This document shows positions 1 to 64,000 of a DNA stretch of 64,000 bases, piece by piece. The stretch is from Elusimicrobiaceae bacterium (GTDB lineage Bacteria; Elusimicrobiota; Elusimicrobia; Elusimicrobiales; Elusimicrobiaceae). Below the pieces are notes generated by a model. That model was not told the origin of the DNA. It saw only the letters and a program-made list of their open reading frames with translations, and ran no database searches. Numbering within the stretch: the first letter of the stretch is position 1; every line of letters starts with the position of its first letter. The stretch spans positions 1 through 64,000 of the forward strand of contig JAFXVA010000006.1 of assembly GCA_017534965.1 (NCBI GenBank). The letters are read 5' to 3'. The translations under genes were made by a program, and so were the position numbers.

Positions 1-213
1 AGCGACGTTAATTTGTTCAATCTTTCCTTCAACAAAGACGTCTAAAAAATTATCCATTGCTTGGTCATAATTGCCAGCTTCATATAAGCTTTGACCTTTT
101 TCCAATTTTTCTTGAACGGTTAAAGCCTTAGCCCCGAAGGCCATAACAGCAAAACCAAAAACAATAAAAAACGCTGATAAAAATTTCACAAAACTTCTTT
201 TATTATTCCTCAT
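1..213 (-). CDS. Exported TPR-like protein, 5' part only
   Basis: The first 71 codons of a minus-strand gene lie in the window and the rest runs off the left edge. The ATG is at 211-213 and is preceded by a GGGAACA stretch. The product starts with a basic MRNNKRSF segment, then a hydrophobic stretch ending near AFGAKA, which fits a signal peptide. After it comes an amphipathic segment (EKGQSLYEAGNYDQAMDNF) with the spacing of a TPR helix pair. The role cannot be read from this fragment. It lies about 90 bases downstream of the O-antigen-ligase-like gene on the same strand and may follow it in one transcript. Confidence 0.75.
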   Translation of the reverse strand, partial: MRNNKRSFVKFLSAFFIVFGFAVMAFGAKALTVQEKLEKGQSLYEAGNYDQAMDNFLDVFVEGKIEQINVA

Positions 214-302
214 TGTTCCCTCGTTTAATAATTTTATATATATTAAAATTATAGCATATATTACTATTATATTAATTTATAAGTGTTTGTAAATACCCTT
301 TT

Positions 303-2858
303 TTAAATTATACTTTTTATCCGTCTGAGCGCAAGGACATTTTTTTTGTCTTTAAGCAATATATTTTGCAAATATTTTTTTGCTTCTTCCTTATTGCCTT
401 GGGCTTCTTCTAAAGAAGCAAAGGCAAAATTTAAAGGCAAATTATCTGCATTATTTTGATACAAATTTTCAAGAATCAAACGACAATTTTGATAATCTTG
501 TTGTTTAAAATAAGCTTGCGCAAGCAACATTTGAGCATCCAAATCCCCGTCAGAAGCAACCGCTTTAAGTTCTTTAAGAAAAGCGGGGGTAATTTCTTTT
601 GCGTTAACAATTCTATTTCTTAAAGCACTTAACATTTTAGCTTTTTCCAAAGCAGAATCTTTTTTAATATTTAATTTTTCATTTGTTAAAGCAAGTTTTT
701 CTTGAATATTTTTATCAAATTTATTACGGGCAAGCTCGTCTAAAAGTATAGCCCTTGCTTTATCATATTGCTCTTGTTCAAAATAAATTTGCCAAAGTAT
801 TAAACTGAACGCATTTTTAAAAGATAAAGGAACATTTAATTTCTCTAAAAAAGCGGCATTTTCCAAAGTTCTTAATTCTTTAGAACTTATAAAAAGATGC
901 AAAGTTAAATTAAGAGAATCTTCAAAATAGGGATTTAAAGCAAAACTTTTTTTAAGATAAGAGAAGGCTTCATTAGGTTTATTAAATTTTGTTTCTATAA
1001 TTGCGTAGATATTATAAAACTCATAATATTCAGGAAAATATTTTAAAGTGTCTAAAGATACGCCATACATTTTAGAATAATCTTTTAAAGTTTCTAACGC
1101 TCTTAAATAAATAAAATGCGTTTCAGGATTGCCTTTATAAAGATTTATAGATTTATCAAACATCTTTTGAGCTTCTTTATAATTATTTGCCTTCATAGCA
1201 AAATAACCTTTTAAACCATAATGAGAAGCAAGCAATATTTTAGTTTGTATAAAACTTAAATATAAAAAGATAAAAGCAATTAAAAATAAAAGTAAATTAA
1301 ATAAAATTTTTGATATTTTTATTTCTCTATTTTTTCCGTCTAAAGAAGCAAGCACTCCTACAAAGAAATAAAATACCGAACATATAACCTGCACTTCAAA
1401 AGTAATATTTAACATATTATCTGCCAAAAAGCCCCCGCAGGAAGCAAAAACAGCTAATATCAAAATTTTTCTATCGGAGTTTTTTTGTATATGATAATAT
1501 TTGATACAATTTGAACATACAAAAAACAGCCATAACAAAAATGCTATTAACCCCAAAATACCGCTTTGAACAAGGGTTTCCATAAAAATATTGTGCGCAG
1601 AGTTAGACTGCATTTTTAAATCTATCAAATTAGGATATTTTCTTAAGAGTTCGCCCTGGCACGGGGCATAACTTAATTGCCAAGACCCCCAGCCCCAACC
1701 AAGCAAAGGTTTCTTTTTTATGTTATCAATTCCGCAAGTCCACCCCATTAATCTTTGGTGATAAGACATATAAAGGGCCTGTGATTCTGCCGCTAAAGTT
1801 AAATTTTGAGGATTAGAAAAAAGGCCTGTAGAAGCAACGCCTTTTATCTCTGACACTTTACTTGCTTTATTTGATCTATATGAAAAAATTAAAAATATAC
1901 TGATAAGCGCAAGAAACAATGCTCCTATTTTTATTTTATTTTTAAATAAACAAGTTCTAAAAGGTTTAGCCGATATTAATACAAATAAAGCAAAAATTGC
2001 CCCTATCCAAGAAGACCGGGATTGAGATAAAACAAAAAAAGTTATACAAATTAAATTAATAAGGAAATAATATGTTTTTTCCCCTTTGGTTTTTGAAGAT
2101 AAATAAAAAATAATACCAGGCGGTAAAGTTAATAATAAAAACGAAGCTAAAAAGTTTGGATTTCCAAAAGTAGAACTTGCTATTGAGGTAAAATCTTTTG
2201 AAAAATTACCCCTACCGATAAAATCATAGCCCAAAGTTTGACAAAGGCCGTAGGCACTGGCTAAAGTCGCTGTAATTAATAAAATATCTATTATACTTTT
2301 TAAGGAAAAATTCTTTAAAATTCTAAAGGCAAGATAAAAAGCCCCGCCCCACATTAAAAGAGCATAAACATCAAACAAACCCTCCATCCTAAAATAATTA
2401 AAAGGTAGCCACAATATTCCCCACAAGAAAAATAAAAAGCCGGTTTTATAATTCTGCAAAGAATCTTCTGTTTTTAGAAAATCACAATTATTGCATAATA
2501 AACGAGCTATAAAATAACCGCCGAAAAGCCCTGTTATTAAAGATAAATCTTTTCTAAAAAAATCATTTAAAAGAGCCGGGCCGTTAGGACCTACAAAAAA
2601 ATTTATTATCAAAGAAATAAGGGCAAGGGCAACAAAAATTAATAATATAATATCTGCTTTTGAAAAAGATAAATAAGTATCTTTCTCCTTTTTAGATTGT
2701 AAAAGTAAAACAACCAATAAACCCCCTACTGCTAGGGTAGAAATAAGTTTCTGTATCAAAAACGGCTCTTGTGAAAAATTGGTAAAAAATACAAGTTGAG
2801 AGACACATAAAAAACAAAAAATAAAAAATTTTAATAAGAAAGATGCGCTCTTTGTCAT
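303..2858 (-). CDS. O-antigen ligase / Wzy-family membrane protein with TPR tail
   Basis: The 851-residue product has about a dozen hydrophobic segments over residues 10-540. A large extracytoplasmic loop lies near residues 330-420, with GWGWGSW and NSAHN (His near 419), the pattern of the Wzy_C/O-antigen ligase family. The last ~290 residues are soluble and built of TPR-like helices (for example YKEAQKMFDKSINLYKGNP). Family members polymerise surface glycans or transfer lipid-linked glycan to lipid A or to protein such as pilin; the acceptor here cannot be told. It starts one base after the stop of a second gene of the same design (2860-4977), so the two are probably cotranscribed. The family call is firm and the substrate unknown. 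Confidence 0.85.
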   Translation of the reverse strand: MTKSASFLLKFFIFCFLCVSQLVFFTNFSQEPFLIQKLISTLAVGGLLVVLLLQSKKEKDTYLSFSKADIILLIFVALALISLIINFFVGPNGPALLNDFFRKDLSLITGLFGGYFIARLLCNNCDFLKTEDSLQNYKTGFLFFLWGILWLPFNYFRMEGLFDVYALLMWGGAFYLAFRILKNFSLKSIIDILLITATLASAYGLCQTLGYDFIGRGNFSKDFTSIASSTFGNPNFLASFLLLTLPPGIIFYLSSKTKGEKTYYFLINLICITFFVLSQSRSSWIGAIFALFVLISAKPFRTCLFKNKIKIGALFLALISIFLIFSYRSNKASKVSEIKGVASTGLFSNPQNLTLAAESQALYMSYHQRLMGWTCGIDNIKKKPLLGWGWGSWQLSYAPCQGELLRKYPNLIDLKMQSNSAHNIFMETLVQSGILGLIAFLLWLFFVCSNCIKYYHIQKNSDRKILILAVFASCGGFLADNMLNITFEVQVICSVFYFFVGVLASLDGKNREIKISKILFNLLLFLIAFIFLYLSFIQTKILLASHYGLKGYFAMKANNYKEAQKMFDKSINLYKGNPETHFIYLRALETLKDYSKMYGVSLDTLKYFPEYYEFYNIYAIIETKFNKPNEAFSYLKKSFALNPYFEDSLNLTLHLFISSKELRTLENAAFLEKLNVPLSFKNAFSLILWQIYFEQEQYDKARAILLDELARNKFDKNIQEKLALTNEKLNIKKDSALEKAKMLSALRNRIVNAKEITPAFLKELKAVASDGDLDAQMLLAQAYFKQQDYQNCRLILENLYQNNADNLPLNFAFASLEEAQGNKEEAKKYLQNILLKDKKNVLALRRIKSII

Positions 2859-2859
2859 A

Positions 2860-4977
2860 CTAATATCCCTTTACTTGTTTAAGGGCCGCAAGGGCCTTTT
2901 GATTTTCCTTATGGGTTTGTAAATATTGCTGATTTTTAATCTCTTTGGGGCCTTGTAAATATTCTTCCAGCCAAGCAATAGCTTTTGTTCTATTACCGCG
3001 GGCAAGCTCTATATTAGCAAGCTGAAAATAGATATTATCATAAGCAGGATCTAAAAGCAAAGCATATTTAAGTCTTTCTTCTGCCTGTAAATATAGTTTT
3101 TCTCTTTCATTGATATTAACAATATTTTCTGCATATTTTATATAAAGGGAAGCGATATTATAATCTAAAAGTGCAATATTCGGCGCGAGAGCTTTTGCTT
3201 TATTAAAATCTCTTAAAGAGCGTTTAAAATCATTACTTACCTCTTGGCCATCGCCGGCGGCGATATCTCTTTTTTCAACTAAAGAAAACCTGTTAAAAAG
3301 ATTTAAACCTCTAAAATTCCAAGCTTGATACAAAGTCGGATTTTGCTTTATGGCCTTTGTATAAAAACCGAGAGCTTCACTTTGTCTTCTTTCGGCTAAA
3401 GCGGTAGCTCTTGAAAAATTAACTCCGCTGATAAATTGCCACCAGAATAAAAGATAAAAACCTCCGGCCAATATCATATATAAACACACCACTGCTTTTT
3501 TGGCTTTAGCCATAAGATAAATAAACAACCCTAAAATAGCCGTCGATATAATAATAAAACTTATAGAATAAAACATTTGTAATAAAGTGTTTTGATGAGA
3601 AATAAAAAACTCTGTCCAAAAATTTTTTTGTATATAAAAATAAATACCTAATAAAATTAAAAGGGCAAAAATAAAAACAATTTTAAATATCGCAATATTT
3701 TCTTTCTTTAAAATAATATCCCTTTTTTCAAACGGGCCGAAAGCCAACTTAAAAATTGCCCCGTTAAATAAAATTAAAAAGAAAGATGTGGAAGCGAAAT
3801 AAATACTAACATCAACAAAATTATGTATATATATGGTTAAAGACGCTAAAGAAAGCCCCGCCAAAAGAAAGGCCTTTTTACGATTATCGGCAGAAAATTC
3901 TTTTATTTTAAATAATACTTGCTTTGCAATATACCACAAAACCCATAAAAATAAACCAAAGCCAAAAATTCCCAAACAGGATAATTGCTCAAGATAATAA
4001 TTTTCGGCATGTTGGCTTGCAATATTGTGTTGTTTTTCAATATAAAATATTTCCGGTCTTTTATAGGCAGGATAAATTATTTCAAAAGAACCTATGCCTG
4101 TTCCTGTTAAAGGGCTGGCTTTAACCATATCAAAAGTTGCTCGCCAGGTGGAAAGACGAAAAGAAAAAGATTCAAATCTTTTAGTGCCTAAATAAGAAAT
4201 TGTAGCCGCAGAAAAAATAAACAAAATCAAACTGACGATAAATATTTTCTTTTTATGTTTTTTGTATCCGTCCATAAAAAAATAAACAAATAACAAACAG
4301 GCCACCAGCACACATAAAGCAAAAGCCAAGAAAGAACCCTTGCTTTGTGAAGAAATTAAATTTATCATTGCCAAAATAAATAAAATTATCAAATTTTTTT
4401 GGCGCTCTATTAAATAAGAAAAAAAGATTAATACCGACATAAAAAGAGCATAACTGCCAAGCAAATTAGGATTTGCCAAAGTGGAAAAAACTCTCCCTGC
4501 AAAAAAATTCTTCCAAGGTAAAAAATCTAAATTTAATAACTGCAACAGCCCATAACCAAAAACAAACCAAGCACCGCAAAAACAATATTTTAAAATTCTT
4601 TTATAGTCTTCCTCTTTACAAGAAAAAACTACTACAAAAAATAAAAATAAATAAAATATTTCATGGGCAAAACTATCTAAACGCACAAGTTTATAAGGTT
4701 TGAAAAAATAAGAAATAAAGATATAAAAAGCATATATTAAAATAGGTAAGAAAGTATAAAAATTCTTTTTTGTAAAGAAACTTTCCCCCCGGTAAACAAG
4801 GGAACTTAGCCATATAAAAAAAGCACCGCAGGAACAAGTGTAAAAAAGAGTTATTTTAATTTGGGCGGAATCATAAGTATAAAAACAAAAAGAAAGAGGT
4901 ATCAGAAAAGAAAAAATACCAAGCCAAAAAACTAAAAGTTTACTAAAAAAATCTTGTTTTGTTATAGTTTCCGTCAT
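2860..4977 (-). CDS. O-antigen ligase / Wzy-family membrane protein with TPR tail (second copy)
   Basis: This 705-residue multi-spanning membrane protein has the same architecture as its downstream neighbour: about 11 hydrophobic segments, a loop with GTGIGSFE and QHAENYYLEQL (His near 322), then a C-terminal soluble TPR region from about residue 530. The two proteins share layout more than obvious sequence, so this is an old duplication or a recruited pair. It begins just downstream of tRNA-Thr and could be read from the tRNA promoter. No strong Shine-Dalgarno is visible before the ATG at 4977. Glycan polymerase or glycan-to-acceptor ligase activity in the inner membrane follows from the family; specificity is unknown. 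Confidence 0.85.
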   Translation of the reverse strand: MTETITKQDFFSKLLVFWLGIFSFLIPLSFCFYTYDSAQIKITLFYTCSCGAFFIWLSSLVYRGESFFTKKNFYTFLPILIYAFYIFISYFFKPYKLVRLDSFAHEIFYLFLFFVVVFSCKEEDYKRILKYCFCGAWFVFGYGLLQLLNLDFLPWKNFFAGRVFSTLANPNLLGSYALFMSVLIFFSYLIERQKNLIILFILAMINLISSQSKGSFLAFALCVLVACLLFVYFFMDGYKKHKKKIFIVSLILFIFSAATISYLGTKRFESFSFRLSTWRATFDMVKASPLTGTGIGSFEIIYPAYKRPEIFYIEKQHNIASQHAENYYLEQLSCLGIFGFGLFLWVLWYIAKQVLFKIKEFSADNRKKAFLLAGLSLASLTIYIHNFVDVSIYFASTSFFLILFNGAIFKLAFGPFEKRDIILKKENIAIFKIVFIFALLILLGIYFYIQKNFWTEFFISHQNTLLQMFYSISFIIISTAILGLFIYLMAKAKKAVVCLYMILAGGFYLLFWWQFISGVNFSRATALAERRQSEALGFYTKAIKQNPTLYQAWNFRGLNLFNRFSLVEKRDIAAGDGQEVSNDFKRSLRDFNKAKALAPNIALLDYNIASLYIKYAENIVNINEREKLYLQAEERLKYALLLDPAYDNIYFQLANIELARGNRTKAIAWLEEYLQGPKEIKNQQYLQTHKENQKALAALKQVKGY

Positions 4978-4996
4978 AAATTATAAAAATAAAAAG

Positions 4997-5069
4997 AGCC
5001 GAGAATGGGGGTCGAACCCACGACCTGCCGCTTACGAAGCGGCTGCTCTACCAACTGAGCTATCTCGGC
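4997..5069 (-). tRNA. tRNA-Thr (anticodon CGU)
   Basis: The minus strand folds as a full cloverleaf. The acceptor GCCGAGA pairs with TCTCGGC, the D arm is GCTC-AGTTGGTA-GAGC, the anticodon stem GCCGC/GCGGC holds the loop TTCGTAA (anticodon CGT), and the T arm is GTGGG-TTCGACC-CCCAT. CCA is not encoded. It reads ACG codons. It precedes the two O-antigen-ligase-like genes on the same strand. Confidence 0.95.
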
Positions 5070-5115
5070 TTATCTTTTATATTCTACTATTTTAGGCCTT
5101 ATTAAACAATATAAA

Positions 5116-6666
5116 TTAGTTTACCCAAGGGAAAATTTTATCTCTGTCCCGCAAGAATAAAACAGCACTAAAGACAAGCATAATATCCGCCGATATCGCT
5201 TGCGGTTTATCTAAAGATACATTAAATTGAGTAGCAAGTTTTGAAGCACTTTTTATATCACCGGAGCTATCCATTTGTGCTTTTATTGTGTAATCAGCCC
5301 TTAAAATACCAAGCAGATGCCCAAAGATAAGTCTGAGTATAGCTTTCAAGATGCTCTTTTCTTTAATTTCTGCAATTTCTTTATCAATATCAAATATTTT
5401 CCAAGTTCTAAGCGGGACAAAATTTCTTCTGGTAAGTTTGCATATAACGTGACCTTCTCTGGTGGTAATAAAATATTTTTCAGATAAAAGAGAAAGCCCT
5501 TTTTGAATACATTTAAATAATAATTTTCCTTTGCTATCATAAACTTGGTATTTATAAGGAAATAAAATATTTAAAATAACACCAAAGATAAAAACCACAA
5601 GACCGCAAGCACTAAACAAAGAGGATATAGAATATAAAGAATTAACTATTAAAGAAGGATGGGTTTGTTGTAAAACGATAATAGCACAAACAAGGCGCAT
5701 TAAACTAAAGAAAATTACGACTAAAAGCCCGCAGAAGGCAAAAAGTCCACCCCAACGGGTGCAAGTGGCGATATAGTGATTACCCAAATTATCATGCAAA
5801 CGCAAAAATAAATCTGGGGAGCCATAAAGACGTTTGCCCTGTATCGGATAAGGAGAATTGGGATTTGTATTTTGTATATCTTCTTTTTTCTTAGAAAATA
5901 ATTTATAAATAAAGGCACCGATTAAAATTAAAATATATAAAACAGCAATAATAGTTACAACTCTTAAAATTATTTGTAAAGGTTTAACTTTTGGATTATT
6001 TTTTACTTGTTTAAGAGGAACTTTTGCCCTTTGTTGTTTTGTTATTTGAGTTTTGGGTTTTTCTTCTTTTTTGGGAGAAGTTTCGACATTAAGCAAATCA
6101 CTTTGTTCTACCGTTTCAAGTTTAGTTGCTTGAGAAGTAAGGGCTGATTCTTCATAAGTGGAAGAGATTTCCTCCGTTTCTTGTTTAGGTTGGGGAGATA
6201 TAAAAGAAAGCAAATAATAGGCCTCTGTATCAGGCACTCCTCTTATACCGACATTATAGGCCTTACCACCGGATAAAAAATAACCTGCGGTAAAAAACAT
6301 ATCTTGTTTAGTAAAATCAAAGGAAAGCAAAGGATCCCCGGTGGAAAATTCTGTTTCTCTTATAATATCGCCGGTATATTCATTTTTTATAATTTGAAAA
6401 TTTCTTTTAGTTAAGTCTTTAATTTCTTTATCTACAATTTTTTCCAAACATTGCCTGTCAAAACAATCGCTTATCATAACAAAGCGCATTGTCGCGCCGG
6501 AAGTGTTTTTTAAAGAAAGGTAATCCTGACTTTCTACTTTTTCCCAAGAAGACGGCAAATCAATAGTAAAGGCATCTTCTTTTGCCGTAAAAACAAGCGC
6601 CCAAACCCCTTGACTTAGTAAACAGAACAAAAATATGCTTACTAAAACTTTTAATTTTTTTCCCAT
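5116..6666 (-). CDS. Unrecognised exported/membrane protein with a possible scramblase-like C-terminal domain
   Basis: The product is 516 residues. A signal peptide covers residues 1-23 (ends QGVWA). A periplasmic domain of about 140 residues follows (AFTIDLPSSWEKVES... start) and resembles small lipoprotein-like stress domains. Next are a Thr/Lys/Glu-rich linker, a membrane segment near 233-258, and two more near 306-330 and 345-370. The C-terminal part repeats a beta pattern (YQVYDSKGKLLFK, YFITTREGHVICKL) that recalls the tubby/LURP-one/phospholipid-scramblase fold; this is only a resemblance by eye. It ends about 45 bases upstream of tRNA-Thr and follows the MATE gene by 17 bases, so it may share that transcript. 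Function unknown. Confidence 0.75.
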   Translation of the reverse strand: MGKKLKVLVSIFLFCLLSQGVWALVFTAKEDAFTIDLPSSWEKVESQDYLSLKNTSGATMRFVMISDCFDRQCLEKIVDKEIKDLTKRNFQIIKNEYTGDIIRETEFSTGDPLLSFDFTKQDMFFTAGYFLSGGKAYNVGIRGVPDTEAYYLLSFISPQPKQETEEISSTYEESALTSQATKLETVEQSDLLNVETSPKKEEKPKTQITKQQRAKVPLKQVKNNPKVKPLQIILRVVTIIAVLYILILIGAFIYKLFSKKKEDIQNTNPNSPYPIQGKRLYGSPDLFLRLHDNLGNHYIATCTRWGGLFAFCGLLVVIFFSLMRLVCAIIVLQQTHPSLIVNSLYSISSLFSACGLVVFIFGVILNILFPYKYQVYDSKGKLLFKCIQKGLSLLSEKYFITTREGHVICKLTRRNFVPLRTWKIFDIDKEIAEIKEKSILKAILRLIFGHLLGILRADYTIKAQMDSSGDIKSASKLATQFNVSLDKPQAISADIMLVFSAVLFLRDRDKIFPWVN

Positions 6667-6683
6667 ACTTTTATTATATAAAA

Positions 6684-8063
6684 TTACTTTGTTATGTCTA
6701 TATTACGCCAACGCCCGCTTAAAAAACGCCACATCATAATAAGCCCGGATATCCAGGCATAAAATACTATCCAACCCCAAGCAGCTTTTATTCCAAGCCC
6801 TAAAACATCTACTATAATATAACTGCCTATAACTAATAAAATAGAACAAAATATCATTGCTTTCATGTGAAATTTAGTATCTCCTGCCCCTCTGATAGCA
6901 TCACCAAAGCAAAGAAAAGTCAAATCTCCCCATACAAAAACACAAAGCATATAAAGTAGCGGCCTTGCCTGTTTTATAATTTCCGCCATTTGCGGCCCCG
7001 CATCCGAACCGGCAAAAAGACCGAACCAGAAATCACTGAAAAGTAAAAAGGTGGAAACTATAAAAATTAAATAAAATGTCCCTAATTTTAAAGCATTATA
7101 AGTGCTTTTTATGCCATTTTCCGGTTGTTTTTTACCGACATACTGGCCCATCAAAATCTGCCCTGAAATAGCAAGCCCTAACATTGGCATAAAAGAGATA
7201 GATTGTAAAGTTAAAACGATATTACTTGCCGCAAGAGATATTTTATCAATATTCCCGGTAAAGAAAGCAAAAACGGAAAAAGAAAAGATATCCATAAAAA
7301 AGCCAAAACCATTTGGTATGCCGTATTTGATAAGTCTAAAAAACGCTTTCTTATTAAAACCAAACAACTGACCGACTTTAAATTTATCATTTATTTTAGG
7401 GCTAAAAATTATAAGTAAAAATATTATCGTTACGCAAAAGCCACCGATAACCGTTGACCAAGCCGCCCCTTTTATACCCATTTCAGGTAATCCCCATTTA
7501 CCGAAAATAAGGCCATAATTTAAAACGATATTTACAAGATTGCCTATTAAATTAACAACCATTGTTATTGCTGTTTTGCCTTGCCCTGTAAAAAACCCTG
7601 CAAGAGCATTATTTATAACGGCAAAACCGCCAAATACACACAAAATAACAAAATATTGGCTCTCTAAAATTTTAACTGCGTTATCATGAGCCGAAGACAT
7701 TATTATATAAGATCCAATCGGTGTTAAAGCGGCAATAATTACTCCGGAAATTGCCCCCAAAATTACCCCTTGCCACAAAGCAATACTCAAACTTGCATAG
7801 CGTTTTTGTCCATAATAAGTGGCAACAAAGACGCTTGTATAACCGCAAGTGCCCATAAAAAAAGATATCAAAGCAAAAGACATTAAACCTGCCGGCAAAC
7901 AAGCCGCCAAAGCATCGGCCGAATACCACGCAAGAAACATCCTATCCACAAACTGCATTATGCTTTGAGAAGAAGTTGTTATAATTAAAGGCAAAGCAAT
8001 TTTTAAAAGTAATTTTATTGAACCTTGCTCATCTTTATTAGTAATTTTTAAAGGGTTTTTCAT
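6684..8063 (-). CDS. MATE-family multidrug/metabolite efflux transporter
   Basis: The 459-residue product has 12 predicted membrane segments in two similar halves, with the MATE hallmarks PLIITTSSQSIMQFVDRMFL near the N-terminus and GFFTGQGKTAITMVVNLIGN and FCFGDAIRGAGDTKFHM in the loops. MATE proteins export cationic compounds or metabolites using sodium or proton gradients. A sodium-coupled version would fit the sodium pump encoded at 28.8-32 kb, but the coupling ion cannot be read. It lies downstream of the cold-shock gene and its terminator, with no obvious promoter of its own between them. Confidence 0.93.
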   Translation of the reverse strand: MKNPLKITNKDEQGSIKLLLKIALPLIITTSSQSIMQFVDRMFLAWYSADALAACLPAGLMSFALISFFMGTCGYTSVFVATYYGQKRYASLSIALWQGVILGAISGVIIAALTPIGSYIIMSSAHDNAVKILESQYFVILCVFGGFAVINNALAGFFTGQGKTAITMVVNLIGNLVNIVLNYGLIFGKWGLPEMGIKGAAWSTVIGGFCVTIIFLLIIFSPKINDKFKVGQLFGFNKKAFFRLIKYGIPNGFGFFMDIFSFSVFAFFTGNIDKISLAASNIVLTLQSISFMPMLGLAISGQILMGQYVGKKQPENGIKSTYNALKLGTFYLIFIVSTFLLFSDFWFGLFAGSDAGPQMAEIIKQARPLLYMLCVFVWGDLTFLCFGDAIRGAGDTKFHMKAMIFCSILLVIGSYIIVDVLGLGIKAAWGWIVFYAWISGLIMMWRFLSGRWRNIDITK

Positions 8064-8080
8064 TTTTTATATTTAATCAC

Positions 8081-8117
8081 AAAAAAACCTGTGCGCAAAC
8101 GAATTTGCACACAGGTT
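8081..8117 (-). terminator. Rho-independent terminator of the cold-shock gene
   Basis: On the minus strand a 14-bp near-perfect stem (AACCTGTGTGCAAA with TTTGCGCACAGGTT, one G-U pair) with a 4-nt loop is followed by seven T. It sits 18 bases after the csp stop and before the MATE gene. Confidence 0.9.
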
Positions 8118-8134
8118 AATAGCATAAAAAGGTT

Positions 8135-8338
8135 TTATTTCTTGGTGACCTTTACTGCTTTAAGACCTTTTTCGGTTTCTACGACTTCGTAGCTTACTTC
8201 TTGACCTTCTGCTAAGGTTTTAAAGCCGTCGCCTTGAATGTCTTGATAGTGAACGAAAAGCTCTTTAGAGCCATCTTCGGGTGCGATAAAACCGAACCCT
8301 TTTTGATCATTAAACCATTTCACTTTTCCGTTTGCCAT
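8135..8338 (-). CDS. csp: Cold-shock domain protein (CspA family)
   Basis: This 67-residue single cold-shock domain (OB fold) has both RNA-binding motifs: RNP1 KGFGFI at residues 13-18 and RNP2 LFVHY at 27-31. Such proteins bind single-stranded RNA and DNA and melt mRNA structure. A near-consensus promoter (8411-8438) and a leader with two hairpins precede it, and a strong terminator follows, so it is a one-gene transcript. A GGAAG element lies just upstream of the start. Confidence 0.97.
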
Positions 8339-8366
8339 GATTATTTCTACTTCCTTTTATTAACTT

Positions 8367-8404
8367 AAGTCTTATTAAAAGACCTTAGGAACTTTTTAGT
8401 TCCT
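8367..8404 (-). promoter_or_regulatory. Hairpin leader of the csp mRNA
   Basis: The transcript start expected about 7 bases past the -10 places a perfect 7-bp hairpin (AGGAACT-AAAA-AGTTCCT, 8387-8404) at the very 5' end. A second hairpin (AGGTCTT/AAGACTT, 8367-8385) follows at once. Known cspA-type leaders refold with temperature; whether this one does is inference. Confidence 0.55.
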
Positions 8405-8410
8405 AAATAA

Positions 8411-8438
8411 ATTATATCATAAATTAAAGCCATGTCAA
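8411..8438 (-). promoter_or_regulatory. Sigma-70 promoter of csp
   Basis: On the minus strand a -35 TTGACA (8433-8438), a 16-base spacer and a -10 TATAAT (8411-8416) match consensus at every position. A plus-strand TATAAT at 8443-8448 may serve the divergent ftcD, but no good -35 is seen for it. Confidence 0.85.
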
Positions 8439-8467
8439 ATGCTATAATTTAAAACGGAGCTTTTATT

Positions 8468-9379
8468 ATGACCTTAATTGAATGCGTGCCAAATTTTTCT
8501 GAAGGCAGAGATTTAAAAAAAGTAAATGCTATTGCTGATTATATTAAAGCAAATGCAGATATTATGTTGCTTGGAAAAGAAAGCGGAGCCGATGTTAACA
8601 GAAGTGTTTTTACTTTTGCCGGAGAAAAAGAAGAAGTTTTTAAAGCGGCACTTGCTTGCGTTGAAATTGCCGCAAATTTAATTGATATGCGCGTGCAAAA
8701 AGGTAAGCATTTTAGAATCGGTGCTTTGGATGTTTGCCCATTTATTCCACTAAAGAATGCGACTATGCAAGATTGTATTATGCTAGCAAAAGCCGTTGCT
8801 GATTATGCAGGGAAAATAGGTATTCCAGCTTATTTATATGGTGAGGCGGCAACTATAAAAGAAAGGCAAAGTCTAGCTTTTATCCGCAAAGGTCAGTATG
8901 AAAATTTAGAAGAAAAATTAAAAACTCTTCCGCCTGATTTTGGCCCATCTGATTTTACCGAGCAAGTTAAAAAGAGCGGTGCTTTTTGTTTTGGTGCGCG
9001 TGATTTCCTGATTGCTTATAATATAAATTTAAAAACAAAAAATTTAGACATAGCAAAACAAATTGCCAAAACTTTGCGCGCAAAAATACCTTATATAAAA
9101 ACTACCGCTTGGTTTATTAAAGAATATGATTTATGCCAAGTTTCAATTAATATAGAAAATTATAAGGAGACCCCTATATTATTTGTTTTTAACGAGTGTA
9201 AAAAAATAGCGCAAAATTTTAATATAAAGGCTTTTTCAAGTGAGCTTATAGGGTTTGCCCCGCAAGAAGCCCTTTGCCAAAGCCGTGCTGATTTAGATAA
9301 AATAATAAAAGAGTTAGGATTTGATTATTTAAAACCTTTTAATAAAAAGGAACATATATTACCGGCGGAGTTATTATGA
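8468..9379 (+). CDS. ftcD: Glutamate formimidoyltransferase
   Basis: The 303-residue product matches the two formimidoyltransferase subdomains and lacks the cyclodeaminase domain of the fused enzyme. It moves the formimino group from formiminoglutamate to tetrahydrofolate in histidine breakdown. It starts with the family pattern LIECVPNFSEGRD. His81 in GKHFRIGALDVCPFIPL is where the catalytic histidine of the family lies (HPRMGATDVVPF in relatives). No histidine-degradation genes are beside it; it is translationally coupled (ATGA) to serC. With no hutHUI nearby, a role in one-carbon supply together with serine synthesis is possible but inferred. Confidence 0.93.
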   Translation: MTLIECVPNFSEGRDLKKVNAIADYIKANADIMLLGKESGADVNRSVFTFAGEKEEVFKAALACVEIAANLIDMRVQKGKHFRIGALDVCPFIPLKNATMQDCIMLAKAVADYAGKIGIPAYLYGEAATIKERQSLAFIRKGQYENLEEKLKTLPPDFGPSDFTEQVKKSGAFCFGARDFLIAYNINLKTKNLDIAKQIAKTLRAKIPYIKTTAWFIKEYDLCQVSINIENYKETPILFVFNECKKIAQNFNIKAFSSELIGFAPQEALCQSRADLDKIIKELGFDYLKPFNKKEHILPAELL

Positions 9380-10536
9380 AAATACCACAAAGAATTTTAC
9401 CTAGTAGCACTTTTACCTGCGGGCCAAGCCAGGCCTTAAAAAAGGTAGAAAACACCCCCCTTGTAAAAACTTTTTTTGAAAGATCTCACCGCAGTCCAAG
9501 CATTGCTCAAGAAGGTTTATACAGAGAAACAACTTTAAACATAAAAAAACTTTTTAATTTAAGTGATGATTACACAATTTTATTTTTTCCCGGCGGTGCA
9601 ACGGCTGCTATGGATACTGTCGTTTGGACTTTAACAAAAAAAAGTATCAGCGGGCTTATTTTTGGTTCATTTTCTAAACGCTGGACAAAAGACAGCAATT
9701 TTTTAGACGGCATTAAAAAAACTTTTGTTTCTTTTGATTATAAAAAAGAAAATTATAAAGAACTGGATTTTAAATCTTCTTTAATTTTGCTTACTTTAAA
9801 TGAAACTTCCCACGGCATTCGCCTGCCGGAAAAAATATTAAAAGATATTTACACCAAAAAAAGCAAAGATACTTTGGTGGCTTGGGATGTAACTTCCTGG
9901 GCGGGTATGAACCAAGTTAAACCTTATTTTGATATTATGCTTTTTAGCACGCAAAAAGGCTTTGGTGCAGGTGGCGGAACTTGCGTTTTAATTATGAATA
10001 AAAAAGCTATTAAACGCGCCGAAGAAATGCAAAAAACAAAAAAAATTCCTTTCTTTTTAAACTTAAATAACGCTTTACATTTTGCGCCTTTATACCAAAC
10101 TTTAAACACGCCTTCAACAATAAATATTTGGATGTTAAACGAAGGGGCAAAATATATGCTTAAACACGGCGGACTTAAAAAGATGGAAGACCTTACCCGC
10201 GCACACGCAAAAGTTTTGCTTGATTATGCCAAAAAATCAAATTGGCTAGCACCTATGATAGATAAGGCGGAGTTTCGCTCCCCCGAAACTTTAACTTTAA
10301 AAATTACTGATGATAAAATAAAGGATACACTTGTAAACAAAGCCCTTAAGCAAACAAAAAAGAGAAATCTTGCCGACGGAATAAAAAAGTTTTCAAGTAT
10401 AAGTGAAAATTCTTTAAGAATTGCCTGCTTTCCTTTTATTGACCCAAAAGGCACAAAAGAATTTATCAAACTTACAAAAACTTTAGATTATATCGCAAAA
10501 CATTTGGATAAAAATTTAAAAAATAAGGCCTTTTAA
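9376..10536 (+). CDS. serC: Phosphoserine aminotransferase (class V, PLP)
   Basis: The 386-residue product opens with TFTCGPSQAL, as in the SerC type found in actinobacteria and archaea. It has FFPGGATAAMD for the phosphate cup and the PLP lysine near residue 194 in FSTQKGFGAGGG. It converts 3-phosphohydroxypyruvate and glutamate to phosphoserine and 2-oxoglutarate. The start overlaps the ftcD stop as ATGA. Its last 21 bases overlap the end of the convergent rsmA. The specific call over other class V aminotransferases rests on the N-terminal motif and length. Confidence 0.88.
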   Translation: MKIPQRILPSSTFTCGPSQALKKVENTPLVKTFFERSHRSPSIAQEGLYRETTLNIKKLFNLSDDYTILFFPGGATAAMDTVVWTLTKKSISGLIFGSFSKRWTKDSNFLDGIKKTFVSFDYKKENYKELDFKSSLILLTLNETSHGIRLPEKILKDIYTKKSKDTLVAWDVTSWAGMNQVKPYFDIMLFSTQKGFGAGGGTCVLIMNKKAIKRAEEMQKTKKIPFFLNLNNALHFAPLYQTLNTPSTINIWMLNEGAKYMLKHGGLKKMEDLTRAHAKVLLDYAKKSNWLAPMIDKAEFRSPETLTLKITDDKIKDTLVNKALKQTKKRNLADGIKKFSSISENSLRIACFPFIDPKGTKEFIKLTKTLDYIAKHLDKNLKNKAF

Positions 10537-11304
10537 ATTTTGGGCTAAATCTGCATAATGTCTGGGAGAAAGTTCTTCTGCTCTAGCGGAAACTTTTATA
10601 TTGCTTTTGGCTAAAATCTTTATTAAATCATCTTTATTTTTTTTGTAAACTTCGCTAAGCGCGTTTAAGATGGTTTTTCTTCTGTAAATAAAGGCACATT
10701 TAACAAGTTCGTCAAAGTTTTTTTTGTGTTCTGCGGAAACAAAAAAAGTTTTATCTTTTGGTTTAATTAAAACGACTTCGCTATCAACTTTAGGCGGTGG
10801 ATTAAAACTGCCGGGACTAACGCGGCACACACTTTGAACATTTGCGCGCGCCTGAACCATAATAGATAAAGGACCATAAAGTTTAGTTTCCGGCGTAGCA
10901 AAAAACTTGCGCGCCTGTTCGCGCTGAAACATAAAAACAGCACAAGCAAAACCGGGCAAATCTAAAACTTTAAGCAAAATTTGCGCCGCATCAATATAAG
11001 GCAAATTGCTAAGAAAAGTTTTTTTACCTTCGGGGAAATCAGCTTCTGTTAAAGTTAAAAAATCTTTTTCAATTAATTTATAAGTTGCCCAAGCAGGTAA
11101 ATTTTGTTTTAAAAACTCACTCATTTTTGGGTCAATTTCAACTAAAGTAAAATCGTTTATACCTTTGTTTAAAAGATTAAAAGTTAATGCGCCTTTGCCG
11201 GGGCCGATTTCAATTAAAGAGCCTTCCTGATTATCAATAAGTGCATTGGTTATTTTATCAATAATGCCTTGATTAACTAAAAAATGTTGGCCGTATTTTT
11301 GCAT
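10516..11304 (-). CDS. rsmA: 16S rRNA dimethyladenosine transferase
   Basis: The 262-residue KsgA/RsmA protein dimethylates two adjacent adenosines in the 3' terminal helix of 16S rRNA. It begins QKYGQHFLVNQGIIDKI, has the SAM-binding IEIGPGKGALT motif near residues 31-42 and the catalytic NLPY motif near 100. It lies 8 bases downstream of the TPR gene at 11312-13072 and may be cotranscribed with it. Confidence 0.96.
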   Translation of the reverse strand: MQKYGQHFLVNQGIIDKITNALIDNQEGSLIEIGPGKGALTFNLLNKGINDFTLVEIDPKMSEFLKQNLPAWATYKLIEKDFLTLTEADFPEGKKTFLSNLPYIDAAQILLKVLDLPGFACAVFMFQREQARKFFATPETKLYGPLSIMVQARANVQSVCRVSPGSFNPPPKVDSEVVLIKPKDKTFFVSAEHKKNFDELVKCAFIYRRKTILNALSEVYKKNKDDLIKILAKSNIKVSARAEELSPRHYADLAQNLKGLIF

Positions 11305-11311
11305 AAAAAAC

Positions 11312-13072
11312 TTATTCCTCCGCCGTTAGAATTTCAAGATTACTTTGTGCAATTTTATTATTTTTATTTATCTCTAAAACTTGCTGATAAACATTTTTTG
11401 CTTCTTCTTCCCGTCCTAAAACGACATAAGAAGTGCCTATCCCCAAAAAACAAATTTCTTTTAATTTATTATTATCTTTTACTAATTTATTTGCTTTTGT
11501 AAAACTATTTAAGGCCTGCTTGCCTTGACCGAGAGTTAAATACATAAAACCGGAAAGAATATAATTTTGAATTGTCGGTTCTTTTAAAGTTTTTTCTTCA
11601 ATATCATTTTGCACTTCTTCAATATATTTAAGCCAAGTTTTACCCACGACCCAAAGCCCCATATCATTACCCACATTATAAGGGTTATAAGTTGCTTTTG
11701 CCCCGATAGAATTTTGCGCCTGGCCGTAAGCGGTGTTTTGCGCGCTTAAACTTGGGGCATCTTTTTTTAAACTAGAGGCCTGCAAAAACATTTTGATATT
11801 ATTTTCTTTTGAGCCCTCTTTTAAAACATTATTTAAGCCGTCAAAAAGTTTATCAAGTTGTTCTTTGCGGCCTTCTTCAGTTGCGGGAGCAAGCGTAAAA
11901 GAACGGCTAAAAGTGCTTGCCAAAGTTTGTTCGTATTTTTCGTCAAACTTAGAAGGTTTTAAAACTTCGCTACTGGTTTTTTCCACAATAGGATTAAAGT
12001 TTTTAGGTGTAAGTTCCGTTTGCACTTCAATATCAATTTCTTCTTCCGGAGAGATTTTAGATAAACGTTTTTTAAAGCCGGCAAGTTGGCTATCTAGGTC
12101 GTTTTGGTTTTTATTATTTTGCGCATTGTTTTTTGTGCTATTTGAAGATTTACCGCCGTAAGAAATTGATAAAGCAAGACCCTCGTTTGAAGTTGGTGCA
12201 ATTAAAAAAGCACGCTCAATAATATCTGTGGCTTCTTCAAATTTATTTTGTTTTAAAAGCAAATTAACTAAGCGAAGTCTTGCAATACTATCGCCCGGTT
12301 TTAAGGAAAGAGCTTTAGAGTAATAACCTTTTGCGCGGGCACTTTCGCCAAGTTTTTCTGAAAGAACGGCTAAAGCCAAAATTGCTTCTTCATAATAAGG
12401 ATAAATTTTTAAAGATTTTTTAAAAGATTCTTTTGCCAGCTCATCACGGCCTAAAAATTCATATAAGGAACCTAACTGATAAACATATAAAGGATGTCTT
12501 GGTTCAAGTTCAACCGCACGGCGAAAGTGAAATAAAGAGTTTTCATAATCATTTAAAGCCCCGTAAGTAGAGCCAAGATTCATATTTACATCGGCGCGGT
12601 TTGGCTCTTTTTTATAGGCCGCTTGGAAATGTTCTAATGCGGGGTTAACTTCGCCTTTCCAAGCATAAGCAATACCCATTAATTGATGGGCTTGGGCATT
12701 TTCGGGGTCAATATCAAGGGCGGCGCGATACTCGGCCATGGCCTCTTCCAAGCGGCCTTGCCAATAAAGAGAAATACCCAAAAATATATGAGGATAGGGT
12801 TTGCTTGGGTCTTTGATAGTTGCCTTGGCAAAAGTTTGCTCGGCTGCTTTATAATTGTGTTTTGCAAGGTCATAAAAGCCCTGTTTTAAATTGAGGGTAG
12901 ATTGCTCGTGCATAAGATTTTCCCAATAAGTTGGGTAATAATTATTTTCAAGATTAGCTTTTTGTGCATTTATGCCAAGCCCGCTACCGCCAAGAAATTT
13001 TGGCAAAGCGGCTGATGTCAAAAGCGAGCAATTAAGTAAAATTAAAGAAAGTAAAAAAGCAAATTTCCTCAT
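11312..13072 (-). CDS. Secreted TPR-repeat protein
   Basis: The 586-residue product has an N-terminal signal peptide (residues 1-21, LLNCSLLTSAA; a lipoprotein is possible at the Cys). Seven or so classical TPR units follow over residues 55-300 (for example PHIFLGISLYWQGRLEEAMA and ADVNMNLGSTYGALNDYENS), then an Asn/Lys/Glu-rich linker and two more TPR units near 500-580. It probably acts as a periplasmic or outer-membrane scaffold. It lies directly downstream of the six-gene operon, separated by a terminator, and could serve that machine, but this is inference from position. Specific function unknown. Confidence 0.88.
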   Translation of the reverse strand: MRKFAFLLSLILLNCSLLTSAALPKFLGGSGLGINAQKANLENNYYPTYWENLMHEQSTLNLKQGFYDLAKHNYKAAEQTFAKATIKDPSKPYPHIFLGISLYWQGRLEEAMAEYRAALDIDPENAQAHQLMGIAYAWKGEVNPALEHFQAAYKKEPNRADVNMNLGSTYGALNDYENSLFHFRRAVELEPRHPLYVYQLGSLYEFLGRDELAKESFKKSLKIYPYYEEAILALAVLSEKLGESARAKGYYSKALSLKPGDSIARLRLVNLLLKQNKFEEATDIIERAFLIAPTSNEGLALSISYGGKSSNSTKNNAQNNKNQNDLDSQLAGFKKRLSKISPEEEIDIEVQTELTPKNFNPIVEKTSSEVLKPSKFDEKYEQTLASTFSRSFTLAPATEEGRKEQLDKLFDGLNNVLKEGSKENNIKMFLQASSLKKDAPSLSAQNTAYGQAQNSIGAKATYNPYNVGNDMGLWVVGKTWLKYIEEVQNDIEEKTLKEPTIQNYILSGFMYLTLGQGKQALNSFTKANKLVKDNNKLKEICFLGIGTSYVVLGREEEAKNVYQQVLEINKNNKIAQSNLEILTAEE

Positions 13073-13104
13073 ATATAAATTATATTAAATATGCTAGTTT
13101 TAAG

Positions 13105-13140
13105 ACAAAAAACACCCCGCTCTAAAAAGAACGGGGTGTT
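13105..13140 (-). terminator. Rho-independent terminator of the six-gene operon
   Basis: On the minus strand AACACCCCG pairs with CGGGGTGTT around a 12-nt loop and runs straight into a T-rich tail. It follows the stop of the 1023-residue gene by 19 bases and closes the operon. Confidence 0.93.
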
Positions 13141-13159
13141 AATTTCAAACTGCTTTTTA

Positions 13160-16100
13160 TTAGCGTCTAACAGTTCCTTTGATTATGACCTTTCTATCTT
13201 TAGATTCTTGTAATCTATAGTTTGCCTCATCAGCAGCAGGCCATGCTTTTTTGCCTGCAGGAAGAGGAGGTCTTTGGAAGACAGCATCTCTATCACCAAC
13301 ACCATAGATTGTAACTGATTCTGCAGGGTTAGAAGGATTGGAGATAGTGTTTCTTCTCTTAGGCCAGCTTCTGTATTTAACCCATCTGCTATCAGGGGCA
13401 ATACCTTGATAATTGCCTAGGCCGTCGCTTGTCGGGGTAACCTGAAGGTCAACACCATGGCTGGCCCATTCTTTTTGGACCTGTCTTGACACTTCCATAG
13501 CCCTATCAAAAGATAATCTCTTATTATTATTTTTGACTTGACCTTTATCATCGGTTACCGTGGTTTTGGAAGCGTGACCTTCTATGATAGGATTATCGCA
13601 ATCGTGCATAACTTCATATATCTTTGCAAGCGGTAATTGTTTCTTCAGTTCATATGAAGCGTTCCAGAAGAATTCACCTATCAACTGAACTTCACAAGGA
13701 CCAATCACGATATCTGTATATTCCGGTTGCGCAGGTTCCTCGCTTGGATCAGGGTTGCAATACGGACAGAGCGGAGTACCGGGTTTAACAGGATTAATAT
13801 CGCCTTCATTTCTGGTTAACGGACTATCCGGATCAACAGGAGCTTCTGAGTCAATACCTTCCGTTTCAAAGATACCCATACCCAAGGCCTTAGCCTTTGC
13901 AGCACAAATAGGCGTGCAAGGATAAGAAGCCTGACCGCTTGTAAATGTCTGCGAAGTGCGGATATGATAAGTTCTGCCATCTATACCCACAAATGACGTG
14001 CTGGGATATATTTGTTTGCCAATATAACATTTACCTGCGCCGTCATCTTCAGGGTTAGGGTTGCAGTAAGGACAAAGCGGATCGCCCGGTTTAACAGGTA
14101 AAATATCATCCGGATTTTCAGTTAGAGGTTCATCTCCCCAACGATCATAGGTGGTATCATCTGCATTTCTGATAGCTTGATAAATAACCTTTGCTTTATC
14201 TGCACATATAGACCAGCATGGATTTTCAGCATTGCAAGGTGTTATCTCCTCTTCACTAATGCGGATGTTGTAATGTAAACGATGGCTTTCTAATGTAATA
14301 CTTGGATAACAATGTTTGACATTATATTTATCTTCTATATAGCATTGACCATCGCCAGCCGGTTTATTCTTAGGTTCTGAAGGATTGCAGAACGGGCAAT
14401 TCTCGACATAAATACCATGAGCTTGCAATTCTTCTTTTGTTAAGGGGGCAATATTGGGTATGGGCTCTGCGCTGCCTGTTTCATTTACAATACTGGCACC
14501 GCCGTTCTTATACTGACAGACAGGCTCGCATTGTAAAACTTCATAAGCAACATTTTGATCCTCTATAGGATCTCTGCTTGCTCTAAACAAATAACCGCGA
14601 TATTCTACTGCTTTATAGATTTTGCCATCAGCGGCATCTCTACAATAATTCTTGTTTATATCAAGGCAGTCATCTGTTTCGCCACAGCCCCAAATATATT
14701 TGCAAATACCGGTTGCATAACCTTTATTTGGCAAAGTGTTCATTACGGATTGAAGATCTGTATCATAGACAGGAGTATTTCTGTTTTTGATATCACTGGT
14801 CAAATCATCCGTAGTGATCCAGAGAACATAGCCTTTGCCTGAGCGGGCAAGAACTCTACTACCTTTTGCATCATCTTTGATAGTAGAAGATAAACCTACT
14901 TTAAATTCTCCAATAAAGGCTGTTTCCGTATATTCGTTGCCATTTTCATCTTTTTTAGTTGTAGATCGTTTTTGGCCTTCCGTTTCACGGCTAAAATCTA
15001 TAACCTCTTTGATAAGGAAGCCGGATCTTTCGGGAATGGTGGTTTGGTCGCCATTTTTAAAATAACCCGTGCCGGCTGTTTCACCGCCTTGGACTTCTTC
15101 CATCACTACTGCAATGGTGCGCGGTCCGGGGTTTTTAATGGTAGCGCTGATTGCGTGCCATCCGCCGGCATTTGGAATAAATGCTGTAGTTTTATCGCAA
15201 ACTATACCGCTATACGGAGAGCTATTCATAGAAGTTGTGCCGTCTTTAGTATTGATTCTTAAAGGCGAAATTGTGCCATTACCAAAGCGGTTAGCCGGAA
15301 CACCGCAAGTAGCAACAGTATTAAATCTGCCCATGGAATTAGAAGAATCTCTCCATTTTCCATAAGTCTTTAAGATTTCCTGAACGCGTTTTTCGCTAAG
15401 ACATTCACCGCGGTCTATAGCGTTTTGGATTTTTTGTTCGGCTTCTCTTAAACCTCTGTAATAATCGCCGGATTCCCAATAGATTTCTTCTTCGGAGTTA
15501 TAATTACCTTTTTTGTTCTTATAATCTTCAAGATCTCTATCAAAGGTTGGGTCATCGTTACCTTCTGGGAAGAAGCCCGCGCCTGTTGCGCCAACTCTAT
15601 AAACAACGACTTTAGTCATACCTTTTTGGTAAGGTATATCATTTATTCCCGGGATAGCATGGTTAATGGCTACGGCACATTCGTCATTGCCTTTTTTACC
15701 CATTACATAATATCCCATTTTTCTATATTGTTTAACTCTTTCTTTGTTATTCCTTTTTACGCTGATGTTAACTTGCATAGGATCGCCATACATATTAACA
15801 CAAACAGCAGAGCGTCTGACTTGGGTCATATTTTTTAATTCGCTAAGTTTTAAACCCAAACAGCGTAAGCGGACATCAAGAGCACTCTTGCGAGATGCTT
15901 GAGTAGGATAAAATTCTGCATTGGCAGGGCATACCATTCTTAAAGCATCTATGGCATGGTTGGAGGTTTCTTTATCTTTTCCTGTGCCAGTTGTTGTAGA
16001 GGCGAAATCTGTTAAATCACCTGCACAAATTTCTTCGCCAAAACTTGTTCTGCAACAAATATCAACACCACCACCGGGGGAACCTAAAAATTTGCCAACG

Positions 16101-16231
16101 GCAAAATCAGGAGAGCCGGCAATTAAACAAGAAGCAAGACCGGCAGTAAGTTTAATTAAACTATCGGAAACCATCTTTTCCCAGTTATAATGCCAAAGTT
16201 CCCATCTCATTTGGGAGCGTTTTTGCATCAT
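13160..16231 (-). CDS. Large cysteine-rich envelope protein with C-terminal OmpA-like domain (operon gene 6)
   Basis: The 1023-residue product is not recognised as a whole. Residues 1-45 carry a short basic start and a weak hydrophobic stretch (LIKLTAGLASCLIAG) that may anchor or export it. Residues ~60-600 hold many paired cysteines (VDICCRTSFGEEICAG, YIWGCGETDDC). Three CPFCNP/CPYCNP motifs near residues 613, 722 and 824 mark modules of about 105 residues, each with a CYI...YPS segment. The last ~180 residues read like an OmpA/MotB peptidoglycan-binding domain (NPIIEGHAS..., LSFDRAMEVSRQVQKEWASHGVD). The start codon lies 18 bases after gene 5. The role is inferred as the cell-wall-facing end of an envelope complex. 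Confidence 0.8.
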   Translation of the reverse strand: MMQKRSQMRWELWHYNWEKMVSDSLIKLTAGLASCLIAGSPDFAVGKFLGSPGGGVDICCRTSFGEEICAGDLTDFASTTTGTGKDKETSNHAIDALRMVCPANAEFYPTQASRKSALDVRLRCLGLKLSELKNMTQVRRSAVCVNMYGDPMQVNISVKRNNKERVKQYRKMGYYVMGKKGNDECAVAINHAIPGINDIPYQKGMTKVVVYRVGATGAGFFPEGNDDPTFDRDLEDYKNKKGNYNSEEEIYWESGDYYRGLREAEQKIQNAIDRGECLSEKRVQEILKTYGKWRDSSNSMGRFNTVATCGVPANRFGNGTISPLRINTKDGTTSMNSSPYSGIVCDKTTAFIPNAGGWHAISATIKNPGPRTIAVVMEEVQGGETAGTGYFKNGDQTTIPERSGFLIKEVIDFSRETEGQKRSTTKKDENGNEYTETAFIGEFKVGLSSTIKDDAKGSRVLARSGKGYVLWITTDDLTSDIKNRNTPVYDTDLQSVMNTLPNKGYATGICKYIWGCGETDDCLDINKNYCRDAADGKIYKAVEYRGYLFRASRDPIEDQNVAYEVLQCEPVCQYKNGGASIVNETGSAEPIPNIAPLTKEELQAHGIYVENCPFCNPSEPKNKPAGDGQCYIEDKYNVKHCYPSITLESHRLHYNIRISEEEITPCNAENPCWSICADKAKVIYQAIRNADDTTYDRWGDEPLTENPDDILPVKPGDPLCPYCNPNPEDDGAGKCYIGKQIYPSTSFVGIDGRTYHIRTSQTFTSGQASYPCTPICAAKAKALGMGIFETEGIDSEAPVDPDSPLTRNEGDINPVKPGTPLCPYCNPDPSEEPAQPEYTDIVIGPCEVQLIGEFFWNASYELKKQLPLAKIYEVMHDCDNPIIEGHASKTTVTDDKGQVKNNNKRLSFDRAMEVSRQVQKEWASHGVDLQVTPTSDGLGNYQGIAPDSRWVKYRSWPKRRNTISNPSNPAESVTIYGVGDRDAVFQRPPLPAGKKAWPAADEANYRLQESKDRKVIIKGTVRR

Positions 16232-16248
16232 ATCCCACCACCAGGGTT

Positions 16249-17163
16249 TTAAGGGGCTATGATTCCAATTATTAGCGACATTACCGCCTGCACCAGGTCT
16301 ATTTGGGCCGGCACCGGGCCACCGCCCCCTCTGGTATCACCCAAAGGTTTGCCGTCAACATCTGCAAGTTGGGCATCCATAAGGGCTTGTTTTGCACCGG
16401 GGGTGTTCATTGCGCCAATAGAGCGGGCTGCTTCTGCATATAAAGCATCATTGCCGGTTAAATTGCGGCCTCTGCCTGCAGCTTGAAGAGGTTGCAAAGC
16501 AACCGGTCTGACACCGGGGCCTTGAACTTTAGCAGCTGCATCTCTTGCGCGGCTGCCAGAAGCCATAGTATGCCCAACACCGCTACCGGCACCCGGGGAA
16601 ACCATTGCGCCGGATCTTAAAGAACCGATGGCTGTGGGTATGCGGTTTACGGAATTGCGGACAGATCTTTTAACCGTTCTGCCATATCTTGAAGTAGCAG
16701 GGGAAGAAGAGTATTCTTCGCTTCCGTAACTAGAACGGGAAGAATAATCTGATTCAGAAGATTCGCCTTCGCCTGAACCTGCACCATAAGTATCAATAGT
16801 ATCTTTGGCGGAGGAGTCTTCTTCTCCATGACGGATAATTAAATCAAGAGGATTGCGGAAGCTAGATAAAGCAATTTCCCCTTCGGCTGATTCGGGTTTG
16901 TTAAATTCTTCTAAATATCCATCACTACCATCGCCCCAGACAACAGAAGGGGTATCAATATCTCCCGCTTCTCTGCTGAGGAAGGGCAACAATAGCAAAG
17001 CTAGTGCTGCCACGATTATAAAGGGCAAGTCCCTTTGCGCACGCTCAAAAAGGGTGCGTTTTGCTTTAACTTCCCCGCCCACACGGGAGGGAATACGCTT
17101 AGATAAAGGTAAAGTTTTGCTTTTCTTTAACTTGTCACTAAACGTAAAGCTATCCTTTTTCAT
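16249..17163 (-). CDS. Single-anchor, Ser/Gly-rich envelope protein (operon gene 5)
   Basis: The 304-residue product has a 46-residue basic cytoplasmic tail, one membrane segment near 47-64 (PFIIVAALALLLLPFL), and an extracytoplasmic region rich in Ser, Gly and Tyr (YSSRSSYGSEEYSSS). The motif GSLRSGAMVSPGAGSGVG near 180-200 matches GSLTRGGMVSVGGGSSGV of gene 1, and a hydrophobic C-terminus follows (VMSLIIGIIAP). A strong AAGGAGG site precedes the ATG. Its base composition looks more GC-rich than the neighbours (by eye). No known family recognised. Probably part of the same complex as genes 1-4 and 6. Confidence 0.82.
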   Translation of the reverse strand: MKKDSFTFSDKLKKSKTLPLSKRIPSRVGGEVKAKRTLFERAQRDLPFIIVAALALLLLPFLSREAGDIDTPSVVWGDGSDGYLEEFNKPESAEGEIALSSFRNPLDLIIRHGEEDSSAKDTIDTYGAGSGEGESSESDYSSRSSYGSEEYSSSPATSRYGRTVKRSVRNSVNRIPTAIGSLRSGAMVSPGAGSGVGHTMASGSRARDAAAKVQGPGVRPVALQPLQAAGRGRNLTGNDALYAEAARSIGAMNTPGAKQALMDAQLADVDGKPLGDTRGGGGPVPAQIDLVQAVMSLIIGIIAP

Positions 17164-17350
17164 AACAATCCTCCTTTTAGTTTACGGACATAAACCACAT
17201 AAAATGCTCTATGCCCTCTATCTTATATTTTTACTGCTTTTACTTCTTTTTACTTCTTGGGCTTTTATCTAAGTCTTAAGCCCCTTGCTATGAAATCTGT
17301 TTTTACTTCCTTTTTACTAAAGTTTACCATTTATTTCTTCTATTTCTTTT
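17164..17350 (-). other. Intra-operon gap with A-rich direct repeats and a hairpin
   Basis: This is the only long gap in the operon, 187 bases between genes 4 and 5, with no gene visible. On the minus strand it carries five AGTAAAA-type words (three as GAAGTAAAA) and a short hairpin (GGGCTT/AAGCCC, 17259-17283). It could be an RNA-processing or stability element or an internal regulatory site. No convincing promoter was found. Confidence 0.5.
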
Positions 17351-19024
17351 TTATTTTTTGGGTAAACTTGTTATATCTATAATTTTGCCAAAGGCAAAAC
17401 CTTCTTCTATTTTTTCATCAAAATATTCTTCATAACATTGAGTTTCTGTTCTGCAAACTTTATCTGCATTAAAATCACTATCAGTTAACTCAATTTCTTC
17501 ATCAGCGGATATGGCTGCTGCCTCTTCTGCATCCTCTTGGGAGTATCCTTGATTTTTATAATATCTCACATAATGTTTATATCTTCTCTCCCATTTTCTG
17601 ATTTTTCTCTTGCCACTTGCAGTAAATCTAACCTTTCCTGTTTTATCAAAAACACTTACATTTCTGCATTTTATATATAATTGCCCCGGCTTATCGACAC
17701 TGGCAAGTATAAGACTTTGCACCATTTCGCTACAATTCTTAACAGGTTCTTCAAATGTTATACCGCACTGATTAGCAAATTGTTTCCTTCTGTTTTTTAT
17801 ATTATTACAAAAACTTTCTATACTAGAAAGACTATCGTTCCAAGCATCTCTTTCTATTTTAACATGTCTATTTTTATTTTTGCCATAACAAAATCCAGGA
17901 GTTTTAGGCCTATTATCAGAAAGAGATTTCATTGCTTCTTTAACTTCTTCAATAGCATTATAATAACTTGCAATTTCTTGTTTATAAGTTTCTTTCATTT
18001 GTTGGCAAGCTTGAACACTTTGAGCACTTGAATTAAGTGAAAGCATAGGGTTTGTTGAGCCCCCCATAATAACGGCATCTTCATCTGTTACAAGACTTTG
18101 ATCTTGTGGGGAACCGCCATCAAAAGCCGCAACTGCAATATCGGAAGCGGCAGTGGGTAATTTTGCCCCTGTGGCATATCTGCTAAAGAAATAGGAATTA
18201 CCTAAATCTTTAAATAAGCCGTAAACAGGACGGCCGATTTTTGTATCGGTTCTATTTAATTCCGGATTAGATACACCAAATACACTCGTGCCGGATAAGG
18301 CACGGGCAGCTTGCATTACTTTTTCATAAGTGCTATCTTCTTTGCGTGCTAAAGAAGCAATATTTCCGCCACCTACAATATTGGAAATATTGGAATCTTT
18401 TAAGTTAAGAATACTTGCAATATCTTGTAAATCATCTTTTTTAAGAGGTTTGCCAAAAGCTTCTGCCTGTAAACCTGCCGCAGCGGCAAGGGCTTCCATA
18501 GCACCACTACGAGCCGCTTGGGAAGAACCGGAAAGTCTGGCAGGATCAAAACCTTTGGCAAGCATATTTTTATCAAAGACAATTTCCCTATTAACATTAT
18601 TTTTATTAAAAGGTTTTATTTTGCCGCCTAATCTTTTTTCCATTTCCATAGCTTCTTTGGCATTTTTTTCATAGGCCTCGGCAAGTCTATCTGAAGTTAA
18701 AGTGGCAAAAGGCGAAAGCCCCCCACCATAATTACCCGAGCCATTATAACTAAGATTGCTGGCACGTAATTCTTGTATTTTATTATCTTTTGTGCCGATA
18801 GCATAAGAAGCAAAATCTGCCATAGTTAAATTGCGTGTTGCATCAACATTTAGGCCGATTGCCTGGGCAATATAACTAAACCCGGGTATATTAGAGGTAG
18901 GCACAACAACTGAGACCACACCCAAAGTAGCAACTAGGCCAAGCGAAGCCAAGGCCACTTTTTTACCAAATGTTAAGCGGTTCTTTTTAGCTGCTTGATT
19001 AACTACTACTTTTGCCTTTTTCAT
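17351..19024 (-). CDS. Single-anchor envelope protein (operon gene 4)
   Basis: The 557-residue product is not recognised. It has a Lys-rich N-terminus, a membrane segment near 22-42 (VALASLGLVATLGVVSVVV), and an Ala/Gly-rich extracytoplasmic middle (SSQAARSGAMEALAAAAGLQ, TAASDIAVAAFDGGS). A C-terminal third follows with eight or more cysteines in short-spaced pairs (VQACQQM, GFCYG, ANQCG, VKNCSEM, YIKCRN, VCRTETQCYEE), suggesting disulfides. GAGG lies 9-12 bases before the ATG. It shares the anchor-plus-long-exterior plan of genes 1, 3 and 5, with short resemblances such as AAFDG to gene 2. Confidence 0.82.
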   Translation of the reverse strand: MKKAKVVVNQAAKKNRLTFGKKVALASLGLVATLGVVSVVVPTSNIPGFSYIAQAIGLNVDATRNLTMADFASYAIGTKDNKIQELRASNLSYNGSGNYGGGLSPFATLTSDRLAEAYEKNAKEAMEMEKRLGGKIKPFNKNNVNREIVFDKNMLAKGFDPARLSGSSQAARSGAMEALAAAAGLQAEAFGKPLKKDDLQDIASILNLKDSNISNIVGGGNIASLARKEDSTYEKVMQAARALSGTSVFGVSNPELNRTDTKIGRPVYGLFKDLGNSYFFSRYATGAKLPTAASDIAVAAFDGGSPQDQSLVTDEDAVIMGGSTNPMLSLNSSAQSVQACQQMKETYKQEIASYYNAIEEVKEAMKSLSDNRPKTPGFCYGKNKNRHVKIERDAWNDSLSSIESFCNNIKNRRKQFANQCGITFEEPVKNCSEMVQSLILASVDKPGQLYIKCRNVSVFDKTGKVRFTASGKRKIRKWERRYKHYVRYYKNQGYSQEDAEEAAAISADEEIELTDSDFNADKVCRTETQCYEEYFDEKIEEGFAFGKIIDITSLPKK

Positions 19025-19049
19025 AATTTTATTCCTCTTTTAAAAACGG

Positions 19050-19646
19050 CTAAAATTGCTGCTTTTGAAAAGTGCTTTCCCCAAGTTTGCTTGTTTTTAA
19101 AGTGCCGATTTGCGTTTTTTGCTGAGTAGGTTGTTTTGTATTCTTAGGTGTAAAAGTTTTTGAGGCACCCACCCCGCCTTTTGTTGAAATATTTGTTGCT
19201 TTTTGTAATTCCTGCTGTTCTTGTAAACGCTCAAGTCTTTCCTGTTCAAGTAAAGCTTTTTCTTTAGCGGCTTCAAGAGCTTCAAGACGTTCTGCCTCTT
19301 TTCTTGCTTTTTCTTTTTCGGCAATAATCTGTCTGTATTCCGCAAGTTGTCTTTCGTAATCTCTTATTTCAGACTCTTTGCTAGTAGTTCCTTTATTAGA
19401 AACAATATTCTTAAAGCCCGGATTTATACCGCCACCCTGATTATAAAGACTTTCATTATAAGTATCTGCTTTGTCATTTTGGCCTCTTTGTGCGTTCATA
19501 TAAGCGGCTATTGCCATTTTACAACGAACGCATTCTGACATTTTTTTAGGGGCTAAAACTTTCATAAATAATGTCAAGAAGGTTGTATATATAAAAGCCG
19601 ATATTATAACTGAAAGTAAAAATCTATTTCTCCTATCCCTTGTCAT
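19050..19646 (-). CDS. Small membrane-anchored coiled-coil protein (operon gene 3)
   Basis: The 198-residue product is not recognised. The ATG at 19646 is preferred over an in-frame GTG at 19652 because an AAGGAG site sits five bases before the ATG and would overlap the GTG. A membrane segment covers roughly 9-32, followed by a CxxC pair (ECVRCK). A charged coiled coil runs about 90-148 (KARKEAERLEALEAAKEKAL) and a Gln/Thr/Lys-rich tail follows. The plan (short inside, one helix, long coiled coil outside) is like periplasmic linker or FtsL/TolA-type stalk proteins, without sequence proof. Confidence 0.8.
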   Translation of the reverse strand: MTRDRRNRFLLSVIISAFIYTTFLTLFMKVLAPKKMSECVRCKMAIAAYMNAQRGQNDKADTYNESLYNQGGGINPGFKNIVSNKGTTSKESEIRDYERQLAEYRQIIAEKEKARKEAERLEALEAAKEKALLEQERLERLQEQQELQKATNISTKGGVGASKTFTPKNTKQPTQQKTQIGTLKTSKLGESTFQKQQF

Positions 19647-19655
19647 AACCACTCC

Positions 19656-21068
19656 TTACATTTTGCTGGGTTTTCTCATTCTAATCATTTCTTCAACAAA
19701 TCCCATAGCTACTGCTGCAGCTGCTGTCGGAATGAAAGCTGTTGCCATAAGAGCATTAAGCATACCAAATAAACCCCAAGCACCCCACATTTCACCTTTA
19801 CCGGGGGTTATACCTCCGTTTGCTTGCGATAGAGCATCAATCTGGTTAATAGAATTTGCATAACTATCTGCACCACCCCATAAAACACCTGAAATTGCTG
19901 CTGCACAAGCTACACAAATAGCACCGGCAATTAAATAGCACCAAGGACCAGCTGCTTTTGCTTCAATAACTGCAAATGCTGCAATAAAACCGGCCATTGC
20001 TACACCAAAAGCAGCCCAATATCTTGTATTTGCTTTATCTACAAGTTCATTATATTTATCTGTCTGTTGTTTAATATAAGCAGCAGAATCTTTAATCTTG
20101 CTTGTATCTAAACCGGATAAATCATCTAAAGCATTAAGGGCGGCTTGTTGTAAATTTTCCCCTTGCAAATTAACGGCTTCTGCTTCTTGGCTGCCATCAA
20201 AAGCGGCTGCAGCATCTGCTGCACCTTTTGCAGCATCGCTAACAACAGCGTTTTTACCGGACATAGAATATTTGCTTGCGCGGCCTAAATCACCAATACT
20301 TTCATGATTTCCGCCTAAAGCGCTGCGCCCTCTTGCTTGGCCTTCTGCAGAAGTAGAGTTCATCCCCATAGCGCCAATACTGCCGGATGCTCCTTTTAAA
20401 TTATTGGCATTAGCTTTGGCTAAAGCAACTTTGGAGGAATCTAAAGTGCCGGAAGTGCCTCTATTATTGCCAATACCGCCATAAACCATTGAGGTTGAGC
20501 CGGTTTCAATACCTTTAATACCGCTACCATCTGCAATTTTGCTTGTTTTAAGGGTTGCTCTTGCTTTATCGCCAAGTTCTTTACCTTTTGCAATTTTGGC
20601 ATCTCTTTGTGCTTGAGCGGCTGCTACATCTTCTGCGGAAACACCGACTCTTACTTTACCGGAAGTCCCCATGCCTTCAATTTCGCCGGCACCATAGCCG
20701 GTAGAATTATCACTAACCCCTGCAGTGCCTGCTTGGGCATTATAATCTACACCGGTATTTTGTGCGCCGGTTCTACCTCTTAAAGCAAGGCGATCTGTGC
20801 CTGTGATAGTAGGTCTGGAGCCATCTCTGCTGCTTTGTGCATAATTGCGGGCTGCAATAATATCATCAACATCTGCACCTGAATAAGTCCCTTCATAAGA
20901 AGAATATCCTTTTTCAATAGCATTAGAAGCAAAACCTTTTTCAGAATCACCACTGGAACTAAAATTGTTCATAAGACCGATGCCAACCATTAAGGTTGCC
21001 ACACCGATAGCGCCACCAACAATTACTTGTTTGGAAATTGCACCAATATTATTTAGCATCTTTTTCAT
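19656..21068 (-). CDS. Gly/Ala/Ser-rich multi-anchor membrane protein (operon gene 2)
   Basis: The product is 470 residues from the ATG at 21068, which is chosen because GGAGG lies eight bases upstream; an in-frame ATG at 21083 would overlap gene 1. One membrane segment lies near the N-terminus (QVIVGGAIGVATLMVGIGLM). About 290 residues follow that are rich in Gly, Ala and Ser with few charged clusters (GIGNNRGTSGTLDSSKVA). Two or three C-terminal membrane segments come next (WAAFGVAMAGFIAAFAVIEA, CYLIAGAICVACAAAISGVL, LMATAFIPTAAAAVAM). SIGAM in the middle recurs in gene 5. No family recognised; possibly the membrane core of the complex. Confidence 0.82.
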   Translation of the reverse strand: MKKMLNNIGAISKQVIVGGAIGVATLMVGIGLMNNFSSSGDSEKGFASNAIEKGYSSYEGTYSGADVDDIIAARNYAQSSRDGSRPTITGTDRLALRGRTGAQNTGVDYNAQAGTAGVSDNSTGYGAGEIEGMGTSGKVRVGVSAEDVAAAQAQRDAKIAKGKELGDKARATLKTSKIADGSGIKGIETGSTSMVYGGIGNNRGTSGTLDSSKVALAKANANNLKGASGSIGAMGMNSTSAEGQARGRSALGGNHESIGDLGRASKYSMSGKNAVVSDAAKGAADAAAAFDGSQEAEAVNLQGENLQQAALNALDDLSGLDTSKIKDSAAYIKQQTDKYNELVDKANTRYWAAFGVAMAGFIAAFAVIEAKAAGPWCYLIAGAICVACAAAISGVLWGGADSYANSINQIDALSQANGGITPGKGEMWGAWGLFGMLNALMATAFIPTAAAAVAMGFVEEMIRMRKPSKM

Positions 21069-21069
21069 T

Positions 21070-22275
21070 TTATTTTCCTCCACTAATATTAGAAAATTTC
21101 TTCATAGCATCTTTTACAATTGGATTTTTACTATTTTGGGCTTTCTTTATAGCATCAGATGCCTTTGCTTTCTGTTTTTCACTTACTTTTTTATCGCCTG
21201 TTCTACCGCTTCTTTCCCCTGTTGCATAGGAAGTTGCAATATCAACAGCAGCATCAATAAGTTTTTCCATTATCTTTTCAAGAAACTGCTCTCTTCTGCA
21301 TTCCATACGAATAGCTCTATTTCTTGATTTGCAAGGGTCTGCTTCGTCTTCCTTTTTATCTTTTTCCTTTTCTGCTTCGTTCTTTAAATCTTGTAAATCT
21401 TTATCACTTACGGCCTTTTTAAAGTCTTCAGCATTAAATTTATCTGCAAATTCATCCATCCCATCAGCAAGGCCTTCATCTTCTGCTTCAAGATTATTAT
21501 TTGTAAAAGCATCCGAAGCGGCCTGGGCTGCAATATCTGCATTTTGGGCACCTGCACCCCTTTGGCTTTCCTCTATTGCGCGGTTAAGGGTAGCAACTCT
21601 GCCTTTTATATCATTTTTAGCAACTAATTGTTGCGTTCCGCCGATACCGCCTGTAGAGCCATTTGTTTTTGAACCTTGCTGTCTTGATTTATCTTGACTG
21701 GTCCAAATAGAAGTGCTTACCCCGCTTGAACCACCACCTACTGATACCATACCGCCTCTTGTTAAACTGCCCGGGGTTGTATTATGTCTTTGAGTATAAA
21801 CCGGAGATCTTGAAACACCTCTTGCTTGTCTTCTTTCTCTTACTTTGCGGGCTTGTTTATATTCTTCATCAGGAGCAGCAGGTGTGCCTTCTGTTTTATC
21901 AATCTCTTGTCTTTCTTCTTTATCTTTTTTATCAAAGAGCCCCCCCGCTATTTTTGTTTGCGGGATATCACTATATTTGCCCATTTCAAGTAAAACTTTT
22001 TCCGCTTCATCATCAACGGCTAAATCGGCAAGGTCAAAAGCAACACTTTTATAAGAATTGCCGGAGGCTTTTTCCTCCCCGCCGGATAAAACAGGAACTA
22101 AAATAGTTATTAAAAATATTGCAGAAACACAGCAGGAAACTATTGTATAAAGTTTCTTTTCGTCCTTTTGTTGTTTGCTTTTTCCATTTTTAACTATAAG
22201 GCCGAAACTCTTTTCTTGTTTTGTTTTGGCACTATTCATAAAGAAGCCAAAACCTTTTGGTTTTTGTTCTGTCAT
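21070..22275 (-). CDS. Single-anchor envelope protein (operon gene 1)
   Basis: The 401-residue product is not recognised. A Lys-rich cytoplasmic tail of ~42 residues precedes a membrane segment near 43-64 (TIVSCCVSAIFLITILVPVL). Next come an acidic stretch, a basic stretch (KQARKVRERRQARG), the Gly motif GSLTRGGMVSVGGGSSGV near 165-185 shared with gene 5, and an Ala/Asp/Glu-rich part. A helical C-terminus with two Cys follows (DPCKSRN, MECRREQ). AAGGGG lies nine bases before the ATG. It is first in the operon, directly after the structured leader. Its stop is followed by gene 2 after one base. Confidence 0.82.
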   Translation of the reverse strand: MTEQKPKGFGFFMNSAKTKQEKSFGLIVKNGKSKQQKDEKKLYTIVSCCVSAIFLITILVPVLSGGEEKASGNSYKSVAFDLADLAVDDEAEKVLLEMGKYSDIPQTKIAGGLFDKKDKEERQEIDKTEGTPAAPDEEYKQARKVRERRQARGVSRSPVYTQRHNTTPGSLTRGGMVSVGGGSSGVSTSIWTSQDKSRQQGSKTNGSTGGIGGTQQLVAKNDIKGRVATLNRAIEESQRGAGAQNADIAAQAASDAFTNNNLEAEDEGLADGMDEFADKFNAEDFKKAVSDKDLQDLKNEAEKEKDKKEDEADPCKSRNRAIRMECRREQFLEKIMEKLIDAAVDIATSYATGERSGRTGDKKVSEKQKAKASDAIKKAQNSKNPIVKDAMKKFSNISGGK

Positions 22276-22408
22276 AAAATTTCCCCTTTATACCACTATA
22301 GCACAATTTATCAAAGATGACAAAAAATTTTACTCCTGCTGACCCGTTTCCCATAACTTCAAGAAACGCTCAAACATGGAGTTTGCTTAAAGATGCTACT
22401 CTGCATCT
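22276..22408 (-). promoter_or_regulatory. Structured 5' leader of the six-gene operon
   Basis: Between the predicted start and the first ATG lie 133 bases with three hairpins in a row: GATGC/GCATC (22392-22407), CAAAC/GTTTG (22371-22385) and CGTTTC/GAAACG (22345-22368). The second loop holds part of ACTCC, which can pair with GGAGT at 22332-22336 downstream, a possible pseudoknot or switch. A run of T follows. I recognise no known riboswitch class. Confidence 0.45.
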
Positions 22409-22414
22409 ACTACT

Positions 22415-22443
22415 AGTATACACCCTATTTTTAAATTTGTCAA
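22415..22443 (-). promoter_or_regulatory. Near-consensus sigma-70 promoter of the six-gene operon
   Basis: On the minus strand a perfect -35 TTGACA (22438-22443), an optimal 17-base spacer and a -10 TATACT (22415-22420) are present. It is among the strongest promoters in the window, which suggests high expression of the operon. Confidence 0.88.
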
Positions 22444-22549
22444 GGGGTATTTTTAAAATTTTGCTAGTTTATTTATTAATATATATATGTAGTATATATA
22501 TTACATTAAGTAAAGAATTCCTTTATTTAAGCTCTCTTTTACTAAACGG

Positions 22550-22680
22550 AGCACATTGTTTTTGCAAGGATTTTGCGTTTAGATAAGGCGCGAGGAACAA
22601 AGCATATCTTGAGAGGGTGGCAACCCCGTATATGTGAGCGACGAGCAACGCAATATAAACGCAAAAGCTGAAGCAAAAAC
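22550..22680. repeat. Palindromic repeat, subfamily A, copy 1
   Basis: This element of about 130 nt has imperfect inverted ends: the arms 22558-22581 and 22656-22680 pair over 8 and 11 bases around a small internal loop. A central hairpin GGGT-GGCA-ACCC lies at 22615-22626. Its right end touches the stop codon of the TPR gene (22680-22682). Subfamily A copy 2 at 28.6 kb has the same plan with paired base changes. Confidence 0.85.
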
Positions 22681-23741
22681 TAAGTAAGACTTTCTAAATA
22701 TGTGCGAAGATTTTCTTTTTTGGCGCGGGCAAAGGCCTTCTCAAAAATAGTATCGGCAAGTTTCTTTTGCCCTTGTAAATAATAGATTTGGGCTAAGCTA
22801 ATTTCGGTTAGTAATTGCCCGCGGATTTCATCACTTGTGCCAAAAAGTTTTTTAGCTTCAAGTAAAGTTTTTAAGGCCACTTTTAAATTGCCTTGGTGTT
22901 TTAAAATATCGGACTCGCCCCATTTAACAAAACCAAGGTCCACTAAATCATTTATGGAAGAATATAATTTATCAGCAACGCTATAATGCTTCATTGCTTT
23001 TTTATATTCGCCAAGTTGACGAAGGCCGTTGGCAAGACCGCAATTAGTATAGGCCTTACCAAAAACATCATCGGTATTTTTAAAAAGTTTTTCGGCAAGT
23101 TTATAATTTTTTACACAATCTTTAATATTACCAGCAATTCTGCTGATACCGGCAAGGCCACAAACGCCGTAAGCAACTGCAATATTATCTTTGGCTTTTT
23201 TGGAAAGTGTAATTGATTTTTTAAATTCCAAAATACCTTGCGCAAAATTACCTTCAAGACGGCTGATACCGCCAAGAGCCCAATAAATAAAACTTTGGCC
23301 GGAAATGTCGCCTTGCTCTTGATAATAATTTAAAGTTGTGTTTAATAAAACTTTGGCATCTTGTAATTTGCCTTGCGCTCTTAAAGCAAGGGCTCTTTCC
23401 TGCAAAGCTAAGACGGCAAAATCTTCAAGTTCGGCCTTCTGGGCAAGTTTTTCTGCAAGACTTGCATTTTTATAAGCAAGGTTTGCACGCCCTAAAGTGC
23501 GCTCACATTTAGCAAGAGCCAAAAGTAAATCAATTTTACCTTCTACTTCGCTAGAAGAAATATTTTTTAAAGCTAAATTATAAGTTTTTATTGCCTCTTC
23601 AAAACTGCCAAGCATTCTTTGCGCTTCGGCGCGTACAAATAAAATTTGCCAATTTTTTGTTTTAACTTTGCCAAGTTCTTTTAAAACTTGGGCCGGTTTG
23701 TTTTGGTCTAGTAAATCTTCAAAGTAAGAGGCATTTTTCAT
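22680..23741 (-). CDS. Cytoplasmic TPR-repeat protein
   Basis: The 353-residue product is built almost wholly of 34-40-residue TPR-like units (for example AYGVCGLAGISRIAGNIKDCVKNYKLAEKLF and the next similar unit), with no signal peptide. Such proteins scaffold protein complexes. It starts two bases after the GH57 branching enzyme stop and ends the thrC-DUF4912-GH57-TPR operon, so a link to glycogen metabolism is possible, but no partner can be named. The stop codon abuts the palindromic repeat. Confidence 0.88.
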   Translation of the reverse strand: MKNASYFEDLLDQNKPAQVLKELGKVKTKNWQILFVRAEAQRMLGSFEEAIKTYNLALKNISSSEVEGKIDLLLALAKCERTLGRANLAYKNASLAEKLAQKAELEDFAVLALQERALALRAQGKLQDAKVLLNTTLNYYQEQGDISGQSFIYWALGGISRLEGNFAQGILEFKKSITLSKKAKDNIAVAYGVCGLAGISRIAGNIKDCVKNYKLAEKLFKNTDDVFGKAYTNCGLANGLRQLGEYKKAMKHYSVADKLYSSINDLVDLGFVKWGESDILKHQGNLKVALKTLLEAKKLFGTSDEIRGQLLTEISLAQIYYLQGQKKLADTIFEKAFARAKKENLRTYLESLT

Positions 23742-23743
23742 AA

Positions 23744-25333
23744 TTAGCTTCTGTAAACCTCGTAGTTTATTTGCGGGAAAATATTATCCCTTTGCTCTAA
23801 ATTATAGACATACCCCTCGTCAATTCTATTACCCATAATCATTTCGTAAAGGGCAATAAAGCGTTGAATATGGTCTTTAGTGCGTTTTGTAGAATATTCT
23901 TTTGCTGTGCCGACGGTCATTAAGAAAGCCCAGTCGGATGATTGCATTAAAACAAGTTCTCTTGCAGCTTGATTTAATGCCCTTCTTAAAACGCCGTCCG
24001 CATTAGGGAATTTATTTGCCATCTCTATCATTCTTTGGGCAGCTTTAATAAGGTGCCTGTAAATCCAATCATTACCGCTGTTAAGCCAAACATCATGGTA
24101 GCCCTTATCGCCCCAAGAGGACATTGAGGGCTGGGCCACTTGATTGACGGGATATTTTTGTAAATATTCCATAGGGGTAATAAGTTTAATATCTTTTTGA
24201 TCGTAATAAATCTTCTTAAAAAGATATTCCAAAAATTCTATACCTTCATACCACCAGTGTCCATATAATTCAGCATCATACATAGAAACAACTAAAGGTT
24301 TTCTATCGGTAATAACGCTGGCAAGATATTCAATTTGTTTTTGGCGGTTAAACATAAAGTTGCCCGCGTGACTTGCTGCAACTTCGCGTGCGCGACTTGG
24401 GTAGTAGGGTTGTTTTTGGTTCAAAGAAACTTTACCGGTAATTTTATGATATTTCATACCGATATTTCTTCTAACACCATCAGAGTGCAAATAAGGTTTT
24501 ATATATTCATAATCAAGGTCATAGCCGAGGTCGCGGTAAAATTCTCTGTAATTAGGATCTCCGGGGTAGCCACTTTCTGCGCTCCAAACCTGTTGGGCTG
24601 ATTCCATATCTCTGGCAAAAGCCGCCACGCCATTAGGCGTATAAACAGGTGCGTAAATGCCGTATTTAGGGCGCGGAACAGAGTGCATAACACCATGCGA
24701 TTCCATAAAGAAAAATCTTATGCCTTCTTCCTGCAGAAATTTATCATCACCGGGGTTATAAGCACACTCGGCAAGCCAAATACCTCTTGGCCCACGGCCG
24801 AAATGGCGTTTATAATCTTCAACAGCAATTTTAATTTGCGCTCTAACACTTTCTCTATGAACCTGCAAAGGCAAATAGCCGTGGGTAGCACAGCAGGTAA
24901 TAATTTCAAGTTTACCCATATCTTGGAATTTTTTAAAACCTTCCAAAATTCTGCCGTGATAATAATTTTCAAATAAATCTTGATAGCGCAAAAACTTATT
25001 TTTATACATTTGCGCAACTTCTGCAAATTCGGTATTTCTTGTGCGTTCAATTTCTTTTTTGCTAAGTTCAATTCTTTGGTTTAAATAATGTCTAAAGCGG
25101 GAGATTAATAACTCATCACTCATCATAGCGCACAAAGGAGGTGTTAAGGACATTGTTATTCTAAAATCAACGCCTTCTTTTGTTAAGTTTTCATAGACAT
25201 TAAGCAAAGGTAAATAGGTTTCCACCATTGCTTCAAAGAACCAATCTTCTTCTAAGAAATCGGGGTATTCGGGGTGTCTGATAAAAGGTAAATGGGCATG
25301 TAAAACTAGGGATAAATAGCCTTTTTCTTCCAT
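23744..25333 (-). CDS. GH57-family 1,4-alpha-glucan branching enzyme
   Basis: The 529-residue GH57 protein starts GYLSLVLHAHLPFIRHPEYP, the family's first conserved region. The nucleophile Glu189 sits in GIWLAECAYNPG and the acid/base Asp near 353 in VVSMYDAELYGHWWYEG. The length and these motifs match bacterial GH57 branching enzymes, which make alpha-1,6 branches in glycogen. It lies five bases after the DUF4912 gene, an arrangement seen in other deep-branching bacteria. A GH57 alpha-amylase is a less likely alternative. Confidence 0.92.
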   Translation of the reverse strand: MEEKGYLSLVLHAHLPFIRHPEYPDFLEEDWFFEAMVETYLPLLNVYENLTKEGVDFRITMSLTPPLCAMMSDELLISRFRHYLNQRIELSKKEIERTRNTEFAEVAQMYKNKFLRYQDLFENYYHGRILEGFKKFQDMGKLEIITCCATHGYLPLQVHRESVRAQIKIAVEDYKRHFGRGPRGIWLAECAYNPGDDKFLQEEGIRFFFMESHGVMHSVPRPKYGIYAPVYTPNGVAAFARDMESAQQVWSAESGYPGDPNYREFYRDLGYDLDYEYIKPYLHSDGVRRNIGMKYHKITGKVSLNQKQPYYPSRAREVAASHAGNFMFNRQKQIEYLASVITDRKPLVVSMYDAELYGHWWYEGIEFLEYLFKKIYYDQKDIKLITPMEYLQKYPVNQVAQPSMSSWGDKGYHDVWLNSGNDWIYRHLIKAAQRMIEMANKFPNADGVLRRALNQAARELVLMQSSDWAFLMTVGTAKEYSTKRTKDHIQRFIALYEMIMGNRIDEGYVYNLEQRDNIFPQINYEVYRS

Positions 25334-25338
25334 AGGGG

Positions 25339-26235
25339 TTAGGCCTCCTTTTGTCTTTGTGCTTTAATAGTAATGGCGCGTTTCTTTTCAGCTTTGGTTT
25401 TGTGTTCCGCGCGGATAGGAATAATAACTTGCCCGTCTTGCAAGGAGTATCTTAGAGAAAAAGTGCCGTCCTCGTTTAATTTTAAGGGCGTTGTGCCAAG
25501 CATAACTTTTGCATTTTTGCTGGCTTGGCCGTAAACAATAAGTTCGCAATCGGCTTTAAGCCAGATATCTTCATCGGTTTCTTCTGCTTCGGGGCGCACT
25601 AAAGCGGCCGAACTCCACGAAGATATATGGGAAGAAGGCAAAGAGTTAATATCAAAGTCAAACATTTTCCATTTATGAGTAAAGATATGTTGTAATTTCT
25701 CGCTAGAACCGCCTTGTCTATCAAACATATCCTGACCGGACATTTTTAAAAGTTTTTGATAATCGCCTTCAACCATCATCCATTTTTCGTCTATTACATT
25801 GGAAACTCTGCCCGGCGGTAAAGTTGTGCCGTTACTGCGGGTAATTAAAATAAATCTGCCCTCCGGGGTAAGTAAACCAAGATCGCAAATATATCTTCTT
25901 GCGCTAGCGGCATTTATATACCAGCTTCTTGCATCAAGCACCACATCAATATCAAAAAAACTATTAGCATTTGTGCCGTCAAAATTTTCTTTATCTGTTA
26001 CATCATATACACGGATAATGCCTTTTGCTCTTTCAAAAATATCTTGGCCATAAGTATCTTTTATATATTCATAAGTTTCTTTTACGATATCCCAAAATAA
26101 AAACATCCAATTTGGATCTTTTGGTAAAAGGTAGCTTTCTGTAGCACCATAACTTTGCGGCAAATCATATTGTGCTTTATCTTGCTCGCCGTGATTTATT
26201 CTTATAACGGCTGTTGATGAAAGTTTTTCGTCCAT
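25339..26235 (-). CDS. DUF4912 domain protein
   Basis: The 298-residue soluble protein has the DUF4912 signature ATESYLLPKDPNWMFLFWDI near residues 30-50. A short beta-rich domain near 225-290 (CELIVYGQASKNAKVMLGTT, FSLRYSLQDGQVIIPIRA) is like an early-set or carbohydrate-binding fold. DUF4912 proteins often accompany GH57 branching enzymes, and the tight spacing here (5 bases) agrees with a helper role in glycogen handling. The biochemical activity is not known. Confidence 0.88.
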   Translation of the reverse strand: MDEKLSSTAVIRINHGEQDKAQYDLPQSYGATESYLLPKDPNWMFLFWDIVKETYEYIKDTYGQDIFERAKGIIRVYDVTDKENFDGTNANSFFDIDVVLDARSWYINAASARRYICDLGLLTPEGRFILITRSNGTTLPPGRVSNVIDEKWMMVEGDYQKLLKMSGQDMFDRQGGSSEKLQHIFTHKWKMFDFDINSLPSSHISSWSSAALVRPEAEETDEDIWLKADCELIVYGQASKNAKVMLGTTPLKLNEDGTFSLRYSLQDGQVIIPIRAEHKTKAEKKRAITIKAQRQKEA

Positions 26236-26245
26236 ACTTTTCCCC

Positions 26246-27490
26246 TTATTTTTCTTTTATAAGTCCTAATTTTTCAATTTCTTCAAGAGTGGGTTTTACA
26301 AATGTTTGGGAAATTTCAACCGCTTTTTCGGCTGATCCTATATCTTTTAGGCCATTTCCCCCCACAACGATTGCAACACTTTCGTCTTTCTTAATTGCCC
26401 CTTGCTGGGCAAGTTTTTTAAGGCCGGCATAAGTAACAGCCCCGCTAGGTTCTGCAAAGATACCGGTTTTTCTTGCAAGTTCACGCATGGCAACTATTAT
26501 TTCTTCGTCTGATACACTTAAGGCCATGCCGTTTGATTCCTGTAAGGCCTGAAGGGCCAAATAAGAATCTCTTGGATAATTTACGGAAATGCTATCTGCT
26601 ATTGTTGAGGCCTGAACTGCAGTTGCATCAGTTTTAGTTTCCCACGCATTTTTAATAGCGGCACTTCCTTCTGCCTGAACGGCAATCATTTGAGGCATTT
26701 TTTCAATTATGCCAAGTTTACTGAAATCTGTAAAACCCTTCCACATACCGCTTAAAATTGTGCCATCTCCGACGGCGACAATAACTTTATCCGGTGCTTC
26801 CCATTGCATTTGTTCGCAAATTTCAAAAGCGCAGGTTTTTTTACCCTCTCTGCCAAAGGGATTAAAACCGGCGGCTCTGTTATACCAGCCGTATTTAGCA
26901 GAAGCGGCTTTGCATAACTCAAAAGCATCGTCGTATGTGCCATCTATTCTTATAACTTGCGCACCATACATATAAAGTTGCACAAGTTTTGGAATAGGGG
27001 TATTTTTAGGTGTAAAAATAACTGTTTTTAAATCTAAACAGGAAGTTAAACAGGCAAGAGAATCACTAGCGTTACCGCTTGATGCATCTGTAATAACTTT
27101 TGCGCCAAGTTCAAGGGCGCGGGCAACAGCAACGGCGCTACCCCTATCTTTAATAGAACCGGTTGGGTTTCTGCCTTCATCTTTAATATAAAGTTTTGAA
27201 ATACCAAGTTCTTTTGCTAAATCATCAACCCTATAAAGCGGGGTCCAACCCACTTGAACGGGTGGCATTTCGTCGTGTTCTTCAACAGGTAATAAATCTA
27301 CATAACGCCAAATATTATAGTTTGTGTTTTTTTCCAAAACATCATAATCAAAGCGTTTATTGATTAATTTATAGTCGTAATTTATTTCCAAATTACCCCC
27401 GCAGGAATTGCAAACATAATCAGATTCCCGCGTTGTGTGTTCTTTTCCGCATTGGACACATTGTAAATTTAATATCTTTTTCATACCCAT
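26246..27490 (-). CDS. thrC: Threonine synthase
   Basis: The 414-residue PLP enzyme converts O-phosphohomoserine to threonine. It has an N-terminal zinc-ribbon-like motif (Cys11, Cys14, Cys27, Cys30), the PLP lysine near 114 in NPTGSIKDRGS, and ITDASSGNASDSLA and GDGTILSGMWKG for cofactor phosphate binding. An in-frame ATG at 27484 is also possible, since an extended -10 lies only a few bases upstream of 27490. It leads the operon with DUF4912, GH57 and TPR genes. Confidence 0.94.
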   Translation of the reverse strand: MGMKKILNLQCVQCGKEHTTRESDYVCNSCGGNLEINYDYKLINKRFDYDVLEKNTNYNIWRYVDLLPVEEHDEMPPVQVGWTPLYRVDDLAKELGISKLYIKDEGRNPTGSIKDRGSAVAVARALELGAKVITDASSGNASDSLACLTSCLDLKTVIFTPKNTPIPKLVQLYMYGAQVIRIDGTYDDAFELCKAASAKYGWYNRAAGFNPFGREGKKTCAFEICEQMQWEAPDKVIVAVGDGTILSGMWKGFTDFSKLGIIEKMPQMIAVQAEGSAAIKNAWETKTDATAVQASTIADSISVNYPRDSYLALQALQESNGMALSVSDEEIIVAMRELARKTGIFAEPSGAVTYAGLKKLAQQGAIKKDESVAIVVGGNGLKDIGSAEKAVEISQTFVKPTLEEIEKLGLIKEK

Positions 27491-27492
27491 AT

Positions 27493-27501
27493 ATTATACC
27501 A
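27493..27501 (-). promoter_or_regulatory. Extended -10 promoter element before thrC
   Basis: The minus strand reads TGGTATAAT (TGnTATAAT) with TATAAT at 27493-27498. The start would fall at or in the annotated ATG, giving a near-leaderless mRNA or favouring the ATG at 27484. No clear -35 is present. Confidence 0.5.
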
Positions 27502-27582
27502 TTTATTGGGGCTTATTTATGACTTTCTTGATTAAGAATAACATTAGGTCTTTAGGCCCATAGGTTAATAGGTCTTAGGTCT

Positions 27583-27623
27583 CTTGTAATTTTTCATAAA
27601 GTGCCCAATAATTATATTACAAG
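27583..27623. promoter_or_regulatory. Inverted repeat upstream of the secreted protein gene, possible operator
   Basis: CTTGTAAT (27583-27590) and ATTACAAG (27616-27623) form a perfect 8-bp inverted repeat separated by 25 bases. TAGGTCT occurs three times just upstream (27545-27582). Both lie between the divergent thrC and the gene at 27643. A regulator site is inferred. Confidence 0.4.
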
Positions 27624-27642
27624 AACTATTTAGGGTATAAGT

Positions 27643-28452
27643 ATGAAAAAATTAATCTGTCTTTTTATATTATTAAGTTTTATTTCCACCTCGGCCTGGG
27701 CGGAAGTCCTTTTAATTGCTAGAAGTTTAAAGGAATATGACAGCCAAACTAAAACCTATAAAGGAACAGATAAATATGCCCACTCCTTTATAGTTTTAAT
27801 TCCTAATAATCCTTATTCCGCAAAAATGATAAAACATAAAAATTTGCTAATTAATTTTGGTTCCGGTAAAAAAGGTTTTATTATAGCCGGTTACCCAAGA
27901 AAAGAAAATAAAGAAGGCAATCGCATTGACGGCGAACTTGTTGCCCTATATAATCCGCCAAATGATATAAATGCTACAAAAGATTTTTTTGCCGGTAAAA
28001 ATAAAGAGGTTTGGCAGTTTGTCTGGGACAAAGTAGAAAGCGACCTTGATGACGATACTTTTATAGACCTTCTTAAAGAAAATACCGATAATTACATTCG
28101 GAATTCCCACACGGATTATGATGCCGTAGGTTCTGTTATTGAAGAAATGTTTTTCACTAGAGAAAATATTGCCAAAAATTGTAATGCTTTTGCTTTTTCC
28201 CTTTTAACTTATAGCCAAGCTAAAAAAATACCGGATCTTTGCAAATATCGCAATATTCCCGGTTGCAGGAAATTATTAAATAAAGATTACTTTTTAATGT
28301 TTCAAAATCGCCCTTATTTAACAATACCTACAAAAGATTTGCCCGCTATACAAAATGACAATGAATACAGACAAAGGGTTAAAGAAAAATTAAACCCTTT
28401 TGGTGCTCCGTTTTATGAAATTATGAAAAGAAGAAATCAAAAAAGAAAGTAA
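27643..28452 (+). CDS. Secreted protein, possible permuted NlpC/P60-like fold
   Basis: The 269-residue product has a clear signal peptide (residues 1-20, ending STSAWA). In the mature part a His early in a beta strand (KYAHSFIVLIP) and a Cys late at the start of a helix (KNCNAFAFSLLTYSQAKK) have the order seen in circularly permuted NlpC/P60 (YiiX-like) or LRAT-like proteins. That reading is by pattern only. It is an isolated plus-strand gene with a terminator. If correct, it would be an amidase or peptidase of the envelope. Otherwise function unknown. Confidence 0.75.
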   Translation: MKKLICLFILLSFISTSAWAEVLLIARSLKEYDSQTKTYKGTDKYAHSFIVLIPNNPYSAKMIKHKNLLINFGSGKKGFIIAGYPRKENKEGNRIDGELVALYNPPNDINATKDFFAGKNKEVWQFVWDKVESDLDDDTFIDLLKENTDNYIRNSHTDYDAVGSVIEEMFFTRENIAKNCNAFAFSLLTYSQAKKIPDLCKYRNIPGCRKLLNKDYFLMFQNRPYLTIPTKDLPAIQNDNEYRQRVKEKLNPFGAPFYEIMKRRNQKRK

Positions 28453-28475
28453 TTATTTGTTAAATATAAAAAAGT

Positions 28476-28512
28476 AAAAAAGGGAACAGATAAAATAATC
28501 TGTTCCCTTTTA
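28476..28512. terminator. Terminator after the secreted protein gene
   Basis: AGGGAACAGAT pairs with ATCTGTTCCCT around a 6-nt loop, flanked by A and T runs on both sides, so it can end transcription from either direction. Confidence 0.9.
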
Positions 28513-28534
28513 AAAATTTTATTTGCTAAAACAG

Positions 28535-28613
28535 AGCAAATTGTTTTGCAAGGATTTTGCGATTCAACTTCGCAAAAACAAAGCAAATTGTTTTGCAAGG
28601 ATTTTTGTGTTTA
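28535..28613. repeat. Two partial left ends of the palindromic repeat
   Basis: AGCAAATTGTTTTGCAAGG followed by ATTTT occurs at 28535 and again at 28582, just left of the full copy at 28629. Both match the left edge of the family and look like remnants of earlier or nested insertions. Confidence 0.7.
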
Positions 28614-28628
28614 AATCAAGCTAAACAT

Positions 28629-28760
28629 AGCACATTATTTTTTACAAGTATTTTGCGCTTAGAGCAGGCTTTCCGAGCGAAGTATATCACAGAGGGGCTG
28701 GCAAGCCCGTATATATGAGCAAGGTTTAACGCACTCTAAGCGCAAAAGACGAAGTAAAAA
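28629..28760. repeat. Palindromic repeat, subfamily A, copy 2
   Basis: Inverted ends 28637-28664 and 28734-28761 pair over a perfect 14-bp block (TTTTGCGCTTAGAG). A central hairpin GGGCT-GGCA-AGCCC lies at 28695-28708. Against copy 1 both stems differ by paired changes (GCGTTTA to GCGCTTA with its partner; GGGT/ACCC to GGGCT/AGCCC). The right end abuts the oadB stop codon. Confidence 0.87.
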
Positions 28761-29954
28761 TTATTTCCCTAGCATTGACAAAAGAATACCCGCCACAACT
28801 GCAGAACCAATAACCCCAGCCACATTTGGCCCCATAGCGTGCATCAAAAGATAGTTTGTAGGGTGAAACTCCTGCCCGACTTTGTTTGAAACTCTTGCAG
28901 CCATAGGCACTGCAGAAACACCTGCTGAACCGATAAGCGGATTGATTTTTTCTTTAGAAAAGATATTCATAATCTTTGCCAAAATTACGCCCGAAGCAGA
29001 ACCAACACAGAAAGCCATTAAACCAAGCACGACAATAGCAAGAGTTTTGACCTGTAAAAACTTTTCCGCACCGAGTTTTGAACCAACGGCAAGACCAAGC
29101 AAAATTGTAACAATATTAATAAGTTCGTTTTGCATAGTTTTGCTTAAGCGGTCAACAACGCCACATTCTTTTGCAAGATTACCAAACATAAGCATACCGA
29201 TTAACGGGGTTGCATCAGGTATAAGTAAAGCGCACAAAACTAAAACAACAATAGGGAAAATAATTTTTTCTCTCTTGGAAACAGGTCTAAGTTGTTTCAT
29301 TTCAATTTTGCGTTCTTTATCTGTTGTTAAAAGTTTCATTATCGGGGGTTGAATTATAGGCACAAGTGCCATATAAGAATAAGCCGCCACCGCAATAGCA
29401 CCAAGCAAATTAGGAGCAAGTTTTGAAGTTAAGAAAATCGCTGTCGGGCCATCTGCGCCGCCAATAATACCGATAGAAGCCGCTTCTTTTAAAGAAAAGC
29501 TCATATCCGGTGAAATATTGCCAAGCATCAAAGCACCAAATAAGGTAAAGAAAATACCAAATTGTGCCGCCGCCCCTAAAAGCAAAGTTCTTGGGTTAGC
29601 AATAAGCGGACCAAAATCAGTCATAGCACCCACGCCCATAAAAATAAGCAAGGGGAAAAGCCCTGATTCTATACCGAAAGTATAAACCTGGCCCAAAAAG
29701 CCACCTACAACCTGGGTTGCAACAACGCCATCAGGCCCTGCAACAGAAACAGGCAAAGCAGCAATACCGGCAACGGGAATATTGGAAAGCAGTCCGCCAA
29801 AACCAATAGGAATAAGCAAAAGCGGTTCAAACTTTTTTACTATTCCGAGCCATAAAATAAACAAGCAAACAACCATCATTACCGCTTGTTGCCAAACGAT
29901 ATTATAAAGACCTGTTGTATGCCAAAGATTTGTTAAAGCACCTAATATATCCAT
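28761..29954 (-). CDS. oadB: Oxaloacetate decarboxylase beta subunit (sodium pump)
   Basis: This 397-residue integral membrane protein is the carboxybiotin decarboxylase that couples decarboxylation to sodium export. Family signatures are [15 protein letters not shown], the [21 protein letters not shown] core (Asp in GGADGPT is the ion-coupling region) and [21 protein letters not shown] at the C-terminus. It is last in birA-oadG-oadA-oadB, 11 bases after oadA. A methylmalonyl-CoA or glutaconyl-CoA decarboxylase beta subunit is nearly identical in sequence type; the partner alpha subunit argues for oxaloacetate. Confidence 0.93.
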
Positions 29955-29965
29955 TTTATCGCCTC

Positions 29966-31780
29966 TTATTTAATTGTGGCAATCAAAGTGCCTGTTTGTA
30001 AGGTATCGCCGTTTTTAACAGCAAAGGAAACTTTACCATCGGCAGTTGCCTTGATTTCGGTTTCCATTTTCATAGCTTCCATAACCATAATAGGTTGGGC
30101 ATTTTTAACACTTGCACCATCAGCTACTAAAAGTTTTAAAACAACACCCGGCATAGGGGCTTTAACTTCCGTTCCGCCTCCGACTGCTGACTTAGCTGCA
30201 CCTGCAACTTTCTTTAAACCTTCTACAATGCTGAAGGCAAAAGTTTCGCCGTTAATGGTTGCTTTATCGCCGTTAATTTCAACGCCGTAATCAGTGCCGT
30301 CAACGCTAACGGTATAGGCATTAGAACCGGCTTTTACCGCGCTGGAAGCAGATTTCTTTTCCACTTGGCATTTTGCTTTACCGAGCAAGAAATCAAGCCC
30401 TTTGTTTACGCCGTTTGCCGCATCATTACAGGCAGCAACAATAAAGATGTTTTCATCCGTTGTAGGCAAATTATTTTTCTTAAGCATTTCTTTTGCAACT
30501 TTAACACCTTTTGTCGGGTCGGCATCGTTTAATTCAAGAACGGTTTTTGTTGTAGGTTCTTTTTTCATATAAGCGGAAGCAAGTTTAACAAGTTCCGGAT
30601 CGGGCTGGGCCGGGGTTTTGCCAAAATAACCAAGAATCATATTGGCATAGCCGTTTGAAAATCTTGTCCAAGGACCTTCCGGACTAAGAACATTTTGCAT
30701 AGATTGCTGAATATAAAATTGGCTTACAGGTGTAACAGAAGTGCCAAAGCCACCGCGTCTAACGACTTCTTCCATAGCGGCTAAAAGTTGCGGGTATTTA
30801 TCCATTTGATTCATTTCTCTAAGTTGTCTTGTAGCATTTGTCAAAGCACCGCCAGGTAAAGGAGAGAACGGAATCATAGGTTCAACTCTCATAGCTTCGG
30901 GTTTTAAAACATAGTCTTTCATACAATCTTTTAAAACACTTTCTGCTTTTCTCATTTTATCAATATCAATATCAAGGGTATAATTGCTACCGCGTAAAGC
31001 ATGCCACATAGAAATAATATCTGTTTGGCAAGTTCCGCCGCTTACAGGGGCCATAGATAAGTCAATACTATCAACACCGCCTTCAATAGCAGCTAAATAG
31101 CAGGCAATACCTGTGCCTGCAGTTTCGTGGGTATGGAAAACAACTTTAACTTCCGGCGGTAAAATCTTTTTTGCAAGTTTAATTGTTTCTCTAACGGTTT
31201 GCGGGGTAGAAGTGCCTGAAGCATCTTTAAAGCAAACGCTGTCAAATTCAATACCGCTATCCATAATTTTCTTTAAAACACCTGCATAAAATTCAGGGGT
31301 ATGATATTTGCCTGTTTTATCCCAACCCGGAGCAAGGGACATCATTGTAACGGTAACTTCGTGTTTAAGGCCTGCTTCTTTAATACATTTACCGCTGTAA
31401 ATAAGGTTATTTACATCATTTAAAGCATCAAAGTTTCTAATTGTGGTTAAGCCGTGTTTTTTAAAAGTTTGTGCGTGGAGTTTAATAACATCAGAAGGTT
31501 GGGAGTTAAGACCGACGACATTAACACCTCTAGCTAAACTTTGCAAGTTTACATCCGGACCGACGGCTTTTCTAAAAGCATCCATAACATCATAAGGATT
31601 TTCATTATTAAACATTACGGCTGATTGGAAAGTTGCGCCACCGGCACTTTCAAAGTGTCTAACCCCTGCTTCTTTAGCGGCTACAACTGCGGGCAAAAAA
31701 TCTTCGCTTCTAACTTTTGTGCCGTAAACTGATTGAAAGCCATCTCTAAAGGCTGTTAACATAAAATTTATTTTCTTCAT
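29966..31780 (-). CDS. oadA: Oxaloacetate decarboxylase alpha subunit with biotin carrier domain
   Basis: The 604-residue product has a carboxyltransferase TIM barrel (residues 1-300), a conserved C-terminal carboxylase region, a linker, and a biotinyl domain whose lysine (~571) lies in [18 protein letters not shown] replaces the usual LRDAHQSL, and [10 protein letters not shown] carries the metal-binding His pair. It moves carboxyl from oxaloacetate to biotin, for release by OadB with sodium export. The N-terminal barrel is visibly divergent from the textbook enzyme, so pyruvate or another 2-oxoacid partner is not excluded. It follows oadG by 10 bases. Confidence 0.9.
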
Positions 31781-31790
31781 TTTTTATCTC

Positions 31791-32018
31791 CTATTTTGCA
31801 AAATGTTTAGCTAAGGCAATTGCCAAAACTTTTTTAATTTTATCGTCGCTATTTTTTGTAATTGTTTGAACTTTGGCCACCGGTTCGGGGAAATATTTAT
31901 TTAATACTCTCACCACAACAGCCAAAACTTTCATAACAATAAGTAAGATTATTAGGAAGGAAAATACCATCCCCATACCCATAACCATTAACTCAAGACC
32001 TTTTTCAAGTAATTCCAT
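31791..32018 (-). CDS. oadG: Oxaloacetate decarboxylase gamma subunit
   Basis: The 75-residue protein has one N-terminal membrane helix (MGMGMVFSFLIILLIVMKVL, residues ~13-32) and a short charged tail, the layout of OadG, which holds the alpha and beta subunits together. Identification rests on this plan and on lying between birA and oadA. Confidence 0.85.
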   Translation of the reverse strand: MELLEKGLELMVMGMGMVFSFLIILLIVMKVLAVVVRVLNKYFPEPVAKVQTITKNSDDKIKKVLAIALAKHFAK

Positions 32019-32021
32019 ACT

Positions 32022-32714
32022 TTACTCCATATCACCTATATTTACAACTTTATCATCTAGCAGCAGTTGTCCTTTATCATCCAAGCCGTGGCAGATGCCG
32101 CAAAATTCTTTCTTATCAACTACTATTTTTATTTCCTTATTTACAAAAGGAAAATCTTTTAAAAATTCTTCTTTTATGGCTTTAAAACCCTGCTTACAAA
32201 CTTGCGGGTAGTAAATATTAAATCTATTTATAATTTCCTTTAAAACATCTTCTTTTTTTGCTTCTATACCAAGCATTTTTAAGGAAACAGCCGGTTTGGG
32301 ACTATCAATTTTTTCTTGGGCGATATTTACGCCAACGCCAATAACCACTCCGCAAAGTCCCCCCTCTTTAAAAACCGCTTGGCTTAAAATACCGCAAATT
32401 TTTTTGCTTTGACACAAAATGTCATTGGGCCATTTTAAAACTGCTTCTTTTGCGCCAAAACTATGCAAAGTTTTTAAGACGCTTAAAGCCATTGCTTGTG
32501 TTAAAGAACCTAAAAAATCAATTTTAAAGTTTTGCGGTTTTACAACTAAACTAAAATAAAGCCCACCTTCAGCGGAAAGCCAAACTCTTTTAAGTCTGCC
32601 TCTGCCAGCTGTTTGCGTTTTAGCAAGAACAATTTGGCCGTCGGCAAGGGCATCAAAATTTTGGCAAGCATAAGTATTAGTTGAGGGTAAAACCTCAAAA
32701 CTTAAAATTTCCAT
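32022..32714 (-). CDS. birA: Biotin--protein ligase
   Basis: The 230-residue catalytic-only BirA lacks the N-terminal DNA-binding domain, so it is not a repressor. The motifs GRGRLKRVW (biotinyl-AMP loop) and VLKWPNDILC are present. It adds biotin to the OadA carrier lysine. Its place at the head of the oad operon, three bases before oadG, supports that role. Confidence 0.94.
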   Translation of the reverse strand: MEILSFEVLPSTNTYACQNFDALADGQIVLAKTQTAGRGRLKRVWLSAEGGLYFSLVVKPQNFKIDFLGSLTQAMALSVLKTLHSFGAKEAVLKWPNDILCQSKKICGILSQAVFKEGGLCGVVIGVGVNIAQEKIDSPKPAVSLKMLGIEAKKEDVLKEIINRFNIYYPQVCKQGFKAIKEEFLKDFPFVNKEIKIVVDKKEFCGICHGLDDKGQLLLDDKVVNIGDME

Positions 32715-32787
32715 TATTTATATTTTATCAAAATTTGGCGTAGCAAAACAGCCCCCTTATTTTTATATAATATAGTATGGTGAATAT

Positions 32788-33711
32788 ATGACAAATCATT
32801 TAGTTTTATGGATAGTATTTTGGATAGTAGTAGTCCTAGCCCTATTTATTGACCTAGTGGTGCTAAACAAACATCACGGCAAAGTAAGTATTAAAGAAGC
32901 TCTTACTATGGTTTGCGCGTGGGTTTCGCTTGCTTTAGTTTTCGGCGGAGCAATTTGGTGGGTGCACGGCAGCACGCAAGCTCTTGAATATTTAACAGGT
33001 TATCTTATAGAATACTCGCTTTCTATTGATAATATGTTTGTTTTTATTATGATATTTGGCTTTTTTGCCGTTCCAAAAGAATATCAACCAAAGGTTCTTT
33101 TATGGGGTATTTTGGGTGCAGTTATAATGCGTTTTATTTTTATTTTTGTCGGCGTGCAACTTATAACGAAATTTAGTTTTATGATTTATATTTTCGGCGC
33201 CCTTCTTATTTGGACCGCTATTAAAATGCTTACTCATAAAGAAGAAGAAAAAAAAGATTTAAGCCAAAATATATTTTTAAAATTTGCCAAAAAAATTATT
33301 CCCTTTAAAGATGTTTACCACGAAGATAACTTTTTTACTAAAATAAATGGCAAACTTTTTGCTACCCCCTTGCTTGCTTGCGTTTTTGTTATTGAAGGTA
33401 GCGACCTTATTTTTGCCATAGATTCAATCCCTGCCGTTTTATCTATAACGCAAGATACTTTTATTGTTTATACTTCTAATATTTTTGCTATTATCGGGCT
33501 ACGCTCTTTATACTTTTTACTTTCCGGTATGGCAAGCAAATTTGAATATTTAAAATACGGCATTGCCTTGATTTTGGCTTTTGTCGGTTTAAAAATGCTA
33601 CTTTCAAGTGTGGCACATTTGCCGATATGGCTATCGCTTGCGGTAATAGCAACAATTTTAACAAGCACAATTTTGATTTCTTTGTATTTGCAAAAGCATA
33701 AAAAAATTTGA
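32788..33711 (+). CDS. TerC/Alx-family membrane protein
   Basis: The 307-residue product has about 8 membrane helices, with the TerC signatures LTGYLIEYSLSIDNMFVFIMIFGFF and EGSDLIFAIDSIPAVLSIT (acidic residues in membrane segments). Alx/TerC proteins handle manganese or other metals and pH stress. A single gene, it lies just upstream of the tmRNA gene. Confidence 0.93.
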   Translation: MTNHLVLWIVFWIVVVLALFIDLVVLNKHHGKVSIKEALTMVCAWVSLALVFGGAIWWVHGSTQALEYLTGYLIEYSLSIDNMFVFIMIFGFFAVPKEYQPKVLLWGILGAVIMRFIFIFVGVQLITKFSFMIYIFGALLIWTAIKMLTHKEEEKKDLSQNIFLKFAKKIIPFKDVYHEDNFFTKINGKLFATPLLACVFVIEGSDLIFAIDSIPAVLSITQDTFIVYTSNIFAIIGLRSLYFLLSGMASKFEYLKYGIALILAFVGLKMLLSSVAHLPIWLSLAVIATILTSTILISLYLQKHKKI

Positions 33712-33736
33712 TATGCTTGATATACACAGCAAACTC

Positions 33737-34081
33737 GGGGGCGACTAGTTTTGACAGATAACTCTGAGGCTTGCTTGCAGGTAGCGGTTGGCCAGGCCGC
33801 TTAAAATAGGGCTACAATAATAGTTGGCAACAACTACAACAACAACGTTTGGGCTACAGCCTAAACCCGAAGCTTTTGTATTGACGGTGTGCAAAAGCAA
33901 TCGGTCAAGAATTCCGTCTGCTGCAAAAAAGGTTAGTTTGGCCTAATTTTGCTTAAGACAAAGCAAACAAGTAAAGCAGCAGCAGCTCCGGGCAGGCGGC
34001 TTTACTATAATACCGGGGCTAAACCTGTAGTAAGTAAGTTATAAGGTTGTTTGGACGCGGGTGCGAATCCCGCCGCCTCCA
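33737..34081 (+). ncRNA. ssrA: tmRNA (transfer-messenger RNA)
   Basis: The ends form the tRNA-like acceptor (GGGGGCG with CGCCTCC) and a T arm GCGGG-TGCGAAT-CCCGC; the T loop reads TGCGAAT instead of the usual TTCGAAT. The tag frame, placed by the ATAGTT just before it as in other tmRNAs, starts at GGC 33826 and ends with TAA at 33862-33864. With the alanine carried by tmRNA the tag is (A)GNNYNNNVWATA. The usual -LAA or -ALAA end is missing. CCA is not encoded. It rescues stalled ribosomes and marks products for degradation. Confidence 0.93.
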
Positions 34082-34114
34082 CTTTAAATTTTAGAAGATA
34101 GGGAGCTTTATTTT

Positions 34115-35524
34115 ATGGCAAATATTCATTTTGGAACAGATGGCTGGCGCGGTATTATAGCGTGGGATTTTACTTTTGAAAACGTCAGAGTTATGGCCCA
34201 GGCCTTAGCAGATTTTATTAGTGTAAATATGCCTTCAAATATGGAAGGTAAAACAAATCTTATCGCTGTAGGTTATGACAGAAGATTTTTATCAGAAAAA
34301 TTTGCCTCTGATATAGCCAGCATTTTAAAACTAAATAAACTTGATGTTTTACTTTTAGATGAACCTGTTCCAAGCCCTTTAATGAGTGTTTTAAGTGCAA
34401 CTAAAGTGTGGATTTCCATAATGGTAACTGCCAGCCATAATGCCCCCCATTATAACGGAATTAAAATAAAACTTGAAGGCGCACCGATGGCTTCTAAACT
34501 GACAAAAGAAATTGAAGAACTTTTATATCAAAAACCTGTTATGTATATTCCAGGCCACAATGTTACGCCGACAAAAGGACTTCAAAAAAATTATTTAAAA
34601 TATATTTCTTCTAAAGTAAATTTAAAAAAGATTGCTTTGCTTAAAGGTAAAATTGCCGTTGATTATATGCACGGCAGCGCAAGCACTTATCTTGAACAAA
34701 TTTTGGGTGATAAAAAAGTTATTGCTTTAAGAAGCGAAGTTAACCCCACTTTTGGCGGTGTTGCGCCGGAACCTAAAGAAAGCAATTTAACCGATTTAAA
34801 AAAACTTGTCGTAAATAAAAAATGTTTAATGGGTATCGGCTTAGACGGAGATGGCGATAGAATTGCCTTTATTGATGAAAAAGGCAAATATATCAGCCCG
34901 TGCTTAATTTCCGCTGTTGCTTTAGATTATTTGGTTAAGCATAAAAAATTAAACGGCAGTGTTGTGCAAAGTGTTTCTATGGGTTATTTGACAAAAAGAA
35001 TAGCAGAAAAACATGATCTTGCTTATGAAGAAGTCCCCGTAGGTTTTAAAAATATTGCAGAAAAAACCCTTTTTGAAGATATTGCCTTTGGGGCAGAAGA
35101 GTCCGGCGGATATTTCTTTAAAGGCCTTTTACCGGAAAGAGACGCCCTTACCTTTGCCCTTTTTATTATGGAAATTATGGCAAATACCAAAAAATCTTTA
35201 AGCCAACTTTGCCAGGAAGTGCAAAAAGAATATGGCGCAAGTGTATTTTTAAGAAGAGATTTTGAATTAACTAAAGGCCTTGAAAAAACAAACTTTAACG
35301 AAAAATTTAAAAAGAAATTACCTAAAAAGATTTTAAATCAATATAGTATAAAAAATATTTCTCTAACCGATGGTATTAAAATTACTATTGATAACGGCGA
35401 ATGGGTTTTACTAAGGCCCTCCGGCACAGAACCAAAACTTAGAATTTACGCAGAAACCCCCTCTAAAAAACAAACAGAAGAACTTTTAGATTGGGCGCAA
35501 AAAACAGCCGAAACCATAAAATGA
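34115..35524 (+). CDS. Phosphoglucomutase/phosphomannomutase family enzyme
   Basis: The 469-residue alpha-D-phosphohexomutase has the catalytic Ser107 in TASHN, the metal loop GLDGDGDRIAF near 245 and the C-terminal phosphate-binding RPSGTEPKLRIY. The N-terminal FGTDGWRG supports the PGM/PMM group. It interconverts hexose 1- and 6-phosphates for glycan or glycogen synthesis. It overlaps the response regulator start as ATGA. Confidence 0.92.
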   Translation: MANIHFGTDGWRGIIAWDFTFENVRVMAQALADFISVNMPSNMEGKTNLIAVGYDRRFLSEKFASDIASILKLNKLDVLLLDEPVPSPLMSVLSATKVWISIMVTASHNAPHYNGIKIKLEGAPMASKLTKEIEELLYQKPVMYIPGHNVTPTKGLQKNYLKYISSKVNLKKIALLKGKIAVDYMHGSASTYLEQILGDKKVIALRSEVNPTFGGVAPEPKESNLTDLKKLVVNKKCLMGIGLDGDGDRIAFIDEKGKYISPCLISAVALDYLVKHKKLNGSVVQSVSMGYLTKRIAEKHDLAYEEVPVGFKNIAEKTLFEDIAFGAEESGGYFFKGLLPERDALTFALFIMEIMANTKKSLSQLCQEVQKEYGASVFLRRDFELTKGLEKTNFNEKFKKKLPKKILNQYSIKNISLTDGIKITIDNGEWVLLRPSGTEPKLRIYAETPSKKQTEELLDWAQKTAETIK

Positions 35525-35883
35525 AGAAGATTATTATTGTAGATGATTCCGCCGTCTTAAGAGTAAGCATTAAGCAAGCTCTTGAAAGTTTTAATTATGA
35601 AGTTATAGGCACAGCCAGCGGTTCTAAAGAATTATTTAAACTGCTTGAAAATTCTTCAAAGCCGGATTTAATTTTGCTTGATATGTTCTATCCTGATGAA
35701 AACGGAATAGATATTTTAAAAAAATTAAAAAAGGATTTTCCTCTTATAAAAATTCTCGTCGTAACTGCTATGAACGAAGAATCTCTAAATAAACAAATAA
35801 AACAACTTGGGGCTGATGATACTTTATATAAGCCCTTTGATATGGACGATCTTACCTTTGCAATAAGAAAGATCTTTTTATAG
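35521..35883 (+). CDS. Single-domain response regulator (CheY-like)
   Basis: The 120-residue receiver domain has acidic Asp8 and Asp9, the phosphorylation site Asp54 in LILLDMFYPDENG, the switch Thr in VVTAMN and the Lys in LYKPFD. There is no output domain. An upstream in-frame ATG (35491) was rejected because it lies inside the mutase gene, while 35521 gives the ATGA overlap. The histidine kinase converging on it (35885) is the likely partner. Confidence 0.9.
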   Translation: MKKIIIVDDSAVLRVSIKQALESFNYEVIGTASGSKELFKLLENSSKPDLILLDMFYPDENGIDILKKLKKDFPLIKILVVTAMNEESLNKQIKQLGADDTLYKPFDMDDLTFAIRKIFL

Positions 35884-35884
35884 A

Positions 35885-36790
35885 TTATTTTTTGTTTGAA
35901 CTAGGCGGTGTAGAAGATTCTATAACCGGATTAATGGGTAAAAAGAACCAAAATAAAGTTCCTTTATCAAGCCCGGCACTTTGCGACCAAATACCGCCTT
36001 TATGCGCTTGAATAATATCTTGGGCAATAGAAAGACCAAGTCCCCAACCAAGCGATTTATGTTCATCATCCATATTTTCTGCCTGGTTAAACTTTTCAAA
36101 AATCTTAACTTTATCCACGTGGACAATACCCTTTCCGTTATCTCTGACAAAAGTTCTAATGCGGTTTCCTTCTACGTGATAGCTAACTTCCACTACTCCG
36201 CCCATATTAGTAAATTTAATAGCATTGGAAACTAAATTATTTAATACTTGGGCCAAACGTTCTCTATCGCCATAAATTTCAACATCTGAAGGATAATTTA
36301 TTTTGCGTAAGGTTACCCCTTTCTTTTGAGCGATAATTTCATATTGGGCGCAAATTTCGTCAATAAGTTTATTATACATAAACTTATATGGATTAATTTT
36401 TAGATGGCCGGAAGCGGAAATGGAAGCATCCACTAAATCGGCCAGCAAAGTCCCCATATGGGCAGCAGAACGATCCAAAGTATGCAAAATTTTCTTTTCC
36501 TGTTCGTCTTTAGAATCTTCCAAAAGCATGGTGGTATAACCTTGCACAGCCGTAAGAGGTTGCCTTAAATCATGGGCAACCATAAACATAAATTTTGATT
36601 TGCTTTCATTTAAACGGGCTTCCTGGCGATATCTAAAAGCAATACGCTCAACGGCTTGTTCTAAATATTTTATACGTTTTTCCCGTGTCTGTGATTCTTT
36701 TAAATATTGCTCTTTTGTTTTGCATTTGCATCTTCTAAACAAAAACACTAATACAATCAAGCAAATTATTAAGATTATATTTAATATCAT
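35885..36790 (-). CDS. Membrane-anchored sensor histidine kinase
   Basis: The 301-residue product has one N-terminal membrane helix (2-18), a short coiled linker and a HisKA domain with His73 in VAHDLRQPLTAVQGY. The HATPase follows with the N box NLVSNAIKF, G1 RDNGKGI and G2 GWGLGLSI. There is no sensing domain outside the membrane, so the signal is probably internal or from a partner. It ends one base from the convergent response regulator gene. Confidence 0.93.
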   Translation of the reverse strand: MILNIILIICLIVLVFLFRRCKCKTKEQYLKESQTREKRIKYLEQAVERIAFRYRQEARLNESKSKFMFMVAHDLRQPLTAVQGYTTMLLEDSKDEQEKKILHTLDRSAAHMGTLLADLVDASISASGHLKINPYKFMYNKLIDEICAQYEIIAQKKGVTLRKINYPSDVEIYGDRERLAQVLNNLVSNAIKFTNMGGVVEVSYHVEGNRIRTFVRDNGKGIVHVDKVKIFEKFNQAENMDDEHKSLGWGLGLSIAQDIIQAHKGGIWSQSAGLDKGTLFWFFLPINPVIESSTPPSSNKK

Positions 36791-36828
36791 AAAAAACCTT
36801 CTTATTATATACTAACAAATTATTTTGC

Positions 36829-37428
36829 TTATTTTATTATTTTCTTAAAATATTCTTTTGAAATTTCGCCTTCCCTTAAGAAAATCGGCTCTTCTTTTGT
36901 CATATCTACTACCGAGGAAGATTGCCCTTTGCTAAGACCTTCAATTACGGCGATATTTTGTAAAGCAAAAACTTCTTTTATAAACTCTAAATCCGGCGTA
37001 TATCCTTGTCCGTGTCTGTTTGCACTACTGGCAAAAAGCCCCCCGCCAAGTTCTTGCATTATTCTTAAAATTAAATCATTATTTGGCACTCTTAGGCCGA
37101 TAGTTTCTATCGGCAAAAAACTTTTTGCAAGTTGCGAACTATGTAAAACTAAAGTCAAAGCACCGGGCCAAAAAATTTTTGCGGCCTTTAGGGCTTTATC
37201 ATTAAAGTCTGCATATTTTAAGGCCTGCTCAAAAGTGCATAAAACTTGGGGCGGTTTTGCCTGCGGGTTGCCCTTTGCAATATTTAAGTTTTCAAGGGCC
37301 TCTTTTGCCCCCGTCCAAGCAACAAGGCCATAAGTGGTATCCGTAGGCAAAACAATACATTTGCCCTGTTTTAAAAGAGTGCAAATTTCTTCAAAAGATA
37401 TTTCTTTACCAGTTGTTAGATTCTTCAT
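36829..37428 (-). CDS. tsaC: Threonylcarbamoyl-AMP synthase
   Basis: The product is about 199 residues from the ATG at 37428; a longer start at 37461 overlaps rsmI more deeply and adds a basic tail not typical of the family. The YrdC/Sua5 motifs are CIVLPTDTTYGL and SSANRHGQG. It makes threonylcarbamoyl-AMP for the t6A37 modification of tRNAs reading ANN codons. It overlaps the end of rsmI by 23 bases. Confidence 0.92.
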   Translation of the reverse strand: MKNLTTGKEISFEEICTLLKQGKCIVLPTDTTYGLVAWTGAKEALENLNIAKGNPQAKPPQVLCTFEQALKYADFNDKALKAAKIFWPGALTLVLHSSQLAKSFLPIETIGLRVPNNDLILRIMQELGGGLFASSANRHGQGYTPDLEFIKEVFALQNIAVIEGLSKGQSSSVVDMTKEEPIFLREGEISKEYFKKIIK

Positions 37429-38116
37429 TCTCTTCTTCTTTTGCTTGCGCAGTGCGGGCATCTAAAATAACCACAAACTCGCCAAGTATTTTTTTGCGGG
37501 CTTCAAGATTTTTTATAATCTCTTCTAAAGTTCCGCTTAAATATTCTTCAAAGGTTTTTGTAATTTCACGGGCAAGAACGCAAGTTATATTTTCTGTAAA
37601 ATTTTCTTTAACTAATTTTAAAAATTTAATAATTCTATAAGGCGATTCATAAATTACAACAGGTTTTTCAAGTTCAAAAGAACTTTTTAAAAGTTTAACA
37701 ATTTTACCCGGTTTTCTTGAAGTAAAACCTAAAAACACAAAACCGCCACCGCCAACACCGCTGGCACTTAAAGCACAAGTTAAAGCACTTGGCCCTGGCA
37801 GAGCGCAAACTTTTATGCCTTCTTCTCTTGCCCGACGGACAAGTTGCCACCCCGGGTCAGAAACGCAAGGCGTGCCGGCATCACTAACCAAAGCACAAAC
37901 TTTGCCCCCTTTAAGTAAGTTTAAACAATTTTCTACGGAAAACCTATCGCCTTCGTGATAGCGTATTGTTTTTGTAGAAATACCGAAATTATCTAATAAT
38001 TTTTTTGTTTGTCTTGTATCTTCGCAAAGCACAAAATCGGCCTGCTTTAAAACTTCTAAAGCACGCAAAGTTATATCTTGCAAATTGCCTATCGGCGTTG
38101 GAACTATATAAAGCAT
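37406..38116 (-). CDS. rsmI: 16S rRNA C1402 2'-O-methyltransferase
   Basis: The product is 236 residues from the ATG at 38116, chosen because the family starts at LYIVPTPIGNLQDITLRAL; an ATG nine codons upstream is possible. The tetrapyrrole methylase fold shows VLCEDTRQTKKLL, VSDAGTPCVSDPG and a YESPYRI motif. It methylates the ribose of 16S C1402 with SAM. It is cotranscribed with tsaC. Confidence 0.94.
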   Translation of the reverse strand: MLYIVPTPIGNLQDITLRALEVLKQADFVLCEDTRQTKKLLDNFGISTKTIRYHEGDRFSVENCLNLLKGGKVCALVSDAGTPCVSDPGWQLVRRAREEGIKVCALPGPSALTCALSASGVGGGGFVFLGFTSRKPGKIVKLLKSSFELEKPVVIYESPYRIIKFLKLVKENFTENITCVLAREITKTFEEYLSGTLEEIIKNLEARKKILGEFVVILDARTAQAKEEENEESNNW

Positions 38117-38203
38117 AAAATATTTTACCAAAACTATATTCATATTTTATAAAATATATAGATATAAAAACAAAATTAATTACGGAGGTTCCCATAAGAA
38201 CAG

Positions 38204-39601
38204 ATGGAAAGACTTAAGTTTAACACTACGCTCATTATTTTGAGTATCGTTGTGCTAACGGCCCTTTGCACTTGGTTTATACCGGCAGGGCAATATGACA
38301 AAGTTGTAAACGCTGACGGCAGATCCGTCTTGGTTGAAGGTTCTTACCACCAAATAGAATCTTCCCCCCAAACTCCCTTTGATGTGTTAAAAGCACCCAT
38401 GCACGCTTTTGAACGCACTCAAACAGCAGAAATTATTGCTTTTCTTTTGATAATCGGCGGTGCTTTTATGATTGTTGAAAAAAGCCAAGCCATTACTATT
38501 GCGATAAAACATGTAAGCATTTATTTTACGAAATATAAAATACTAAAAACTTTCTTCATACCTTTATGTATGATAATGTTTTCACTAGGCGGGGCAACTT
38601 TTGGTATGTGCGAAGAAGTTTTAATTTTTATACCAATTTTTATGCCCCTTGCCCTATCTCTTGGCTATGATAGCGCGCTTGGTATGTTAATACCCTTTTT
38701 AGGTGCAGGCGCGGGTTTTGCAAGTGCCTTTATGAATCCTTTTACTCTAGGTATTGCCCAAGGTATAGCCGAACTTCCGCTTTATTCCGGCCTTACTTTA
38801 AGAATTATCATTTGGGCTGTTTCAACTTTAATTGCAATAATTTTTGTTATGCTTTATGCAAAAATAATCACAAAACACCCCGAGAAAAGTTTAACTTATG
38901 AATATGATAAAGCAAGAGCAAAAGAATTACATTTAAACACAAACAAAAATGAAAAGTTTAAACTTTCCCACAAATTTGTTTTAATTGCTTTTTGCGCTAC
39001 CATGATTTTACTTGTTGTAGGTGTATTAAAATACGAGTGGTATATAACTGAAATTGCGGCCTTATTTTTTGGACTTGGTATTGTTTCTGCAATTTTCGCC
39101 AAAATGAGTGTAACAGAAGCCACCACCGCTTTTTATGACGGCGTTAGAGGTATGGCGGAAATCTGCTTTCTGCTTGCTTTGGCTACTTGTATCGTTGTTA
39201 TTGCAGAAAACGGCCACATCTTAGATACCTGCCTTCACTATATGGCAAGTATTATTTCGCATTTGCCTTCAGTAGTGGCCTCTTGGGCAGCTTTTGTTTT
39301 GCAGGCAGTAATAAACTTTTTTATTCCTTCCGGTTCGGGCAAAGCGGTTTTAACTATGCCCCTACTTGCGCCTTTATCAGACTTAATTGGAATTACCCGT
39401 CAAACAATGGTGCTTGCTTATCAATTTGGCGACGGGTGGACAAATATTTGTATCCCCACCAGCCCTGTTACTATTGCAGTTTTAGGGCTTGCCAAAATAT
39501 CCTACCAAAAGTGGCTTAAATTTGTTTTGCCGCTTATTGCAGTATGGTTTTTAATGTCCTTTGGCTTTTTGGCCTATGCGACCTTAATAAATTGGCAATA
39601 A
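38204..39601 (+). CDS. YfcC-family membrane transporter
   Basis: The 465-residue product has 10-12 membrane helices. It has CTWFIPAGQYDK near the N-terminus, MCEEVLIFIPIFMPLALSLG, and a C-terminal PSGSGKAVLTMPLLAPLSDL, as in YfcC/DcuC-related carriers of C4-dicarboxylates or basic amino acids. Substrate not determined. GGAGG lies before the ATG, and a terminator follows. Confidence 0.88.
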   Translation: MERLKFNTTLIILSIVVLTALCTWFIPAGQYDKVVNADGRSVLVEGSYHQIESSPQTPFDVLKAPMHAFERTQTAEIIAFLLIIGGAFMIVEKSQAITIAIKHVSIYFTKYKILKTFFIPLCMIMFSLGGATFGMCEEVLIFIPIFMPLALSLGYDSALGMLIPFLGAGAGFASAFMNPFTLGIAQGIAELPLYSGLTLRIIIWAVSTLIAIIFVMLYAKIITKHPEKSLTYEYDKARAKELHLNTNKNEKFKLSHKFVLIAFCATMILLVVGVLKYEWYITEIAALFFGLGIVSAIFAKMSVTEATTAFYDGVRGMAEICFLLALATCIVVIAENGHILDTCLHYMASIISHLPSVVASWAAFVLQAVINFFIPSGSGKAVLTMPLLAPLSDLIGITRQTMVLAYQFGDGWTNICIPTSPVTIAVLGLAKISYQKWLKFVLPLIAVWFLMSFGFLAYATLINWQ

Positions 39602-39610
39602 TTTAACTAG

Positions 39611-39647
39611 GGCCGTTCTCAATCAGAGGGAACGGCCTTTATTTTTT
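39611..39647 (+). terminator. Rho-independent terminator
   Basis: GGCCGTTC pairs with GAACGGCC around an 11-nt loop and is followed by a T-rich tract. It ends the YfcC-type gene. The next ATG follows at once, so some readthrough may occur. Confidence 0.88.
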
Positions 39648-41063
39648 ATGTTTAAAGATACCATAAAAGTTTTAGATTATTTTAGCACGACGGATTATCT
39701 TGTCTTGGGCTGTGTGCTTTTCTTAACTATTGCTTTTGTGCTTTACGGCTACTATAAACGCAAACAATCTGATGATAAATTTGTTGATTATATGCTAATG
39801 GGCAGGCGCCTTACTTTACCTTTATTTATTGCCACGCTCGGCGCAAGTTGGTATGGTGGTATTTTTGGTGTTAGCGAAATAACTTTTAATTATGGTATTT
39901 ATAATTTTATAACACAAGGTGTTTTTTGGTATATTGCCTATATTATTTTTGCCTTGTTTATGGTAGATAAAATAAAAAAATACCAAAGTTTAACTTTACC
40001 GGAAATGGCCGGCCAAATGTTTGGGGTAAAGGCACACAAAACTTGTGCTGTATTTACTTTTTTTAATGTTTTACCTATTGCTTATGTTTTAAGTCTTGGT
40101 GTATTTTTACATTTATGTTTTGGTATTTCAACTTTTTGGGGTATGGTTATTGGCACAAGTTTTGTGTGCCTTTATGCAAGTTGGGGCGGGCTTAGAGCAG
40201 TTGTTTATTCCGATGCAGTGCAGTTTAGTGTAATGTGCTTATCTGTTTTGCTTGTTCTTATTTTTTCACTAAAAACTTTTGGTGGAATATCCTTCTTAAA
40301 AACTAATTTGCCGGCAGAGCATTTTTCTATAACCGGCGGTAATAGTTATTTTAATTTAGCAGTGTGGGGTTTTATTGCTCTTGCTACTTTAGTTGACCCT
40401 GCTTTTTATCAAAGATGCTTTGCCGCAAAAGATACAAAAACCGCAAAAAAAGGTATTTTAATTTGCACGCTTATTTGGCTTTGTTTTGACATTTGCACTA
40501 CGGGGGGCACTCTTTACGCTAGAGCAATTATTCCTAATGCTATTCCAAGAGATTCCTATTTCATTTATGCAATCCAATTACTTCCCTCCGGGTTAAAAGG
40601 ATTTTTTGTGGCGGGTATTTTATCTGTAATATTATCTACGCTTGATTCTTTTTTATTTATCGCCTCAAACACTATTGCTTATGATTTACTTAAAAATAAA
40701 ATAAAAAATAAACTTTTGGCAAATCAAATTTTCTTTATTATTATTGCCGCGCTTGCAATAAGTTTAAGTGTTTTCTTTGACGGCAGTTTCAAAAAAATTT
40801 GGTTTGTTTTGGGGTCTTATATGTCTGCTTGTTTGCTTGTGCCTTTAATTATGGGGCATATCTTTCCAAAGAAAATATCCGATAAAACTTTTACTTTCAG
40901 TGTAATTATTTCTGCTGTTCTTTTGACTTTGTGGGATATTATTAAAAAGCAAGGTTTTTGGGCGCAAATTGACGGGTTTTATATAGGCGTTTTAACAAAT
41001 TTGCTATTATTAAGTATAGCAGTTTACAGGAATAAAAAATGCAAAAAATCAAAAATCTCTTAA
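39648..41063 (+). CDS. Sodium:solute symporter (SSS family)
   Basis: The 471-residue product has about 12-13 membrane helices. The SSS pattern includes DDKFVDYMLMGRRLTLPLF, YASWGGLRAVVYSDAVQF and SVILSTLDSFLFIASNTIAYDL. It imports a small solute with sodium. It overlaps thiamine diphosphokinase by 25 bases, which hints at thiamine or a precursor as substrate; this is inference. No thiamine riboswitch is seen upstream. Confidence 0.9.
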   Translation: MFKDTIKVLDYFSTTDYLVLGCVLFLTIAFVLYGYYKRKQSDDKFVDYMLMGRRLTLPLFIATLGASWYGGIFGVSEITFNYGIYNFITQGVFWYIAYIIFALFMVDKIKKYQSLTLPEMAGQMFGVKAHKTCAVFTFFNVLPIAYVLSLGVFLHLCFGISTFWGMVIGTSFVCLYASWGGLRAVVYSDAVQFSVMCLSVLLVLIFSLKTFGGISFLKTNLPAEHFSITGGNSYFNLAVWGFIALATLVDPAFYQRCFAAKDTKTAKKGILICTLIWLCFDICTTGGTLYARAIIPNAIPRDSYFIYAIQLLPSGLKGFFVAGILSVILSTLDSFLFIASNTIAYDLLKNKIKNKLLANQIFFIIIAALAISLSVFFDGSFKKIWFVLGSYMSACLLVPLIMGHIFPKKISDKTFTFSVIISAVLLTLWDIIKKQGFWAQIDGFYIGVLTNLLLLSIAVYRNKKCKKSKIS

Positions 41064-41665
41064 TAATTGCAAACGGACAGAGCGAAAATAAAACTTTTAT
41101 TAAAACTTTAGCAAAAGAAGCTGATTTTATTTTGGCTCTTGACGGCGGAGCAGACAGAGCTTTAAAAGCAGGAATTATGCCAAGTTTAGTTATTGGCGAT
41201 TTAGATTCTATTTCCCAAAATGCCAAAAATAAAATAGGTCAAGAAAAACTTTTAAAAGTTTCAAGACAAGATAATACCGATTTAGAAAAGGGCCTTGATT
41301 TTGCGCGTTATTTAAAAGTGCCAAACATCACAATAATTTGCGCGCAGGGTGGCAGACTTGATTTTACTTTAAGTAATTTTTCTTCTGTCTTTAATTATAT
41401 TGATAAAGCAAGTATTGTTTTTAAAACAAGCACTTGCGATATTTTTCCTATCAAAAAAAGTGCTAAATTTAGTTGTCCAAAAGGCGCAAAAGTCAGTCTT
41501 ATACCAATGGGAACGACAACGGGCTTAACTTTAAAAAATTTAAAATATTCTCTTAAAAATGCTACTTTTAAAATCGGTCAAACAGCAGTAAGCAATATTG
41601 CCCTAAAAGATAAATTTGAAGTTTCCTTCACAAAAGGCCAACTGCTTATTATTATAAATGGATAA
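41039..41665 (+). CDS. thiN: Thiamine diphosphokinase
   Basis: The 208-residue product has motifs ALDGGADRAL, PSLVIGDLDS and RQDNTDLEKGLDFA (metal and ATP site) and a C-terminal thiamine-binding beta domain. It makes thiamine diphosphate from thiamine and ATP. It is translationally overlapped with the symporter gene. Confidence 0.93.
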   Translation: MQKIKNLLIIANGQSENKTFIKTLAKEADFILALDGGADRALKAGIMPSLVIGDLDSISQNAKNKIGQEKLLKVSRQDNTDLEKGLDFARYLKVPNITIICAQGGRLDFTLSNFSSVFNYIDKASIVFKTSTCDIFPIKKSAKFSCPKGAKVSLIPMGTTTGLTLKNLKYSLKNATFKIGQTAVSNIALKDKFEVSFTKGQLLIIING

Positions 41666-41666
41666 T

Positions 41667-41713
41667 AAAAAAGCACCTTTGATACCTAAAAATTAGTTCA
41701 AAGGTGCTTATTA
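41667..41713. terminator. Bidirectional terminator
   Basis: AAGCACCTTTGA pairs with TCAAAGGTGCTT, with A runs on the left and T-rich sequence on the right. It separates convergent thiN and the Wzc-like gene. Confidence 0.9.
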
Positions 41714-41726
41714 AAGATATTATATC

Positions 41727-43427
41727 TTAGTTTTTCTCTTCCGAGTAATACTTGCGGTAATACCCATATTCCCCGTAAGTTGTGCCGGATTTATAGCAAT
41801 CGTTCAAAATACCGCCAAGAACTTTAACATTGGCTTGTTTTAAACGCTCTAAGGTAAACATAGCACTCTTAATAGGGGTTTTGCCCTGACGGGTAGCAAA
41901 AACTGCCTGAGGTATAATTTGGCCCCAAATAAAGGTATCTGCAACAGGCAAGGAAGCCGGGCAATCCACAATTACTAAATCATAAGAAGTAGTAAGTTTT
42001 TCTACTAACTCTTTTAACAAAGGTGTGCTAAGAAGTTCAGAAGAATTGGCCGGGCGCGGACCTGAAGTTAAAACATATAAGTCTTTAACATCAGTTTTTT
42101 GAATATTTTTTTCAAATTTTTCTAAGGTATTTTCAGAAGCCCAAAGGGAACTTAAACCTTTTTCGTTTGAAAGTTTAAAAATTCTGTGTAAGCGGCCGCG
42201 TCTTAAATCGCCGTCAATTAACAAGACTTTTTTGCCAACTTGCGCAAAAGCCGCCGCAAGTGATGAGGAGAAGAAAGATTTACCTTCCCCCTGCAAAGAA
42301 CTTGTAATAAGTAATGTTTTAATTTTATTTGCATTTAAGGAAAAGCTTAGCATTGTGCGGATATTGCGGATATTTTCTGCCGTTAAGACATTACCTTCTT
42401 TTAACATAATGCGGTAATCTTCAAAACCTTTTTTCTGTTTTTCATGGGGAACAAAGCCAAGCAAAGGTATTTTAAATTTATCTTCAATATCTTTAGCGGT
42501 TTTTGTTGTTTGGTCCAAAAATTCCAAAAGGAAAGTAATAAGCATACCAAGTAATACCCCGGACAAAAGGCCAATAGCAATATTAACCATTTTGCGAGGG
42601 CGATAAGGTTTTACAGGAACAACAGCTTCATCTACAATACGAACATTATTTGCAGAAAATTGACCCGATAAATCAATTTTAATACTTTGTAAAAGTCTTT
42701 TTGTTTCCCTATCTATTGTTCTTTGGATAGCTTCAAGTTTCTTTCTAACAGCAATGACTTCCGGGTGATTATCGGTATATTTTCCGAGCAATAAAGAAAG
42801 CTGGCTGGATGTTTCCATTTCCTCTCTTTTAAGACCTTTAATAAAATCACTATTAATAATTTGAGGTAAAGAATTTAAAAGTTCTTTTTGTTCGGGGCTT
42901 TGTTCTGTTGCTTCTAGAGCGGTTATAACTTCTGTTGCCATAGAAAGACGATTCTTAACATTTTGTTCTGTAAAAGATTTTGCTAAATAATTTGCAATTT
43001 TAGCCGCAAGTTGCGGGTCATAAGAAGAAATTGTTAAATTTAATAATCTTGAACGGGTAACCGGCTCTATTTTAAGCGCTTTTTTTAAATTTTTCCAACC
43101 ACCTGTGAATTCAGGTATTTCAACAAGGTTTAAATCTTGATAAACTTTTTCAAGTAAAGTTCTTGTTTCAAGTAATTGGTATTGAGTGCGGTAATAATCT
43201 TCATCACTGGTCCAAGAGCCAAAAGAAACTTGTTCAATCTTGCCGGAATTTTCTCTATCAATCATCATTAAGACGGAAGCTTTATAACGCGGCTGCATTA
43301 AAGTATTGATAAGAACGGCACTTAAAACACCTAAAAAAGCAACAAAGGCAATTAAACGCCAATGTTTTAAAAGAGCTTCAAAATAAAAAGATAAATCTAA
43401 AGTTTCTTCTTGATTATTATTTTCCAT
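41727..43427 (-). CDS. Polysaccharide chain-length regulator with tyrosine kinase domain (Wzc-like)
   Basis: The 566-residue product has an N-terminal Wzz domain with membrane helices near 29-48 and ~295-315. A cytoplasmic BY-kinase follows: Walker A SLQGEGKSFF near 379, Walker A' LLIDGDLRRG near 407, and a C-terminal tyrosine cluster (YGEYGYYRKYY) that is phosphorylated in relatives. It controls polymer length and export together with Wza (18 bases downstream) and Wzy. Confidence 0.95.
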   Translation of the reverse strand: MENNNQEETLDLSFYFEALLKHWRLIAFVAFLGVLSAVLINTLMQPRYKASVLMMIDRENSGKIEQVSFGSWTSDEDYYRTQYQLLETRTLLEKVYQDLNLVEIPEFTGGWKNLKKALKIEPVTRSRLLNLTISSYDPQLAAKIANYLAKSFTEQNVKNRLSMATEVITALEATEQSPEQKELLNSLPQIINSDFIKGLKREEMETSSQLSLLLGKYTDNHPEVIAVRKKLEAIQRTIDRETKRLLQSIKIDLSGQFSANNVRIVDEAVVPVKPYRPRKMVNIAIGLLSGVLLGMLITFLLEFLDQTTKTAKDIEDKFKIPLLGFVPHEKQKKGFEDYRIMLKEGNVLTAENIRNIRTMLSFSLNANKIKTLLITSSLQGEGKSFFSSSLAAAFAQVGKKVLLIDGDLRRGRLHRIFKLSNEKGLSSLWASENTLEKFEKNIQKTDVKDLYVLTSGPRPANSSELLSTPLLKELVEKLTTSYDLVIVDCPASLPVADTFIWGQIIPQAVFATRQGKTPIKSAMFTLERLKQANVKVLGGILNDCYKSGTTYGEYGYYRKYYSEEKN

Positions 43428-43445
43428 AATTATATTACCTGCTAA

Positions 43446-44087
43446 CTAAAATAGACTTTGCGGAACAAATACGACATCACCCGGTTTTAAAGTGATATCA
43501 AGTTGTTTTTTGCCGTCTTTTGTAATTTGGCTTACATCAACTTCTATAGAGCGTTGAACGCCATTTTCCATACGTAAAATTTTGACTTTTGATACTGCGG
43601 CAATATCAGTAAATCCGCCGGCGGAAGTTATGGCTTCAAGCAAAGTCATATTTTTTTCCGGCGGTATAGGTATAGAGGAAGGTTTTTTTACCTGTCCTAA
43701 AACATATAAAGTCTTATTTGCATATTCTTTAATTAGAATAGAAACGGAAGGATTTTTTAAATAAGATCTCAAACGTTCTTCAACCTTATTTTCTGCCTGG
43801 CTTATGTTTAAACCTGCAATTTTAATATTACCGATTAAAGGGAAAGCTATTGTTCCTTGACTGGATATTCTTAAGGTTCTATCCATATCTTCTTCTTTAT
43901 AGACTTGTAATTCTACTAAATCTCCGGGTTGTAATAAATAATCGGAAGATTCTTTTAAGGAGGCAAGTTCAGCAGCTATATCTTTAGCGCTGGAATTGAC
44001 AACTTTATTTTTAACATTTGCCTTTGTAGTGCAACCGGCTAATATAATAAATAAAGTAATAAATATAATATTAACTTTTCTAAACAT
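43446..44087 (-). CDS. Polysaccharide export lipoprotein (Wza-like)
   Basis: The 213-residue product has a lipobox ILAGC with Cys19, a PES domain (LLQPGDLVELQVYKEEDMDR) and one SLBB domain (LYVLGQVKKPSSIPI). It is shorter than E. coli Wza (~380), as in many species. It forms an outer-membrane or periplasmic export channel. It lies between Wzy and Wzc genes on the same strand. Confidence 0.94.
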   Translation of the reverse strand: MFRKVNIIFITLFIILAGCTTKANVKNKVVNSSAKDIAAELASLKESSDYLLQPGDLVELQVYKEEDMDRTLRISSQGTIAFPLIGNIKIAGLNISQAENKVEERLRSYLKNPSVSILIKEYANKTLYVLGQVKKPSSIPIPPEKNMTLLEAITSAGGFTDIAAVSKVKILRMENGVQRSIEVDVSQITKDGKKQLDITLKPGDVVFVPQSLF

Positions 44088-44104
44088 AATTATATTATAC
44101 TAAA

Positions 44105-45712
44105 TTATTTAGTGATTACAAAGAATTGAGATATTTGCTTATCTTTTGGATATTTCTGCAGATATTTTTTAGATAAATTATGGGTTTTTTCCTTTATTTG
44201 CTGGCGTTCTTCTTCTGTTAACTCTTTACTTAAAGAAGTCTTGTAATTAGCCAAAAGAACCCTTTTTATAAATACCGGGGAAGGATATATATTTATATCT
44301 CTTGAAAGTTGCTCCACTTGTATTTGAGGGCTCAATTTTCTGGCAAATGCAAAACTACGCCATGTTCTAAAATATTGGAGATTAGCAAAAAGCAACCCTA
44401 AACTTATTAAGATAAGCACTATTTTAACAGGTAAATAGAGTTTCGCTTCTTTTACATTCTTATCAAATGAAGCCGCACTTGTAAAAACTAACAAACAAAA
44501 GAATAAAAGGGCGCAAGCCGGTAAATGAAAAGGAAAATCTATTAAAGCCGTAAAGGAAAACCCTACAAGCCCGCCACAAATTATTGCCAAACGTAATTGC
44601 TTTTTAGGTTCTAAACCTTTAAATAATTTACATAACTTAAATACAATAGCCCCTATAAACACAATAATTATAGTGCCAAAGAGATAACCGAAACTCAATA
44701 GTAATTCAAGCCAATCATTATGTAAATATCTGGGAAAGCCCTTTAAAGAAACTTTTAAATATGCATCAATAGCGGCACTAAAAGCATCAAAACCAACCCC
44801 TGTCCAAGGAAAATCTTTTAACATATCAAAGGCGGAGCCATATAACAAAAGTCTTGATTTATCTGAAAAAGTGCCAAATTCCCTTAATCCTATATAGGAA
44901 CTATATTGAATTATAAGACCGATTATTCCGCCAAAAATAAAAATAGTCGCTATCAAGTAAATAATTTTGGACCATTTTTCTTTTTTAAGATATAAAATAC
45001 CCATGAAAAGAATGGTAAACAGGCCCAAAAATAAAGCAATTACTCCCCCACGGGAATGAGCAAAAAGCACCCCTATAAACAAAATAGCACTAAGGGTTAA
45101 ATACCATATATTTTTATGAGGTAAACGCTGTTTTTTATCCAAAATAAAATGCGGCAACCATAATAAAAGAGAAATGAAGAAACCTGCCATTACAAATTGC
45201 GAGCCATTATTTCTGCTTGCAAAAGGTCCAAAGGAAGAAAGCATAGAAACCCCTCTAAAAAGATTTATATATTCCCCTTTTTGCCAATTAATTCCAATCA
45301 AACCGACAATAACCGCACCTATCGTTAGAATAAGGGCAATTATTTTTATTTCTTTTGTTCTTTCTATTATTTGGGTTAAAGCGAAATAAAGTAAAGATAA
45401 CGAAAACAACAAAGAAAGCCCCTCTAAACTATAATAACGGCACAAAGTAAAAGGCAAAAAACTTGGCTTTTGCATAAAATTATGTTGATTCAGTAATTGA
45501 AGCAAGCTAAGAATCACAATGAAACCAAGCAAAATAAGTATTGTTTTTGAAAGAGAAGTATAACAAAAATGGTGCTTTTTTAATAAGATAAACCAGGCAA
45601 GAGAAAGACAGGTTATGTTAAACACCAAAAGGCCCCAAGGTTCGCTGCCCCCAAAAGCCAAAGCAGAAAAAAGGACCAAAAAAGCAAAAATTAAATAATA
45701 ATAAATCTTCAT
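44105..45712 (-). CDS. O-antigen polymerase/ligase family membrane protein (Wzy-like)
   Basis: The 535-residue product has about 12 membrane helices and a large loop with GVGFDAFSAA and YLHNDWLELLLSFGY (His near 331), as in Wzy_C proteins. It lacks the TPR tail of the two genes at 0.3-5 kb. It heads the Wzy-Wza-Wzc set, so it is probably the polymerase of the exported polysaccharide. Confidence 0.9.
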   Translation of the reverse strand: MKIYYYLIFAFLVLFSALAFGGSEPWGLLVFNITCLSLAWFILLKKHHFCYTSLSKTILILLGFIVILSLLQLLNQHNFMQKPSFLPFTLCRYYSLEGLSLLFSLSLLYFALTQIIERTKEIKIIALILTIGAVIVGLIGINWQKGEYINLFRGVSMLSSFGPFASRNNGSQFVMAGFFISLLLWLPHFILDKKQRLPHKNIWYLTLSAILFIGVLFAHSRGGVIALFLGLFTILFMGILYLKKEKWSKIIYLIATIFIFGGIIGLIIQYSSYIGLREFGTFSDKSRLLLYGSAFDMLKDFPWTGVGFDAFSAAIDAYLKVSLKGFPRYLHNDWLELLLSFGYLFGTIIIVFIGAIVFKLCKLFKGLEPKKQLRLAIICGGLVGFSFTALIDFPFHLPACALLFFCLLVFTSAASFDKNVKEAKLYLPVKIVLILISLGLLFANLQYFRTWRSFAFARKLSPQIQVEQLSRDINIYPSPVFIKRVLLANYKTSLSKELTEEERQQIKEKTHNLSKKYLQKYPKDKQISQFFVITK

Positions 45713-45853
45713 ATTCTTAGTATATTGTATAAAATTTCGCCGATGCTTGCCATTTTTAGGGGCATTTTACTATACAAGATAGAATTTTAGATTTAATTTG
45801 TGATAAACTGATTCCAAACATTATATTATTTAATAAAATGCTAAAATATAATT
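45713..45853. promoter_or_regulatory. Divergent intergenic region of the polysaccharide genes
   Basis: This stretch of 141 AT-rich bases separates the leftward Wzy set from the rightward epimerase set. A plausible plus promoter is TTGTGA, 18 bases, TATATT near 45800-45830. No further structure is seen. Confidence 0.35.
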
Positions 45854-46795
45854 ATGGAAATAAAGGGGAAGTTTACTTGGCTTATTACGGGCGGAGCCGG
45901 CTTTATCGGCTCGCATATTGCCCATTTACTCATCCAAAAAAACCAAAAAGTAATTGTTTTTGATAATCTTTCAACAGGCAATTTAAGCAATTTGGAAGAT
46001 ATAAAAAACGATATTATCTTTATAAAGGGCGATATTACACAGAAAAAAGATTTAGAAAAATTACCCAAAGATATTGACTATATCTTACATTTAGCGGCAC
46101 AAATATCCGTTCCGCAAAGCATGGAAAATCCCCAAGAAACACTTTTTACCAACATTCAAGGCACTTTAAATATTTTGGAATTTGCCCAAAAAATAAATGC
46201 AAAAAAAGTGGTTTTATCTTCTTCAGCGGCAATTTACGGAGATAAAACTTTACCCCCTTGTAAAGAAAGTGCCACCCCTGCTTGCCAAAGCCCTTATGCT
46301 TTAAGCAAATTACAGAGTGAAGAAATGTTAAAAATGTATAATTTACTCTATAATTTACCGACAGTAACCTTGCGTTATTTTAATGTCTTTGGCCCAAGAC
46401 AAAACCCAAACAGCATTTATGCTACGGTTATTGCCAAATTTGTGGACTGCTTTATCAAAAAACAACCTCTTACCATCTTTGGTGATGGTTTACAAACACG
46501 CGATTTCGTTTTTGTTAAAGATATAGCAAGAGCAAATATCTTTGCTGCTTTTAATCTTGATAAATGCGAAATTTATAATGTTGCCACGGGAAGCCATTAC
46601 AATTTGCTTGAACTTGTAGATATTTTAAGCAATTTATTTGGTTATAAAATACAAATCAATTTTGCCCCGACAAGACCAGGCGATATTAAAGCAAGTTTTG
46701 CAGATATTTCCAAAATAGCCAAAGTAGGTTTTAAACCTGATTATACTTTACAAACAGGTCTAAAGGAAACACTTGAAACTATGAGGGTTCTATGA
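45854..46795 (+). CDS. NAD-dependent sugar-nucleotide epimerase/dehydratase
   Basis: The 313-residue extended SDR has a Rossmann TGGAGFIGSHIA motif, the active-site SSSAAIYG serine region and YALSK (Tyr and Lys). The closest type is UDP-glucose or UDP-GlcNAc 4-epimerase, but dehydratases look similar. It supplies a sugar for the polysaccharide. Its stop overlaps the next start as ATGA. Confidence 0.9.
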   Translation: MEIKGKFTWLITGGAGFIGSHIAHLLIQKNQKVIVFDNLSTGNLSNLEDIKNDIIFIKGDITQKKDLEKLPKDIDYILHLAAQISVPQSMENPQETLFTNIQGTLNILEFAQKINAKKVVLSSSAAIYGDKTLPPCKESATPACQSPYALSKLQSEEMLKMYNLLYNLPTVTLRYFNVFGPRQNPNSIYATVIAKFVDCFIKKQPLTIFGDGLQTRDFVFVKDIARANIFAAFNLDKCEIYNVATGSHYNLLELVDILSNLFGYKIQINFAPTRPGDIKASFADISKIAKVGFKPDYTLQTGLKETLETMRVL

Positions 46796-48111
46796 ATAGA
46801 TTTTTCTTTTTCTTTTTAGACTTCCTTATTTATTTGACGCTTATTGCCGTTCTTGTTGTCTTTAGACATGGGGAACTTCGCTCGGTTTATTTCTTTCAAA
46901 ATTGTCAAATACTTGTGCCTCTTTTTCTATTAATTTCCGTAATTTTAGATATTTTTTCTTTTTACGACTTAAATTTACTTAAAAAAAGTCGCACCGATTA
47001 TAAAAATATTTTGATTGCTTTTATTATTTCTCTTTTTGCCTCGGCTGCTTTCATTTATTTTATAGCCCCTATTTTAAATATTGCTACCCCTAAATTTGTT
47101 TTACTTGGCGTATTTGTTTTATATTTCTGCTGGACTTATGTTTCGCGCAAAATCTATTCAAAATTTACTTTTAGCAAAACTAATATTTTGATTTTTGGCA
47201 AAAGCCGCACAATAAATGCTATTAAAAAAGAAATTGATAATTCCGTCCATTATAATATTGTAGGTGAATACGAAACAGCCAAAGCAGATATTGATTATCC
47301 CAGTAATGTGGATGAAATATTAATTGCAAGCAAATTATTTAAACAAGATAGCGCCTCTTGGGATATTATTGCTCAAAAATTGCTTATGAAAGGTTACCTT
47401 TTGACTACCGATTTAATAATGTATGAAAAAGTCTGTAAAAAAATCTCCAAAGAAGGCATAAAAGATACCATGTGGCTACTGCGCGGTATTGCTTCCAGGC
47501 AAGATAGCGATATCTCCCATGTAATAAAACGTATATTAGATTTTGCCTTTGCTCTTGTTTTACTGCCTTTCTTCTTGCCGGTAATGGCCTTTGTGTATGT
47601 TTTAATAAAAGTTGTGGACCGCTTTGACCCTATTTTTAAACAAGAGCGCGTAGGGAAATTGGAAAAAGATATTTATATTTATAAATTTAGAACTATGAAA
47701 CCCGGAACGGAAAACATAACAAGACTAGGTTCAATTTTAAGAAGATTCCGCCTTGACGAAGTGCCCCAACTTTTAAATATTTTAAAGGGTGATATTTCTA
47801 TTGTCGGCCCCCGCCCTTTAGGCAAAGAAGATAACCAGATTTTAAATAAATATGTGCCAAGTCATGCAGTAAGAAGTATCATTAAACCCGGCCTTACGGG
47901 TTGGGCTCAACTTAATTTTAAAGCACCGCCCAATTATTCTGTTGTAAATATAGTTGAAAATGATACTTTAAATGACCAAATCTTTGATGCTGCTTTTAAA
48001 CGTCTTGCTTATGATGTTTGGTATATTAAAAATCAAAGTTTCTTTTTAGATTTAGAAATTATTTTAAAAACCGCAAAACGCGCATTTATAAAGGATAGCC
48101 ATGTATCGTAA
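46792..48111 (+). CDS. Polyprenyl-phosphate sugar-1-phosphate transferase (initiating)
   Basis: The 439-residue product has four or five N-terminal helices, a CoA-binding-like middle domain and a C-terminal bacterial sugar transferase domain (~240-439). Motifs there are FKQERVGK, YKFRTMKPG, RLDEVPQLLNILKGD, SIVGPRPL and GLTGWAQ. It puts the first sugar phosphate on undecaprenyl phosphate. It overlaps the next gene by 11 bases. Confidence 0.93.
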   Translation: MNRFFFFFLDFLIYLTLIAVLVVFRHGELRSVYFFQNCQILVPLFLLISVILDIFSFYDLNLLKKSRTDYKNILIAFIISLFASAAFIYFIAPILNIATPKFVLLGVFVLYFCWTYVSRKIYSKFTFSKTNILIFGKSRTINAIKKEIDNSVHYNIVGEYETAKADIDYPSNVDEILIASKLFKQDSASWDIIAQKLLMKGYLLTTDLIMYEKVCKKISKEGIKDTMWLLRGIASRQDSDISHVIKRILDFAFALVLLPFFLPVMAFVYVLIKVVDRFDPIFKQERVGKLEKDIYIYKFRTMKPGTENITRLGSILRRFRLDEVPQLLNILKGDISIVGPRPLGKEDNQILNKYVPSHAVRSIIKPGLTGWAQLNFKAPPNYSVVNIVENDTLNDQIFDAAFKRLAYDVWYIKNQSFFLDLEIILKTAKRAFIKDSHVS

Positions 48112-49084
48112 AATATCATTAATCACTTGTTTTATATTTTTGAGTTGCTATGCTTTAGCAATTCCTCTTTGTATGTATGGCGTAAATACAGACGAAGATA
48201 TTAAAGCTGTTAAAAAAGCCGGCTTTAATTGCTTTCAAACTTACACTCAAGATTTTGAAACTTTAAAAAATCTTGCTACTGAAGCAAAAAAACAAAATAT
48301 AAAAGCTGTTTTTTATCCAAACAAAATAACTACCGAAGAGCAAATAAATCAGGCAAATACTTGGCCTATGCTTGCCTGGTATATTTACGACGAACCGGAT
48401 GTTCAGAAACTTGACCCGACAAAAGTAAAAAACACAAATACCGAAGTAAAAAATAAATTTAAAAATGCCCCAACGGCTCTAGTTATCGGCCAAGGCAAAA
48501 CCCGCCTTAACTATTATAATATTGCTGATATTTTGATGGTGGATTGGTATCCTGTTCCGCATTTAGAACTTATAAGTTTCGGTAAACAACTTGCCCTTGC
48601 AAAAGCACGTCTTGAGCCAAAAACAGATTTTTGGGGTGTCGTTCAAGCTTTTAATTGGAAAGATTATAAACAATACCGCAAAGATAATGACAGAATAGGC
48701 CGTTTCCCAACTGAAGAAGAAATTAATTTTATGTCCTGGCAGGGCATTGTAAACGGGGCAAATGGGCTGTTTTATTATTCCTTTAACACCGGCGGAAGAA
48801 AATTAGATTCTTATTCCCCCGAAGTTTGGCAAGCCCTTAAAAACACTTTAAAAGAAATTAAAAAATTTAGTTATTTTATAGATAAAGGTAAAGCAATTAA
48901 CCCGCCTTTTACATTACCAAAACATCTTGAAAACAGAACCTGGTATTATAAACACCAATACTACACTTTAATAGTAAACACTTCTGATAAAAATGTAAAA
49001 ATGTCTCTGCCGAACAAAGCAAAAGTTTTATTTGGCACACAACCCATAGAACCCCATAAAATTTTAATAATAAAGTATAAATAG
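48101..49084 (+). CDS. Secreted TIM-barrel-like (glycosidase-like) protein
   Basis: The 327-residue product has a signal peptide (1-20). After it come GINTDEDIKAVKKAGFNCF-like barrel motifs (here MYGVNTDEDIKAVKKAGFN) and YIYDEPDVQ near 95-100, with the acidic pair typical of glycoside-hydrolase barrels. Near the end a small beta domain follows (YYTLIVNTSDKNVKMSLP). Family not named. It lies in the polysaccharide operon, so it may trim or modify the exported glycan. Confidence 0.8.
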   Translation: MYRKISLITCFIFLSCYALAIPLCMYGVNTDEDIKAVKKAGFNCFQTYTQDFETLKNLATEAKKQNIKAVFYPNKITTEEQINQANTWPMLAWYIYDEPDVQKLDPTKVKNTNTEVKNKFKNAPTALVIGQGKTRLNYYNIADILMVDWYPVPHLELISFGKQLALAKARLEPKTDFWGVVQAFNWKDYKQYRKDNDRIGRFPTEEEINFMSWQGIVNGANGLFYYSFNTGGRKLDSYSPEVWQALKNTLKEIKKFSYFIDKGKAINPPFTLPKHLENRTWYYKHQYYTLIVNTSDKNVKMSLPNKAKVLFGTQPIEPHKILIIKYK

Positions 49085-49116
49085 AAAAAACCCCGCTATT
49101 TTTTAATAGCGGGGTT
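49085..49116. terminator. Bidirectional terminator
   Basis: AACCCCGCTATT pairs with AATAGCGGGGTT around a 4-nt T loop, with an A run before and a T run after. It serves the plus polysaccharide genes and the convergent pilin gene. Confidence 0.93.
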
Positions 49117-49137
49117 TTGGATGAAATTATTTTAAAC

Positions 49138-49947
49138 TTAGTAATACCAATCACCCCATAAATTGCACTCATCCCCTGATATTTCGTAGCAATCTCTTTT
49201 TTGCCCTTCTCCATCATATTGTTCCATAGAATTATAACTTTGGCAAAATCCATTTACGGAATCACTAGCTGCACAATTTTTATAAGTAATAGAGGTTGTA
49301 TTGCCTTCTTCATCATATTCTTCATAAGACATACTGCAGTTTATATTACCGCTAGGTTTGCCAGATATCCAAGCAGAATAGTTGCATACTGAAGTTTCCC
49401 TTATACCGTTATTATCTCTTGTATAACAACTCGTTACTATCAATTGCCCTCCTACACAGTCATCCCATGGAATTTCATCTGCAGGTCCATAATCTTGGCC
49501 TTCCTCAAGTCCAAGATCAATACATGTTTTATTTTCTATAGGTCGGCAATAAATCTTGTTCGTATTATAATCTACGGAAAGTTCATATTTTTTATCCTCA
49601 GCAACATTTTTACGTGTAGCAATTGCTACTTCCTTTTCATCACCATAAACTTTGTAAGTAAAATATTCACTTTCAAAAGTATTACCAGTGGCAACTTCAT
49701 TAGTTGATTCATCTTTTAAAGAGATGTCTAAAAGTTCAATTTCATCAGTATAGTGAGCTGTTGCAAGCTTATGAGCATTTTGAGCCTTAGCAATAGACCC
49801 TAAATTTGCTATAGGGCCGGCAGCTCTGCTTCTTTCTACAGAACGCATATAGCTAGGCAAAGCAATTGCCGCAAGAACACCAATTATCATAACTGCTACT
49901 AATATTTCTATAAGAGTGAAACCCTTTTTCTTATTATTCTTCTTCAT
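49138..49947 (-). CDS. Type IV pilin-like protein with cysteine-rich tail
   Basis: The 269-residue product has the prepilin site G9|F10 in KKKGFTLIEILVAVMIIG with Glu at +5, then the hydrophobic helix. The C-terminal ~130 residues carry about a dozen Cys in repeating units (YTRDNNG...C, YDEEGNT...C, YDGEGQ...C). It is processed by a prepilin peptidase not in this window. GGAG lies before the ATG and a strong promoter lies upstream. It is a lone gene with no pilus operon near it; pilT is at 60.5 kb. Confidence 0.92.
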   Translation of the reverse strand: MKKNNKKKGFTLIEILVAVMIIGVLAAIALPSYMRSVERSRAAGPIANLGSIAKAQNAHKLATAHYTDEIELLDISLKDESTNEVATGNTFESEYFTYKVYGDEKEVAIATRKNVAEDKKYELSVDYNTNKIYCRPIENKTCIDLGLEEGQDYGPADEIPWDDCVGGQLIVTSCYTRDNNGIRETSVCNYSAWISGKPSGNINCSMSYEEYDEEGNTTSITYKNCAASDSVNGFCQSYNSMEQYDGEGQKRDCYEISGDECNLWGDWYY

Positions 49948-50011
49948 AATTATCTCCTTATTAAGTAGTTTCTATCAAAATTTTAAGTTCATATAAAAAC
50001 ATTGTACTTAT

Positions 50012-50040
50012 AGTATATACCACATTTTTCATTTTGACAA
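50012..50040 (-). promoter_or_regulatory. Sigma-70 promoter of the pilin-like gene
   Basis: On the minus strand: -35 TTGTCA (50035-50040), 17-base spacer, -10 TATACT (50012-50017). It gives a leader of about 58 bases. Confidence 0.8.
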
Positions 50041-50086
50041 GTAGTAAAAAATTTTCACTCGTAAATTGTTAAGTAAATTACGTCTA

Positions 50087-50260
50087 TTTTAAGGATTTTG
50101 CGGTTAGATAAGGCGAAAAATATTGCATAAAAGGCACAGGATTTTGGAGATAGTTTTAATTTTTTTCTTATAAAAAGACTAAAAGAGCGCGTGCAGATTA
50201 TCAAGTATTTTGATTTTAGAGAAGGCTTGCCGAGCGAAGTATATCACGAGGGGGTGGCAA
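50087..50260. repeat. Degenerate subfamily A palindromic repeat
   Basis: A left end (AAGGATTTTGCGGTTAGATA, 50091-50110) and a core (GCCGAGCGAAGTATATCACG, 50229-50248, then GGGGT-GGCA-ACCCC) match subfamily A, but unrelated sequence lies between them and the right end is lost. Confidence 0.7.
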
Positions 50261-50309
50261 CCCCGAATTTTAATTTCACAGTTCAAATAAAGACAAGCAG
50301 AGTATATAG

Positions 50310-50460
50310 ATTTGCAAGGATTTTTTAGGCACAATTTCATTGTGCCGACCTATTTTTTATTTTCTTTAAGATGAGGTATAGTTAGTTTACACGCCCGTAA
50401 GGGCGGTGCTATCCGAAATCTTAAAAAAATAGAAAAGAGGAAAAAAGCCGACGCAAAAAG
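50310..50460. repeat. Palindromic repeat, subfamily B, copy 1
   Basis: The element is about 151 nt. Nested stems are GGCACAAT/ATTGTGCC (50328-50346), CGCCC/GGGCG (50392-50405) and the outer TTTAAGAT/ATCTTAAA (50365-50372 with 50418-50425) with GGTATAG/CTATCC inside. Ends TTTGCAAGGATTTTTT and GAAAAAAGCCGACGCAAAAA match subfamily A ends. It abuts the tuf terminator. Confidence 0.87.
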
Positions 50461-50489
50461 AAAAGCCCCACATTTCTGCGGGGCTTTTC
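50461..50489 (-). terminator. tuf terminator
   Basis: AAAAGCCCC pairs with GGGGCTTTT around an 11-nt loop, with T residues after it on the minus strand. Confidence 0.93.
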
Positions 50490-50509
50490 TGTTCTGATTA
50501 GAGAGATTT

Positions 50510-51697
50510 TTACTCTAAGATCTTTGTAACAACACCTGCACCAACAGTTCTGCCACCTTCGCGGATAGCAAAGCGAACGCCTTCTTCCATGGCTACAGGG
50601 GTTATTAAGGTTACTTCGATTTCAGCATTATCACCAGGCATAATCATGTCGCCTTTGAATTGTAATTCGCCGGTTACATCGGTGGTTCTGAAATAGAATT
50701 GCGGTTTATATCCAGGGGTTAAAGGTGTATGTCTGCCACCTTCATCTTTCTTCAAGATATAAACTTGGCCTGTAAATTTCTTATGAGGGGTAATTGTTTT
50801 AGGGGCTGCTAAAACTTGTCCTCTTTCTACTTGGTTCTTATCAATACCTCTAAGCAAGATACCAACGTTATCGCCTGCAATACCTTCATCCAAAAGTTTG
50901 CGGAACATTTCAATACCGGTGGCAACTGAGGTTAAGGTATCTCTGAAACCGATAATTTCAATAGGATCACCTACTTTAATCTTACCTCTTTCAATTCTAC
51001 CTGTTGCGACGGTGCCGCGACCGGTGATTGAGAAGACGTCTTCTACTGCCATTAAGAAAGGTTTATCTGTTTCTCTTTTCGGTTCAGGAATCCATGTATC
51101 TAAGGCTTCTAAGAGTTTTTTGATTGAAGGAACACCGAGTTCAGATGTATCGCCTTCAATTGCTTTTAAAGCGCTACCGCGGATAATCGGGGTTTCTCTG
51201 TCAAAACCATATTTTTCAAGTAAATCGCGGACTTCTTCTTCAACTAAGTCCAACATATCTTTATCATCAACTAAATCTACTTTGTTTAAGAATACGACGA
51301 GCTTCGGAACGTTAACTTGTTTTGCGAGCAAGACGTGTTCTTTTGTTTGAGGCATTGCACCGTCAACTGCGGAAACGACCAAGATTGCGCCGTCCATTTG
51401 GGCAGCACCGGTAATCATGTTCTTAATATAGTCTGCGTGGCCCGGGCAGTCAATGTGGGCATAGTGTCTTTTATCACTTTCATATTCAACGTGGGAAACG
51501 GCTACGGTTACGATTTTGCTTGCGTCTCTAACAACACCGCCTTTTGCGATATCGCTATATGCCATTTCTTTTGATTTACCTTCGCTTGCCAAAACTTTTG
51601 TTAAAGCAGCTGTAAGGGTTGTCTTACCGTGGTCAACGTGACCGATTGTGCCGACGTTAACGTGCGGTTTGCTTCTTGAAAACTTCTCTTTTGCCAT
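50510..51697 (-). CDS. tuf: Elongation factor Tu
   Basis: This 395-residue translation GTPase brings aminoacyl-tRNA to the ribosome. It has G1 [20 protein letters not shown] and the conserved domains 2 and 3 to the C-terminal [15 protein letters not shown] lies before the ATG. It is preceded by tRNA-Cys, tRNA-Gly and tRNA-Thr on the same strand, so tRNAs and tuf are probably one transcript, as in many bacteria. Confidence 0.98.
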
Positions 51698-51741
51698 AAT
51701 TTTTTACTCCTGTTACTTTTTTTATTTTAAAAAAATCTATA

Positions 51742-51814
51742 AGCTGGGAATGGGACTTGAACCCACGACCTTCTCCTTACCATGGAGATGCTCTACCAGC
51801 TGAGCTATCCCAGC
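51742..51814 (-). tRNA. tRNA-Thr (anticodon GGU)
   Basis: Acceptor GCTGGGA/TCCCAGC, D arm GCTC-AGCTGGTA-GAGC, anticodon loop ATGGTAA (GGT), T arm GTGGG-TTCAAGT-CCCAT. No CCA is encoded. It is nearest to tuf. Confidence 0.96.
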
Positions 51815-51824
51815 AATTTTTATA

Positions 51825-51895
51825 AGCGGGCGAAGGGAATCGAACCCTCGTCATCAGTTTGGAAAACTGAGGTTCTACCATTGAACTACGCCCGC
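51825..51895 (-). tRNA. tRNA-Gly (anticodon UCC)
   Basis: Acceptor GCGGGCG/CGCCCGC, anticodon stem TCAGT/ACTGA with loop TTTCCAA (TCC), T arm CGAGG-GTTCGAT-TCCCTTCG region as usual for Gly. No CCA is encoded. Confidence 0.95.
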
Positions 51896-51912
51896 AATGG
51901 GAAAACCTTATT

Positions 51913-51984
51913 AGGCGCGAGCGGGAATCGAACCCACGAATAGCAGTTTTGCAGACTGCCGCCTTACCACTTGGCCATCGCGCC
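51913..51984 (-). tRNA. tRNA-Cys (anticodon GCA)
   Basis: Acceptor GGCGCGA/TCGCGCC, anticodon stem GCAGT/ACTGC with loop CTGCAAA (GCA), T arm GTGGG-TTCGAAT-CCCGC with one mismatch. No CCA is encoded. First in the tRNA-tuf transcript. Confidence 0.95.
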
Positions 51985-52001
51985 AAAATCGCTATGACAA
52001 T

Positions 52002-52031
52002 ATTATAATAAAAAAAGGACTTTCCTTGCAA
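52002..52031 (-). promoter_or_regulatory. Likely promoter of the tRNA-tuf transcript
   Basis: On the minus strand: TTGCAA (52026-52031), 18-base spacer, TATAAT (52002-52007), just upstream of tRNA-Cys. The CTTGCAAGGATTTTT here also matches the left end of the palindromic repeats, so the -35 may derive from a repeat remnant. Confidence 0.6.
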
Positions 52032-52116
52032 GGATTTTTTTTATTTTTTTATTTTTTAGACGAGAAATTTTAATTATTTTTAATAAGAAATATTTTTACA
52101 ATAAGAATTTAGGCAT

Positions 52117-52178
52117 AAAAAAAGCGGGCTGATAAATTAAACCTGATTATCCATCATAGTTCAAACTTATCAACCCGC
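52117..52178 (-). terminator. Terminator of the large RNA
   Basis: GCGGGTTGATAA pairs with TTATCAGCCCGC (one G-U) and is followed on the minus strand by seven T. The loop is 31 nt, longer than usual. Confidence 0.85.
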
Positions 52179-52690
52179 ATTACTGGAGTTTTCCTCCATA
52201 TACTACACTCCTTTCAGTCTAGCATTGTACTTTAACCTTGCCAGCCACCCTGGCAACGCCTGCGGCCACCACAACAAACATCACCGCAACCTAGCCCGCC
52301 AAAACAACCGGCAAGACCACAGCCAAACGGCTATGGTTTACTTATAACCCCACCCCCGCCAAAACACCGGCAGAAGCAAGGCATCCCCTCTTCGCACGAA
52401 CACAGACACTAAAGCAACCGGCTTTAGCAAAAGCACCAAGGAAAAACTAAAAACCCCGGCACTTCTCCATGTCCTGCATCACTAGCCGCTTTTTAAGCCC
52501 AAGCACCCTTGCGGGAACTTTCACGCTTGAACCCAAGTCTCTCAAAACAGGCATCTACCTTCATAACACCCATCTTAGAAACCCCGGCCACAAGAGAAAT
52601 CTGTTTATCAAAGAACACAATATTTACGGGCGGTCTCCTTTTTTAGGAGTAGGAAATGCTTGCTTTACCACAAGCCCTAACTTCCGCCCA
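52117..52690 (-). ncRNA. Large structured non-coding RNA (~575 nt), class unknown
   Basis: This GC-rich island in AT-rich DNA is bounded by a promoter (52696-52725) and a terminator (52117-52178) on the minus strand. It has no credible ORF. Hairpins in 5'-3' order: a 9-bp closing stem TATGGGCGG/CCGCCCGTA around two hairpins (GCTTG/CAAGC and CTCC/GGAG); a CCC-GCAA-GGG tetraloop; CTAAAGC/GCTTTAG; ACCATAGCC/GGCTGTGGT; TTGCCAG/CTGGCAA. GCCGGT-TTTTGGCGGG occurs twice flanking the 9-bp hairpin. It does not match RNase P, SRP, 6S or tmRNA motifs. Size and a place beside tRNAs recall ROOL-type RNAs; not tested. Confidence 0.72.
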
Positions 52691-52695
52691 TACCA

Positions 52696-52725
52696 ATAAT
52701 ATACGCCTTTTTTTTGATTTGTCAA
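52696..52725 (-). promoter_or_regulatory. Promoter of the large RNA
   Basis: On the minus strand: consensus -35 TTGACA (52720-52725), 18-base spacer, -10 TATTAT (52696-52701); TATATT with 16 bases is an alternative. Confidence 0.8.
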
Positions 52726-52809
52726 GGCCCTTTTTAAAAAATTTTTTACGACGGATAAAGTGTTTTTGCGCATATTTTTGTATAAATTTTATCTAAAACA
52801 GCACAAATA

Positions 52810-52960
52810 TTTTTGCAAGGATTTTTTAGGCACAATGATATTGTGCCGACCTATTTTTTATTTTCTTTAAGACAAGGTATAGTAGGGAACCACGCCCGCT
52901 AGGGCGGAACTATCCAAAGTCTTAAAAAAATAAAAAAGAGGAAAAAAGCCGAAGCAAAAA
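52810..52960. repeat. Palindromic repeat, subfamily B, copy 2
   Basis: The element is about 151 nt and nearly the same as the copy at 50310. Stems are GGCACAAT/ATTGTGCC (52829-52847), CGCCC/GGGCG (52893-52906) and TTTAAGAC/GTCTTAAA (52866-52873 with 52919-52926). The outer stem differs from copy 1 by a paired T-A to C-G change. It lies between the large RNA promoter and pheS. Confidence 0.88.
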
Positions 52961-52999
52961 ATCTAACAATGTTTATTAGATTTTTATATAATATATAAT

Positions 53000-54049
53000 A
53001 TGATAGAACAACTTAAAACAAAACTTAATGAAATTGAAAACAACTATACAACCAAACTGCAAAATTGCGCTTCTTTAAAAGAATTACAAGATTTGCAAGT
53101 TGAAGCCCTTGGCAGAAAAGGCGCTCTAACCGAACTTTTAAAAAGTTTAAAAGATTTATCTTTAGAAGAAAAAAAGGCCTTTGGCCCTTTAAGTAATGAG
53201 GCAAAAAATAAATTAACCGCCCTTTTTGAAGAAAAGGCCGCCACTCTTGAAATTGAAGAAATCAATAAAACTTTAAACGCAACAGATATAGATTTAACTT
53301 TGCCCTCTTTTCCCTTTGAAAAAGGCAAAAGACACCCCCTTGAAATTGCCAAAAAAAGAATGACAGATATTTTAAAAGGCCTTGGCTTTGTGTGGGCGCA
53401 AGGTCCGCTGGTGGAAGATGAATACCACAATTTTGACGCTTTAAATATTCCCGCACACCACCCGGCAAGAGATATGCAAGATACCTTCTTTATCAAAAAC
53501 ACACAAAAGAAAGATTTTGTTTTAAGAACACACACTTCCGGCGTGCAAATAAGAACTATGCAAAAACAAAAACCGCCGATAAGAATTATTGCCCCCGGCA
53601 GAGTGTTTAGAAAAGACGCTTTAGATGCAACCCACAGCCCTGTATTTAATCAAATTGAAGGGTTATATGTAGATAAGAATGTATCTTTAGCTGATCTTAA
53701 AAGAGATTTAACTTTATTTATGAAAGGGCTTTTTGGGCCTAAAGCGCAAGTTCGCTTTAGATCTTCTTTCTTCCCGTTTACAGAACCTAGTGTTGAAGTT
53801 GATGTAAAATGCGTCTTCTGCGAAGGCAAAGACCAAAACTGCCCTGTTTGTAAAGGTTCCGGTTGGAAGGAAATGTTAGGTGCGGGTATCGTGCACCCTA
53901 ATGTGCTTAGAAACTGCGGCATTGACCCCGAAATTTACAGCGGTTATGCTTTTGGTATGGGCGTTGAACGCTTGGCTATGTTCTCGCTTAACATAAAAGA
54001 TATTAGAAATTTCTACGATAATGATGTTCGTATTTTGGAGCAATTTTAA
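53000..54049 (+). CDS. pheS: Phenylalanyl-tRNA synthetase alpha subunit
   Basis: The 349-residue product has an N-terminal coiled coil and a class II core with motif 2 (FRKDALDATHSPVFNQIEG) and motif 3 (GMGVERLAMF). An inserted CVFCEG...CPVCKGSGW zinc-ribbon-like stretch, seen in some lineages, precedes EMLGAGIVHPNVL. It charges tRNA-Phe with PheT. No good Shine-Dalgarno is seen; a hairpin AAATCTAA/TTAGATTT precedes the start. Confidence 0.97.
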   Translation: MIEQLKTKLNEIENNYTTKLQNCASLKELQDLQVEALGRKGALTELLKSLKDLSLEEKKAFGPLSNEAKNKLTALFEEKAATLEIEEINKTLNATDIDLTLPSFPFEKGKRHPLEIAKKRMTDILKGLGFVWAQGPLVEDEYHNFDALNIPAHHPARDMQDTFFIKNTQKKDFVLRTHTSGVQIRTMQKQKPPIRIIAPGRVFRKDALDATHSPVFNQIEGLYVDKNVSLADLKRDLTLFMKGLFGPKAQVRFRSSFFPFTEPSVEVDVKCVFCEGKDQNCPVCKGSGWKEMLGAGIVHPNVLRNCGIDPEIYSGYAFGMGVERLAMFSLNIKDIRNFYDNDVRILEQF

Positions 54050-56416
54050 ATGAAAATATTATATTCTTGGTTAAAAGATTTTATTGATATTGATTTAACG
54101 GCAAGTGAGTTAGAAAAACATTTAACTTCGCTTGGTATGGAAGTGGAAGAAATAACAAAAACAGGTGCGGATTTTGATGATATTTACGCAGCTAAAATTG
54201 TTAAAATCAACCCCCACCCAAATGCTGATAAACTACATTTAGTTGATTTGGAAACTAAAGACGGCGCTTTAAGAGTCGTCTGCGGTGCCAAAAATATTGA
54301 AGAAGGCCAAATTGTGCCCCTAGCAAGAGTTGGTGCAAGACTTGGTAAAGAATATTTAAAACCTGCCGTAATAAGAGGGGTTGCCTCGGAAGGTATGCTT
54401 TGTTCTTCAAAAGAACTTGGCTTAACTGCTGAAGCAAGCGGTATTATGCTGCTTGATAAAAATACCCCTATCGGCACAAATATTAAAGAACTTTACGGCA
54501 AGCCCGATATTATTTTTAACTTAGAACTTACCCCCAACAGACCGGATTTGATGAGCCACCTTGGCGTTGCGCGCGAATTATCCGTTTTACTAAATATTCC
54601 TTTAAAAAATAAAGAAATTAAGCATATTGAAGGCGCGGGAGATAGTCTTGAAGTTAATATTTTAACGGGCGAAGAAGGCTGTCAAAGATATAATGGCAGA
54701 ATTATAAGAAATGTTAAAAACTGCCCTTCTCCAAAATGGCTTGCTGAAAGATTACAAGCCATGGATGTTAACCCCAAAAACGCTATTGTTGATATAACAA
54801 ATTATGTTCTTTACGAAATCGGCCATCCTTTACATGCCTTTGATTTAAACCATTTAAAAGAAGGCAAAATCAATGTGCGCTGGGCTAATGAAGGCGAAGA
54901 ATTTTTAGGCCTTGACGGAGTAAAAAGAACTTTAAACCCGCAAAACCTTGTTATTGCCGACGGACAAAAACCCGTTGCCCTTGCCGGTGTAATCGGTGGT
55001 GAAAACGATAGTATTTTACCCGAAACAAAAGATATCTTTTTGGAAGCGGCCTATTTTTACCCGCCTTGCATAAACAAAACTTCCAAAAAAATGGCAATTT
55101 CAACGGAATCTTCCCAAAGATTTGAACGCGGTGTTGATATTGAAAACTGCACCAAAGCAATGGACCTTGCCACACAGCTTATAGTTGAAATTTGCGGCGG
55201 AGAAGTTAGCAAAGTAAATGATGTTTACCCAAAACCTTACACACCGCAAGCCGTTGCCTTTACGCCTAAAGATATTGAAAAAATCTTGGGTATGGAAATT
55301 GAAGAACAAAAATTAAAAGATATTTTTAATCGCCTTGGCAAACTTGAAGTTTCCGCTGAAAAATGGCTCTTTACCCCGCCGACACATAGGCGCGACCTTA
55401 ACCACAAATGGGATCTAGCCGAAGAAGCAGCACGCTTTATCGGCTTTGATAAACTTGCCGAAAAAGCAGATTCTTCTTATGCTCACTTATACTTTGCCGA
55501 AAACCCTAAAAATGTTGATATTGAAAATATTTTGATTGATAAACTTATCGGGCAAGGTTTCTTTGAGTGTAAGAACTATGATTTTGTTTCCCAAAAGGAA
55601 ATTGAAACCCTCGGTTTTGACACGAAAAATTGTCTTGAAATTCAAAACCCGCTTGCTCAAGGTATGGAGTTTTTAAGACCTTCCCTTTTAATGAGTCTTC
55701 TTAAGAATATTCATCACAATCAAAACTTTTCAAGAGATAATTTAAGACTTTTTGAAAGTGGCAAAACCTTTAGTTTACAAAAAGGGTATCCTGTTGAAAA
55801 CTTTACAATTAGTGGCGTTTTAACAGGCAAAACACCAACCCAAAAATTCTTTTTAACTCCGCAATGCCATTATGGTATTTTTGGTTTAAAAGGTATTATT
55901 GAAACTTTGCTCTCAGATTATGAAATTAAACTTGTGCCTTCTCAAAAAGCACCGGTTTATATGCACCCAAAAATCTGTATGGATATTATGCTTGATAATA
56001 AAGTTATCGGTATTTTAGGCCAGGTGCACCCTTTAACTTTAAAAGCTTTTGATGTTAAAAATGATGTTTGGGCTTTTGAGTTTAATTTAAAGAATCTTGA
56101 AAAACATTTTGACGCCCAAACTTTCAAAAAGGCAAAAGATGTTTCCAATTTGCCGACAAGCGAAAGGGATTTATCTTTTATCATAGATAAAACTATTCCT
56201 TACGCAAAAATTCAGCAGGTATTAAACCCGCTTGAAGTAAAGTATAATTTAATTGACCTTTACCAAGGCGAAAATCTTGCTGAAGGCAAAAAAAGTATGA
56301 CCCTGCACTTTGAGTTTGCGGCTAAAGAAAAAACTTTAACCGATAAAGAAGTCAACGCGGCTGTTGAAAATATATTAAATATACTCAAAGAACAGCTTGG
56401 CGCAACACTTAGATAA
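54050..56416 (+). CDS. pheT: Phenylalanyl-tRNA synthetase beta subunit
   Basis: The 788-residue product has an N-terminal EMAP-like tRNA-binding domain (HPNADKLHLVDLETKDG), B3/B4 editing domain, B5, core-like domain and a C-terminal FDX-ACB domain (NLPTSERDLSFIID). It starts directly after the pheS stop. Confidence 0.97.
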   Translation: MKILYSWLKDFIDIDLTASELEKHLTSLGMEVEEITKTGADFDDIYAAKIVKINPHPNADKLHLVDLETKDGALRVVCGAKNIEEGQIVPLARVGARLGKEYLKPAVIRGVASEGMLCSSKELGLTAEASGIMLLDKNTPIGTNIKELYGKPDIIFNLELTPNRPDLMSHLGVARELSVLLNIPLKNKEIKHIEGAGDSLEVNILTGEEGCQRYNGRIIRNVKNCPSPKWLAERLQAMDVNPKNAIVDITNYVLYEIGHPLHAFDLNHLKEGKINVRWANEGEEFLGLDGVKRTLNPQNLVIADGQKPVALAGVIGGENDSILPETKDIFLEAAYFYPPCINKTSKKMAISTESSQRFERGVDIENCTKAMDLATQLIVEICGGEVSKVNDVYPKPYTPQAVAFTPKDIEKILGMEIEEQKLKDIFNRLGKLEVSAEKWLFTPPTHRRDLNHKWDLAEEAARFIGFDKLAEKADSSYAHLYFAENPKNVDIENILIDKLIGQGFFECKNYDFVSQKEIETLGFDTKNCLEIQNPLAQGMEFLRPSLLMSLLKNIHHNQNFSRDNLRLFESGKTFSLQKGYPVENFTISGVLTGKTPTQKFFLTPQCHYGIFGLKGIIETLLSDYEIKLVPSQKAPVYMHPKICMDIMLDNKVIGILGQVHPLTLKAFDVKNDVWAFEFNLKNLEKHFDAQTFKKAKDVSNLPTSERDLSFIIDKTIPYAKIQQVLNPLEVKYNLIDLYQGENLAEGKKSMTLHFEFAAKEKTLTDKEVNAAVENILNILKEQLGATLR

Positions 56417-56694
56417 TGGACGATAGATATAAAAAATTAGTTAACTTAACCGATAGGGTAGTCAAACGCCTTTCCCTTTTAGAAAAGGAAAGAAGCGCCC
56501 TGCTTGCCGATTTAAGAAAAGCTCGCGAAGATATCAATTTCCTAAAAAAAGAACAGGAAAAATATAAAACTTTGCGCGAGTGGCAACAGCAAACTACCGC
56601 CATTATCAAACAAGTGCAAACAAAAATTGCAAAAGAAATAAAAAAGATAGAAGAGCAGTCAAGCAAACCTTATCTGGGAGACAAAGATGAATAA
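56416..56694 (+). CDS. Small coiled-coil protein, ZapB-like
   Basis: The 92-residue product is almost all coiled coil (RVVKRLSLLEKERSALLADL... through residue 80). A small coiled-coil protein between pheT and zapA fits a ZapB-type FtsZ-ring partner. Sequence alone does not prove it. It overlaps zapA by 8 bases. Confidence 0.75.
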   Translation: MDDRYKKLVNLTDRVVKRLSLLEKERSALLADLRKAREDINFLKKEQEKYKTLREWQQQTTAIIKQVQTKIAKEIKKIEEQSSKPYLGDKDE

Positions 56695-56995
56695 AAATGA
56701 AAGTATGACCCTTACTATAAAAGGGGTAGAATTAGATGATGTTTATTTTGAAAATCTTGGTCCTTTGGAAATAAACGCCCTTGCTGCTACCGTTGAGAAT
56801 CAAATAAACAAAATTTCTGTAGAAAAGAAAACCCTTGATGTCTTTAAACTTTTTTTATATACAGCTTTACATTTTGCAGCTCAGGCCTATTCCAAAAACG
56901 AAACAGCTTCCTCTAAAAAGCAAGATGAACAAGAACAGCTTGATATTGCTATTGATAAACTTTCTTCCGCTTTAAGCAGGTTGCCTTTAGAGTAG
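56687..56995 (+). CDS. zapA: Cell division protein ZapA-like
   Basis: The 102-residue product has an N-terminal beta hairpin (MTLTIKGVELDDVYFENLG), a middle LAATVENQINKI and a C-terminal helix, as in ZapA, which bundles FtsZ filaments. zapA after pheT is a known order in several bacteria, which supports the call. Confidence 0.78.
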   Translation: MNKNESMTLTIKGVELDDVYFENLGPLEINALAATVENQINKISVEKKTLDVFKLFLYTALHFAAQAYSKNETASSKKQDEQEQLDIAIDKLSSALSRLPLE

Positions 56996-57013
56996 TTTGG
57001 GGAGTAAAAAGAT

Positions 57014-58291
57014 ATGTCCGATTTTTTTGAAGAAGAATTAAACGCCGCTAAACAAAAAAATATGCCCCTTGCCGCACGTATGGCACCGCAAACTTTAGAA
57101 GAATTTGCCGGCCAGCAAGATATTCTTGATAAAGGCAAAATGCTACGCCGTTTAATTGAAGCAGATAAAATAAGGTCAGCCGTTTTCTTTGGCCCTCCGG
57201 GCGTTGGCAAAACGGCCCTTGCGCGTTTAATTGCCAAAAATACTAAGGCGGTCGTGCGCGAATTAAATGCCGCCGCTTGCGGTGTTGGCGAGTTAAAACA
57301 AATTATAGAAGAAGCCAAATTTAAACAGGAAAATAATTTATCAGGCGCGCAAAAAACTCTTTTAATTTTAGATGAAATACACCACTTTAACAAAACCCAA
57401 CAGGATGTTTTGCTCCCTTCTGTTGAAAGCGGTTTAATTACCCTAATTGGCTTAACAACCGAAAACCCTTATTTTTATATAAATAATGCCCTTTTATCAA
57501 GATTTTCCGTCTTTGAATTTAAAGCCCTTGATGATGACGCCCTTGATAAAATTATTAAAAAAGCCGCCAAAAGTGAAAATTTTAAAATAAAAAAAGAGGC
57601 AAAGACTTTTTTAATTACCCAGGCCAACGGCGACGCAAGAAGATTACTTAATGCTCTTGAACTTGCCATTTTAACTACACCTTACGAAGGCGGACAAAAG
57701 GAAATTACTTTAGATATTGCCAAAGAATGTATCCAAGTGCGCCACTTAAATTATGATAAAAAGGGCGATAATCACTATGATATAATTTCCGCTTTTATTA
57801 AATCTATGCGCGGGTCAGACCCGGATGCCGCTGTTTATTGGCTGGCTAAAATGCTAAACTCCGGCGAAGACCCGCGCTTTATAGCGCGCCGTATTTTAAT
57901 TTGTGCAAGCGAAGATGTGGGCCTTGCCGAGCCAACGGCTTTAGTGGTAGCACAAGCCGCTTTCTTTAGTGCGCAAGTTCTTGGTATGCCGGAAGTCAGA
58001 ATTCCCCTCTCCCAAGCGGCAATTTATGTCGCCTGTGCGCCAAAATCAAACAGCGCATACCTTGCCATTGACGCTGCCTTAGACGAAGTTAAAAACGGAC
58101 CTTATAGAGCAGTTCCCGATCATTTAAGAAACGGGGCCAAAAATATCGGCTATAAATATGCGCACGATTTTCCTAATCATTATGTAGAGCAAGAATATAT
58201 GCCAAACCCCAAAAAGTTTTTAAAACTTACTACCCAAGGCAAAGAAAAAGTGCTTAAAGAACGCCAAGAACTTTTGAGGAAGAAGAAATGA
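57014..58291 (+). CDS. rarA: Replication-associated AAA+ ATPase RarA
   Basis: The 425-residue product has PLAARMAPQTLEEFAGQQ, Walker A FGPPGVGKTALARL, Walker B LLILDEIHHFNK, and the C-terminal MgsA domain (SGEDPRFIARRILICASEDVG). It acts at stalled replication forks. It overlaps xseA as ATGA. Confidence 0.95.
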   Translation: MSDFFEEELNAAKQKNMPLAARMAPQTLEEFAGQQDILDKGKMLRRLIEADKIRSAVFFGPPGVGKTALARLIAKNTKAVVRELNAAACGVGELKQIIEEAKFKQENNLSGAQKTLLILDEIHHFNKTQQDVLLPSVESGLITLIGLTTENPYFYINNALLSRFSVFEFKALDDDALDKIIKKAAKSENFKIKKEAKTFLITQANGDARRLLNALELAILTTPYEGGQKEITLDIAKECIQVRHLNYDKKGDNHYDIISAFIKSMRGSDPDAAVYWLAKMLNSGEDPRFIARRILICASEDVGLAEPTALVVAQAAFFSAQVLGMPEVRIPLSQAAIYVACAPKSNSAYLAIDAALDEVKNGPYRAVPDHLRNGAKNIGYKYAHDFPNHYVEQEYMPNPKKFLKLTTQGKEKVLKERQELLRKKK

Positions 58292-59412
58292 ACTTGCCCT
58301 TTGACCCGGAAAAAATTTTTTCTGTTTCTGAAATCAGCCAAATAATCAAAGAAATGCTTGAAGGCGTTTTCGGTGATATTAAAATTGAAGGCGAGATTTC
58401 CAATTTAAAAACCGCTTCCAGCGGGCATATTTATTTTGATTTAAAAGATGAAAATGCTTTAATTTCCGTTGTTTTATTTAGGGGATATGCACGAGGAGTT
58501 AAACTTGAAGAAGGCCTAAAAGTGCAAATTGATGGCGAAATTTCCTGCTATATTAAACAAGGCCGCTATCAAATAATTGCCCACTCCGTCCAAACACAAA
58601 GCAAAGGAAATCTCTATCTTGAATTTGAAAAATTAAAAGAAAAACTTACCAAAGAAGGCCTTTTCGATGAAGATAAAAAATTGCCTTTGCCGAAATTTCC
58701 AAAAAGAATAGGCGTTGCCACTTCGCCGACAGGCGCTGCAATAAGAGATATTTTATCAGTCTTAAACCGCCGTGCAACCGGACTAGAAATTATTATTGCT
58801 CCTTGCGCCGTTCAAGGCGAGCAGGCAAAACAGGAAATTGTCCAAGCGATTAAAAATCTTAATAATTTAAAACCAAAAATTGATGTTATTTTAGTTGGCC
58901 GTGGCGGTGGCAGTATGGAAGATCTTTGGGCTTTTAATGAAGAAATCGTCGTGCGAGCAGTAGCTGCAAGCAAAATACCTGTAATTTCCTGCGTGGGCCA
59001 CGAGGTTGATTTTACTTTGACAGATTTTGCCGCTTCCCTTCGCGCACCAACGCCTTCTGCTGCTGCCGAGCTTGTAGTTGAAACTTCTTCAAGTCTTATA
59101 GAACGCGTGAATCAATTAAACAAAAATCTTTTACAAACCATAACAATTAAATATGAGCGGCTTTTTGGCCGTCTTAAAATGGCGGTGGAAAATAAAATTT
59201 TCAAAAATCCTTCTATAATTTTTAATCAAAAAGAACAACGGCTTGATATCGCACAAAACCGCTTAAAAGATTTAAGCCCGTTTAATGTTTTAAAGCGCGG
59301 TTATTCTATTGTCAGGCGCAAAAGCGATAATAAGGTTGTCAAATCATCCTTAAAAGGCGAACGCTTAAAAATACAAAGTTCGCAAGATATTTACGAGGTA
59401 GAAACTATATGA
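58288..59412 (+). CDS. xseA: Exodeoxyribonuclease VII large subunit
   Basis: The 374-residue product has an N-terminal OB domain, the nuclease core with GVATSPTGAAIRDIL and GRGGGSMEDLWAFNEE, and a shortened coiled region (the E. coli protein is about 456). It degrades single-stranded DNA with XseB. It overlaps both neighbours by four bases. Confidence 0.95.
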   Translation: MNLPFDPEKIFSVSEISQIIKEMLEGVFGDIKIEGEISNLKTASSGHIYFDLKDENALISVVLFRGYARGVKLEEGLKVQIDGEISCYIKQGRYQIIAHSVQTQSKGNLYLEFEKLKEKLTKEGLFDEDKKLPLPKFPKRIGVATSPTGAAIRDILSVLNRRATGLEIIIAPCAVQGEQAKQEIVQAIKNLNNLKPKIDVILVGRGGGSMEDLWAFNEEIVVRAVAASKIPVISCVGHEVDFTLTDFAASLRAPTPSAAAELVVETSSSLIERVNQLNKNLLQTITIKYERLFGRLKMAVENKIFKNPSIIFNQKEQRLDIAQNRLKDLSPFNVLKRGYSIVRRKSDNKVVKSSLKGERLKIQSSQDIYEVETI

Positions 59413-59627
59413 AATTAACTTTTGAAAAGAAACTTGATAAACTTGAAGAAATTATTTCCAAACTTGAAGATCCTTCTTTAGAACTAGAGCAAAGTGCCAA
59501 ACTTTTTGAAGAAGGCCTAACTTTATCTAAAGAATTAAGCGCGCAACTTGGCGAAGTTAAAAATAAAGTTGAAATCTTAAAAAAACAAGGTGCCGAACTT
59601 AAACTTGAAAGTTTTGAGGAAGAATAA
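59409..59627 (+). CDS. xseB: Exodeoxyribonuclease VII small subunit
   Basis: The 72-residue helical hairpin has FEKKLDKLEEIISKLEDPSL and LEQSAKLFEEGLTLSKE, as in XseB. It overlaps xseA as ATGA. Confidence 0.94.
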   Translation: MKLTFEKKLDKLEEIISKLEDPSLELEQSAKLFEEGLTLSKELSAQLGEVKNKVEILKKQGAELKLESFEEE

Positions 59628-59631
59628 AAAT

Positions 59632-60381
59632 ATGCCAAAACTCCGTCTTGATAATGCCCTTGTAGAAAAGGGACTTGCGCCAAGCCGCAATAAAGCCCAA
59701 GCCCTAATTATGGCCGGCGAAGTTTTGGTAAATAATCAAGTTGAAACCCGTGCCGATAGAAATATAAAAGAAGAAGACCTTATTACTTTAAAAGAAAAAT
59801 CTTGCCCTTATGTTTCACGCGGGGGCCTTAAATTAAAAGGCGCCTTAAACAATTTTAATATCGTTTTAAAAGATAAAATTTGCGTTGATATTGGTGTTGC
59901 TACAGGCGGCTTTTCGCATTGTATGCTAATGGAAGGTGCAAAAAAAGTTTATGGCGTTGATGTAGGTAAAGGGCAAATTGCAAGTGAAATTTTAAAATAC
60001 CCAAATTTTATTTTTCGTCCTAACACCAATGCTCGCTATATTACGCCTGATATGTTTGAAGATAAATTTGAATTTGCCGCCGTGGATGTTTCTTTTATTT
60101 CCCTCAAAATGATAATGCCGGCTTTGTTTAATTGTATGGCAAAAAAAGCGCAAATTGTTTTTTTAATTAAACCGCAATTTGAACTAACCCCAAAAGAAGT
60201 ACCCCACGGCATTGTTAAGACCGAAGAAAACCGCCAAAAAGCAATTTCCTCTTTAAAAGAATTTTTTAACGAGAATATTAAAGAAAAATTTAACGCCAAA
60301 GAAGCCGGCCTTTGCCCTTCTCCCATCACGGGTGTTCACGGCAACCAAGAATATCTTTGGTACATCAAAATCGGCAAATAA
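59632..60381 (+). CDS. tlyA: TlyA-family rRNA 2'-O-methyltransferase
   Basis: The product is 249 residues from the ATG at 59632, preceded by GAGGAAG; an upstream in-frame ATG (59590) overlaps xseB and was rejected. It has an S4 RNA-binding domain (residues 1-60) and an FtsJ-like core with YVSRGGLKLKGAL, DIGVATGGFSHCML and KPQFE. It methylates ribose in rRNA. Next to xseB, as in other genomes. Confidence 0.93.
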   Translation: MPKLRLDNALVEKGLAPSRNKAQALIMAGEVLVNNQVETRADRNIKEEDLITLKEKSCPYVSRGGLKLKGALNNFNIVLKDKICVDIGVATGGFSHCMLMEGAKKVYGVDVGKGQIASEILKYPNFIFRPNTNARYITPDMFEDKFEFAAVDVSFISLKMIMPALFNCMAKKAQIVFLIKPQFELTPKEVPHGIVKTEENRQKAISSLKEFFNENIKEKFNAKEAGLCPSPITGVHGNQEYLWYIKIGK

Positions 60382-60396
60382 TTTATTCTATATAAT

Positions 60397-60435
60397 AAAA
60401 ATCCCTTTCCTTGATTATATAAGGAAAGGGATTTT
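60397..60435. terminator. Bidirectional terminator
   Basis: AAAATCCCTTTCCTT pairs perfectly with AAGGAAAGGGATTTT around a short loop between convergent tlyA and pilT. Confidence 0.92.
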
Positions 60436-60462
60436 AAATCTAGTCTAACACAGAAGTTTTAT

Positions 60463-60504
60463 AAGACTTTTTAGGGGCAATAATATTACCCCTAAAAAAG
60501 TCTT
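60463..60504. terminator. Second inverted repeat after pilT
   Basis: AAGACTTTTTAGGGG pairs with CCCCTAAAAAAGTCTT (one bulge). It starts 8 bases past the pilT stop on the minus strand; a backup terminator or mRNA-end stem. Confidence 0.7.
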
Positions 60505-60511
60505 CGCAAAA

Positions 60512-61585
60512 CTATTTTTCTTTGCCGCTGATTTGGACCATATATGCCTTAAAGTCGTTAACATCAGTAGAGTGGGTTAAGGCATCTTCATAAGAAATTT
60601 TCTTACTCAAATAAAGTTCGGCTAAACTGCGGTTCATTGTGGACATACCAAATTGGGTGCCCGTTTGCATAACGTGAATAAGCTGCTCGGTCTTTTCATC
60701 GCGGATGATAGCTCTTGCTGCGGAAGTTGCAAGTAAAACTTCCGTTGCAAGCACGCGGCTTTTGCCATCAGCCGTAAGTAATAATTGTTGTGAGAAAACG
60801 GCTTCAAGCACGAATGATAATTGGGTTCTTGCCTGCACTTGTTGGTTCGGCGGATACATATCAATAATACGGTTGATTGTTTGCATAGCATCGTTAGTGT
60901 GCAAGGTTGCAAAAACCAAGTGGCCTGTTTCAGCAGCGTTAAGGGCTTGCTGGGTTGTTTCAAGGTCTCTTAACTCACCGACCAAGATAACATCAGGGTC
61001 TTGTCTTAAAACATATTTAAGAGCAGTGGCGAAACTTTCTGTATCATAGCCGACTTCTCTTTGATTGACGATACTTCTTTTATGCTTATGAACGAATTCC
61101 ACCGGGTCTTCAACCGTCATAATATGATAACCATAATTTTCATTGATATAGTTAATCATACTTGCAAGTGAAGTAGATTTACCGGAACCTGTAGGCCCTG
61201 TAACCAAAATTAAACCTTTATTTAAGTTGACAATTCTATCAACAGCAGCAGGAAGGCCGAGTTCTCTAAATGTCTTAAAACCTGTAGGTATTGCTCTTAT
61301 GGCAACGCCGACATTTCCTCTCTGTCTAAAGACGTTAACTCTTATACGACCGACATCTTTAATAGAAAATGCGAAGTCAAGTTCATTATGGGTTTCAAAT
61401 CTACTCTTTTGTTCATCAGTCATAATAGAGTAAATTAAGGCCTGCGTTTGTTCCGGAGTTAAAGGATCAAAAGGTGTAGCAAAAAGTTCCCCGTTAATAC
61501 GCAAGATAGGTGGCACACCGACTGTTAAATGTAAGTCTGAAGCCCCTTTATTTTTCATCAGATAAAACAACTCGTCAATCAACAT
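60512..61585 (-). CDS. pilT: Type IV pilus retraction ATPase PilT
   Basis: The 357-residue product has DLHLTVGVPPILRINGEL, Walker A GPTGSGKST, the Asp box DPVEFVHKHK, and HLVFATLHTNDA. It powers pilus retraction and twitching. The C-terminal LAELYLSKKISYEDAL segment replaces the classical AIRNLIRE motif only in part. It follows the GYF-like gene by three bases. Confidence 0.96.
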   Translation of the reverse strand: MLIDELFYLMKNKGASDLHLTVGVPPILRINGELFATPFDPLTPEQTQALIYSIMTDEQKSRFETHNELDFAFSIKDVGRIRVNVFRQRGNVGVAIRAIPTGFKTFRELGLPAAVDRIVNLNKGLILVTGPTGSGKSTSLASMINYINENYGYHIMTVEDPVEFVHKHKRSIVNQREVGYDTESFATALKYVLRQDPDVILVGELRDLETTQQALNAAETGHLVFATLHTNDAMQTINRIIDMYPPNQQVQARTQLSFVLEAVFSQQLLLTADGKSRVLATEVLLATSAARAIIRDEKTEQLIHVMQTGTQFGMSTMNRSLAELYLSKKISYEDALTHSTDVNDFKAYMVQISGKEK

Positions 61586-61588
61586 TTT

Positions 61589-62947
61589 TTATTCTCCTTT
61601 CATTAATAAATCTATCCCTAAATTATTTAAGCCATTAATTTCATTTTTATCCAAATCTATGCTGAAAGAATAAATCATCGGTTCTTGACGAATCTTACTA
61701 GCATTAAAATGGACATAATAATTTCTGCCACTCAAAATATCAGCTACCCAGTTAGTTTGATAAGAAGCATACTTATTATTTAAGTATTCTTCCAAAGTTT
61801 TACCACTTGGAAGAACAAATCTTTTTACTTTTGCCAAAGCTCTTTGTTTATCCGTAGCACTGGCTTGTGTATTATTTACATAAGCGGAAGTATCCGTTGT
61901 CGGCGGAATTTCCGCAATAGATTGCGGTTTTCTTACAGGTTCTTCTCTTAAAGGTATATTAGTATTTGTCAAAGGCACCGGAGCAGCAACTGCGTGAGCT
62001 TTTTCATTTTCACTTCCGCCCATAAAAGCTAAAACTAAAGCAACTACCACCAGCACAAACATAACAATAAGTAAAAGATATATTTTATTATTTCTTGTTT
62101 GCTTTTCTAAATCAGAATCTTTATCAATATTTTTTATTTTTATATTTTCTCTTTGTTCTTTATCTTGGCCGTAAGTATCGTAAATATCTTCGGTAATATC
62201 TTTAAGTTCCTTTGTTTTTTGTTGTGTTCTTTCAAAAATATTAAGAATTGGGGTATCTTCTAAAGTATCTTCCGTAGGCAAAGTATCTTCCGGTGTAACA
62301 TTATCAATCTGTTCTGTAGAGGGTTCTTCTTCTTCACTTAAAATTGCTTTAGCCGGGATATCTTCAAGCAAAGTATCTCCATCAGCATCTAAGCGCGGGG
62401 CTATTGTATGATCTGAAATTGTTTCTTCAATATTAGGGGCAATTTCCGGTCTATCTGTTTCAAAAGGATTTTTTTCCTCTGTTTTTTCAGAATCTTCCGG
62501 TTTAGTTTCTAAAATAGAAGGCACCTCTTCTTCTTTTATATCCTGTTCTATAGGTGCAGTTAGTGTTTCTTCTTTTGTTTCTTCTGCAGGATTAAAGATC
62601 GGTTCTTCTTTAGCTATCTCTTGGGTATATTCTTTTACTTCTTCTTTAGGTTCTTGGTCTTTATTTTCTTTTATCTCTTCGGAGTTTTCTTTTGAATTAT
62701 CTGAAGAGGAATAATCTACTTCAATATCATCCAAAGCAATTTCCTGCGGTATTTCCATTTCAATATCGCCTGATATAATAGCAGCAAAATCTTGCCCGTA
62801 AGTTTGTGCCGGTTTCCAAAATTCTGCCTGCTCTGCTTTGTCTTCAGGACAAACTAAAGATTCCCCTGTAAAAAGGTTATCTTTTGCTATTTCTTCTGCA
62901 GTCCAAGGACCAAGAATATCGCCTTCTTTTAGATACCAATATTTCAT
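61589..62947 (-). CDS. GYF-like domain membrane protein with acidic linker
   Basis: The 452-residue product has an N-terminal GYF_2-like domain (WYLKEGDILGPWTAEEI). About 230 residues of Glu/Thr/Pro-rich low-complexity sequence follow, then one membrane helix near 290-310 (IYLLLIVMFVLVVVALVLAF) and a C-terminal extracytoplasmic domain of about 140 residues (KTLEEYLNNKYASYQTNWVAD). Sitting between gltX and pilT, it may help pilus function, but this is inference from place. No family found for the C-terminus. Confidence 0.82.
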   Translation of the reverse strand: MKYWYLKEGDILGPWTAEEIAKDNLFTGESLVCPEDKAEQAEFWKPAQTYGQDFAAIISGDIEMEIPQEIALDDIEVDYSSSDNSKENSEEIKENKDQEPKEEVKEYTQEIAKEEPIFNPAEETKEETLTAPIEQDIKEEEVPSILETKPEDSEKTEEKNPFETDRPEIAPNIEETISDHTIAPRLDADGDTLLEDIPAKAILSEEEEPSTEQIDNVTPEDTLPTEDTLEDTPILNIFERTQQKTKELKDITEDIYDTYGQDKEQRENIKIKNIDKDSDLEKQTRNNKIYLLLIVMFVLVVVALVLAFMGGSENEKAHAVAAPVPLTNTNIPLREEPVRKPQSIAEIPPTTDTSAYVNNTQASATDKQRALAKVKRFVLPSGKTLEEYLNNKYASYQTNWVADILSGRNYYVHFNASKIRQEPMIYSFSIDLDKNEINGLNNLGIDLLMKGE

Positions 62948-64000
62948 TTAGTTCCCGCTATAATTAATTGCGGCCCCTACTCTTTTTAATACCATATCTT
63001 TGCCCATATATTCAAGCATTTTAAATAAAGTCGGGCCATGGCTTCTGCCGGAAACAGCCGCTCTTAACGGATGGAAAACCTGCCCTGCTTTTAAGCCATT
63101 ATCTTTGGCTGTTTTGCGGGCGATTTCTTCTAAAGCACTTTCCGTCCAATTATCTAAAGAGCTATAAGCACTCTCAATTAATTTAAGAGAGGCCTTTGCT
63201 GTATCAGACTTTAAAACTTTTTCAATTACATCCTCTTCATATTCTACATTATCTGTAAAGAAAAAGTTTATCAAACCAGGAATTTCTTTTAAAGTTTTAT
63301 ATTTTTCTTGCTCAAGAGCAATAATGTTTTTAAGTTTTTGTTCGTCTATACCTTGGGCAACATTTGCTTCTTTTAAGAAAGGTTTTGCCGCTTCATATAA
63401 AGCATCAATACTCATTTGGCGGATATATTCGCCGTTCATCCAAGTTAATTTTGCATTATCAAAAACGGCAGGGCTTTTTTGGCAACCTTTAATATCAAAT
63501 TTCTTTTCAAGTTCTCCCGGGGCAAAAAGTTGTTGGGAATCAGAAGTGCTCCAACCAAGTAAAGCAAGATAGTTAATTAAAGCTGCCGGCAAGAAACCTT
63601 GTTTTTTATATTCAATAACGCTGGTATCACCATGCCTTTTAGAAAGTTTTGTGCCGTCCGGTCCGTGTATCATTGAAAGGTGGGCCATTATCGGATGTTG
63701 CCAGCCAAATGCTTTATAAATTTGAATTTGGGCCGGAGTATTTGAAATATGGTCATCGCCTCTGATAACATGGGTCATACCCATCAAATGATCATCAATT
63801 ACGCAAGCAAAATTGTAGGTTGGATAACCGCTTGTTTTTTGGATAACCAAATCATACAAATCTTTATTTTCAAAGGAAACGTGACCTCTGATTAAATCAT
63901 CAAAAGCAGTTGTGCCTTCTTTTGGCATTTTAAAACGAATAACATATTTTCTGCCCTTGGCTTCAAGTTCGGCTTGCTGTTCTTTGGTTAAATTACGGCA
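62948..64000 (-). CDS. gltX: Glutamyl-tRNA synthetase, 3' part
   Basis: 351 codons are in the window and the 5' end (with the HIGH motif) runs off the right edge. The KMSKS-like KLSKRHG, YNFACVIDDHLMGMTHVIRGDDH and the C-terminal anticodon-binding domain are present. The frame is open to base 64000 with no in-frame stop, so the ATG at 63928 is internal. It ends one base before the GYF-like gene. Confidence 0.95.
   Translation of the reverse strand, partial: CRNLTKEQQAELEAKGRKYVIRFKMPKEGTTAFDDLIRGHVSFENKDLYDLVIQKTSGYPTYNFACVIDDHLMGMTHVIRGDDHISNTPAQIQIYKAFGWQHPIMAHLSMIHGPDGTKLSKRHGDTSVIEYKKQGFLPAALINYLALLGWSTSDSQQLFAPGELEKKFDIKGCQKSPAVFDNAKLTWMNGEYIRQMSIDALYEAAKPFLKEANVAQGIDEQKLKNIIALEQEKYKTLKEIPGLINFFFTDNVEYEEDVIEKVLKSDTAKASLKLIESAYSSLDNWTESALEEIARKTAKDNGLKAGQVFHPLRAAVSGRSHGPTLFKMLEYMGKDMVLKRVGAAINYSGN

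What the first reader, a model, noticed from the sequence alone, without database searches (positions are those of the whole stretch)
13160..22275. Six-gene operon of unrecognised envelope proteins, possibly a new surface machine
One strong promoter drives six genes. Five products have a basic inside tail, an N-terminal membrane helix and long Gly/Ala/Ser-rich, cysteine-paired or coiled-coil outside regions. The sixth is a 1023-residue Cys-rich protein ending in an OmpA-like peptidoglycan-binding domain. The set spans inner membrane to cell wall in design but holds no ATPase, secretin, usher or other known core. A secreted TPR protein follows. I could not assign it to any secretion, pilus or conjugation system.
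Basis: partly seen in the sequence, partly recalled or inferred. Interest (0 to 1): 0.87.

Follow-up and report, generated by a model that had tools for sequence, protein, structure and literature searches.

The report
Hypervariable envelope gene set beside Tad pili
This gut bacterium carries a five-gene set of unfamiliar, fast-changing envelope proteins that in its relatives sits at the end of the genes for a known surface filament (the Tad pilus), so it is probably a lineage-specific add-on to that filament machine, not a separate new one.

Summary
The operon is real: one good promoter, six ORFs on the minus strand, a strong terminator. Two corrections change its meaning. First, the last two ORFs (304 and 1023 aa) are one gene of about 1330 residues broken by a 2-bp frameshift near 16.32 kb. 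The gene is one open frame in nearly every relative where it is fully assembled. There are thus five genes: A, B, C, D and EF. Second, the claim of "no ATPase or secretin" holds only locally. The genome has a full Tad (type IVc) pilus system on two other contigs. In at least 33 relatives (my count), A-EF lies 21-24 kb downstream of the Tad gene rcpC on the same strand, at the end of the Tad locus. No protein matches a Pfam or NCBIfam family above cut-off or a solved structure convincingly. Module members occur across two families of one Elusimicrobiota order. A-D and the C-terminal part of EF diverge far faster than the Tad core. EF carries three Cys-rich tandem repeats inside a sharply bounded variable stretch, then an OmpA-like domain. 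None of the five has a Tad prepilin site. Best reading: an inner-membrane-anchored, trans-envelope accessory assembly of the Tad machine that displays a variable specificity domain. The function is inferred, not shown.

The parts
22415..22443 (-). promoter TTGACA-17-TATACT of the operon (11 of 12 matches)
   Evidence: (pattern only), sequence
21070..22275 (-). gene A, 401 aa: basic tail, one membrane helix (40-67), Gly/Ser-rich linker; duplicated in part of the genus
   Evidence: homologous to the N-terminal part of EF
19656..21083 (-). gene B, 475 aa: N-terminal helix, Gly/Ala/Ser-rich region, three further predicted helices near the C-terminus; two copies (B, B') in many relatives
19050..19652 (-). 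gene C, 200 aa: one membrane helix and a coiled-coil-like region; poorly conserved
17351..19024 (-). gene D, 557 aa: one membrane helix, low-confidence linker, helical C-terminal domain with four invariant Cys (340, 406, 420, 431)
16249..17163 (-). 5' part of gene EF (ORF of 304 aa): conserved cytosolic tail with FTFSDK, membrane helix, linker; the last residues are out of frame
16315..16327 (-). position of the 2-bp frameshift that splits EF
13160..16231 (-). 3' part of gene EF (ORF of 1023 aa): 33 Cys, hypervariable
13751..14716 (-). three tandem Cys-rich repeats of about 105 aa (F residues 506-617, 618-725, 726-827); most of this stretch is the variable cassette
13232..13699 (-). OmpA-like domain (F about 845-1000), weak by Pfam, supported by profile comparison
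13111..13140 (-). intrinsic terminator, 13-pair stem then T-run
11312..13072 (-). TPR protein (586 aa, signal-peptide-like start), gene-order partner of the module in nearly all relatives; NCBIfam type_IV_pilW 127.5 bits, below its 154 cut-off

Best explanation
A-B-C-D-EF is a lineage-specific accessory module of the Tad (type IVc) pilus machine of one Elusimicrobiota order. Proposed mechanism: the five proteins insert in the inner membrane with short basic tails inside. Their helices and shared post-membrane modules pack A, B, D and EF into one assembly next to the Tad platform. Long Gly/Ala/Ser linkers cross the periplasm. The disulfide-rich C-terminal domain of EF, with swappable Cys repeats and in some genera an OmpA-like wall-binding end, forms the distal, exposed specificity element that meets other cells, host glycans or phages. 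Shown: the operon, one EF gene, gene-order link to the Tad locus, profile similarity among A, B, D and EF, extreme and mosaic divergence, absence of prepilin sites. Inferred: physical assembly, exposure and function.
For: In relatives the module directly follows HK, NarL-type regulator, a TadG-like and a TadE-like gene at the end of a Tad locus. RcpC lies 21-24 kb upstream of EF on the same strand in at least 33 genomes (counted by hand), and G071, a deep genus, has the same arrangement. The window's genome has TadE, RcpC, secretin, TadZ-TadA fusion, TadB, TadC, two Flp-like prepilins and one prepilin peptidase. 134 of 139 genomes with D also have RcpC, while RcpC is wider, in 209 of 235. Where the block has moved, its parts are still kept. 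Post-membrane parts of A-B, A-D, A-EF and B-D exceed all 80 column-shuffled decoys. Between G000 and G087, Tad core proteins are 76-96% identical and EF-N 78%, but A-D 43-58% and EF-C 38%. Module dN/dS is 0.24-0.30 (EF-N 0.18) against 0.07-0.12 for neighbours. DNA identity falls to 47-71% at 13.8-14.7 kb beside stretches of 93-100%. All Cys counted in full-length EF lie after the membrane and linker region, apart from one or two in three genomes.
Against: In the window's own genome and in G074, G087, G075, G073, G085 and G068 the module is not next to the Tad locus, and in family f2 it lies elsewhere in every case read. Tad is in 89% of the class, so co-occurrence alone is weak. G076, 99% complete, has Tad but neither D nor EF. 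Fast evolution can also mean relaxed constraint on linkers. No structure of A-EF could be predicted with confidence. Surface exposure and physical contact with Tad parts are untested.
Confidence: 0.5

Rival explanations
1. Alignment scaffold: A-EF replaces the PilMNOP-type bridge that Tad systems lack, linking the inner-membrane platform to the secretin and the wall. The variable parts are spacers, not ligands.
For: Single-pass anchors, long linkers, OmpA-like end and a TPR partner that scores with PilW. EF-N is conserved like the Tad core.
Against: EF-C and A-D are hypervariable with a cassette-like boundary, and the OmpA-like domain was not recognised in the EF of g2 or f2 (reading). A spacer would not need either.
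Confidence: 0.2
2. Independent envelope machine of the order that merely sits beside Tad in family f1.
For: In f2 the A-B-B'-D-EF block is away from Tad. Gene content is coherent on its own, and some genera split it from Tad.
Against: Adjacency at a constant 21-24 kb in many genomes and in deep G071; no energy source or export pore of its own.
Confidence: 0.2
3. Tad-delivered contact weapon like the Myxococcus Kil system, with EF-C as the variable effector or prey-recognition part.
For: Kil uses a Tad pilus with variable disulfide-rich tip proteins (PMC12075869). EF-C is variable and Cys-rich.
Against: No recognised toxin domain above cut-off, no immunity-like gene beside the variable part, and A-EF lack prepilin sites.
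Confidence: 0.07
4. Decaying or non-functional genes: the frameshift in EF marks a pseudogene.
For: The frameshift in this assembly.
Against: dN/dS is 0.18-0.30 across the module, and nearly every other fully assembled EF is one open frame. The frameshift may be a consensus error in a draft MAG.
Confidence: 0.03

Closest known systems
Tad / type IVc pilus locus (TadZ, TadA, TadB, TadC, RcpA, RcpC, TadE, Flp)
   Same: In relatives the module is the 3' end of this locus; the full core is in the same genome.
   Different: A-EF belong to no described Tad family. Denise et al. 2019 (PMC6668835) report new Tad systems in Elusimicrobia; the passages I found there do not mention such a module.
KilLMN / TadEFG minor-pilin tip complexes (PMC12075869)
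   Same: Tad-linked, variable and disulfide-rich distal domains on a conserved membrane-helix base.
   Different: KilLMN are prepilins with a cleavage site; A-EF have none. The TadE-like and TadG-like genes upstream of A in relatives are the likelier tip proteins.
OmpA/Pal family peptidoglycan-binding domain (PF00691)
   Same: The C-terminus of EF in genus g1 resembles it.
   Different: Below the Pfam cut-off; not recognised in EF of g2 or f2; the anchor is an inner-membrane helix, not a lipid or beta-barrel.
PilMNOP alignment complex of type IVa pili (from general knowledge)
   Same: Inner-membrane anchored periplasmic proteins joining platform and secretin, by analogy only.
   Different: No sequence similarity found; gene number and architecture differ.

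Membership tests
Tad / type IVc pilus system (whole genome) | TadA-type ATPase, TadB and TadC platform, secretin, RcpC, TadE | tested here: met
   Pfam over cut-off for all six on contig C45 of the same genome
Tad / type IVc pilus system (whole genome) | Flp-type prepilin and a prepilin peptidase | tested here: met
   Two short ORFs with G-xxxx-E and a hydrophobic helix before tadE; Peptidase_A24 on C6. Pfam Flp_Fap itself gave no hit in this genome.
Tad minor pilins / tip complex (TadEFG, KilLMN) | class III prepilin cleavage site ahead of the first helix in A, B, C, D, EF | tested here: not met
   0 of 20 EF, 0 of 21 D, 0 of 23 B, 0 of 13 C, 1 of 19 A (an over-extended start); the control TadE-like set scores 12 of 12
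Tad minor pilins / tip complex (TadEFG, KilLMN) | pilin fold | tested here: inconclusive
   Models of D and F have low confidence, pLDDT 53 and 44
OmpA-like peptidoglycan-binding protein | PF00691 match over the curated cut-off | tested here: not met
   15.3 bits against 27.2; 3 of 20 EF proteins match at E up to 0.5
OmpA-like peptidoglycan-binding protein | profile similarity to OmpA domains | tested here: met
   31.6 and 36.5 against decoy maxima of 18.9 and 13.8; segments were chosen by an OmpA-like motif, so partly circular
Type II/III/IV/VI/IX secretion, conjugation, usher pili | a core component encoded inside the operon | tested here: not met
   No Pfam or NCBIfam hit above cut-off for A-F

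The most novel reading that the evidence does not exclude
A previously undescribed class of non-pilin trans-envelope display complex, confined to Elusimicrobiota. Its paralogous membrane-anchored subunits share an assembly module and hold a cassette-swapped, Cys-repeat recognition protein in the Tad machine, giving these gut bacteria a changeable surface specificity.
Probability: 0.3. Interest if true: 0.8.

Novelty: new variant of a known kind. Interest (0 to 1): 0.6.

Why it matters
Tad pili are widespread adhesion and killing machines, and the known way to diversify them is by minor-pilin tips. Here a whole order of bacteria, many of its records from rumen and other animal guts, carries a different set of large, rapidly changing proteins tied to its Tad locus. 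If the link is right, it adds a second route to Tad specialisation and names the likely specificity genes of bacteria whose cell-cell interactions are almost unstudied. It also warns that 'no ATPase, no secretin' inside one window can hide a full machine on other contigs of a draft genome.

Tried and rejected
Pfam, NCBIfam, PHROGs and PADLOC: no usable hit for A-F. PDB by sequence for F, D and B: nothing convincing; one weak hit of B to a designed membrane-protein binder (E 0.004) was rejected as a composition match. AlphaFold of D: pLDDT 53, only the C-terminal helical part ordered, no PDB fold match below E 1. AlphaFold of F: pLDDT 44, so no fold search was run. A shared domain between C and the others was rejected for A-C, B-C and D-C after decoys; EF-C exceeded its decoys over only 11 columns and was not pursued. 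Silent donor cassettes for the EF repeats elsewhere in the genome: none found. An RNA element in 16.9-22.7 kb: none in Rfam. Literature on an Elusimicrobiota Tad accessory module: nothing found in the open-access library. The 8xMP and GspM weak hits were rejected as far below cut-off.

Full report
Observation. The six ORFs lie where stated on the minus strand. A consensus-like promoter (TTGACA-17-TATACT, 22443-22415) precedes them and a 13-pair terminator (13140-13111) follows. The TPR gene at 13072-11312 is after the terminator, so it is a neighbouring unit, but it keeps its place next to the module in almost all relatives. I call the genes A, B, C, D, E and F in order of transcription.

E and F are one gene. 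In the closest relative read (G074, 83% identical over F) a single ORF of 1331 aa covers both; the other EF genes read are single ORFs of 1159-1434 aa. Alignment shows two extra bases in the window, near 16.32 kb, which push the frame into a short false tail and a stop. A profile of the EF N-terminus matches the window in two pieces that break between 16327 and 16315, while nearly every other fully assembled hit is one open frame. Whether the shift is in the cell or only in the draft assembly cannot be told here. The 1023-residue protein is therefore the distal part of an inner-membrane anchored protein, not a free OmpA protein.

The context that changes the reading. In G083, G061, G055, G014 and others the order is histidine kinase, NarL-type regulator, a TadG-like gene, a TadE-like gene, then A (A'), B, C (B'), D, EF, TPR, ksgA. 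Upstream lies TadE, RcpC/CpaB, secretin, a TadZ-TadA fusion, TadB, TadC, a TPR protein, HAMP and kinase genes. By my hand count of the match lists, RcpC is 21-24 kb upstream of EF on the same strand in at least 33 genomes. These genomes are related, so this is shared synteny, not 33 independent events. G071, a deeper genus, has the same layout. The window's genome carries its Tad core on contigs C45 and C18, confirmed by Pfam, with two Flp-like prepilins and a prepilin peptidase. The A-EF block has moved away from it in this genome and in G087.

Distribution. Of 235 genomes of the class, 85 match the EF N-terminal profile, 139 match the D profile and 209 match RcpC. D covers nearly all of family f1, most of f2 in the same order, and six genomes of f14. 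In f2 the order A-B-B'-D-EF is kept, but away from Tad. In G075, G073 and G085 the A-B-C-D block, EF and Tad sit at three separate places, yet all are kept. 134 of 139 D-positive genomes have RcpC (hand tally). In named genomes EF was found only in records labelled Elusimicrobia or uncultured bacterium, many from rumen and other guts.

Protein anatomy. A, C, D and EF have one predicted helix after a basic tail; B has one plus three near its C-terminus. A and EF-N align over about 200 columns. With membrane helices removed and 80 column-shuffled decoys, A-B scores 39.6 (decoy maximum 15.9), A-D 34.6 (19.3), A-EF 34.0 (25.2) and B-D 21.6 (17.5). Composition bias of Gly-rich sequence may inflate these, so I read them as good support, not proof, of a shared module. 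No member has a class III prepilin site, while the TadE-like controls do in 12 of 12. EF-C contains three tandem Cys-rich repeats in the window's strain and an OmpA-like end.

Evolution. Between G000 and G087 the Tad core is 76-96% identical, EF-N 78%, A-D 43-58%, EF-C 38%. Module dN/dS is 0.24-0.30 (EF-N 0.18) against 0.07-0.12 for neighbours, so the genes are constrained but loosely. DNA identity to G074 drops to 47-71% at 13.8-14.7 kb between stretches of 93-100%, and to 57-84% over A-D. The sharp edges fit recombinational exchange of cassettes. No donor copy was found in the genome.

Interpretation. The supported facts are a conserved, order-specific gene set, linked by gene order to Tad loci in family f1, whose outer parts change fast. 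The mechanism proposed, a trans-envelope display or scaffold complex of the Tad machine, is inference. The closest analogy is the adaptable Tad tip of Myxococcus (PMC12075869), but A-EF fail the prepilin test and so are not members of that family. The main rivals are an alignment scaffold and an independent machine.

Noticed in passing
L076 (G000:C45) 8824-13230 and 7835-8806, minus strand: Just upstream of the Tad genes, a 1468-aa secreted protein with FlgD Ig-like and CHU_C-like (type IX signal-like) domains and a UPF0164 (PorV-like) barrel protein; both recur upstream of TadE in relatives.
   Followed up: no
window 17164-17350: A 187-bp gap between D and E, of similar length in relatives; no strong promoter or Rfam match was found there.
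   Followed up: partly
window 13751-14716 against L034 (G074): Sharp mosaic divergence: 47-71% DNA identity inside, 93-100% on either side, suggesting recombination in the repeat region.
   Followed up: partly
L077 (G000:C18) 987-2593: The TadE-like and TadG-like genes in this genome are followed by a POT-type transporter in place of the A-EF block, marking the site the block left or never joined.
   Followed up: no
window 33737-34082: A tmRNA gene with tag peptide GNNYNNNVWATA.
   Followed up: no
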